DNA of 39,057 nucleotides from a bacterium. Its GTDB lineage: Bacteria; Patescibacteriota; Patescibacteriia; JAHIZJ01. Of this stretch, positions 1 to 39,057 are shown in pieces. The notes beneath the pieces were generated by a model. It searched no databases and had not been told where the DNA came from. It saw only the letters and a program-made list of their open reading frames with translations. The translations under genes were made by a program, and so were the position numbers. Positions within the stretch are counted from its first letter, which is position 1; every line of letters starts with the position of its first letter. The stretch lies in assembly GCA_030699685.1 (NCBI GenBank), contig JAUYLJ010000013.1, positions 1 to 39,057 on the forward strand, in the 5' to 3' direction.

Positions 1-258
1 CTTGTCGACGATTTCCAGTCGGAACGTCTCCGAAAGACTGGCGGTGCTTTCAAAACGGATTTTCACCCGATCCAAATCCGCATTTCTTTGGTCAACCATG
101 GAGTCGGCCAGAAAGCGCAAGTTCTCTATTCGTTCTTCAGAGCTTTCGGCATTGCGATAATTCTCCACAATCCCCTGTCTCAGCTGAGAATGGTCAATTC
201 CCGTCACCGGTAAGACCAGCAGTGCGATTGAAGAAGCAGTGATGAATAGTGATATCAT
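1..258 (-). CDS. Hypothetical secreted/membrane-anchored protein, 3' part off the window
   Basis: Manual translation from ATG at 258 gives 86 uninterrupted codons running off the left edge (MISLFITASSIALLVLPVTGIDHSQLRQGIVENYRNAESSEERIENLRFLADSMVD...). Hydrophobic N-terminus. Starts 3 nt after the stop of the upstream ORF. Confidence 0.65.
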   Translation of the reverse strand, partial: MISLFITASSIALLVLPVTGIDHSQLRQGIVENYRNAESSEERIENLRFLADSMVDQRNADLDRVKIRFESTASLSETFRLEIVDK

Positions 259-261
259 ACG

Positions 262-573
262 CTACAAACTTATCTCGTCTTCGCTTGGATCGACATTCTC
301 AAGTTCACCCCACATTTCGTCCAACTCATTCTGCGCGATATCGGCCTTGACAAGCAGCTCATCAATTTCATCAGTGGTAAACTGACCCGGCGCTCCTTGA
401 GTGGCGTCAGGAAGATTAGAATCAGAATTGACCGCTGTTGACTCGATGCCGGAATTCACGGCATCTTGCGTGGCCACCGGAGTTGTTTTTGTATCGCTGC
501 CATCCAAACTCCAAAACAGAAGCAGCCCAGCCGCTACAAGCACAGTCACAATGATGAGAATTCCTTTTTTCAT
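262..573 (-). CDS. Hypothetical small membrane-anchored protein with acidic exported tail
   Basis: N-terminal TM segment (KKGILIIVTVLVAAGLLLFWSL) then acidic low-complexity region; abuts the downstream ORF. Confidence 0.65.
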   Translation of the reverse strand: MKKGILIIVTVLVAAGLLLFWSLDGSDTKTTPVATQDAVNSGIESTAVNSDSNLPDATQGAPGQFTTDEIDELLVKADIAQNELDEMWGELENVDPSEDEISL

Positions 574-618
574 ATGGCTATCCTTGCGACAAGTATATCA
601 AATGATTTCATAAACGAA

Positions 619-653
619 AAACAGCTCTCTTCGATCCAGAGAAGCTGTTTTTC
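619..653 (-). terminator. Rho-independent terminator hairpin (probably bidirectional)
   Basis: AAAAACAGC-TTCTCT-loop-AGAGA-GCTGTTTTT stem with flanking A and T tracts. Confidence 0.7.
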
Positions 654-660
654 ATTCGGG

Positions 661-714
661 TTATGATCCGCAGGTACAGGGATCATTTCCGCAATCGGGG
701 CATGGAGCAATCAT
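661..714 (-). CDS. Possible 17-aa Cys-rich micropeptide MIAPCPDCGNDPCTCGS (or small RNA)
   Basis: ATG..TAA ORF between a sigma70-like promoter (748-776) and a terminator (619-653). Four Cys in CxxCx4CxC spacing. No strong SD. Confidence 0.35.
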   Translation of the reverse strand: MIAPCPDCGNDPCTCGS

Positions 715-747
715 GGTACTACCGCTTAAAAATACGTTTCTGATTTA

Positions 748-776
748 AGCATACTTAATTTGCGGAACTCTGTGAA
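748..776 (-). promoter_or_regulatory. Predicted sigma70 promoter for the small transcription unit
   Basis: Minus strand TTCACA - 17 bp - TATGCT. Confidence 0.5.
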
Positions 777-865
777 TAGTTTGTTTTCAATGCTAATATT
801 AGGCAATTTATGAATACCCTCAGCAAAGGGATCGCGATTTTGTTTAATAAAATAAGGGGTTTTCA

Positions 866-893
866 TTGCTTTTTGGTTGTTTTCAGCTATAAT
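866..893 (+). promoter_or_regulatory. Predicted sigma70 promoter for the HU gene
   Basis: TTGCTT - 16 bp - TATAAT upstream of an AGGAG SD (941-945) and ATG at 950. Confidence 0.65.
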
Positions 894-949
894 TACTGCA
901 GATTGTGCATAACTTTAAGCACAAAGATAATTTATAACCAAGGAGAATT

Positions 950-1234
950 ATGGCCAAAACCATGACCAAGTCTCAGCTCTACGCGATGCTAGCAGAGAAA
1001 TCAGGCCGTTCGAAAAAAGAGGTGGCTGATTTCATGGACCTGCTGGCGTCCACAGCGTATGGGGAAACGAAAGCGAACGGAGAGTTTACCTTGCCTGGCT
1101 TAGGGAAGCTGGTGAAGAAGCATCGTTCCGCCCGCCAAGGACGCAATCCTGCCACTGGCGAGACGATCCAGATTCCTGCTAAAACAGTGTTGAAGTTCCG
1201 GGTTTCAAAAGCCGCCAAGGACGAAATCCTGTAA
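950..1234 (+). CDS. HU family DNA-binding protein
   Basis: 94 aa; MTKSQLYAMLAEKSGRSKKEVADFMDLL...FTLPGLGKLVKKHRSARQGRNPATGETIQIPAKTVLKFRVSKAAKDEIL matches the HU/IHF fold including the RxGRNPxTGE arm motif. Confidence 0.97.
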   Translation: MAKTMTKSQLYAMLAEKSGRSKKEVADFMDLLASTAYGETKANGEFTLPGLGKLVKKHRSARQGRNPATGETIQIPAKTVLKFRVSKAAKDEIL

Positions 1235-1251
1235 TTGTTTCAGTAGTATAC

Positions 1252-1297
1252 AAAGACCCGCCTACCCTTGCCTCAGGTAAAGGTAGGCGGGTTCTTT
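1252..1297. terminator. Terminator between convergent HU and surface-protein genes
   Basis: Long inverted repeat AAAGACCCGCCTACC ... GGTAGGCGGGTTCTTTG. Confidence 0.8.
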
Positions 1298-1322
1298 GTT
1301 TGGGCTAAAAAACGTAGGAATT

Positions 1323-3068
1323 CTAGATCGGAGGAAAGAAACGACCTGTATCGATTTTGACTCCGGTGCGGATATTTTCCGGGAAGGCCAAGAATTCATG
1401 GTAAATCACCGCTCCATCTTCGCGCAATATCCTGACTATCGCCTGGTCTCCCGACCGTACTGCTACTACCCACTCGTCTCTATCATTGTAGTTGAAATCA
1501 CCGCCCGCAACGCTGACGCCACCGCGAAAGTCTGGATGGAAGACAAAATACCCGGGATGTTTCAAGCCAGTGCTGCCGTCTTCGCGTCGACCGAACATGC
1601 GGACGTGCGGACCGCCCCGGGTTTCCGGCCCGGATAGTATTTCATACTGCCCGTCTCCGTTCCAGTCCAAGGTTCCGAAACTCACTCCGCCACGGAAGGC
1701 CGGATGGTACGCGAAGAAGCCGAGAATTCTTTCCTGAAAACGCCCGTCAATAATATTGAACATCCGAACATGGGGACCGCCGCTGTCGACGGAAGGCACG
1801 GTTAACAACTCGTCCCTTCCCATGCCGTCAATGTTCGCCACCACCACGCTCACTCCCCCGCGAAGCTGGGGACTGTAGGCAAAGAAGTTTTCGATAATTG
1901 GGACATAGCTTCCGTTGCGATAACCGAAGGTCCTGATATTGGGCCCTCCGTTTGACGCGGGGGCGGTAACAATTTCGGCTCCGGCCCGGCCATCGAGCTC
2001 ACCGGCCGCGACATTTACTCCTCCTAGGAAGTTTGGATCGTAGGCAAAGAACTGGTTGACTAAGTCTCCTCGGAACGTAAACACTTTGACCAGCGGCGCC
2101 CGGCCAGATCCCGGACCAACAACAATTTCATCGATTCCGTCACCGCCCAAGTCGGCTACGGCGATGTTAACTCCACCCCGAAACTCTTCTTCATAAACGA
2201 AAAACTGCGAAATCAGCTCACCCGTCTTGTCCAAAACTCTGACCTGCGGACCACCGCCAGCGTTCGCGGCCGCCACCACGTAGGTTTCCTGGAAAAGTAG
2301 CGGCTCTCCCCCGGCTTCGCATAGTTGTTCTTCCCCAGGTTTGAATTCGTCAGTGCCGCAACTATTTTGATCCATGCATTCGCGCGTTTGCTCGCCATCG
2401 GCGCAAACTGACCACTCCTCGCAAATCCAGTCTTCATTACACTCTTCAGGATCCTCCGAGCACGATCTGGCAAGCGGCGGCCGATTAACCACCGTGCCGC
2501 AATCGTTGAGATCCTCGCACTGGCGGTTTTGCGTGCCGTCAGAACAGCCGGCCCATTCCGAGCACGACCAGCTTTCTATACAACCTGTTGTGTGATTGGC
2601 AATATTCGATAATGATGATACGTTCCCCGATTCATCGGTAGCTTTCAAAGCAAAGTAGTAGCGGGTTTTTGGAACCAAATTCGACACGACAAAAGTTTCT
2701 TGCAGGCCGGCTAATTTTGGAGACGGTTCGTTGGTTATTTGTTGGGCGCCGCTCCAGTTGCTTTCGCTGATCGGCGAAGTGGAATATCTGATGTCATACT
2801 GCGTAGCTTGGCCAATCTGTCCATCGTCGCCCGGGGCTGTCCATGTTAGCGTCACGGAGTTTGAATCATCGAGAGCTAAAACAGAAGGAGCCAACAATAC
2901 AACGCTTGGAACTAACACGCTACTACTAGCAAAGAGAACAAGCACGATCGTCATGGCGATAGAAGCGCCGCCGAGAATTCCTGAATACAACACAATACGA
3001 GAGCTGAGAGTATCGATTCGTTCTTGAGTTTGAGTGGTTGTATTGTTCATTTTACGCGAATTTTTCAT
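1323..3068 (-). CDS. Surface protein: N-terminal TM, FN3 domain, two thrombospondin-like Cys-rich modules, C-terminal FG-GAP/VCBS-like repeats
   Basis: FN3 (SVTLTWTAPGDDG...YYFALKATDESGNVS); two WxCxxWxxCxxGxQxRxCxDxNxCGT modules; six repeats with FFAYxPxFRGGVxVA and D-rich loops. Confidence 0.85.
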   Translation of the reverse strand: MKNSRKMNNTTTQTQERIDTLSSRIVLYSGILGGASIAMTIVLVLFASSSVLVPSVVLLAPSVLALDDSNSVTLTWTAPGDDGQIGQATQYDIRYSTSPISESNWSGAQQITNEPSPKLAGLQETFVVSNLVPKTRYYFALKATDESGNVSSLSNIANHTTGCIESWSCSEWAGCSDGTQNRQCEDLNDCGTVVNRPPLARSCSEDPEECNEDWICEEWSVCADGEQTRECMDQNSCGTDEFKPGEEQLCEAGGEPLLFQETYVVAAANAGGGPQVRVLDKTGELISQFFVYEEEFRGGVNIAVADLGGDGIDEIVVGPGSGRAPLVKVFTFRGDLVNQFFAYDPNFLGGVNVAAGELDGRAGAEIVTAPASNGGPNIRTFGYRNGSYVPIIENFFAYSPQLRGGVSVVVANIDGMGRDELLTVPSVDSGGPHVRMFNIIDGRFQERILGFFAYHPAFRGGVSFGTLDWNGDGQYEILSGPETRGGPHVRMFGRREDGSTGLKHPGYFVFHPDFRGGVSVAGGDFNYNDRDEWVVAVRSGDQAIVRILREDGAVIYHEFLAFPENIRTGVKIDTGRFFPPI

Positions 3069-3150
3069 CGGCCTGAATATCGTTACAAAGTAAATATATG
3101 ATTATCCGTACCACGATTTTAGCATTTTCTTGGATTTTTCTACACGTGTC

Positions 3151-6100
3151 TTAATCCGCATCCAGGTTGTCGACAGCATTCGGAGCACTGGAGTCACAAG
3201 CCCGGTTCTCGTCTGGGCGACCGGTATCGCTTCCGCACTCATTTGTATCTACACACTCTCTTGTCTGGAGGCTACCCACGCATACGGTCCAGTTGGCGCA
3301 GACCCAGTTTGAAGAACAACCGCTAATACCATCTTCCACCGTGATTCTGATCGCCTCTTCATCCAAACCGCCATTATTGTCCAGGGCCTGAAACACAATA
3401 CCATCATACACACCCGACTGATCAGTATCGGGTTGCCAGCTGAATGTGCCAGTCCTGTCTCCATTGTCGACGAAGGCGGCTCCTTCCGGAAGATTGGCCG
3501 CGTCCAAAGTCACCGTATCATCAGCATCCTCATCCAAAGCAATGACCGTGAATTCCAATTCGTCATTTTCATTAATCTCCTTGTCCGCGATAGAGACAAT
3601 CGAGGGCAAACGGTTTGTGTTACTCACCGTAATCGTGAACAATTCATAGTCGGAGGTAAATCCGTCGGAGACGCTGATACTAATAAACTGATGCTCTCCG
3701 GCTTGCTGATAATCCGGAGTCCAGCTGAACGTGGCGGTTTTATTTCCGTGATCAGTAAATGACGCGCCAGCAGGTTTGTTAAACATACTGAAGGAAAGAG
3801 AGGCGCTGTCAGAGTCGTCGCCTGTCACCAGAAATGTCAATTCTTCAGATTCAGAAACGGATTGGTTGCCAATGGTTGATAGCACAGGCCTGTAACTAAA
3901 CTGGATTGAGCTCGAATATGGAGAATAATCAGACTCTAACCCGCTTCCCTCTTCAACCGCGGTCACCCGGTACTGGTATGTTCCCGTAGTGGGCTGATCC
4001 TGAAACTCGACCGTCGCCATTTCGCCTGAATCAACCGACCCAACCAGACCTTCCTCTCCACCCACAAGTTTTCGGTAAACGTTGTAAGAGCCAACATCTT
4101 CTTCCGTGTTTTCCGTGATAGTAATATTCATAAAATCCGCCGAACCCCGGCTGACTGCAGGCTGACTTGGAGCGACCGGCAGGAGCTGATCAAGCGCCGC
4201 CACCATTTGCGACGTCGACAAACCGTTTTTGCCCACTAGATAAATCGGCGCCATGTCGATATTCACGCTGAATGTCGACCCGCTGCCGACATTGATGAGA
4301 TTCCCCTCCATGTCGAATACGTCAATATCGCCGGTGTTAATGGGGATATCTTGCAGCGCCGCCCCGGTAAATTCCTGATCATAATTAAATACCGTTACCA
4401 CCGGCCGGGTTTCCCCCGGGTTATCCAAATCGGGTGCCTCAAAAATAAAAGCACGGCTGTATGTTTCGAGCACGCCATTCGTCTGCAGCTCAGTCTTTTC
4501 AATACGCCGGACAAAGGTACCACCTTCAAGTAAACGGGACATCTGCGGGTACGCTACCGCGAGAACGTTTGGAGTATTATCGTAAGAGAAAAAATGATAG
4601 CCGGCAGTCGCATTTATTTGGGTTGAAAACATACCAAACTGAAAACCCTTTTCAAAATCATAGGATAGAAGATATAAGTTCACTCGGATCGCGTCAGCAG
4701 CCAACTTACGGGCCAACGGGATCGAACCGCTCATGTGGGGCCAATGCTGAATTTGCGCGTTATCTCCCCAGCCTGGGACTCCATACACAACTGGCGTATC
4801 CGGGTAAAGCATAGGTTGATTGATGCCAAATTCTGAGTTCCAGAGAGGTTTAGTGTTGACTCCTCCAGGTGCGGCGTTTTCTAGTTGTCCCAGAAACGTT
4901 TCAAATCCGTCGTCCATGTCAACTCGCTGCGTTCCGGAACCGTCTTCGGGTATTTGTCGAAATCCATATTGATACCGGTCATAATGATGCGGCGCGATAC
5001 CGTCAAAAAGGCTGTAGCCGGTGCCATGGGTTCCGTCGTCATAGTTCAGCACCTCATCCAGCCATACATTGCCCCGGCTGGGACCGAATACTCTGTTGGT
5101 CACGGTTTCAGAATTCGCCAGCACCGCTTCTTTTGCCCGCCAAAGGTATTCATAATACGTTTCAGCCTCCAATGTGTTCGGTTCGTTCAGCACTTCGTAT
5201 TCGTTAATATCATCGCCGTAATGCGCGGCCGCAGTCGCCACAAAATCCTGCCAGCCCTGATTCGGGCCGCTCGTGCCAGGCAATACGGGCATGGAGAAAA
5301 TATGTCTTTGCGCCAATGCGGCAATATAATCATCAAAAAACGGGTCTTCATCCACGCCTTGTTCTATATTGTCTCGGCCGATCAAAGCAAACTCCCTGGA
5401 ATACTTCACGCCCAAGTCGCGGGCCAGATCAAGATATTCGCCGGGAGGTCTCGTCGCTTCTATGCCGTGATGATCGTACGCCTCGTTGTTGAAATGCAGT
5501 CCCAGCCAAATGTGATTGGCAAAAAACGAATCCGGCAGATCTTGGTCGGCATAAGGAGATCGTTCCACCAATCCGAGAATCAAATGCTCGGCATCGTACA
5601 TTTCGGTCTCGTCGCTGTTCCATAGCTCATATCGCACGGCATAAAGCCCTTTGGTTTTCGCCGGGTCAGATGCACTCAGTATAGCCGACATGTTTTGCGT
5701 CACGATTTGGTAATTGTCGGCGTCATGCGAAACGCTAATTGTGCCGCTATCCAGCGCCGAACCGATGTCGTAATAGTCACCTGAGGTGTCATAGAGCCAC
5801 CATTTCAGCTTTGCTCCGGCCGGCAAAGCGGCCTCTTCTCGAATCTGCACGTTGGCGTACACCGTCTCAGCGTCATCGGTAAAATAAAAGTTCCCGGTTT
5901 TCGGCTCCTGACCCAGGGAATCAGTGCTGGTATAGGCAAATAGCTCCTGCTGGCTCGTGGGGTATGAGTAGCTTGTGGGGGTTGGATTGGACTGATTCTC
6001 CGCGTATTCAAACTGCGCCGCGTCAATCAGGACCACCCCCATCCCATAGCATTCCGGACGTTCTGTATTACTCACGGCAGTTTCAACACGATAGAGCTCA

Positions 6101-6894
6101 CCAACCTGCAAAGGACTGTCCGAGCGGTTGGAAATAGTCATTCTTTTCCAGCCCTCGGCCGGCGTTACGGTGATATGCCTAGTATCGGCCACATCGCCCC
6201 AGTCCTCTTCGTATATGCGCAAACGTATGTTCACAGTCGTGTTGGTGCACGTGTCATTGCCGTCAACCACTCCTCCCATGGAAAGAGCCTTGACATACAT
6301 CGAGAAAATATATCTTCCTTCCACCGGCACGGGGAATGACTGGAAAATCATATACCCTCCGTCGGCATTGGTGTTATCAATTTTCAGGCTCCGATCGCCA
6401 TGAACCGAGTCTTCGGAAGTAATCACCGGAGGTATAAAACCTCTGGCCGGATCGGAAGAAAAAATATCCCCACTGCCAGGATTGTAAAAATCATAGTGCA
6501 GCCGTTTGGACACGCTCATACCATCAAATGCACCTTCAACGCCTACCTCGAAGCTTGAGTCCTCCGGGAGCAAATTCTTGGTCTGGTATTGACCGCAAAT
6601 TTCGCCTTCGCCCATATTGCCGCGGTAAGTACAATGATTCCGATACGAGTCAATACTCCCGTAGGGGTATGTCAGCCCAAGAACCTGGGGTTCAGGCTGT
6701 GGTTTTTCGGTAAAAAAACCAGGAAAGTGGAACCACTGCCACGTAAACGCGATAATACCAATGGCGCCTAATACAAAAATCGCCGATTCCCCTATTCGAA
6801 AAAGGCGTTGGGAGAAAAGCTCATAGTTCCGTGCCGAAACTTTCGAGCCCCTCTTTCTATTTAAGCGACCTGTGTTCTTTTTTACACCTCGCAC
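3151..6894 (-). CDS. Membrane-anchored clan-A glycoside-hydrolase-like surface protein with Ig-like domains and C-terminal thrombospondin-like module
   Basis: N-terminal TM; carbohydrate-binding-like region; TIM-barrel motifs YEVLNEPN (acid/base Glu) and LWNSEFG (nucleophile Glu); FN3 and two putative Ig/cadherin-like repeats; terminal SNWVCANWTVCVGSLQTRECVDTNECGSDTGRP. Confidence 0.8.
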   Translation of the reverse strand: MRGVKKNTGRLNRKRGSKVSARNYELFSQRLFRIGESAIFVLGAIGIIAFTWQWFHFPGFFTEKPQPEPQVLGLTYPYGSIDSYRNHCTYRGNMGEGEICGQYQTKNLLPEDSSFEVGVEGAFDGMSVSKRLHYDFYNPGSGDIFSSDPARGFIPPVITSEDSVHGDRSLKIDNTNADGGYMIFQSFPVPVEGRYIFSMYVKALSMGGVVDGNDTCTNTTVNIRLRIYEEDWGDVADTRHITVTPAEGWKRMTISNRSDSPLQVGELYRVETAVSNTERPECYGMGVVLIDAAQFEYAENQSNPTPTSYSYPTSQQELFAYTSTDSLGQEPKTGNFYFTDDAETVYANVQIREEAALPAGAKLKWWLYDTSGDYYDIGSALDSGTISVSHDADNYQIVTQNMSAILSASDPAKTKGLYAVRYELWNSDETEMYDAEHLILGLVERSPYADQDLPDSFFANHIWLGLHFNNEAYDHHGIEATRPPGEYLDLARDLGVKYSREFALIGRDNIEQGVDEDPFFDDYIAALAQRHIFSMPVLPGTSGPNQGWQDFVATAAAHYGDDINEYEVLNEPNTLEAETYYEYLWRAKEAVLANSETVTNRVFGPSRGNVWLDEVLNYDDGTHGTGYSLFDGIAPHHYDRYQYGFRQIPEDGSGTQRVDMDDGFETFLGQLENAAPGGVNTKPLWNSEFGINQPMLYPDTPVVYGVPGWGDNAQIQHWPHMSGSIPLARKLAADAIRVNLYLLSYDFEKGFQFGMFSTQINATAGYHFFSYDNTPNVLAVAYPQMSRLLEGGTFVRRIEKTELQTNGVLETYSRAFIFEAPDLDNPGETRPVVTVFNYDQEFTGAALQDIPINTGDIDVFDMEGNLINVGSGSTFSVNIDMAPIYLVGKNGLSTSQMVAALDQLLPVAPSQPAVSRGSADFMNITITENTEEDVGSYNVYRKLVGGEEGLVGSVDSGEMATVEFQDQPTTGTYQYRVTAVEEGSGLESDYSPYSSSIQFSYRPVLSTIGNQSVSESEELTFLVTGDDSDSASLSFSMFNKPAGASFTDHGNKTATFSWTPDYQQAGEHQFISISVSDGFTSDYELFTITVSNTNRLPSIVSIADKEINENDELEFTVIALDEDADDTVTLDAANLPEGAAFVDNGDRTGTFSWQPDTDQSGVYDGIVFQALDNNGGLDEEAIRITVEDGISGCSSNWVCANWTVCVGSLQTRECVDTNECGSDTGRPDENRACDSSAPNAVDNLDAD

Positions 6895-6937
6895 AATATT
6901 ATTATACTACATTCTCTTAAGAATGTCGAATACTTCG

Positions 6938-7387
6938 TTAGCGCGCATAGCGGCCAATTAATTCCGCTGAGGCTATCATGTTTTGTTTAACAAGATCTAA
7001 AAAATTTTGCCTGCCTACTCCTTCGAGAGTTTCGGCTTTCAGAGCGTACACGGTAAACACATATCGATGCTCACCCTGTGGAGGACATGGACCGCCGTAT
7101 GGTTTTTTTCCAAAATCATTTTCTATTTCTTTCGCTCCGGTGGGACAACCCGCATTTTCAGGAATCTCGGTTGTAGAAAGTGGGATATCAATGAGCAGCC
7201 AGTGAATAAATCCCCCGCCAGGAGCGTCGGGGTCTAAGCAACTGACAGCAAAACTCCGGGTGCCGGAAGGGATTTCCGACCAGGCGAGATGGGGCGAGCG
7301 GTCACTACCGTCACAGGTATATTGCGGTGGGATTGATTGATTCGTCCTAAAACTGTTGCTAGTAAGCTTCATTATTACTGTATTCAA
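6938..7387 (-). CDS. YbhB/YbcL family Raf kinase inhibitor-like protein (PEBP)
   Basis: FRTNQSIPPQYTCDGSDRSPHLAWSEIP...DPDAPGGGFIHWLLIDIP...YGGPCPPQGEHRYVFTVYAL are hallmark PEBP motifs. Confidence 0.96.
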   Translation of the reverse strand: MNTVIMKLTSNSFRTNQSIPPQYTCDGSDRSPHLAWSEIPSGTRSFAVSCLDPDAPGGGFIHWLLIDIPLSTTEIPENAGCPTGAKEIENDFGKKPYGGPCPPQGEHRYVFTVYALKAETLEGVGRQNFLDLVKQNMIASAELIGRYAR

Positions 7388-7395
7388 CGTAAGCT

Positions 7396-8121
7396 TTAAT
7401 CAAATTCGTTCAAAGAGTGATTCCACGTGCAATATTCGCATGATGAATGCCGCTTGGGAATCGGGCCGGACAGTAGATCAACGGCACGCTCAAAGAGTTT
7501 CTTCGCCCGACGCACGTCAGTCCCAACTTTCACCACTTTAGTCTCAAACTCCAGACTACCATTTTCCCGAACCTCTCTGGGATAATAATACAGCAGATAC
7601 GCGTGGTCGGTAGTAGCATAACCATTCTCATTTATAAGAAGCGTGTAGGCGTCGAGCTGGCTTTGGTAATACCGTTCCGAGTCTCCCGGCCGAGGAGCGC
7701 TCCCCCGGGTCTTATAGTCGAGCGGAATGTATACATCGCCATCAAGCAGGCAATCGTCCAGCGCGCCAAATAGCTTCGCTTGGCGCTTTGTATCAACATA
7801 CTCTATTCCGGTACGCCAGTTCCTCCAGCGGTTCATGAGACTTAAGTCAGGCATCAGACGGCCCCGCACCTGACCCGCAAGCTCCGGCGGCAGTTCATCC
7901 TTCACCCTGTATACATCCATATAGTCTTTAATCACCAAATCCATCCCTCCAGGAAGCGATGGGAAAATCCCTCTCGGACGATGTATCTTTTCTTTATGAT
8001 GCAGCCAAAAACAGCGAGGGCACTCGTTGAATAAATTTAATCCCGTGCTCGGTGAAAGCCGTATCAGGCCATTCTGTCTCACCGGAGCTGGTGTTTTGGC
8101 GAACATATTAGTTTGGGGCAT
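7396..8121 (-). CDS. PD-(D/E)XK nuclease superfamily protein (RecB/Cas4-like)
   Basis: NECPRCFWLHH near the N-terminus, GALDDCLLDGDVYIPLDYKTRG catalytic D...DxK, YYQSQLDAYTLL helix, C-terminal SSCEYCTW. The four outer Cys could ligate Fe-S. ORF opens at 8175, but ATG at 8121 or 8106 is likelier given overlap with truB. Confidence 0.85.
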   Translation of the reverse strand: MPQTNMFAKTPAPVRQNGLIRLSPSTGLNLFNECPRCFWLHHKEKIHRPRGIFPSLPGGMDLVIKDYMDVYRVKDELPPELAGQVRGRLMPDLSLMNRWRNWRTGIEYVDTKRQAKLFGALDDCLLDGDVYIPLDYKTRGSAPRPGDSERYYQSQLDAYTLLINENGYATTDHAYLLYYYPREVRENGSLEFETKVVKVGTDVRRAKKLFERAVDLLSGPIPKRHSSCEYCTWNHSLNEFD

Positions 8122-8773
8122 ATTGGCTGAAATAATTTTGGTACTCTTCCGGGCGCACTGCCTGTCGTGACTCAAAATTCCCTACCCTCGTGCGTACCAG
8201 TCCCACAAGATGCCCCCCGGTACCAAGCTTTTGGCCCAAATCGCGGGCGAAAGCGCGGACATAAAATCCCGAGCTGGTTACTAAGCGCACTTTTACGAAG
8301 GGCCAGGAATATTCACGTAACTCTACCTGGTAGAGTTTCACCGTTCGGGGTTGCATTTCTACGGATTGACCGCGCCGGATTCGGCGGTGTGCGGGCTGGC
8401 CGTTGATTTTTATCGCGCTGTACACAGGGGGAACCTGTTGTATTTCTCCCAGAAACGCGCGAACAGCCTCGCCTACTTCCTTTTCTGATGGCTTCCCGCG
8501 AACAATACTCTTGGTCTTTTCCCCCTCACTGTCATCAGTAGAACTATTTTCACCAAGCTTGATAGTGGCGGCATACTCCTTCTCTTTTGTTACCAACGTA
8601 GAGAGGCGCTTCGTTCCCTCCCGGCCAAGCCCAACGACTAAGACCCCTTCTGCCATCGGATCAAGCGTGCCAGCGTGGCCGATTTTGCGAATTCCGGTAA
8701 TTTTTCTCAATCGGTTGATGACGTCATGAGAAGTCGGTCCCGAAGACTTGTATACACCTATTATCCGTTCCAT
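8108..8773 (-). CDS. truB: tRNA pseudouridine(55) synthase TruB
   Basis: GVYKSSGPTSHDVINRLRKITGIRKIGHAGTLDPMAEGVLVVGLG with catalytic Asp in GTLDP; SGFYVRAFARDLG. Confidence 0.98.
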   Translation of the reverse strand: MERIIGVYKSSGPTSHDVINRLRKITGIRKIGHAGTLDPMAEGVLVVGLGREGTKRLSTLVTKEKEYAATIKLGENSSTDDSEGEKTKSIVRGKPSEKEVGEAVRAFLGEIQQVPPVYSAIKINGQPAHRRIRRGQSVEMQPRTVKLYQVELREYSWPFVKVRLVTSSGFYVRAFARDLGQKLGTGGHLVGLVRTRVGNFESRQAVRPEEYQNYFSQYAPN

Positions 8774-8844
8774 ACAGTAACAAGATTAACTCTTTTTTCT
8801 ATTTTTAGTATACCATTCGTATAGACGCTGACAAATCGTATGAT

Positions 8845-8870
8845 AAAAAAAGCACCTGCTTCCAGGTGCT
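8845..8870 (-). terminator. Rho-independent terminator
   Basis: Minus strand AGCACCTG-GAAG-CAGGTGCT followed by a T tract. Confidence 0.9.
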
Positions 8871-8886
8871 CAAGCGCCAATCCGAA

Positions 8887-9105
8887 CTATGTCCTTCCCC
8901 CGACGGCGCGAACCACCACGCAACCATGAGGACGTCCGAACAGCACGCCATCCTTCCATTTGATAGTCGTCTGATCCTCCGTCACATGAAGGATCTCGCC
9001 TTCCACCCACTCGCCACATTGGAGTAGCATACCCACGCGTCCTCTATACGGAATCGGTTGACCGTCTCGATCCTTGTGCGTAGAGTACTTGACCTTTTTC
9101 GGCAT
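8887..9105 (-). CDS. Hypothetical small protein (72 aa)
   Basis: Strong SD (AAAGGAGGTGATCT) upstream of ATG; terminator immediately downstream. Confidence 0.8.
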   Translation of the reverse strand: MPKKVKYSTHKDRDGQPIPYRGRVGMLLQCGEWVEGEILHVTEDQTTIKWKDGVLFGRPHGCVVVRAVGGRT

Positions 9106-9189
9106 AGATCACCTCCTTTCAGGCCGCTGAGTCAGAAATGGTGACAACCACAAAACATTCTATATCTGTTGGCTGAAAGAATCAAGGGG

Positions 9190-9552
9190 TTATTTCCGGA
9201 TTTTTTTCTGAGACACGGCCGGCAGCTTCATCAAATGCATATAGAGAAGCGCGGCAGATAGGGTCAGCGGCAAAGCAAGCAATAAACCGATAAGCAACCG
9301 GTTGCTGCCGGCGAAGAAATACGCATCGATACCAAGCGCCACTCCGGCTACAGCCAAGAGCCAGGCTCCTAGCTTCATCTCAAACCATGAAACAACCACG
9401 GCTAATACGGAGAAGCTGGCTATAGCGAAAAAAAGCCAGTAGGCCGACTGCAGCTCCTTCCAGCCCTCTCCCATGAAAAAAAGGCCAATATACACGCCCG
9501 CTGAGGTAGCCAAGAGACGGCCGGTGATGAGGTACATGTGTGATTGCAACAT
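9190..9552 (-). CDS. Hypothetical multi-TM membrane protein
   Basis: 120 aa with about four hydrophobic segments. Confidence 0.7.
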   Translation of the reverse strand: MLQSHMYLITGRLLATSAGVYIGLFFMGEGWKELQSAYWLFFAIASFSVLAVVVSWFEMKLGAWLLAVAGVALGIDAYFFAGSNRLLIGLLLALPLTLSAALLYMHLMKLPAVSQKKIRK

Positions 9553-9561
9553 TATTGTAAG

Positions 9562-10827
9562 TTAATTGCTTGAATACGTGACGCGGTAGATTGCCCCCGC
9601 TTTGTCGTCTGAGACATACATCACTCCGTTGTTATCAAAACCTATTCCTACCGGCCTGCCCCAGGCATCGCCATTGTTTTCCAGCCAACCGCTGATGAAA
9701 TTCGTTGCCCCGGGCGAATCCTGAGACGTATCAATTCTGACAACTTTATATCCGGTGGGTACAGTTCGATTCCATGAACCATGAAACGCGATAAAAAGGT
9801 CATTATTCATCGCCGCAGGAAAAGCATGCGTTTCGGGAAGGAAACCCAAACCCAGTGGCGCCGAATGGGCCTGCATCTCATAGCGCGGAAAAGCTGTTTC
9901 AGTTTGACAAAACTCCGCCCTTTCCGGAAATTCCGGGTTTGCCTCTCCCCGGCCGTAACAATACGGCCAGCCATAGTGTTTCCCTTTTGTCAGAATATTA
10001 ACTTCTTCGGGCGGGAGGTTATCACCAATTCGGTCTCGCCCGTTGTCCACTGACCACAATTCATCACCATGAAAAACGATGCCCACGGAATTACGTAAGC
10101 CTTCCGCGAAAATCTCTTCTCCGCCACCATCTAGGTTATACCTTACGACTGCGGCCCGACGCCGGTCTGATTCTTCACAAATATTGCAGCTGGATCCCAC
10201 GGAGACATAGAGCGCGTTATCCGGGCCAACCACAACCGTACGAGTGCTGTGCCCACCATCCGAGGGTAAGTCACGAATTAATGGCAGCTTGGGATCATAG
10301 GCGGTGCCGCCGTTTTTACTGTACATGACTATCTGGCTTTCTTCGGCAACATACAAAACCCCGTCATGCCAGTCGACGCTATGGACGTTGCGCAAACCGT
10401 TATCTATCGTTCGCACTTCGTCGGCCACGCCGTCAGCATCTTGATCAGGTAGCTCAATAAGTTTACCCGAACCCTTGTCCGCAACAATCAGCGTGTTATC
10501 GCTATCAAAATCAAAAAACCGTGGCGCATCCAGTCCGGCGGCGTACACTGATATCGCGAAACCTTCCGGCAGATTGAGCTGACGCGCAATCGCAAAAGCA
10601 CCAATGGCATATTCCGGCGGGATGTTGATGGCACTAGCGGCCAGTTTGTCGAGTTCGTCCCCGTTGTCCGGGCTGGCGTTTGTGTTCGGGTTGAGATTGT
10701 TTTCTTTTATCGCCAGTTCGGAGATATCAAAATTCAACCAAGCGGTGTTTTCGGCGATAAATTTACCAACGTATATTCCCCCTCCCACCAATAGAATAAG
10801 TAGAATGAGAACAAATGTTCGTTTCAT
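9562..10827 (-). CDS. PQQ-dependent sugar dehydrogenase / L-sorbosone dehydrogenase-like beta-propeller, membrane-anchored
   Basis: LPEGFAISVYAAGLDAPRFFDFDSDNTLIVADKGSGKLIELPD...GLRNSVGIVFH...NVLTKGKHYGWPYC-like...FIAFHGSWNRTVPTGYKVVRI...AWGRPVGIGFDNNGVMYVSDDKAGAIYRV. Confidence 0.93.
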   Translation of the reverse strand: MKRTFVLILLILLVGGGIYVGKFIAENTAWLNFDISELAIKENNLNPNTNASPDNGDELDKLAASAINIPPEYAIGAFAIARQLNLPEGFAISVYAAGLDAPRFFDFDSDNTLIVADKGSGKLIELPDQDADGVADEVRTIDNGLRNVHSVDWHDGVLYVAEESQIVMYSKNGGTAYDPKLPLIRDLPSDGGHSTRTVVVGPDNALYVSVGSSCNICEESDRRRAAVVRYNLDGGGEEIFAEGLRNSVGIVFHGDELWSVDNGRDRIGDNLPPEEVNILTKGKHYGWPYCYGRGEANPEFPERAEFCQTETAFPRYEMQAHSAPLGLGFLPETHAFPAAMNNDLFIAFHGSWNRTVPTGYKVVRIDTSQDSPGATNFISGWLENNGDAWGRPVGIGFDNNGVMYVSDDKAGAIYRVTYSSN

Positions 10828-10839
10828 ATTCCCTCCTTG

Positions 10840-12060
10840 TTATTTTGAACGAAAATGTTTTAGCAAAAAGTTAAACGAAAGTTTTTTGCTGACTTCCATG
10901 GCGCCCAAAGCAAATAAGCGGTGAGCGGCCCACAAGCCGACCGCCACGTAGACCAGCATTGCCGCAATCCCCAAGGCGGACTCCCAGCCGGCAATCGCTC
11001 CGATTGAGGTCCTGAAGAGAAGCACCAGCGCTGAAGTGAACGGGAAATAACTGGTGATGACCGCAACCGGGCCGTTTGGATCGGCTATCAATGGCGTGGC
11101 TAGATATATCGGGAAAATCGACAGGATAATGAAAAGCGATGAAAAGCTCTGGGCCTCTCGATGATTCGGCATGGCCGAACCCACTCCCACCATGACGCTG
11201 GAGATGAAAAGAAACCCCGTGAAAATATAGAATACCGCCAGAATAATCTGCCAGAAGCCGATTGGGACCTCGGCCCAGTTGATTTGAAATTCGATCAGGT
11301 TTGTGGTGGTGTTGTAGGCCACGATTCCAAAAGCAATAAGAGTGAGCAACTGAGTGATAGCCACTCCGGTCAATCCTAAAATCTTGCCCCAGACAAGCTG
11401 ACGGGCCGGTACGATTGAAAGCATTGTTTCAATCATGCGGTTCTCCTTCTCTTCGGACACGCTGGCCAGCATGAAGCTGGCCGAGAGAATCACCAGAAGA
11501 AAATACAACACTACCGACACAATCGGTATTAAAAAGACCTCAATTCCTTGCTGCACCTCTTCGCCTTCATCATAGATCGTAGTGGAAACCGCGATTTCAG
11601 AGTTAAAAAGTTCGCGTTGCTCCTGACTCTCTATATTTTGCAAGATGCTCTGTTTCAAAAGCGTTCGGGCCAGTTCGCTGAAACGATCGCGGGAAAGCAA
11701 GCCCGTGTCCTGGGCGTAGACGGCAATCCCCTGGTCACTGGCGAGTGTTGGCGGGTAGACAATCGCCGCATCAACTTCTCCGGAAACAACCAACTGTCGG
11801 GCGCGATCAGCGTCATCTATCCGCTCAAGGCTCTCGGTAAACAGGCTATCCCGCAACACCCCGGCGCTGTCGACCAAAACAATTCGCTTCGCCTCTTTGG
11901 CTTCTTCTTCGATTTTCTTTTCTACTGATTGCGCCGTGGCGCTCACAAGGGTCCCGATGACGATATAGAAAATCGGCAGCAGCAGAACAATCGCCCAAAA
12001 CGATTTACTGCGAACAATTTTGAGATATTCGCGCTTGGCGATAAGAAGTATCTTATTCAT
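10840..12060 (-). CDS. ABC-2 type transporter permease (NatB-like)
   Basis: N-terminal KREYLKIVRSKSFWAIVLLLPIF, multiple TMs, SVSEEKENRMIETMLS motif; overlaps the ATPase gene. Confidence 0.93.
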   Translation of the reverse strand: MNKILLIAKREYLKIVRSKSFWAIVLLLPIFYIVIGTLVSATAQSVEKKIEEEAKEAKRIVLVDSAGVLRDSLFTESLERIDDADRARQLVVSGEVDAAIVYPPTLASDQGIAVYAQDTGLLSRDRFSELARTLLKQSILQNIESQEQRELFNSEIAVSTTIYDEGEEVQQGIEVFLIPIVSVVLYFLLVILSASFMLASVSEEKENRMIETMLSIVPARQLVWGKILGLTGVAITQLLTLIAFGIVAYNTTTNLIEFQINWAEVPIGFWQIILAVFYIFTGFLFISSVMVGVGSAMPNHREAQSFSSLFIILSIFPIYLATPLIADPNGPVAVITSYFPFTSALVLLFRTSIGAIAGWESALGIAAMLVYVAVGLWAAHRLFALGAMEVSKKLSFNFLLKHFRSK

Positions 12061-12949
12061 TGGACTCTGAAATCATGACAAAAATCTCCTGGAGAGAAGG
12101 CGCGTCAATTTCAAATTTCTGCATTTTCAGCTTCCTGGAGACGAGATGTTCCAGTATACGTTCGGACGTCACTCCGTCAAGCGGAATGAGTTCGGCCCGA
12201 TGACCGTCCACGGAAGACCGAAAAAGATCTTTGGCTTCGGGCAAGGTTCCCGAAAAGTCAACATGGATCCGGTTTTCGCCAAATTGTCTCCTCACTTCAC
12301 CCACCTCGCCGTACAATCGTCTCCGGCCTTGGTGGATCATGATCAGGCGATCGGCTATTTTCTCGACTTCATCCATCAGGTGAGTGATGAACATGATTGT
12401 GGCTCCGTGAGCCCGCCGCTCTTCGAGCATTTCCATAAACAAGGCCCGATTGACCGGATCCAATCCCTTGGTAGGTTCATCAAGGATAAGAATCTCCGGG
12501 TTGTTAATCAGGGTCAGGCCCAGCTGAATTTTTTGCTGCTGACCGGAGGACAGGCGCTTTACTTTCTCCTTGGCTTTGTCCGCCAATCCCACCCGCTCGA
12601 GAAATCGTTCCGACCATTGTATTGCTTCGTTTTTAGCCACGCCCTTGAGACTACCTACATAGGTCATGGTTTCCAAAACATTGGAGGAAGTATACAAGCC
12701 GCGCTCTTCCGGCAAATATCCTATCCGACTGGCAATAGTTTCGTCGTAACGCCGGCCCTGTATCAATAATTCACCAGCGGACGGCCGCATCAGTCCCAAT
12801 AAACACCGAACGGTGGTCGTTTTTCCTGATCCGTTCGCCCCCAGGAAAGCAAAGACTTCACCGCGCCGCACCTCAAAGCTGAGGTCGTGAACCACTTCTT
12901 GCCGACCAAAGCGCTTTGAAAATTTATCCACTGAAATAACGGTTTCCAT
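12053..12949 (-). CDS. ABC transporter ATP-binding protein (NatA-like)
   Basis: Walker A GANGSGKTTT, signature LSSGQQQKIQLG, Walker B ILILDEPTKGLDP. Confidence 0.97.
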   Translation of the reverse strand: METVISVDKFSKRFGRQEVVHDLSFEVRRGEVFAFLGANGSGKTTTVRCLLGLMRPSAGELLIQGRRYDETIASRIGYLPEERGLYTSSNVLETMTYVGSLKGVAKNEAIQWSERFLERVGLADKAKEKVKRLSSGQQQKIQLGLTLINNPEILILDEPTKGLDPVNRALFMEMLEERRAHGATIMFITHLMDEVEKIADRLIMIHQGRRRLYGEVGEVRRQFGENRIHVDFSGTLPEAKDLFRSSVDGHRAELIPLDGVTSERILEHLVSRKLKMQKFEIDAPSLQEIFVMISESNE

Positions 12950-12969
12950 ACCTCTCCCATACTACTCCA

Positions 12970-14178
12970 TCAGTCCGATACTTTCAAATTCCTTTGCCGT
13001 GTTTGGCGGTTCTCGGCAATCAACCAGTTGATTATCACTAAAATAAACATAGCGAGCGCCGCCACTATGAAGCTCATTTGGATCACGTTTATCAAAAAAG
13101 CCAGTATTCCGTAAAACACGAATTTCGAAAACATCGAGGCCGTGTTTCTGTACATTGATGTTGAAAGAGGGTCCTTCGCCTCGCCTTTTTCCAATAGCGA
13201 GCTGTCAAGCGGGATCAACACCATCACGCTGACAAAGCCGATGATGAATGAGCTGGCGTAAAAGAATATCGTGTGTTCAAAAAACAGCCGTGAAAGCCAG
13301 ATCAACGCCACGCTAATACCGCCGATAATCACGAACGCGGAACGCCTTTTCTTGTCCACCCGGCCAGTAAAATAAGCGAAAATCATTGTCGCGATGGCTA
13401 CCACGATTGGCAGCAGAGCCACCGAGCTCACCGACTCATACACAAGATAGATAAACACCGGCCACATCACCGTTTCGGCCGATCCGTGGACGCCAAATAA
13501 TCCGATTGAGACGTAATCTTTCAGCTCCCTCCACTCACCAAAAAACTCGCGCCATGACAGCTGCCTTTTTTTGGGTCGATCGGAAACGCCCCGAATCCTC
13601 AGCAGCGGTATAACAGAACAAGCTAGAACGATCGCACTGACTATCAGCAGCACCTGCCGATTGAACGCGATGAGCAAAAAAGCACCAAGAGCGGGGGCCA
13701 ACATCGCCGCCAATTTGCTGATGATAAAATTAGAGCTGGCATCGCGGGAAATATTCTCATCGCGGGTACTGCACTTCATGAAATAAAACACATGCGCCAC
13801 CCAGTAGAGCGCGTCATAGATGGCGGCGAATAGCGCTATCCACACGAGCAAAGCCCAATTGTCAGGCTTCAAAGCGTACAATAAGCTGAAAAACACAATC
13901 AGTGCCACGGAAGCCGCCACAATCACCGCCCTGGCGCCGAATTTCCTCGTCAGCCACCGGGCAAGGAAATTCAACGGCACGTCAAAAAAATTGTACAAGA
14001 CATAATAAATAATTACTTCGCCGATCGTGTAGTCAAGCTCAAGGAAAAAGATTGGGATAAACACCGCCACCAGCGACTGAGCAAACACATGCAGCCAAAT
14101 AGAAGTCTCAAGCAAGAAGAAAGCGGATTTTATCCGGCGATGCAAGGAAAGATGGACATGAAAATGGAATAACTGCAT
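12970..14178 (-). CDS. MFS transporter
   Basis: 402 aa, about 12 hydrophobic segments, MFS-like arrangement. Confidence 0.85.
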   Translation of the reverse strand: MQLFHFHVHLSLHRRIKSAFFLLETSIWLHVFAQSLVAVFIPIFFLELDYTIGEVIIYYVLYNFFDVPLNFLARWLTRKFGARAVIVAASVALIVFFSLLYALKPDNWALLVWIALFAAIYDALYWVAHVFYFMKCSTRDENISRDASSNFIISKLAAMLAPALGAFLLIAFNRQVLLIVSAIVLACSVIPLLRIRGVSDRPKKRQLSWREFFGEWRELKDYVSIGLFGVHGSAETVMWPVFIYLVYESVSSVALLPIVVAIATMIFAYFTGRVDKKRRSAFVIIGGISVALIWLSRLFFEHTIFFYASSFIIGFVSVMVLIPLDSSLLEKGEAKDPLSTSMYRNTASMFSKFVFYGILAFLINVIQMSFIVAALAMFILVIINWLIAENRQTRQRNLKVSD

Positions 14179-14198
14179 TATAGATCTTCTCTACCTAA

Positions 14199-14906
14199 TT
14201 ACTTTTTCATATATGATTCTCTCAAGCTCTTCGGAAACTTCTCGATCGCGTAACGTAACATCGTCCTGGGCATATCCTTACTATGTTTTCGCAAGAACCG
14301 TTCTTCGGTTTTTCTGTCCCGATTCCCCACTTCGCGCAACATCCAGCCTACCGCCTTGTGAATCAAGTCATGGCTGTCTTTCAGCAGCACTTCGGCAATT
14401 TTCAGGGCATCGGTGAAATCTCCCTTTTTGATAAAGGCATAGGTGGACAGCATTGCCACTCGCTTCTGCCATAAGTCCTTTGACGTGGCCAGTATATAGA
14501 GGATTTCTCGCGGCTTGTCTTGCAAGTATTCACCAAGAAGATAGGGAGCCGAGCTGTCCACCAAATCCCAGTTGTTCACGTGCTTGAGATTTCGAAGATA
14601 AAGATTAACCGTGTCTTTTTTTTCGGCCAGAGCCCCCTCGCGGAACTGGATGTCCAAAATAAACAGGGCCGTCAGTCGGTGCTCGTGAATTTTGCTTTGA
14701 AGCAGCTTCTCAACATCTTTCAATGGCAGCGCTTTGAACCGTCTGGCCGCTTGGCGCTGGACCGGCACTTTGATGCCGATGAACTGGTCACCTTCACCGT
14801 AGTCCCCAGGCCCGGTTTTGAAAAACCAAGCCGCGATTTTGGCTTGTTTCTGGCTAGACAGGGATTGCAGTTCTTTTTTGATTTTTGACAATTCACTCAC
14901 AGGCAT
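14199..14906 (-). CDS. DNA alkylation repair protein (AlkD-like HEAT repeats)
   Basis: AAWFFKTGPGDYGEGDQFIGIKVPVQRQAARRF...EHRLTALFIL...NNWDLVDSSAPYLLG...DSHDLIHKAVGWMLREVGNRD. Confidence 0.96.
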   Translation of the reverse strand: MPVSELSKIKKELQSLSSQKQAKIAAWFFKTGPGDYGEGDQFIGIKVPVQRQAARRFKALPLKDVEKLLQSKIHEHRLTALFILDIQFREGALAEKKDTVNLYLRNLKHVNNWDLVDSSAPYLLGEYLQDKPREILYILATSKDLWQKRVAMLSTYAFIKKGDFTDALKIAEVLLKDSHDLIHKAVGWMLREVGNRDRKTEERFLRKHSKDMPRTMLRYAIEKFPKSLRESYMKK

Positions 14907-14948
14907 GGAAATAGTATATCATTGTTTCTCACGAAAAAAAACATTGCA

Positions 14949-14977
14949 TTGACAGTTATGTCAAAAAACGGTAGGTT
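14949..14977 (+). promoter_or_regulatory. Predicted sigma70 promoter with palindrome over the -35
   Basis: TTGACA - 17 bp - TAGGTT; TGACAgttaTGTCA palindrome at 14950-14963. Confidence 0.6.
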
Positions 14978-15012
14978 CTCAGCGGAGCCTGAACCAGCAA
15001 GGAGGGAGATAA

Positions 15013-15294
15013 ATGAACACGGCTTCAGCCCCGATCTTTCAGCGAGTAGACAGTGGCATCGAAGTGTTTCTCCCTAGCGAAAGGGAAAGAACCGCCATGA
15101 TCAGCCACGAGGAGATTGACACTCTTGTCGATCAGCTCATGGCCGACGAAAACGGGATCCGTCACCTGATCAGGGATCTCGGTACCGAACTGAGTCCGAC
15201 CACCCTCCGCCCGGTCGTAGAAGTCATTCTGGCACATCACGCCAGGGTGTTCGAGGATCTCAACCCAGCCACTCCGCTTCGTTCCATCGACTAG
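15013..15294 (+). CDS. Hypothetical protein (93 aa)
   Basis: Promoter, SD (AAGGAGGGAG) and downstream hairpin terminator all present. Confidence 0.8.
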   Translation: MNTASAPIFQRVDSGIEVFLPSERERTAMISHEEIDTLVDQLMADENGIRHLIRDLGTELSPTTLRPVVEVILAHHARVFEDLNPATPLRSID

Positions 15295-15318
15295 ACCGCA
15301 TCTCCCGCGGTCTTTTAT
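15293..15318 (+). terminator. Rho-independent terminator
   Basis: AGACCGC-ATCTCCC-GCGGTCT-TTTATT. Confidence 0.75.
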
Positions 15319-15325
15319 TATTTAT

Positions 15326-15355
15326 TAAAACAAACAGGCGAGGAAATCCCGCCTG
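15326..15355 (-). terminator. Rho-independent terminator
   Basis: Minus strand CAGGCG-GGATTTCCT-CGCCTG-TTTGTTTT. Confidence 0.65.
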
Positions 15356-15379
15356 CCTGCTTCAAAGCTATGAAATTGT

Positions 15380-15958
15380 TTAGTTGATGATTGCTTGAGT
15401 GGCGCTCGCGTCAACTTCCTCTTCCGGAGGTCCTCTCACCCCAAAGCCTTTACCGAATCCGCCGTGACCCTTGCAGCCGTAGCCCGCATCAGCCATCTTG
15501 TCGTGGAATTCTTCGAGAGTCAACCCCTGTGCCTCCAGAATCTCAGTAAAGCTCTTTTCTTCAAGCTGGGTTTTCAGCTCGTCAGTGCTTAAGCCCAAGA
15601 CTTCTGCTTTTCGCGAGAGCATTTCTTCATGGCGTTCCTGATGGGCCTGGGTCCGTTCATCAATTTCTTCCTCAGAGAGTCCCATTTCATTCAGCCTTTC
15701 ACGATGCTGTTCTTCCATCTGGGCACGGAAGTCTTCGTCGGTCAGCCCCTGATCTTCAAGGATTTCAGGCAGTGACTGGCTTTCTAACTTGGAACGAAGT
15801 TCTTCAGCTTCCAATCCGAGGATTTCGGCCTTCTGTTCGAGTCCTTTCTCTCCACCAAGGCCAAATAAGCCGTGAGCTGAGGACGCTTGGGTAACCAGGA
15901 AAGTCGCTCCGATGATGCCTGTCACGCCAACCAGCGCGAATAATGCTTTGTCTTTCAT
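15380..15958 (-). CDS. Exported hypothetical protein with internal duplication
   Basis: Signal-like N-terminus; two copies of KAE(I/V)LGL..(E/D)EL...L....EILE.QGLT.E.F...M; Gly-rich tail. Confidence 0.8.
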   Translation of the reverse strand: MKDKALFALVGVTGIIGATFLVTQASSAHGLFGLGGEKGLEQKAEILGLEAEELRSKLESQSLPEILEDQGLTDEDFRAQMEEQHRERLNEMGLSEEEIDERTQAHQERHEEMLSRKAEVLGLSTDELKTQLEEKSFTEILEAQGLTLEEFHDKMADAGYGCKGHGGFGKGFGVRGPPEEEVDASATQAIIN

Positions 15959-16087
15959 ATGGTATCACCCCCTTTCAATATTACTCTGTTCTTTCATGTG
16001 TGTTACAACCCGCTCAAAAGAAATATTTCACCTAAACAAGCGGCAACTTTCTTGCTGGATTGCCTATATCATTGCTACTATTCCCTT

Positions 16088-16690
16088 ATGCTTAATCTTA
16101 ACATTGTATTAGGAGTGCTCGGGTCAGTGTTACTGCTATGCGGCGACCTGCTTTATGTTCGCGGCGTTTTTCAGAAACACCTGCGACCTCACGCGTTCTC
16201 CTGGCTGGTTTGGTCTGTCTTGAATGGAATCGCCTTTGCCGCTCAAATTAGTAAAGGCGCCGGACCTGGAGCCTGGGTGACCGCAGTGAACACGGCATCC
16301 TGTTTACTGATTTTCTTTGGCGCGCTACGCTTTGGTGATCGACGTTGGCTTCGCTTTGACTGGATGGCTTTGAGTGGAGCCGGCCTGGCGCTGTTATTGT
16401 GGTTGTTTACCAAGGAAGCGCTTCTTTCTGTCTTACTAATCGTCGTCGTAGACCTGTTTGGGTCACTGCCAACGTTCCGCAAGGGCTATCATCAGCCGCA
16501 TGGAGAATTGATCAAGTCATACACCTTCGCCGCGCTGGCCAATCTGCTGGCTATCCTGGCGCTTGAAAGCTACTCTCCTACCACCTGGCTCTATCCCGCC
16601 GTTATTGTCCTGCTTGACGGCTCGCTCAGCATCATGCTCGTTGCGAGGAGAAAGAGCCTACAAGCACACTCACCGATTCCGTCAATCTAA
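16088..16690 (+). CDS. Hypothetical multi-TM membrane protein
   Basis: From ATG at 16088: MLNLNIVLGVLGSVLLLCGDLLYVRGVFQKHLRPHAFSWLVWSVLNGIAFAAQ..., about seven TMs. ORF opens at 15959 but the upstream part looks non-coding. Confidence 0.75.
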   Translation: MLNLNIVLGVLGSVLLLCGDLLYVRGVFQKHLRPHAFSWLVWSVLNGIAFAAQISKGAGPGAWVTAVNTASCLLIFFGALRFGDRRWLRFDWMALSGAGLALLLWLFTKEALLSVLLIVVVDLFGSLPTFRKGYHQPHGELIKSYTFAALANLLAILALESYSPTTWLYPAVIVLLDGSLSIMLVARRKSLQAHSPIPSI

Positions 16691-16740
16691 CGCTGATCAA
16701 ATCACTTTGAACTCCTTACAGTGAAGATGACAATCCCTGC

Positions 16741-17484
16741 CTATTTGGCGTAGGATCCTGGTCCAAAATGTTCACCCTTCACCTTAGGGTAGTAGTGAAA
16801 CGGTCCTCCGCGCGGCACCGGACCGTGTCGGATGTATTCAGCCTCGAAGAAATTTTCTTCCCGGTCGCCAATCACGCGGATCACTTCGCCGGCCACGATA
16901 TCGATCGGCGGCACAATTCTCGTCTTTTCAGTTATGCTGATTATTACTGACTCGCCGCCTGGCACGGTTATTTGAAGCCGCTCTCCGTTTGCATTCTGCT
17001 CGACTACGCCGACGATCCAATAGTCATCTGAGTATTTCTGCTGGAAAAACGACTTCAATGGGCTGGCCTCGCGCGCTTTGCCGGGTACGCCCGTCGCGTC
17101 GATAATAATTCCGGAAACCGCCACGGTGGTGATGAAGCCAACCGCGATACCCCAAAACGCGTAATGATAGGCTACGTGAAAACGTCGCATCAGGTAGAGA
17201 CCCCCGGAAATTCCAACGACGGCGACGACCAACGACAGCCAGGGTATCTGCTGTATAAAAGCGCCAAACCCTCGCTGGCCAGCGTCGAGGAAAGTTAAGG
17301 GAGTGTGCACGCGGAAATGGAAAACGACGACACCAATGAAAAATGCCGTTACGGCGGCCGCAGCAGCCAGTCCAACGCCCAACGCCACCGAGCCGGCGAC
17401 AAAGTACGCTCTGGGCCGCATTGAAATTTTCTTAGAATTGATTTCTTGGCTGATCTTGTCAGCCAGTGATGTGTTATTTTCCAT
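16741..17484 (-). CDS. Membrane protein with extracytoplasmic beta domain, paired with ECF sigma factor (candidate regulator)
   Basis: Three TMs plus a C-terminal beta-rich domain (VGVVEQNANGERLQITVPGGESVIISITEKTRIVPPIDIVAGEVIRVIGDRE); 1 nt from the sigma gene stop. Confidence 0.7.
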   Translation of the reverse strand: MENNTSLADKISQEINSKKISMRPRAYFVAGSVALGVGLAAAAAVTAFFIGVVVFHFRVHTPLTFLDAGQRGFGAFIQQIPWLSLVVAVVGISGGLYLMRRFHVAYHYAFWGIAVGFITTVAVSGIIIDATGVPGKAREASPLKSFFQQKYSDDYWIVGVVEQNANGERLQITVPGGESVIISITEKTRIVPPIDIVAGEVIRVIGDREENFFEAEYIRHGPVPRGGPFHYYPKVKGEHFGPGSYAK

Positions 17485-17485
17485 A

Positions 17486-18034
17486 CTATTGAAAAAGTTT
17501 TTTCAGTAAGGCCCGGCCACGAGCAATCCTGGTGCCGACCGTACCCATAGGTAGCCGCAAGATATCGCAAATTTCGTCGTAGGATCGCTCTTCAATATAA
17601 TAAAGCTCAAATGCTTCTCTATACAAGTGCGGCAATTGATCCATCTTTTCACGCAGTGATTTGCGGACCTCTTCCCGCTCCATTTCTTCTACCGGCCCCT
17701 CTCGTCCGTCAACAATCTGCATAATCTCAGGCGCGTCATCAATTGATATCTCCCTTTTGTGTTTTTTAATGTAATTGATTGCCTCGTTGTGTGTAATCCG
17801 ATACAGCCAGCTGGAGAACTTCTTTTTCGTGTTGAAACTGTGAAGATTAATAAACGCTTTGATCAACGCGTTCTGCACTACGTCTTCCGCCCGATCAGCG
17901 TCACGCACAAAAACCATCGCGTAACGGCGAAGTTTTTGCTCATACCGGAGCACGATTTCCCTGTAAAGTTCCTGGTCCCGGTTTCGGACAACTTCGACTA
18001 TTTCCTCGTCCGTCCGCCGATCGCGTGTTTCCAT
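17486..18034 (-). CDS. RNA polymerase sigma-70 factor, ECF subfamily
   Basis: RDADRAEDVVQNALIKAFINLHSFNTKKKFSSWLYRITHNEAINYIKKHKRE (sigma2) and YREAFELYYIEERSYDEICDILRLPMGTVGTRIARGRALLKKLF (sigma4). Confidence 0.97.
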   Translation of the reverse strand: METRDRRTDEEIVEVVRNRDQELYREIVLRYEQKLRRYAMVFVRDADRAEDVVQNALIKAFINLHSFNTKKKFSSWLYRITHNEAINYIKKHKREISIDDAPEIMQIVDGREGPVEEMEREEVRKSLREKMDQLPHLYREAFELYYIEERSYDEICDILRLPMGTVGTRIARGRALLKKLFQ

Positions 18035-18101
18035 AGCTTCTGAAATTAGTACAACGCAAAACAGCGCTTTCTTTCAAACCATGACACAAACGATACGGCG
18101 C

Positions 18102-18356
18102 TTACTTTTTAACCACTACAATGGTGCATTTTGTCAGTAGCGCGGCGGCCGCTCCCAAGGCGGCCAGCATCGGGGCAATCAGGGCGCTGACGGCACCGAT
18201 GGTCAATGGCAGCTCCATGACCACCCTGCCTTTCTCATTCTTGATGATAACGCGCCGGGCATTGCCCTCGTCGATCAGCTGTTTTACTTTCGCGACGACC
18301 TTTTCGCCTGATACCGTGAACTCTTGCTGAGATGAATGAGAAGTTTTTTTAGCCAT
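18102..18356 (-). CDS. DUF4342-like small protein
   Basis: EFTVSGEKVVAKVKQLIDEGNARRVIIKNEKGRVVMELPLTIGAVSALIAPMLAALGAAAALLTKCTIVV resembles DUF4342. Confidence 0.8.
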   Translation of the reverse strand: MAKKTSHSSQQEFTVSGEKVVAKVKQLIDEGNARRVIIKNEKGRVVMELPLTIGAVSALIAPMLAALGAAAALLTKCTIVVVKK

Positions 18357-18358
18357 GG

Positions 18359-18691
18359 TTATTTCTTTAGCACGCCCAGGAAGCCGTTGATAAACCCGAG
18401 CACCAAGCTAAACAACAACGCCCACCAGAAATTCTCTACAGAGAATCCAGGCACAAAAGAACTTGCCAGCATAATCAACACCGCGTTGATGACAAAAGTG
18501 AAGAGACCGAAAGTGAGGAAATTAATCGGCAAAGTAAGAACGACAATAATGGGGCGCAGGATAGCGTTAACGAAACCGATAACGACGGCAGTTATTACCG
18601 CTGCCCAGAAACCCTCGACCACTACCCCCGGTAAAATGTACGCGGCGGCGGCCACGGCCAGCGCGTTTACCAGCAATCGTACGATAATCAT
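18359..18691 (-). CDS. Phage holin family / 4-TM (PF04020-like) membrane protein
   Basis: MIIVRLLVNALAVAAAAYILPGVVVEGFWAAVITAVVIGFVNAILRPIIVVLTLPINFLTFGLFTFVINAVLIMLASSFVPGF. Start taken at the internal Met rather than 18751. Confidence 0.88.
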   Translation of the reverse strand: MIIVRLLVNALAVAAAAYILPGVVVEGFWAAVITAVVIGFVNAILRPIIVVLTLPINFLTFGLFTFVINAVLIMLASSFVPGFSVENFWWALLFSLVLGFINGFLGVLKK

Positions 18692-18701
18692 ATGCGTGTT
18701 C

Positions 18702-19637
18702 TTAATTATTGGTTGTTTTTTCGACTGCGTTGTATACCGATTCGGAAACACTGGAGACAGCGGATATTAGTTGCTCGTATTCACCGCCCTTTGTCATCAC
18801 GCAGATAAGATAGGGCTGCTCAGGATGGTAGACTATGCCGCAGTCATGGTGCTGTTGCCGGCTGGCCAATACTCCTGATTGCGCGCCGTACTTATGAGAA
18901 ACAACCACTGATTCCGGTACGCCCGCCACCAGGCCCTGGGCGTACGTCGCGCGTGACAATAACTCTAGGGCGTATTCCGACATTTCACGGTTAAGATATG
19001 AGGCGTTATACAGCACTCTGAAAAGTGAAGCATATTCTTTCACCGTCAAATAATTTTCTGGCGAATCAACCCTGGGATACGAAATTCCAAGAACTTTGTG
19101 CAAATCCTCTAATTCCGAAAATTCCATTACCAGATTCAGCTGGTCCAGGGCGTCATTGGCCGAAGCAATAATCATGCGCTCAATCAACTGACGAACCGAT
19201 TCGGACTGGCCAGTAGCCGCGTTTTCTATCACCTCGTCCAGAATAGCCGGATCGCGCTCTGCCTGTTTCAGAATAGTCATCATCACCGGCACTTTGAGCA
19301 AGCTCGCCGGAGCAAATTCTTCTTTTTCATTGACGCCAAACCATGGTCCATTATTCAGGTCGCGGTAATAGATAGAAACGAACTCGATGGTCCCTCTTTT
19401 CATGATTTCATTGATGGACTGGCTGATCGACTGTTTCACCGACCCTGGGACACTGGCTGAACTCGACGGGTCGCAGTCTAGAAGAGGGCTGATGAAATTG
19501 TATCCTGATTGCCTGACCTGGGTGACCGGCTCTCTATCAGCATCACTCGCCGAAACGGATTTCATGACCAAAGCACCAACTACTCCGCCGGCGACAAAGA
19601 GCCCCAGCCCGAACAGTAGATTTCGATATTTCTTCAT
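18702..19637 (-). CDS. Membrane-anchored serine hydrolase, beta-lactamase class A-like
   Basis: SLLKVPVMM (SxxK), SANDALDQL (SxN) and HKYGAQSG (KTG-like). Confidence 0.85.
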   Translation of the reverse strand: MKKYRNLLFGLGLFVAGGVVGALVMKSVSASDADREPVTQVRQSGYNFISPLLDCDPSSSASVPGSVKQSISQSINEIMKRGTIEFVSIYYRDLNNGPWFGVNEKEEFAPASLLKVPVMMTILKQAERDPAILDEVIENAATGQSESVRQLIERMIIASANDALDQLNLVMEFSELEDLHKVLGISYPRVDSPENYLTVKEYASLFRVLYNASYLNREMSEYALELLSRATYAQGLVAGVPESVVVSHKYGAQSGVLASRQQHHDCGIVYHPEQPYLICVMTKGGEYEQLISAVSSVSESVYNAVEKTTNN

Positions 19638-19794
19638 GAATACTTCTAAGTATGATAGGTGATCGAGCGATAGAATCTGATATCAGGATACACCACATTA
19701 CGAGATGATTCAATCACTGATTTGCAAAAACGATATGCGAGCAAAAATCACGCGTAATCCGTTGAAAGATAATCCGTTGCCCTACCAGGGGAAG

Positions 19795-20169
19795 TTATTT
19801 TTTCCGGAACTCCATCGACAGCGAATTGACGCAGAAGTGCTGTCCGCCATGTTCGGCAGGACCGTCGTCGAAAACATGGCCTAGATGGGCACCGCAATTG
19901 GCACATTCGACTTTAGTTCGTATCATTCCAAATGATCGGTCTTCAGAGAGTGTGATGTTTTTCGGATCGGCGGCTTTCCAGAAAGCCGGCCAGCCCATGT
20001 CAGAGTCAAACTTCGTTTCCGAGGAAAACAGAACATTGCCACAATTGACGCAATGGTAAGTACCGGCTTCCTTGTGATGAAGGTATTTGCCCGTTCCCGG
20101 CGGCTCCGTGCCTTGTCGAAAGCACACGTCGTACTGCTCAGGAGTGAGTTTGTTTTTTGAATCATTCAT
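19795..20169 (-). CDS. msrB: Peptide-methionine (R)-S-oxide reductase MsrB
   Basis: TEPPGTGKYLHHKEAGTYHCVNCGNVLFSSETKFDSDMGWPAFW...CANCGAHLGHVFDDGP...HFCVNSLSMEF. Confidence 0.98.
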   Translation of the reverse strand: MNDSKNKLTPEQYDVCFRQGTEPPGTGKYLHHKEAGTYHCVNCGNVLFSSETKFDSDMGWPAFWKAADPKNITLSEDRSFGMIRTKVECANCGAHLGHVFDDGPAEHGGQHFCVNSLSMEFRKK

Positions 20170-20187
20170 TGCTTACGAGTCAAAATT

Positions 20188-20823
20188 CTAGAGCAATGCT
20201 TGCAATTGCTTAAACCCGAAGGCGGGATGCGCCGAATCGCGAAGAATCGAACCGACAATAATCCAGTCCGCGCCGGATTGAAGCGTTGGCCCGATAGTCT
20301 CCTGGCTCATGCCACCATCGACGCTGATAACCGACCGCGGATACATTTTTCTCACCTGCCTGATTACTTTCAGCTGCCGAGGAAGAAAAACATTCCCCTG
20401 GCGGCCAGGAACAATGGTCATGACATGGTATCCGTCACAGATGTTTTTGTACGGCTTCAAGAGCGCGACTGCCACTCCGGGTCTGAGAGCTAAAAATACT
20501 TCGAATCGCCTCCGTAGTTCACGTATCAGTGGCGGTGAAATCTTAGCCTCTACATGAATGACCAATCGGCGGATTCCGGCCTCATAGCACGCCCCGGCCC
20601 AGGCAGCGGGATGTTCCACCATCAAGTGCGCTGCGGTATATTTTGGCAGGTTTAATTTGACGATGCCTGAGGGACCGAACGAACGCGTCATCACATAGTC
20701 TCCGTCCATCAGATCCAGGTGGAGATGAGAAGTAAAGCGGCGGAATACGTTTATTCTTTTTTGCGCGGTCGGCGCGTAACGCGTCAGGACTGACGGGATG
20801 ATACGGCGAGTTCTATTGGCCAT
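20188..20823 (-). CDS. rpe: Ribulose-phosphate 3-epimerase
   Basis: IPSVL, HLDLMDGDYV, ...ALRPGVAV..., SVDGGMSQETIGPTLQSGADWIIVGSIL. Confidence 0.88.
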   Translation of the reverse strand: MANRTRRIIPSVLTRYAPTAQKRINVFRRFTSHLHLDLMDGDYVMTRSFGPSGIVKLNLPKYTAAHLMVEHPAAWAGACYEAGIRRLVIHVEAKISPPLIRELRRRFEVFLALRPGVAVALLKPYKNICDGYHVMTIVPGRQGNVFLPRQLKVIRQVRKMYPRSVISVDGGMSQETIGPTLQSGADWIIVGSILRDSAHPAFGFKQLQALL

Positions 20824-21259
20824 GTTCGAGACTGCGGATTTGTTTCAATCGACGACGGTCGCGCTCGGCATTACGAAAACCTTGTTTTAGCCAGCCGCGC
20901 ACGATGGTCCAGGCGGGCTCGGCTTTCGGGTCCTCGCTGGCCAAGCAAAGCACATTAGCGTTTTCGTCTCGCTTGGCTCGGCGGGCGGTCCAGACATGGG
21001 AGGCTCCTACCGCTCTCACACCCTTGATTTTGTTAGCGGCAATGGCCACCCCCGTATTTGAGCGACAAATAAGGACGCCTTTATGGGAAGGGCTTTGGGC
21101 AACCGCCCGCCCAACTTTAGCCGCGAAAAAGGGATAATCATCATCAGGATCATATGAAGCCGGTCCCAGATCGCGGAAAGTAATGCGGGCTTTTTTCATA
21201 CGTTTCTTCAGTTCCTCCTTGGCGGCAAAACCGCCGTGATCAGATCCAAGGTATATCAT
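20813..21259 (-). CDS. rpiB: Ribose-5-phosphate isomerase B (RpiB/LacAB family)
   Basis: YLGSDHGGFAAKEELKKRM...DDDYPFFAAKVGRAVAQSPSHKGVLICRSNTGVAIAANKIKGVRA. Confidence 0.92.
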   Translation of the reverse strand: MIYLGSDHGGFAAKEELKKRMKKARITFRDLGPASYDPDDDYPFFAAKVGRAVAQSPSHKGVLICRSNTGVAIAANKIKGVRAVGASHVWTARRAKRDENANVLCLASEDPKAEPAWTIVRGWLKQGFRNAERDRRRLKQIRSLEHGQ

Positions 21260-21283
21260 GGGTGTAGTATATCACACAAAAAC

Positions 21284-22108
21284 TTATCGCTTGAAGAACT
21301 GTTTTTTGGCTATGTGCAAGGCGCCATACAATCCGCCAATATCTCCCAACTTGGCACGAACTATGGCCGGCGCCCCTTGGAAAACGTAGCAATACCGCTT
21401 AACCAGGCGGCGAATATCGCTTAATCGCGCCTGAGGATGCTTGAGCAATGAACCACCCACAACTATTGTTTCGGGCGACCAAAAAATACTCACATTCACC
21501 AAACCCAGCGCGAAATATTCCCTGAATTCCTTCCATACTTTTGGGTCAGTGATTTCTTTTGGAGTTTTACCGAATCTCTTTTCCAGCGCCGAACCGGAAA
21601 TACGCTTTTCCCAATATCCGGGTGAACGCGGGCCGCGTTTCAGAACAAGCGGAGCGTCGATAACGTGATGTCCCGGCTCAAATCCACCTGTGGAACGATC
21701 AATTTCTCCGTCCACAATTCTCACCCCGCCGATGCCGGTACTGGCCGTAATATAGGCCAGGATTGATTTGCCCTTCCCAGCGCCATAATGCGCCTCTCCC
21801 AAACCGGCCAGAGCGGCGTCATTCTCCAGCTGAATAGGACATCGCAGCTTTTTGTAAAGAAGGCTTTTAATGTTATGTCCGATCCATCCCTGAAGATTAC
21901 CTTCTCGAATAAGCTTGGGTAAACCTCCTACCGCAAATGAAATTGCACCGCTTCCGATCATCTTTTTTGCTTCCTCCGCGATCTTCTTTACTCCTTTTGG
22001 ACCATTTTTTGAAGTAGGAAAAATTACCGGTTTTCCCAAACGACCCGAAGCGCTGACTAGAGCCACTCTGGTATTCGTTCCCCCGATGTCAAAAACAAGC
22101 CCCCTCAT
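21284..22108 (-). CDS. ROK family sugar kinase
   Basis: FDIGGTNTRVALV, ENDAALAGLGEAHYGAGKG, ASTGIGGVRIVDGEID, GGFEPGHHVID. Confidence 0.92.
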   Translation of the reverse strand: MRGLVFDIGGTNTRVALVSASGRLGKPVIFPTSKNGPKGVKKIAEEAKKMIGSGAISFAVGGLPKLIREGNLQGWIGHNIKSLLYKKLRCPIQLENDAALAGLGEAHYGAGKGKSILAYITASTGIGGVRIVDGEIDRSTGGFEPGHHVIDAPLVLKRGPRSPGYWEKRISGSALEKRFGKTPKEITDPKVWKEFREYFALGLVNVSIFWSPETIVVGGSLLKHPQARLSDIRRLVKRYCYVFQGAPAIVRAKLGDIGGLYGALHIAKKQFFKR

Positions 22109-23418
22109 TCGCTCTCCAATAAGGTCCGGGTAATCTGCTTGTACTCCTCAACATTAGGCTGATCAAAAGCGTTGACGTTCATCAACTTAGCCAACAGCAT
22201 CGTCTCGATCATTTTCCACTGCATCAGCTCGCCCATAACGAACTCCGACAGCTGGCCAAGCCGGACAGTCATAAACGGCAGCGCTCTTTTAGCGTACGCT
22301 TCGATCGTACCGTCAAGAATAGCCTCAAGCGGATCTTTGATCGGCCGATCGGCCAGCCCGGCAACCAGCTGATTGACTAAATTGGCGGGCAGAGTAAGCG
22401 TCATTCCGGGATCCGCGTACACAAATGTCGTGACTTTATCCCTGGGGCCTCCCAGATAGAGCTGGCCGACCGAGTGGAGATCAGTCGAGCCCACTGAAAC
22501 CGTCGGCGTTATGCCCGTGTGCGCGCTCCGGCCGTCCAGATCAAACTCTTTCCCAACGCTTTCTCCCGTCAGCTGTCTCAGCCATTTTCCATATGATTCG
22601 AGTTGAGGTCTGAAGACAAAGAGGTCGTGGATGTTCCGGCCTTTTAGCCGCTGCTCATTGAGTACCGTAGCCGACTGCAGAGCGGGGCTGACTTCCGGAT
22701 CCAGACAAGGTTCGCGCATAGACTTGGCTCCATCGTGTAATTGTTCGATATCAAATCCGGCCAAGGCTAAGGGAACAAGTCCAACCGCGCTGAGGACGGA
22801 ATAGCGACCGCCAACAGTCTTTGGGATGGAAATTCGGCCCCAGTCTTCTTTTTCAGCTAGATCCCAGAGCTTGGAGCCTTCGTCCGTAATCGCGATAATG
22901 TGACTTTCTTTTTGCGGCCAGCGTGAGTGAAGCGCGTCCACGATGACGGAAGCGTTAGCCGCTGTTTCCGTTGTCCCGCCGGATTTACTGATGATGCAGA
23001 CCGCGATTTCGTCGGGCTGATTCAGTTTCTCGGTTACCAATCTTTTGAAGCTCTCCATCATTACCGGTTCCACGGTGTCGGCAAATAATACCTCGGGAGA
23101 CGACGCGTTGTTCCAGCGTGAAAGGCCGCGAAGCGCTTCCGTTATGGCCATGGCACCGAGATTAGAGCCGCCTATACCGATTACCAGAATGTATTTCAAC
23201 GCTTCAGTGCGATGTATCTCCACTAGTTCAAGCACGTTCCGGCGCAACTCAGCGTCAGCCGGGAGGCAAATAGAAGACTCAGAAGCTTCATAACCACCCT
23301 CTGCTGCCAGGTTCCGCAGGTCTTCAATGTATGCTTCGAGGGTTTTTTTCGAAATCGCCAGAGCCTTGGCATCTACTTGCGAGTGGGTGGAATCAAAGTG
23401 AAATGTCGTTTCTGCCAT
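22105..23418 (-). CDS. pgi: Glucose-6-phosphate isomerase
   Basis: GIGGSNLGAMAITEAL, ISKSGGTTETAANA, PKTVGGRYSVLSAVGLVPLALAG; overlaps the ROK gene. Confidence 0.96.
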   Translation of the reverse strand: MAETTFHFDSTHSQVDAKALAISKKTLEAYIEDLRNLAAEGGYEASESSICLPADAELRRNVLELVEIHRTEALKYILVIGIGGSNLGAMAITEALRGLSRWNNASSPEVLFADTVEPVMMESFKRLVTEKLNQPDEIAVCIISKSGGTTETAANASVIVDALHSRWPQKESHIIAITDEGSKLWDLAEKEDWGRISIPKTVGGRYSVLSAVGLVPLALAGFDIEQLHDGAKSMREPCLDPEVSPALQSATVLNEQRLKGRNIHDLFVFRPQLESYGKWLRQLTGESVGKEFDLDGRSAHTGITPTVSVGSTDLHSVGQLYLGGPRDKVTTFVYADPGMTLTLPANLVNQLVAGLADRPIKDPLEAILDGTIEAYAKRALPFMTVRLGQLSEFVMGELMQWKMIETMLLAKLMNVNAFDQPNVEEYKQITRTLLESE

Positions 23419-23425
23419 GTCTAAT

Positions 23426-24262
23426 TCATATACGTATTAAATTTTTCCAATCCTTGGCGAATTTTGCCAAGCCCTGTTCAGTCAACGGATGCAGGAGGTC
23501 GAAGCTTGTCATAGGCTGGTTCAGATCAAGCTCGGCGAATTCTATTTTCTTTAAACTGCCCACGTCGTGCGCATCATCATCTCTTGACGCCCAACGCTCC
23601 AGATCCTCCGCCGGCACCGTCATGATGTCCACACCCATTTCCGCCAGTTGCCTCATCACGTCCGTCGAGTGAATGCTGGCGGCCAGGACTTCCACGTGTC
23701 CATCACCCTGGGAGTATGTTTTCATAATGTTTCGTATCAGATCAAGTCCGTTCTCCCCAATGGTATCCAAGCGGCTGATAAAGGGTGAGAGAAACACCTG
23801 TCCTTTCTTGGCTCCCCTAGTGGCTGAGTAAACGGCTGCCGCCTGGGCTTGAGAAAAGACTAAGGTCATATTGACCCTGATGTCTTCATCGATCGCCAGG
23901 CGCGCGGCTTTCAGTCCCTCGAGAATCGTCGGCAGTTTGATGTGGGCGTTGGGTACCCAGGAATTCATTTCTCTGGCCTGCTTGAGCATATCGTCAGCGG
24001 ATGTTCCCGCGTCGGCATATACTTCGATGGAAACCGAACCTGCAGGCAGAAGATTGGCAATCTTTTGAATAATCCCTTTATAGTATTCAAGCAGCTCAGC
24101 GGCGCTAAATTTCCCTTTTTCTCTGAGCAAAGTCTGAACTTCCGGCGACTTGGCTACGTAGCTGGGATTGGTGGTTTGGCCGTCCAAAGACATCAACTGA
24201 AGAATCTTTTCCGTATCGGTCGGACTGCCGCTGTCCAAAAATACTTTAGTGCCCTGGATCAT
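23426..24262 (-). CDS. Transaldolase family protein
   Basis: MIQGTKVFLDSGSPTDTEKILQLMSLDGQTTNPSYV, NAHIKLPTILEGLKAAR, NMTLVFSQAQAAAVYSA, SPFISRLD; overlaps the transketolase stop. Confidence 0.92.
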   Translation of the reverse strand: MIQGTKVFLDSGSPTDTEKILQLMSLDGQTTNPSYVAKSPEVQTLLREKGKFSAAELLEYYKGIIQKIANLLPAGSVSIEVYADAGTSADDMLKQAREMNSWVPNAHIKLPTILEGLKAARLAIDEDIRVNMTLVFSQAQAAAVYSATRGAKKGQVFLSPFISRLDTIGENGLDLIRNIMKTYSQGDGHVEVLAASIHSTDVMRQLAEMGVDIMTVPAEDLERWASRDDDAHDVGSLKKIEFAELDLNQPMTSFDLLHPLTEQGLAKFAKDWKNLIRI

Positions 24263-26124
24263 CGTTTGTTTGTTATTGCCGAAATAATTGATGCGGCGTC
24301 GATACCCTGATGTTTGAGAAGTTGTTCCGGTTTTCCGGACCGCGGCAACTTATTTACGGATAAGGATGTGACCACTCCAGCCTCCCGCCCCAGCGCTGTT
24401 CGAACCGCTTCGGCTATCCCGCCCTCGGGCCGGTGATCCTCCACCACCACGATTCGTCCGGTTTCTTTGGCCGCCTTCCGCAAAGTGACTGAATCAATTG
24501 GCTTGATGGAATACAAATCAATAACACGGATCATCTTTCCACGCTTGGCCAGACCTTCCGCAGCGCGGAGAGCTTCATGCACTGTCACTCCGGCGCCAAC
24601 TATTGTGGCAAAATCATGATCACTGGATCGCAATACATAACTCCCGCCAATACGAAATTCGTCTTTCGGCCCATAGAGTATCGGCGTCTCCCCCCTGGTG
24701 GCGCGCATATACACCAATCCGCGCGACGTCAATGCCAGCTCAAAAAGCTTCTCCATCGACATTGCGTCAGCGGGACACAAGACGGAGCTGTTGTGAAGCG
24801 AGCGGAACATGGCTATATCTTCCAAAGCCATCTGTGAGGCGCCGTCCTCGCCGATGTGAACCCCAGCGTGCGTGCCCACGAAAATCAAATGCGTGTCAGC
24901 GTACTGAGCCATTCTGATTTGATCATGCGCGCGACTGAGAAACGCACCAAAGCTTGCTATCACCGGGATTTTACCGCGCAAGGAAAGGCCGACGCCCAGA
25001 CCAACCATGTTTTGCTCCGCAATATAGGCCTGGATAAAACGTTGCGAGAATACTTCCGCGAATTGGTTGGTATATGTGGAGTTCTGTACCTCAGCGTCCA
25101 GAACGGTCATCCGGGGGTAGGCCGGTCCCAAGCGCGCCAAAGCGTTACCAAAGCCTTTTCTGGTTGCCTGCGGCACGCTTTTTGCGTACTGAGGCGGTTT
25201 TACAACGGCAGACTTTGTTTCCTTGAGCTGTCGGTCGGCCGGTGGCGCTACCGTGCCTCGTAGTCGGCGGTCAACTGGACCAATACTCGCCAGAGCCTCC
25301 CTTGCTTGTTCAGCGGTGAAGGCTTTGCCATGCCAGCCGTTTTTGTTTTCCGAAAATTCGGCGCCTTTGCCCTTGACTGTCTTGGCCACTATCATGGCCG
25401 GCTGACCCTTCGTTTGTCGAGCCGCCTCGTAGGCTTTCAATATTTGTTCGGGTTTATGGCCATCAACCACAAATGTTTTCCAGCCGAAGCTGCGTGCTCG
25501 AGTAGCATACTCTCTCACGTCGTACTCCAGCATCGTCGGATTCGTCTGTCCCAAACGGTTGACGTCAATAATTGCCACCAGGTTGTCGATTTTGTAATAC
25601 GCTGCCAGCTGCATTGCTTCCCAGACCGAGCCTTCTGCCATCTCCGAATCACCAAGCAATACGTAGGTTCGGAAAGTCAAAGCATCCATCTTTGCGCTGA
25701 TTGCTTCGCCCAAGCCAATTGACAGACCCTGCCCCAGAGACCCGGTCGGCGCTTCCGTGTAACGAAACACCGGCATGGGATGCCCTTCGAGGCGGCTGCC
25801 GAATTTGCGCAATGAGTACAGTTCTTTCTCGGATACTTTTCCAGCCACGGCATAGAGCGAGTACAAAAGCGGCGAAGCGTGGCCTTTGGAAAAAATCAGC
25901 CTGTCGTTGTTGTGATAGTCCGGTTTTGCCAGATCGGCCCGGAACATCCCGCTGAACATTAACGCCACCATGAGCTCCACTGCCGAAAGCGATGACGTGG
26001 GATGGCCGGAACCGGCTTTGGTAGTCGACTGGATAATATAATAGCGTACCAGCTTGGCTAGTTCGGATAATACCTCGGTTTTCTTAGTCTTTTTGGTTTT
26101 GTACCGTGTTGTTTCCCTGGGCAT
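24259..26124 (-). CDS. tkt: Transketolase
   Basis: GSGHPTSSLSAVELMVAL, KGHASPLLYSLYAVAG, GSLGQGLSIGLGEA, YVLLGDSEMAEGSVWEA and C-terminal pyrimidine-binding and Tkt C domains in one ORF. Confidence 0.97.
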   Translation of the reverse strand: MPRETTRYKTKKTKKTEVLSELAKLVRYYIIQSTTKAGSGHPTSSLSAVELMVALMFSGMFRADLAKPDYHNNDRLIFSKGHASPLLYSLYAVAGKVSEKELYSLRKFGSRLEGHPMPVFRYTEAPTGSLGQGLSIGLGEAISAKMDALTFRTYVLLGDSEMAEGSVWEAMQLAAYYKIDNLVAIIDVNRLGQTNPTMLEYDVREYATRARSFGWKTFVVDGHKPEQILKAYEAARQTKGQPAMIVAKTVKGKGAEFSENKNGWHGKAFTAEQAREALASIGPVDRRLRGTVAPPADRQLKETKSAVVKPPQYAKSVPQATRKGFGNALARLGPAYPRMTVLDAEVQNSTYTNQFAEVFSQRFIQAYIAEQNMVGLGVGLSLRGKIPVIASFGAFLSRAHDQIRMAQYADTHLIFVGTHAGVHIGEDGASQMALEDIAMFRSLHNSSVLCPADAMSMEKLFELALTSRGLVYMRATRGETPILYGPKDEFRIGGSYVLRSSDHDFATIVGAGVTVHEALRAAEGLAKRGKMIRVIDLYSIKPIDSVTLRKAAKETGRIVVVEDHRPEGGIAEAVRTALGREAGVVTSLSVNKLPRSGKPEQLLKHQGIDAASIISAITNKR

Positions 26125-26189
26125 GCGATAGTATTACTCTATCACACTATACCACGTCTTAGGGTCCGCTGCACGATATACAATACGTT

Positions 26190-26543
26190 TTACTTTCGTT
26201 TTTTGAAGGCCACGCTAAACACAGGCTCGTAAGATTTTTCTTCTTCATCGGTCACTTCTACCGATTGTCCCTTCATCATCTGATTGAGAGACATATCGCA
26301 GAGTAATTCCTTATCAGATTTGATATCAAACTGCAGATCTTCAATGCGTTGATAATCCTTACCCATTTCTCCTTTCACGGAATCCTCGATGCGTTGTTTA
26401 TTCATCTTATAGGCTCTCAATTGTTCCATGATCTTTTGATAGCTGCCGTGGTTGGCCAGAGAGTCATGGTAAGCCGCTTTAAGCTCTTTAAGCTCTTTTT
26501 TCGATTTTTGAATTCTGTTGAACACGTCCTGTACGCTGGTCAT
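26190..26543 (-). CDS. Hypothetical coiled-coil protein
   Basis: 117 aa, Lys/Glu-rich helical sequence, in line with the sugar operon. Confidence 0.7.
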   Translation of the reverse strand: MTSVQDVFNRIQKSKKELKELKAAYHDSLANHGSYQKIMEQLRAYKMNKQRIEDSVKGEMGKDYQRIEDLQFDIKSDKELLCDMSLNQMMKGQSVEVTDEEEKSYEPVFSVAFKKRK

Positions 26544-26609
26544 ATGAACTACATTGAGTTAATTACAAATACAAAAGCCATTACAACTATCCGAACCGTT
26601 ATTTTACTT

Positions 26610-26864
26610 TTACGCTGCTTTTTCCTGACGAAAATCCTTCAGCCGATCCAAAAACATTTCTCGCTCCCGGGACCTTTGATCTTCATCAGCCGACTTCTCT
26701 AAACTGGCGTTGAATTCATCAACCATAGTCTGAAGCTCTTCACGTTCACCTTCGCTCAAACCGCTGCTGATTGCCGCGATCGCGCCGTCAATTTCATCCT
26801 GCAAAAACTTCTCGGAGTCACCCTGGACTTCTCTCGGCGCTCCACCTGTTTCTCTTGAACTCAT
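26610..26864 (-). CDS. Hypothetical helical protein
   Basis: 84 aa, acidic helical sequence, colinear with neighbours. Confidence 0.65.
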   Translation of the reverse strand: MSSRETGGAPREVQGDSEKFLQDEIDGAIAAISSGLSEGEREELQTMVDEFNASLEKSADEDQRSREREMFLDRLKDFRQEKAA

Positions 26865-26916
26865 TTCAGATTCGTTAATGCTTACGTACGCAGTGTACTG
26901 TACGCTACTAACATCG

Positions 26917-27729
26917 TCAAACTGGACGCAAGGTTCCGGCCCAGACTTGCCAGGCGAGAAGAGACTTGGCCACTAAACTCAGGACGATGTAGGCTTTTTC
27001 ACCATAGAGATAATCGCGCCACTTCCCAATCTTCTTATACTGCAGCACCATATTGACGGCGAAGATATTGAAAAATACGAAGATGGAGAAGAAAATCCAG
27101 TAGACGAAGCTTGGCGCCTTTGCTTCACCGCTACCGGCGTTCAATAGATAGAGCGCGATCGCCACCCATGGCACAGCCCCGGCAATTATGCCAAACCAAT
27201 AGGCGGTCCAATTCGTCTGCTTGGTAGACTGGTTGTGCAACTCCATCATCCAGCCGAAAAGGATCATCATCGCGTTCAAGAAAAACATCAGCATTAAACT
27301 AATCCCGTCGTACATACCCGTCAGCATGGCCACGACTACAATCATCACTGAAGAGCTGAAGCTGTATTCAATCCATCGCGCGTAGTTGGCTCCTCGTCCC
27401 AGGTTCCGCAAATACCACTGATAGACTCCAGGCAAAGAGATCGTCCAGTGAGCGATAGCGGACAGTAATAAAAACAACGCCACGATCGGTCCCAGGCGAA
27501 ATTCAAACACACTCTCCACCATAGGAACGAGTGTTTGCGATGTTCGATCAAACTCCACAAAAGCGCTGGTCACGGGCAGCGTAAAATCGTTGCTTAAAAA
27601 ATACATCGCGGTCGCCTGAGCGAAATGGAGAACTCCCATACATATATTAAAACCTCTCAGCTTCGGGTGTTGTCCGTCCGGTAGCTGAGCATTGTTCTTT
27701 GGTTTGGGCATGTGTTTTATGTTACGCAC
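26917..27729 (-). CDS. Heliorhodopsin
   Basis: Seven TMs; TM3 RWIEYSFSSSVMIVVVAMLTG with the counterion-position Glu; TM7 IVLSLVAKSLLAWQVWAGTLRP with the retinal Schiff-base Lys. ORF opens at GTG 27729; ATG at 27711 is an alternative start. Confidence 0.95.
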   Translation of the reverse strand: MRNIKHMPKPKNNAQLPDGQHPKLRGFNICMGVLHFAQATAMYFLSNDFTLPVTSAFVEFDRTSQTLVPMVESVFEFRLGPIVALFLLLSAIAHWTISLPGVYQWYLRNLGRGANYARWIEYSFSSSVMIVVVAMLTGMYDGISLMLMFFLNAMMILFGWMMELHNQSTKQTNWTAYWFGIIAGAVPWVAIALYLLNAGSGEAKAPSFVYWIFFSIFVFFNIFAVNMVLQYKKIGKWRDYLYGEKAYIVLSLVAKSLLAWQVWAGTLRPV

Positions 27730-27742
27730 TTTTTATATTTAG

Positions 27743-27771
27743 AGTATAAACCGTATTGATTATCATGACAA
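27743..27771 (-). promoter_or_regulatory. Predicted sigma70 promoter for heliorhodopsin
   Basis: Minus strand TTGTCA - 17 bp - TATACT. Confidence 0.7.
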
Positions 27772-27801
27772 GAAAAAACCGATGTGGGTTATGCATCGGT
27801 T
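27772..27801 (-). terminator. Rho-independent terminator
   Basis: Minus strand AACCGATG-CATAACCCA-CATCGGTT followed by TTTTCTT. Confidence 0.85.
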
Positions 27802-27811
27802 ACTCAGACTC

Positions 27812-28009
27812 TCACCTGCTACTAGGGAGGTTGCTCCGAACGCGGGTTCGCCGCCTGGCGGATGGGCTATACTTTGTGCGTTCGACGTCCCAGGATCGGA
27901 AAAATCCCCTATCGTCGCCATCACGACATTCAGTATTGCAATAGTCACGAAAGCCGCATGGTTCCCCGCAGGTAAAGCAACGGCGCGACAAGGTGCGTGG
28001 TTTCTTCAT
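27812..28009 (-). CDS. Small Cys-rich (zinc-ribbon-like) protein
   Basis: MKKPRTLSRRCFTCGEPCGFRDYCNTECRDGDDRGFF...; SD AGAGGAG upstream of ATG at 28009; terminator downstream. Confidence 0.65.
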   Translation of the reverse strand: MKKPRTLSRRCFTCGEPCGFRDYCNTECRDGDDRGFFRSWDVERTKYSPSARRRTRVRSNLPSSR

Positions 28010-28070
28010 TGCTCCTCTTTGTGCCAATAGTCGCCCTGGCAACTCACAATTACTATATCAAAGATAGTTA

Positions 28071-28102
28071 AAAAATAAAACCGGCGAGATGAATCTCACC
28101 GG
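28071..28102 (-). terminator. Rho-independent terminator
   Basis: Minus strand CCGGTGAGAT-TC-ATCTCGCCGG-TTTTATTTTTT. Confidence 0.85.
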
Positions 28103-28114
28103 CGCTGTTGTACT

Positions 28115-28837
28115 TCAGGGGCGGAGTACCCAGACAAACTCACCCACACCGTCTTTGTCTGGCACCTGCTGCGGCTCCCATGTCTTCTCCGTGGTGAACG
28201 ACCTGAAATTCCAGAGAAACCACTCTTCGTGCTGGCGGGCAGAACTTTTCCATTCCGTGGAGGCTAGATCGCTCGCCAAGATGTTACAGCCGACCTGGAG
28301 CATCAGTGCCGGGACGTACTGGTTAGCCGAAATCATTTCCCTCAAATAGGCGGCTCCCAACTCCAGCACTGCCAAGCGTCTGTCTTGCTCACCGTCATAC
28401 TCGCGAACGCATGCGTCTGCCACGATCACGAGGCCGTCTTCCTTCACCAGCGCACGCATCGTTTTGACGAGATTTGGCTGATCCGCCAAGGGAAGATGGT
28501 GCAAGGAACCGTGACAAACGACGATATCAAATGGTTCAGCGTGGAACCACCGACGGACGTCCGATTCAACCCAGGCGATGTCCGAACAGCCGGAGCGTGC
28601 ATACTGAAGATAGGCGGCGCTGTTGTCCACACCCATCAATTGAAGGTCAGGACGTTTCGCATGAATATCACGCAGCAACTTCCCGGTACCGCACATCAGG
28701 TCAAGCACGCGGCCGTTTCGCGGCGCATTGGCGCTCACGAAACCGACAGTCTTGGCGTGCATTTCCTTCCACGGCATCCAAAGCATAGAGTCTTCGTAGA
28801 CTTGCGGTGAAGCGATCGACTCGTGCATTTCCATCAT
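28115..28837 (-). CDS. Class I SAM-dependent methyltransferase
   Basis: RVLDLMCGTGKLLRDIHAKRPDLQLMGVDNSAAYLQYA...FDIVVCHGSLHHLP. SD GGAGGT at 28841-28846 supports a start at 28837 or 28834 rather than 29041. Confidence 0.92.
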   Translation of the reverse strand: MMEMHESIASPQVYEDSMLWMPWKEMHAKTVGFVSANAPRNGRVLDLMCGTGKLLRDIHAKRPDLQLMGVDNSAAYLQYARSGCSDIAWVESDVRRWFHAEPFDIVVCHGSLHHLPLADQPNLVKTMRALVKEDGLVIVADACVREYDGEQDRRLAVLELGAAYLREMISANQYVPALMLQVGCNILASDLASTEWKSSARQHEEWFLWNFRSFTTEKTWEPQQVPDKDGVGEFVWVLRP

Positions 28838-28964
28838 TCCACCTCCAAAGATCGTGCAAATCACCATGAACCATTTCAAAAACAGCCTCTCACAATAGCC
28901 AATCTTCTTTCGCCTGTCAATACCTGACCAAAATGCATTTTTAGAGTAGGCTCTAGCGACAGCG

Positions 28965-29840
28965 CTATGAGCGAGTAAATATCCAGTTGAAGTATGTCGT
29001 GACGCCGGCCGGTGATGCCCCAAAGTCCGAAGAATCGGCATGATCGATCAGCGATGCCTCTGTTCTGGCATCAAACAGTGAAAGTATGAGTGCGAGTCCG
29101 GGCGCTGAGTCAAAATGCTCGTCGCCCTGTCGCAGGACGGTATCAATGTCGAATTCCCTCACAAACTTTTCCGTCTCCGCGTCATACCTTGCCGCTTGCT
29201 CTCTTGCCTGGTAGTGAGAGAAATCAATCGCGCCGATAATAAGCGTCGTATCGGTACTATTTGACCGTATTAAATCGCGCAAGGCGGCAATGTCTTCCCT
29301 TTCCAGCGAATATAAAAGCAATAACGGAACCACTTTAGCCCGCGGAAATGTCGATTTGAGATATGGCATCATTAGCGCGGCCGCGTGATCCTCCGCTACA
29401 GCCGAATCGTTGATCTCCACCAGATCCGACTGAAACAAGGCATCAACCAACACGGCATCAGTTTCCAGGACGCCGAATGGCGTTTCCCAGTTTTGACGCG
29501 CTGTCAGCACCGCCCTATTCCCAGCGTGAAAATGGTTCGGCCCAATCAGAATGATAGTGCTCGGCTGATTCGCGTGACTGACACAATCAAAAAATTGGCG
29601 TATAAGTGGGGAAGCAAGATCGTGATGGGAGGTGATACCGGCTCGAATTGTTTCGTCGCACGGTATTGCCGAGTCAATTGTTTTCGCGGCAGCAAAAAAT
29701 TTTTCTGGAATAAATAGACTGGGATTTATCCGCTGAGAACCCAGGCCAGGCAAATCACCCGTGCTGGAAAAAACCGTCCAGCCCGAGACCGCCAAAGCCA
29801 CTGCGCCGATAAGCATCAAAGCTGGCCGTATCATTCTCAT
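28965..29840 (-). CDS. MEMO1 / AmmeMemoRadiSam system protein B family, N-terminally membrane-anchored
   Basis: GITSHHDLASPLIRQFF, IILIGPNHFHAGNRAVLTARQNWETPFGVLETD, IGAIDFSHYQ are MEMO motifs with His ligands; N-terminal TM. Confidence 0.9.
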   Translation of the reverse strand: MRMIRPALMLIGAVALAVSGWTVFSSTGDLPGLGSQRINPSLFIPEKFFAAAKTIDSAIPCDETIRAGITSHHDLASPLIRQFFDCVSHANQPSTIILIGPNHFHAGNRAVLTARQNWETPFGVLETDAVLVDALFQSDLVEINDSAVAEDHAAALMMPYLKSTFPRAKVVPLLLLYSLEREDIAALRDLIRSNSTDTTLIIGAIDFSHYQAREQAARYDAETEKFVREFDIDTVLRQGDEHFDSAPGLALILSLFDARTEASLIDHADSSDFGASPAGVTTYFNWIFTRS

Positions 29841-29847
29841 ATTGCGC

Positions 29848-32800
29848 TTACTCGATGTTTACCGTCGTCCTTGGGCTGATGCTGATGCTGTCTTTGTTTC
29901 GGAAACCCTGGATCAAAGGAGTGTCGGCGACAAATGTCCCTTGGCTGCTGACCCTGGCGTAATACTCAATCAAGCCGCTCGAGCCTTTCCAAGAACGAAA
30001 ACCGATTTTCTTGCCATCAACAAGATAAGGCCAAGAAGTCTGATAGTCGCCGTATTGGAGACGCGAAAATGGACGAGTCACCATGCTTAAACCCGAAGGC
30101 AGGAAATCGACAATCTGATAGGAATCATCCACGGCGTTACCGTTGATATACGGCCGTAAGGTAACATGGACAAGATCCCCTTCTGAAAACTGGTCAGTGA
30201 CTGTTCCGTTCAGCGTCCGGTAGACCCTCTCCAACCCGATCAGACCATCTTGATTGACGTCATCGGCGCTGATTGGGGCGGTAAAGTAGCTGATCACGCC
30301 AACAGACCCTGACACGTTTGAAAATTGGATTGAAGCAAGTTCTTCAGGTGAAAGCGAAAGAGCGTATCTTTCTTCCCGCTCGAGGGTGACGTTTTCAGAC
30401 CGATTACCGGCTGTGAAGGTAAATGAGACCGGATCACCGCTGGCATCAGGAATTGCCGAGTCAAGGTAAAGCAGATTTTCAAGATTGATCAGTATGTCGG
30501 TGCCCTGGCGCTCCCGGATATAGCTGTACAATCCTGCTTCCTCGGCACTGTCCAAGCGATTGGCCAATATTGCCGCCATGATGCTGTATTTCAAGTAGTC
30601 ATCCTCGTCGTTTCCAAGCACGACTCGCAAATCCGGCTGACTCTCTTCACCATAGCTGTTGATGATACCAAGATACAGCGTCCTGGCATACTCAGCCGCA
30701 CCCATCTTTTCCATCGCCAGCGCCACATAAAGACTCAATTCATCAGGAATTTCATTATTTTCTATGACCTGATTCAGTATGGTAAGTACCGGCTCATCCA
30801 GACTGGCCAGGCCGTACAAAGCGATAACAATTTCTTCAAGGCTGGCATTGTCGTTGGCCAAAGCGCCCTCAAGATAGGCGCGCATAGCTGTTTGGTCAAA
30901 TTGGTCAGCCGCCAGATCGGCAAACAACGCTGTCAGATGGAGTTCGGCTGACGCATACGGCAGCAGCGCCACTCCGCCTTCAGGCGTCTGAAACTGGCCG
31001 CCGTCAAAATTAGCCACTTCGAAATTTTCTTCAAAATACTGATTAAGCAAACCGCTAGCCAAGCTTCGAGAATAGCTTTGGTCGACGCGGTCTCCCCAAA
31101 CATACATAAGATTGAGCAGGTCTCGGTAATAGTAGCCCCGGTTTTTGTCGAGGAAAACCAATGTTGTCTGACCGTTTTCGGATCCTATGATTTCCACGTC
31201 CCCGTTCAAGGTATAGTAGTTGGACTGCTCGGTTTCAAAGTAACCTTCTTTGACAATTATTGTTTTCAAAACAGTGTCTTCCGCCCCATCATGTTCGACT
31301 GTAAAGTAAACGTCATGCCTGCCAACAGGCAATTCAGGCAAACTAAACCGAATAGGCTGGTAGGCGCCGCCTTGTTCGGTGGTGTCGTAGCCAAGTGACT
31401 CAATAGTGAGATTCGCCGTCACGCTGTCGCCATCCCCTAGTCCGTTGCCATAGGCAAACACTTGAACAATAGGCCGGTCACCAGCCAGATACTCATCCGA
31501 GAGGTTGCTTTCGGCGAATATCGGCAGACTGACAGGCACCTGCGCGGTTGTCGAACCGACTTCCAGCCGCGAGCTGACGCCCTGGGCGGTCACCCTCCAG
31601 GAGGTAATATTGTCGGGCAATGTGAAAGAAACGGAGCCTTGGCCCGCCACTCCGGTCTCTATCTCGCGAAACAGTACCGTATCCTGAAATTCTCTTCTGG
31701 CTCCGGCTTTGTCGTTGTGGACGTAGACTCCGGAAGCGAAAAAAGTGTGCTGGTCCTCTATGTGAAGATTGTACACCGAGACTGGACCAAAATGCCTGGA
31801 AATGTCCGTTACCACAAACTCTGTACCGCTCTCGTCAAGAAGCGTATCGCCCACGGTGATTGTCTCGGCCGGATGCCACCCTCCATTCACCCAAAGTATG
31901 TGATTGGGGGTGATGTTCAGCCGATCATTGATAGTAAGATATTCGTTGACCGTATGCTCAAAACGCTGGCTGACTTTGGCCGGAACGAGTTTGGGATCCT
32001 CGGATGAAAGACGCGTCAGTATGTATTCGCCGGGTTGTACGTCTTCAATCTCCTTTTTCGTCCCGTCTGCCAAGGTGACGAGCGTGTTTTCCAGAAAGCA
32101 GCCGCCAAACTCCGCTCCTAGCGACTCCAATCTCTGTTTTTCATGGGATACAAATGTGCGCAATATTCCGCTAGAAACGTTTTTGTATACTTCTGCCAGC
32201 GGATCCACGTCCGAGTCACGCAAGGCGTAAATCGCTTCGTCGACCAAGTTGAGATTGACCCTGGCCGGTACGGGACCTCCTTCGGGCCCGGTCGTGGAAA
32301 CGGTCAAGGTAACTTCGTCGCCTGGTGCGTAGCGGTTTTGATTAGTGCCGACGGAAATGTCTAGTTGGCGCTCGGCCATATCAAACGTAACGACGGAATC
32401 CCCCTCACCGTTATAATAATCTGTCGCCTCATACTGCGCGCCATCAAACCAGACTCCGCCCAGATAGGTATTAGGTATGTTGTCACCTGAGAATGTAAAA
32501 GAATATTCTGGTTCCGTCTGGACCGCATGATCCCGCAATCCGCCGCCTGCCTGGTAAAAAAGATAGCGATTTGGATCAAGGTTTTCCGCCAACGGAGTCT
32601 CGCCGGTGACTAGCGCGACACGCACTTCCTCTCCTAATCCGTAGACGGCATCCTCATCCAGATTTTCGATGTGGATGAAACCATCGGCGCTGTATTCGTA
32701 AAATCTATATCCTGACCACAGATAGACCGAACGTGTTACTGTCCTGCCTTCATTGTCCGAAAAATTGAGGCCAATTTCATACGAAGCGTTTTCCCCCATC

Positions 32801-35148
32801 TCAAATTCAAACAAAGCTTCACCCGACTGATTCGTCGTAACGACAAAATCATCAACCGGCACCAAACGACGTTCGTAGCGATAGGTCTTGTGGTTTACTT
32901 TGTTGATGAAATCATAGTATTCCCCCGTCTCAATTTTGTCGTATTTTACTTCGCCTATATCTCCTTTTATCTCCTTTCCCTGCACCGGATCGGCCACAAT
33001 GACGTCTTCCCAAATGCTGAAGTCTTCGGCATTCATTGCTTCCAAATCGAGAAAGTTCAGCGCCAGATTCAGGCGCGCGGCCGTACCATTTACGTCGGTG
33101 TCGGCAGCGAGCCACATGTCAGAAGGAAACACCCTGTACTGAAGCGTTGAAGAAATATCGCTGGAGATCGCGGAATCGGAATAGACGGAAAGATAATTAT
33201 ACGACGAAACGTTGTCATAGAGATCCGACTTGAGGACAATCTCCGCCTTTCCATTTGTATCGGTTGTTATTTCACCCGATCCGGAATTTGAACTGTAAGA
33301 CATGCTGACGTTCGGCGCGGACGTGCCTTCAAAAAATTCCGAACGGATATTCACCGTGTTGTTTTCGTTTTGAACAATTACTTTCTTTTCCGCGTCCAGA
33401 TTGATGGAATAGCTCGGCTTGACGTATTTCTCGACATACACACTGGAGCTGGCAATCTCCTCGCCCGCCACCGCAATCTTCAGAGTATAATATCCCGGTA
33501 CGAGATTCGAAAAAGCAATTTCGCCTATAAACGTCGCGTCATCGGACACCTCCACGTCAGCCTGGGCGATGTTGACGCTTTCACCGCTGTAACTATCATA
33601 GGCAAATCCCTCAAGAACGGCCTTCACGGATTCGGGCGCAGGGCTGCCGTCTCTCGGTTTGACTAAGCCCCAAAACTTGACCGTGTCTGTCTTTGAATAT
33701 ATCGGCCGATCGACATATACATATTTCCAGTACGCTTCGGTGAGACGCGTGCCGCCCAATTCATAGTAGGGCTGAGGTTGTGACGCGGGCACGACGGTAT
33801 TTTTTCCCGTCGGACTGCTGACAACGAAGATATGCGAACGTTCCGGACTAAGCGACGTGAGCTCCGCGGGGGTTTCAAATTTCGCGATACCCTGGGTGTC
33901 GGTCTCGGCGTCCAGGGATAAACCTGGCGAAGTAATCTTCGCGCCTGAAACCGGACCTTGAGCGCTGACGTCATTCACCCAAAGCAGCGTTTCAGTTGTT
34001 GATAAAGCGAGATAAGATGCCTGATTGCTCACCTGAATCCATGATTGGACTGTGGCATCACTAGCAACAGTGTTAATCACATAGTAGCCGTCAGCCAGCG
34101 TTTCGGGCAAGACGATAAAATACCGGAAATTTGATTCTTGCGGGGCGGCGGTGAACCTCGCTACTTCCGTCAAACCTTCGGTTGGCACGGTGAAGTTCCG
34201 CTGGGCATAGAAAGCCCAAGCCGGGTATTCCGAGTATTCCGCAAAGGAATCACGAAACTGATCAAATCCCGGAAACTGGTAGACAACGAATTCCCGCTGC
34301 CTATCGGACGGATAACTGTATACTTCGAGAACCGGTTCACGGTCGCTGGTAAAGTCGAATAATGATTCCTGAAAACTGAAATACTCATAGTCGTTAGAAT
34401 ACTGCGAGTTGCTTGTCTCGAAACGAAATACGTAATCCTCTGCCAGCGTTTCTTCGCTTCCTTCAAACGGCAAGCCGGCTTTAATTGTCACTGTATACAA
34501 TGTTTCGGGTCGTAGTCCCGAGGGAACAAACACCGCTGTTCTTTTGTGCTTTTCAAATCTGCCGTCCGCTTCGGGAGAAATGTCGAAGTATTCTTCAAAA
34601 TCATAATAAGCATCGTTTTGAAACGTTACCTCAATGCCGCTGTTGACTGGGACATTCGTGGAGGTGTCGCGAGGCAAAGACCCGGCCACTTTCACGATTT
34701 CTTTTACCTGGTATGCCCAGCGATACTCTCGTTCCTCGTCAGTTTCTGCCGTATCGTCGCTTTTCGCCTCGGTAGTAGATATTGAAAACTCATAGATTTC
34801 ATTTTCTGTTAGCGGCGATTCCGGCGTCAAAGTAAATGTGTTTGCGGAAGTCTCCCGCACGGCAAACTCAAGCGCTGGTTCGATGTTTAAACTTTCCGCC
34901 ACTTCCACGTCGGTAATATCTTCTTTGCTGGTCAAGATAAACGAGCTGTCAACGTCCACCCCAAGGTTGTCACGCGACTCAGGAATCAGTGCGAAATTAT
35001 CCTCAGCGTATGCCGGACTGACCGGAATAAACGGCTTGTCCGGTTCTTTGTCCGTAGCGTTTCTACCGCTCAATCCATACCACGCGCCAGCTCCAACTAT
35101 TATTACAGCTCCAATCCCAAGCGCAACCCATTTCGCTGGAAATTTCAT
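29848..35148 (-). CDS. Alpha-2-macroglobulin family protein with an embedded Hint (intein/BIL-like) domain, membrane-anchored
   Basis: N-terminal TM, Ig-like domains, MG-like repeats (YVYVDRPIYSKTDTVKFWGLVK; NRYAPGDEVTLTV...VNLNLVDEAIYAL), post-bait motif REFQDTVLFREIETGVAGQGSVSFTLPDNITSWRVTAQGVS, alpha-hairpin thioester-like region, C-terminal receptor-like domain. Confidence 0.93.
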   Translation of the reverse strand: MKFPAKWVALGIGAVIIVGAGAWYGLSGRNATDKEPDKPFIPVSPAYAEDNFALIPESRDNLGVDVDSSFILTSKEDITDVEVAESLNIEPALEFAVRETSANTFTLTPESPLTENEIYEFSISTTEAKSDDTAETDEEREYRWAYQVKEIVKVAGSLPRDTSTNVPVNSGIEVTFQNDAYYDFEEYFDISPEADGRFEKHKRTAVFVPSGLRPETLYTVTIKAGLPFEGSEETLAEDYVFRFETSNSQYSNDYEYFSFQESLFDFTSDREPVLEVYSYPSDRQREFVVYQFPGFDQFRDSFAEYSEYPAWAFYAQRNFTVPTEGLTEVARFTAAPQESNFRYFIVLPETLADGYYVINTVASDATVQSWIQVSNQASYLALSTTETLLWVNDVSAQGPVSGAKITSPGLSLDAETDTQGIAKFETPAELTSLSPERSHIFVVSSPTGKNTVVPASQPQPYYELGGTRLTEAYWKYVYVDRPIYSKTDTVKFWGLVKPRDGSPAPESVKAVLEGFAYDSYSGESVNIAQADVEVSDDATFIGEIAFSNLVPGYYTLKIAVAGEEIASSSVYVEKYVKPSYSINLDAEKKVIVQNENNTVNIRSEFFEGTSAPNVSMSYSSNSGSGEITTDTNGKAEIVLKSDLYDNVSSYNYLSVYSDSAISSDISSTLQYRVFPSDMWLAADTDVNGTAARLNLALNFLDLEAMNAEDFSIWEDVIVADPVQGKEIKGDIGEVKYDKIETGEYYDFINKVNHKTYRYERRLVPVDDFVVTTNQSGEALFEFEMGENASYEIGLNFSDNEGRTVTRSVYLWSGYRFYEYSADGFIHIENLDEDAVYGLGEEVRVALVTGETPLAENLDPNRYLFYQAGGGLRDHAVQTEPEYSFTFSGDNIPNTYLGGVWFDGAQYEATDYYNGEGDSVVTFDMAERQLDISVGTNQNRYAPGDEVTLTVSTTGPEGGPVPARVNLNLVDEAIYALRDSDVDPLAEVYKNVSSGILRTFVSHEKQRLESLGAEFGGCFLENTLVTLADGTKKEIEDVQPGEYILTRLSSEDPKLVPAKVSQRFEHTVNEYLTINDRLNITPNHILWVNGGWHPAETITVGDTLLDESGTEFVVTDISRHFGPVSVYNLHIEDQHTFFASGVYVHNDKAGARREFQDTVLFREIETGVAGQGSVSFTLPDNITSWRVTAQGVSSRLEVGSTTAQVPVSLPIFAESNLSDEYLAGDRPIVQVFAYGNGLGDGDSVTANLTIESLGYDTTEQGGAYQPIRFSLPELPVGRHDVYFTVEHDGAEDTVLKTIIVKEGYFETEQSNYYTLNGDVEIIGSENGQTTLVFLDKNRGYYYRDLLNLMYVWGDRVDQSYSRSLASGLLNQYFEENFEVANFDGGQFQTPEGGVALLPYASAELHLTALFADLAADQFDQTAMRAYLEGALANDNASLEEIVIALYGLASLDEPVLTILNQVIENNEIPDELSLYVALAMEKMGAAEYARTLYLGIINSYGEESQPDLRVVLGNDEDDYLKYSIMAAILANRLDSAEEAGLYSYIRERQGTDILINLENLLYLDSAIPDASGDPVSFTFTAGNRSENVTLEREERYALSLSPEELASIQFSNVSGSVGVISYFTAPISADDVNQDGLIGLERVYRTLNGTVTDQFSEGDLVHVTLRPYINGNAVDDSYQIVDFLPSGLSMVTRPFSRLQYGDYQTSWPYLVDGKKIGFRSWKGSSGLIEYYARVSSQGTFVADTPLIQGFRNKDSISISPRTTVNIE
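31714..32100 (-). other. Hint domain (aa ~1017-1145) within the A2M-like protein
   Basis: CFLENTLVTLADGTKKEIEDVQPGEYIL (block A, Cys1), LNITPNHILWVNGGWHPAETITVGDTLL (block B TxxH), VYNLHIEDQHTFFASGVYVHN (blocks F/G, terminal His-Asn). Confidence 0.93.
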
Positions 35149-35177
35149 TTTTTTGTCATTAGCTATTACCTACTATC

Positions 35178-35207
35178 ATTATACTCCTCTCAAAGTCGTG
35201 CGTTCAA
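35178..35207 (-). promoter_or_regulatory. Predicted promoter for the A2M-like gene
   Basis: Minus strand TTGAAC - 18 bp - TATAAT, 30 nt upstream of ATG. Confidence 0.5.
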
Positions 35208-35420
35208 GTACGCGCTTTGACGCTAGAAGCCGATCAAAAACAAGAACAATAGGAGCATCTCCACTCTCGAAAAGAGTCTTCGACCCGCCACTACTTGAAG
35301 CACATAGCGTGCCAAAAATGTATTTTTCACAAGTACGCACAATTTGTCGGCTATATACACGACTTTGTGGTGTGCTCCAAAGACCGATCGTTACAGCTTC
35401 ATAGTCACGCCAAGAACAAG

Positions 35421-35759
35421 CTACCAGCGGGATTTCAGATAGCGCCATAAATCGCGCAAGTGGATGGTGATGTGGTTGAGAGCTGCGGCGATAAAAATTG
35501 TTCCAAACAAGGTGTGGTAATACAGCGACGAGCGGCCAAAAATTCTAAATGATTCGCCCAAAAGTTGCAGAATGCCGGAAATTATAATAAACAAAGTGGC
35601 GATCAACAAGGCGCTGCTTGAAAAACGCATGATAAATTTACGATTCAGGATCGGGCGTTGTTTCAAACCGAACGCAGTGTAGCTTACCCAGACTGTAATC
35701 ATGAACAACACAAACCAGACAATGGCAATTGGCTGGACAAAAGGATAGTCGTCAAACAT
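35421..35759 (-). CDS. Hypothetical membrane protein (cytochrome b561/DUF4405-like layout)
   Basis: 112 aa, three to four TMs, His in helices (YYHTLFGTIFIAAALNHITIHLRDLWRYLKSRW). Confidence 0.65.
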   Translation of the reverse strand: MFDDYPFVQPIAIVWFVLFMITVWVSYTAFGLKQRPILNRKFIMRFSSSALLIATLFIIISGILQLLGESFRIFGRSSLYYHTLFGTIFIAAALNHITIHLRDLWRYLKSRW

Positions 35760-35812
35760 GACAAGAGTATATCATGTTCAAGGGACTACCATCAAAAACC
35801 TGAGAATGCTTG

Positions 35813-36331
35813 TTAATTAAAATCAGCTTCGATGATGAAACGCAAAGTCCGAACCAGTATGGAGATAAAAGCCGCCAAAAAGGCAACCCATAACACAATA
35901 CGCAATACCATGGCCGCCCATTCCCAACCCGGCCACACCGCGAAATCAAACGGGAAAACAGACACCGTCACCCAGGTACTCCATAAATTCAGGCCGTCAT
36001 TCAGCGTTTTGCCTACATAGAACACTGAGCGGATGTGGATGAAGATAAGAAAAAACCAGGTGATGATAATACCAACCGCCGTGATATTGATAATTCGCAA
36101 TACCTGAGCCCAATCGTCAGTCAGGATGGGGAAACCCCAGATCTCCAGGGAATTGACGAACCATAGCCAAATAACCGTACCGATGATTCCACCAACAGCA
36201 TCTGAATATTTGAAACCTTTCGTTTTCTTTTTTGGCTTTGGCTGAACAGACGAAAGTACCGGCCTGTCTTCTGATTCTATTTCCTTGCTGCCATTCGATT
36301 GTCCTGCTGCCTGAGCTTCTTGATTATTCAC
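35813..36331 (-). CDS. Hypothetical multi-TM membrane protein
   Basis: 172 aa, basic/polar N-terminus, four TMs. Confidence 0.75.
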   Translation of the reverse strand: MNNQEAQAAGQSNGSKEIESEDRPVLSSVQPKPKKKTKGFKYSDAVGGIIGTVIWLWFVNSLEIWGFPILTDDWAQVLRIINITAVGIIITWFFLIFIHIRSVFYVGKTLNDGLNLWSTWVTVSVFPFDFAVWPGWEWAAMVLRIVLWVAFLAAFISILVRTLRFIIEADFN

Positions 36332-36370
36332 GGCCTTAGTATAATCCAGAAATTTTTTATTCGCAAGATG

Positions 36371-36868
36371 CTATTTTAAACTTTTTTGGAGCCAAGCTTC
36401 AATCATGTCTTTTCCGTTTTGAAAAGCGATGTCGCGCGGGATTTCGTCACGCTTAAACCATTTGAGCTTCTCAATATCGTCACCAGGCCTGAGCTCACCC
36501 TTGATTCTTTTGCCAATAAAGCAAATATTCAAGGTTGGTTCCTTGGTCGGACCATATACATCCATAAAAAAACCCAACAGCTCATAGGGATCAACTTCCA
36601 AGCCTGTTTCTTCCCGAACTTCCCTGATTGCACCATCTACCGGATGTTCACCGTTATTTAAAAAACCTTCGATAACATCCCATTTTCCTTTTGACGGCTC
36701 AATGCGGCGCCGGCCGAGAAGCAGACGCCCCTTATCAAGGATTAAAACGCTCGCTGTAGGCTTCGAATTCCGGTACAACACAAAACTGCATTTCCTGCAT
36801 TGCAGTTTATTCTCACCCTCGTCCAATGTGTATTTACCGCCGCATTTCGGACAATAATCGTATAGCAT
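36371..36868 (-). CDS. NUDIX hydrolase with N-terminal zinc ribbon
   Basis: YCPKCGGKYTLDEGENKLQCRKC zinc ribbon and Nudix box GFLNNGEHPVDGAIREVREETGLEV. Start at internal Met. Confidence 0.95.
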   Translation of the reverse strand: MLYDYCPKCGGKYTLDEGENKLQCRKCSFVLYRNSKPTASVLILDKGRLLLGRRRIEPSKGKWDVIEGFLNNGEHPVDGAIREVREETGLEVDPYELLGFFMDVYGPTKEPTLNICFIGKRIKGELRPGDDIEKLKWFKRDEIPRDIAFQNGKDMIEAWLQKSLK

Positions 36869-36878
36869 CTTTTTTTGT

Positions 36879-37775
36879 TTATTCTTTAGAACGAGACAGG
36901 AAGTAAGACTGCAGGTGTTCAACGACTATCTCACCAAGACGCTGCCTTGTTTCAATACTATGCCCGGCGACAACTTTGGGAAAAATTACTTTTGGCAAAG
37001 AATGATATAGCTGATAGTTTTCCTCACCCGCCGAATAATCAAAAATCGCGTAGTTGCCATCTCGTGCAATCCACTGGAGAAACGCTTCATGGTCGAACAC
37101 TTTTCCCATACTTGCTTGAATGACGACCGAACCGCGGTTGATATGCTCAAATTCTTTCTTGCCAAGAATATTGAGATTTGAAGGAGTGCTGATACAGACA
37201 ATTTCGGAAGTTTTCAACAATTTTCCGATGTCGGCGTACCGCGCGCCCTTTTCTTCCCACTCCGTCTTCCGACGCGGACTAAAATACCGCGTTCGCATTT
37301 TATACGCCAGCGCCAGACGGGCAATTGATTGCCCCAACGCGCCAAGGCCAATAATCCCGAAAGTTCGACCCATGAGTTCATGAGGCTCGTCCTTCCATTG
37401 ATACTTCCCTATTCCTCTGAGAAGCATGGCAAGCTGCATGAAAATAAACTCAGCCGCCGGATCGTCACCGTAGTCTTTCACATTTGTCAATACAATTGCT
37501 CTCTTCGTTATCTCACTCCGATCAACATTCTCCAGGGAAGTGCCGCAAACGCCGATGTATTTCACTGAAGGACAATGATCGATATAGCGCTTTGTAATTT
37601 TTACTCGCGGACTGATCAAAACAATCTCCGCCTTTCCTGTCCGTTTGATAAGATCTTCTTCGTTTGCGGGTTCTTCTTGTGCAAAAACAATATCAGAATT
37701 TGATACACTCTGGATATTCTCCTCAGCTTTTTCAAGCAAGCTTATGTTATCGAGAACAGCAATAGAGTATCGCAT
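36879..37775 (-). CDS. D-isomer specific 2-hydroxyacid dehydrogenase family protein
   Basis: TFGIIGLGALGQSIARLALAYKMRTRYFSPRRK Rossmann motif; CISTPSNLNILGKKEFEHINRGSVVIQASMGKVFD. Confidence 0.92.
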   Translation of the reverse strand: MRYSIAVLDNISLLEKAEENIQSVSNSDIVFAQEEPANEEDLIKRTGKAEIVLISPRVKITKRYIDHCPSVKYIGVCGTSLENVDRSEITKRAIVLTNVKDYGDDPAAEFIFMQLAMLLRGIGKYQWKDEPHELMGRTFGIIGLGALGQSIARLALAYKMRTRYFSPRRKTEWEEKGARYADIGKLLKTSEIVCISTPSNLNILGKKEFEHINRGSVVIQASMGKVFDHEAFLQWIARDGNYAIFDYSAGEENYQLYHSLPKVIFPKVVAGHSIETRQRLGEIVVEHLQSYFLSRSKE

Positions 37776-37810
37776 GAAATATTTCTAGGCTCCTACTTTT
37801 TGATTGGTGG

Positions 37811-37882
37811 CAGGGGTACTAGGATTCGAACCTAGAATAACGGTTTTGGAGACCGTTGTGATAGCCATTTCACTATACCCCC
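37811..37882 (-). tRNA. tRNA-Trp (CCA)
   Basis: Minus strand GGGGGTATAGTGAAATGGCTATCACAACGGTCTCCAAAACCGTTATTCTAGGTTCGAATCCTAGTACCCCTG; stem ACGGT/ACCGT, loop CTCCAAA, T-arm CTAGG-TTCGAAT-CCTAG. Confidence 0.96.
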
Positions 37883-37923
37883 ATCATCAATCGAAAAGTA
37901 TTATGATCAACTGACCGCGTGTT

Positions 37924-38334
37924 TTACGAAGATTTCAGTTTCAGCCATTCCAAAGCCATCTCTTTTTTCTCAAAAAACTTTATCCTGCCCGTCTGCGCTT
38001 TACCTTTCATTACGACGCGCCTAATGGCTACCTGGTATGACCTTGCCGCGCTCAGTATGGCGATGACGCTAGCTGACGGCGACTGTAAAAGATGTTCAAT
38101 AATAGCGTCAATACTTATCGTGTCGGCTGATTGAACCTGAAGTTTAGAAAAGTCAATCACCAGCCCCCATTTCTTTTCCGGAAACTGCTGCGTCAGCCCA
38201 GCAAGCTTCTGCCAGATCCAAGCAAACTCTGTTTCAGGCGTATCTTTCCGGCGCTCTGAACCGAAACGGAGTACCACCGCGTTATCTTCGACACTGAACG
38301 TAGTGCCAGATTCGCTGAAAACTTCCTCCAACAT
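37924..38334 (-). CDS. Hypothetical protein, STAS-like
   Basis: 136 aa alternating alpha/beta (WGLVIDFSKLQVQSADTISIDAIIEHLLQSPSASVIAILSAA). Family assignment tentative. Confidence 0.65.
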   Translation of the reverse strand: MLEEVFSESGTTFSVEDNAVVLRFGSERRKDTPETEFAWIWQKLAGLTQQFPEKKWGLVIDFSKLQVQSADTISIDAIIEHLLQSPSASVIAILSAARSYQVAIRRVVMKGKAQTGRIKFFEKKEMALEWLKLKSS

Positions 38335-38338
38335 ATGC

Positions 38339-38494
38339 TTACTTTGTCTCTTTATGCGAAGTATGCTTTTTGCAACTATTACAGAACTTCTTCAGCTCAA
38401 TTCTGTTCTTCAAGGTTTTCTTGTTCTTGTGCGAGTGGTAGTTCACCTTCTTGCACACGGTACATTCAAGTTTGATCAGGTTGTCTTGGGACAT
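38339..38494 (-). CDS. rpmG: 50S ribosomal protein L33
   Basis: Manual translation (below ORF-track cutoff): [50 protein letters not shown], a typical zinc-binding L33. Confidence 0.95.
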
Positions 38495-38496
38495 AA

Positions 38497-38530
38497 GGTT
38501 GGTTAATTGGTTGATTAGTTGATTGGTAAC
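38497..38530. repeat. Left AT-rich imperfect inverted repeat flanking the four-helix-bundle gene
   Basis: GGTTGGTTAATTGGTTGATTAGTTGATTGGTAAC; partner at 38957-38992. Confidence 0.5.
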
Positions 38531-38546
38531 ATTGGCGTGGCAGCTA

Positions 38547-38918
38547 CTATTCTGTTTGTCGTCGGATACCGGTATGCCGGATCAAAGCGTTCAGGCTTCT
38601 GGTTAACTGTTCATACTGAGAATCCAGCAACGCAAAGGTCTTATTCTCAATAAAATTCACTCCTTTGGCGACCCGGATATGACTTCTTGTTTCAAATATT
38701 TCTCCTCTAGCGATGTACAAAACGCGAATACAGTCTGTATATGAAAATCTTCCCTGGCTTTCAGCAATGTTCGCAGCAACTGCATTCGCCGACCTGCGTA
38801 GCTGTAATGTTAATCCGTACTTTTCTTCTCTGGGAAATAAATGTGTGTGTTGGTAGATTTGCAGAACTAAGTCATATGCATTTTTCCACACTTCCCACTC
38901 CGTAAATGACCGAGGCAT
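38547..38918 (-). CDS. Four helix bundle protein (S23 / 23S rRNA intervening-sequence protein family)
   Basis: [51 protein letters not shown]...[23 protein letters not shown] is diagnostic of the family. Confidence 0.95.
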
Positions 38919-38956
38919 GGCTATTCTCCATATCTCCCTGCCGCTTTTTCAAGAAT

Positions 38957-38992
38957 CTAATTAACCAATTACTCAGCAACTAATTACTAACC
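38957..38992. repeat. Right AT-rich imperfect inverted repeat
   Basis: CTAATTAACCAATTACTCAGCAACTAATTACTAACC; reverse complement resembles the left copy. Confidence 0.5.
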
Positions 38993-39001
38993 CCGAACCC
39001 G

Positions 39002-39057
39002 TGGAGCCGGAGAGAGGATTCGAACCCCCGACCTTCACTTTACAAAAGTGTTGCTCT
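39002..39057 (-). tRNA. tRNA-Thr (TGT), truncated at window edge
   Basis: Minus strand AGAGCAACACTTTTGTAAAGTGAAGGTCGGGGGTTCGAATCCTCTCTCCGGCTCCA; loop TTTGTAA, encoded CCA. 5' part outside the window. Confidence 0.85.

Follow-up and report, generated by a model that had tools for sequence, protein, structure and literature searches.

The window, by which we mean the whole stretch of 39,057 nucleotides that was analysed, encodes on its reverse strand an exported protein of the alpha-2-macroglobulin (A2M) family with an intein-like Hint domain in its interior. Positions 31714-32100, which an earlier note on this DNA had assigned to the Hint, turned out to be its exact extent, from C1017 to N1145. 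The features discussed below are the following:

28965-29840, reverse strand: Memo-family gene (PF01875), separated from the A2M stop by 7 bases; adjacency kept in most relatives
29848-35148, reverse strand: host gene, exported A2M-family protein of 1766 aa, intact open reading frame
31075-31092, reverse strand: DRVDQS (aa 1353-1358), a degenerate thioester site standing where CxEQ would be, aligned by eye with GCVEQT
31468-31680, reverse strand: A2M domain (aa 1157-1227), after the bait region; Pfam PF00207, E 2.9e-8
31693-31713, reverse strand: C-terminal flank DKAGARR (aa 1146-1152), with Asp1146 at +1 and Lys at +2
31714-32100, reverse strand: Hint domain resembling type A bacterial intein-like (BIL) domains (aa 1017-1145, 129 aa); Pfam PT-HINT, AlphaFold2, Foldseek
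31714-31719, reverse strand: terminal His-Asn (aa 1144-1145, with N1145 at 31714-31716); present in 60/60 homologues
31900-31911, reverse strand: block B TPNH (aa 1080-1083); TxxH in 60/60
32098-32100, reverse strand: catalytic Cys1 (C1017); kept in 60/60 homologues
32101-32118, reverse strand: N-terminal flank GAEFGG (aa 1011-1016), Gly at -1; low-confidence linker in the model
32221-32649, reverse strand: A2M_BRD, the bait region domain (aa 834-976); Pfam PF07703, E 8.9e-9

The host protein is composed of Big_5, an MG2-like domain (a weak Pfam match), A2M_BRD, the Hint, the A2M domain and a TED-like region without the thioester, and its N-terminal anchor, as read from the sequence, is hydrophobic. 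Membership of the A2M superfamily is supported by the MG domains and by the BRD and A2M segments recognised by Pfam, as well as by fold matches to C5, A2ML1, ECAM and CD109. The window protein nevertheless departs from a protease-trapping A2M, since its TED has no CxEQ and the Hint stands where a variable, protease-sensitive bait would be expected; the scan for the CxEQ motif was negative for the window protein and likewise for most of its relatives.

The position of the Hint in the A2M fold is defined by several lines of evidence. The A2M_BRD match extends to the last position of the Pfam profile, the PF00207 match starts at profile position 1, and by these boundaries the Hint sits exactly between the two domains. 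In a region profile the part before the Hint aligns with C5 residues 431-610 and the part after it with C5 785-848 and human A2M 721-814; this is the site that the bait region occupies in A2M and C5a in complement C5. The AlphaFold2 model of aa 640-1330, calculated from a 39-row alignment, has a mean pLDDT of 80.9, with most Hint blocks at 81-94, while values under 50 are confined to no Hint block but mark the linkers on either side of it (model residues 359-375 and 508-511), which lie between strands of the MG domain. The packing of the domains in this model is unreliable because its pTM is 0.45. Foldseek searches with the model retrieved complement C5, C4b, A2ML1, CD109 and E. coli A2M, and among the bacterial structures 5a42, 4u48 and 4rtd. 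The placement of a Hint in the bait loop, proposed earlier from the sequence, is thus real: the model agrees with the alignment of the profile to human A2M and C5, and the recurrence of the domain at this site in 60 distinct homologues, with every catalytic residue kept, goes beyond chance.

The Hint itself belongs to a known kind of domain. The Pfam search that had been suggested for it returned PT-HINT (PF07591) as the best family, on aa 1024-1146, with 51 bits against a cut-off of 27.7. Modelled alone, the domain reached an AlphaFold2 pLDDT of 90.7, and the best Foldseek matches of this model were Tetrahymena BIL2 (6y75/6tmm, TM 0.85) and C. thermocellum BIL4 (TM 0.80). A sequence profile compared with the solved structures placed the latter (CthBIL4, 2lwy) first, with E 5e-20 and a match reaching its terminal His-Asn, so the BIL-like resemblance noticed at the outset is borne out by the closest solved structures. 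Type A BILs are Hint folds of about 130-150 aa without an endonuclease, with Cys1, TxxH and His-Asn and no need for a nucleophile at +1, and all of this is found here. The domain does not qualify as a canonical (class 1) intein: the +1 Cys/Ser/Thr is missing in 59/60 homologues, one having Ser, and there is no homing endonuclease or sign of homing, for which, as the note had seen, 129 aa leave no room. Nor is it a Hog domain of the Hedgehog type, since it is internal and its His-Asn is invariant. Six other Patescibacteria proteins (L028, L029, L031, L037, L052 and L054) contain a Hint that stops some 10 residues short of the C terminus, a Hedgehog-like layout, and some of them carry Ser instead of Cys1.

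The same architecture recurs among the genomes examined, 192 of the class and 380 of the phylum. After removal of duplicates there were 60 distinct Hint-bearing A2Ms, all with the Hint at the same site and all from Patescibacteria except for one from a record titled WOR-1; one further protein, the Hint of which is masked at its C end (L113), was left out of this number. A further scan, with the pattern Fx[LV]PDN[ILV]TSW lying outside the Hint, covered bacteria and archaea at one genome per species. Of the 271 relatives, the best 80 comprised 39 with a Hint, from Patescibacteria-type or taxonomically unlabelled bacterial records apart from the one titled WOR-1, and 41 without, from Bacillota, Chloroflexota, Acidobacteriota and other Patescibacteria. 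Further Hint carriers among the remaining 191 are judged unlikely because the Hint-bearing matches rank at the top. The WOR-1-titled protein (L080) may be a product of mis-binning; no second Hint-bearing A2M was found in 74 genomes of that phylum, and we rejected the idea that it represents a wider WOR-1 trait.

Conservation of the catalytic residues, on which the earlier proposal of an active domain depended, is complete: Cys1, TxxH and His-Asn are present in 60/60 Hint-bearing A2Ms, and a search of all collected proteins with a Hint profile, independent of the C/HN pattern, detected no degenerate Hint in an A2M. Within the Hint, Cys1 is the sole cysteine in 59/60 of the proteins, and in the window protein it is the sole cysteine of all 1766 aa, so that an intrachain disulfide role is excluded there. 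The residue at -1 is Gly in 56 cases, Ala in 3 and Thr in 1. At +1, where Asp had correctly been read in the window protein (Asp1146), we find D in 22, E in 19, Q in 7, A in 6, N in 4 and K and S in 1 each, and never Cys or Thr. Each of the 60 proteins has a Lys at +1 to +3 after the His-Asn (31705-31713 in the window), which is not part of the AExGGEGG motif of the Hint-less relatives. Mean identity is 0.44 in the Hint and 0.32 in the flanks, and the dN/dS of the Hint, for those pairs that are close enough to compute it, is 0.02-0.11, in most cases no higher than in the flanks, which marks strong purifying selection on the domain. A dead structural insert, in which the Hint fold would serve only as a spacer or a binding domain, is very improbable in view of the three motifs kept in 60/60 proteins and the lack of any degenerate copy.

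The Hint-less relatives hold a conserved AExGGxGG loop at the bait site. In Bacillota it reads GGAE[KQRSM]GG-EGG..R.[DN]F and in Peribacteria GGAEKGG-GGGDD.RSNF, whereas the Hint-bearing site reads GAE.GG-[C...HN]-[D/E]KGG..R..F; the thioester-type relatives without a Hint possess a similar glycine-rich loop. The empty site is therefore clean, AExGG being followed directly by [E/D/G]GG in one group and by C..HN and then [D/E]KGG in the other. This comparison indicates that the acidic residue at +1 is often the host's own and that a religated product would resemble the Hint-less protein.

When the host tree is computed without the Hint sequence, at least 12 switches between presence and absence are needed to explain the distribution of the domain. 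At the same time Hint and host distances are correlated (Mantel r 0.62; 0/2000 permutations as high), suggesting that the two sequences were to a considerable extent inherited together. The Hint is found both in thioester-less A2Ms and in a distant subfamily with CxEQ, where four proteins combine the thioester motif with a bait-loop Hint: G195 (L266), G171 (L067), G442 (L267) and G220 (L269). The Hint tree has too few columns for telling one origin from several. Two independent origins of the A2M Hint are not claimed, since the AU test does not reject a single clade of all 60 members (p 0.81); a transfer of the Hint between thioester-type and thioester-less A2Ms is suggested by the tree and is not claimed either (a clade of the five thioester-type Hints is not rejected, p 0.75). 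In the unconstrained tree two proteins with longer Hints of 139-141 aa at the same A2M site, G229 (L270) and G210 (L271), group with phage Hints. On viral contigs (L162-L235) many large phage proteins have Gly-flanked Hints (GGGG-C..VHN-AGLG or KGGG) close to their N terminus; two such proteins checked with PHROGs are tail proteins J.

These patterns bear on the possibility that the Hint is a tolerated passenger, an old non-homing BIL for which the bait loop is a harmless place to cut or splice and which is conserved because it needs to exit. The patchy presence, the clean empty sites, the missing endonuclease and the occurrence of related Gly-flanked Hints close to the start of phage tail proteins J all agree with such a history. 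It speaks against a passenger that the Hint of the A2M protein is the only one in the entire 1.15-Mb genome of the window, and that the domain is kept under strong purifying selection across deep Patescibacteria lineages without homing; we regard this explanation as possible but tentative.

The precedent for the chemistry comes from type A BILs that end in His-Asn and lack a +1 nucleophile; these form a thioester at the N end, cyclise Asn at the C end and splice by aminolysis, with cleavage dominating (PMC4031507). The earlier expectation that normal splicing would not occur without Cys, Ser or Thr at +1 needs correction for such domains, as they can splice through aminolysis of the thioester (PMC4031507). 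An invariant Cys1 together with an invariant His-Asn suggests chemistry at both Hint ends, and with the type A precedent this favours self-excision, the loop being either nicked or religated. We consider it probable, on the strength of these sequence features, that an active type A-like BIL nested in the A2M bait loop excises itself in cis after folding and leaves the A2M nicked or religated. Cys1017, aided by the block B TPNH, would attack the Gly1016-Cys1017 bond and give a thioester; Asn1145 would cyclise beside His1144 and cut the chain before Asp1146; and the freed amine of Asp1146 could then attack the thioester, joining GAEFGG to DKAG. The ligated product would contain the tryptic junction peptide LESLGAEFGGDK. 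Alternatively, hydrolysis of the thioester would leave two chains, with the MG domain keeping them together. Ligation and nicking alike would produce a short glycine-rich loop as in the Hint-less orthologues. The analysis establishes the domain, its position, the invariance of its catalytic residues, the purifying selection, the clean empty site and the closest relatives; that the reaction runs, where it does so, how ligation and nicking are balanced and whether the cell benefits are inferred, as conserved residues are no proof of a reaction on the exported protein. Cleavage may also take place at one Hint end only, and the invariant Lys near the His-Asn suggests that the C-terminal flank has some property for which simple excision gives no account.

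This Lys, which always follows the His-Asn, would fit an acyl transfer in which the Gly-Cys1 thioester is passed to an outside nucleophile, such as an amine of a target or of the cell's own surface, either replacing the A2M thioester or acting in a Hedgehog-like way. The thioester would be accessible with Gly at -1 in 56/60 proteins, and the window protein has no CxEQ of its own. Acyl transfer alone, however, has no need of the invariant His-Asn, four Hint-bearing A2Ms keep their CxEQ, and thioester-less Bacillota relatives exist without a Hint, which makes this reading improbable. The reactive thioester that the note had envisaged as a substitute for that of A2M is accordingly not favoured, given the His-Asn invariant in 60/60 and the CxEQ retained in four proteins; as a general replacement thioester the Hint was rejected after the CxEQ scan had found the motif in these four.

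Self-excision from the bait loop might also have a regulatory meaning. In complement the bait/anaphylatoxin loop is where the fold is triggered. The Hint could act as an autocatalytic bait, maybe a triggered one, the cleavage of which frees the loop and starts, without a foreign protease or convertase, the conformational change that ordinary A2Ms undergo when a protease cuts them. Its exact bait/C5a position, the flexible linkers on both sides and its occurrence at the same site in thioester-type and thioester-less A2Ms are consistent with such a self-activating switch. In E. coli A2M activation is driven by untethering of the cut bait region (PMC4498604), and excision of the Hint could be the trigger in the same sense. 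On the other hand, there is no CxEQ thioester in the window protein that such a change could release, and among the best 80 of the 271 relatives the Memo gene is adjacent in 31/41 Hint-less as well as 27/39 Hint-bearing loci, so that the host role is not obviously Hint-dependent; on balance we find the switch rather unlikely. Since the switch and the passenger explanations both accept self-excision, our confidences in them overlap and do not sum to one.

The Memo gene downstream is a probable operon partner of the A2M gene, and being common beside the Hint-less A2Ms too, this operon is independent of the Hint. In some relatives the Memo gene is fused to PGA_cap, and a gene for an ECF-type sigma factor is often found upstream of the A2M gene. 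A Memo gene directly downstream of a thioester-less A2M also occurs in Bacillota and Chloroflexota. The A2M-Memo pairing looks like an uncharacterised envelope operon.

The natural roles of BILs are largely open, and here one such domain is retained across a superphylum at a single functional position in a single protein family. The broader picture of a self-cutting macroglobulin across Patescibacteria, in which a BIL at the bait/anaphylatoxin position removes itself on cue and thereby activates the fold from within, is in our estimate doubtful. The system nevertheless offers a way to test whether the A2M/complement fold uses a self-processing domain as its molecular switch; the hosts are mostly uncultured, reduced bacteria, and many natural Hint-less orthologues can serve as controls.

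In the literature searched (mostly outside the subscription papers) there was no report of a Hint or intein associated with an A2M, or of intein-like domains in the Candidate Phyla Radiation. The domain is of a known kind; what is new is its host context, which is conserved. Type A BILs such as C. thermocellum BIL4 (2lwy) are alike in size, in Cys1, TxxH and His-Asn, and in having neither a +1 Cys/Ser/Thr nor an endonuclease; the window Hint differs from them in its host and its site, one defined A2M bait loop kept over a superphylum. Tetrahymena BIL2 (6y75, 6tmm), the nearest fold, is likewise a Cys1-type BIL; it belongs to the BUBL1 locus, is eukaryotic and lies in a protein context other than that of the A2M Hint, namely the ubiquitin-like loci. 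The PT-HINT domains of polymorphic toxins (PF07591) belong to the same family, while the window Hint is internal in an A2M and no toxin follows it. With ECAM/YfhM and the Salmonella A2M the window protein has the MG/BRD/A2M architecture in common, but these possess a disordered protease bait and CxEQ, whereas it carries a Hint in the loop and no thioester. In complement C3/C4/C5 a separately folded domain (the anaphylatoxin in C5) occupies the equivalent position of the fold and is excised; the Hint inserted here is unrelated to anaphylatoxin and would remove itself, with no convertase.
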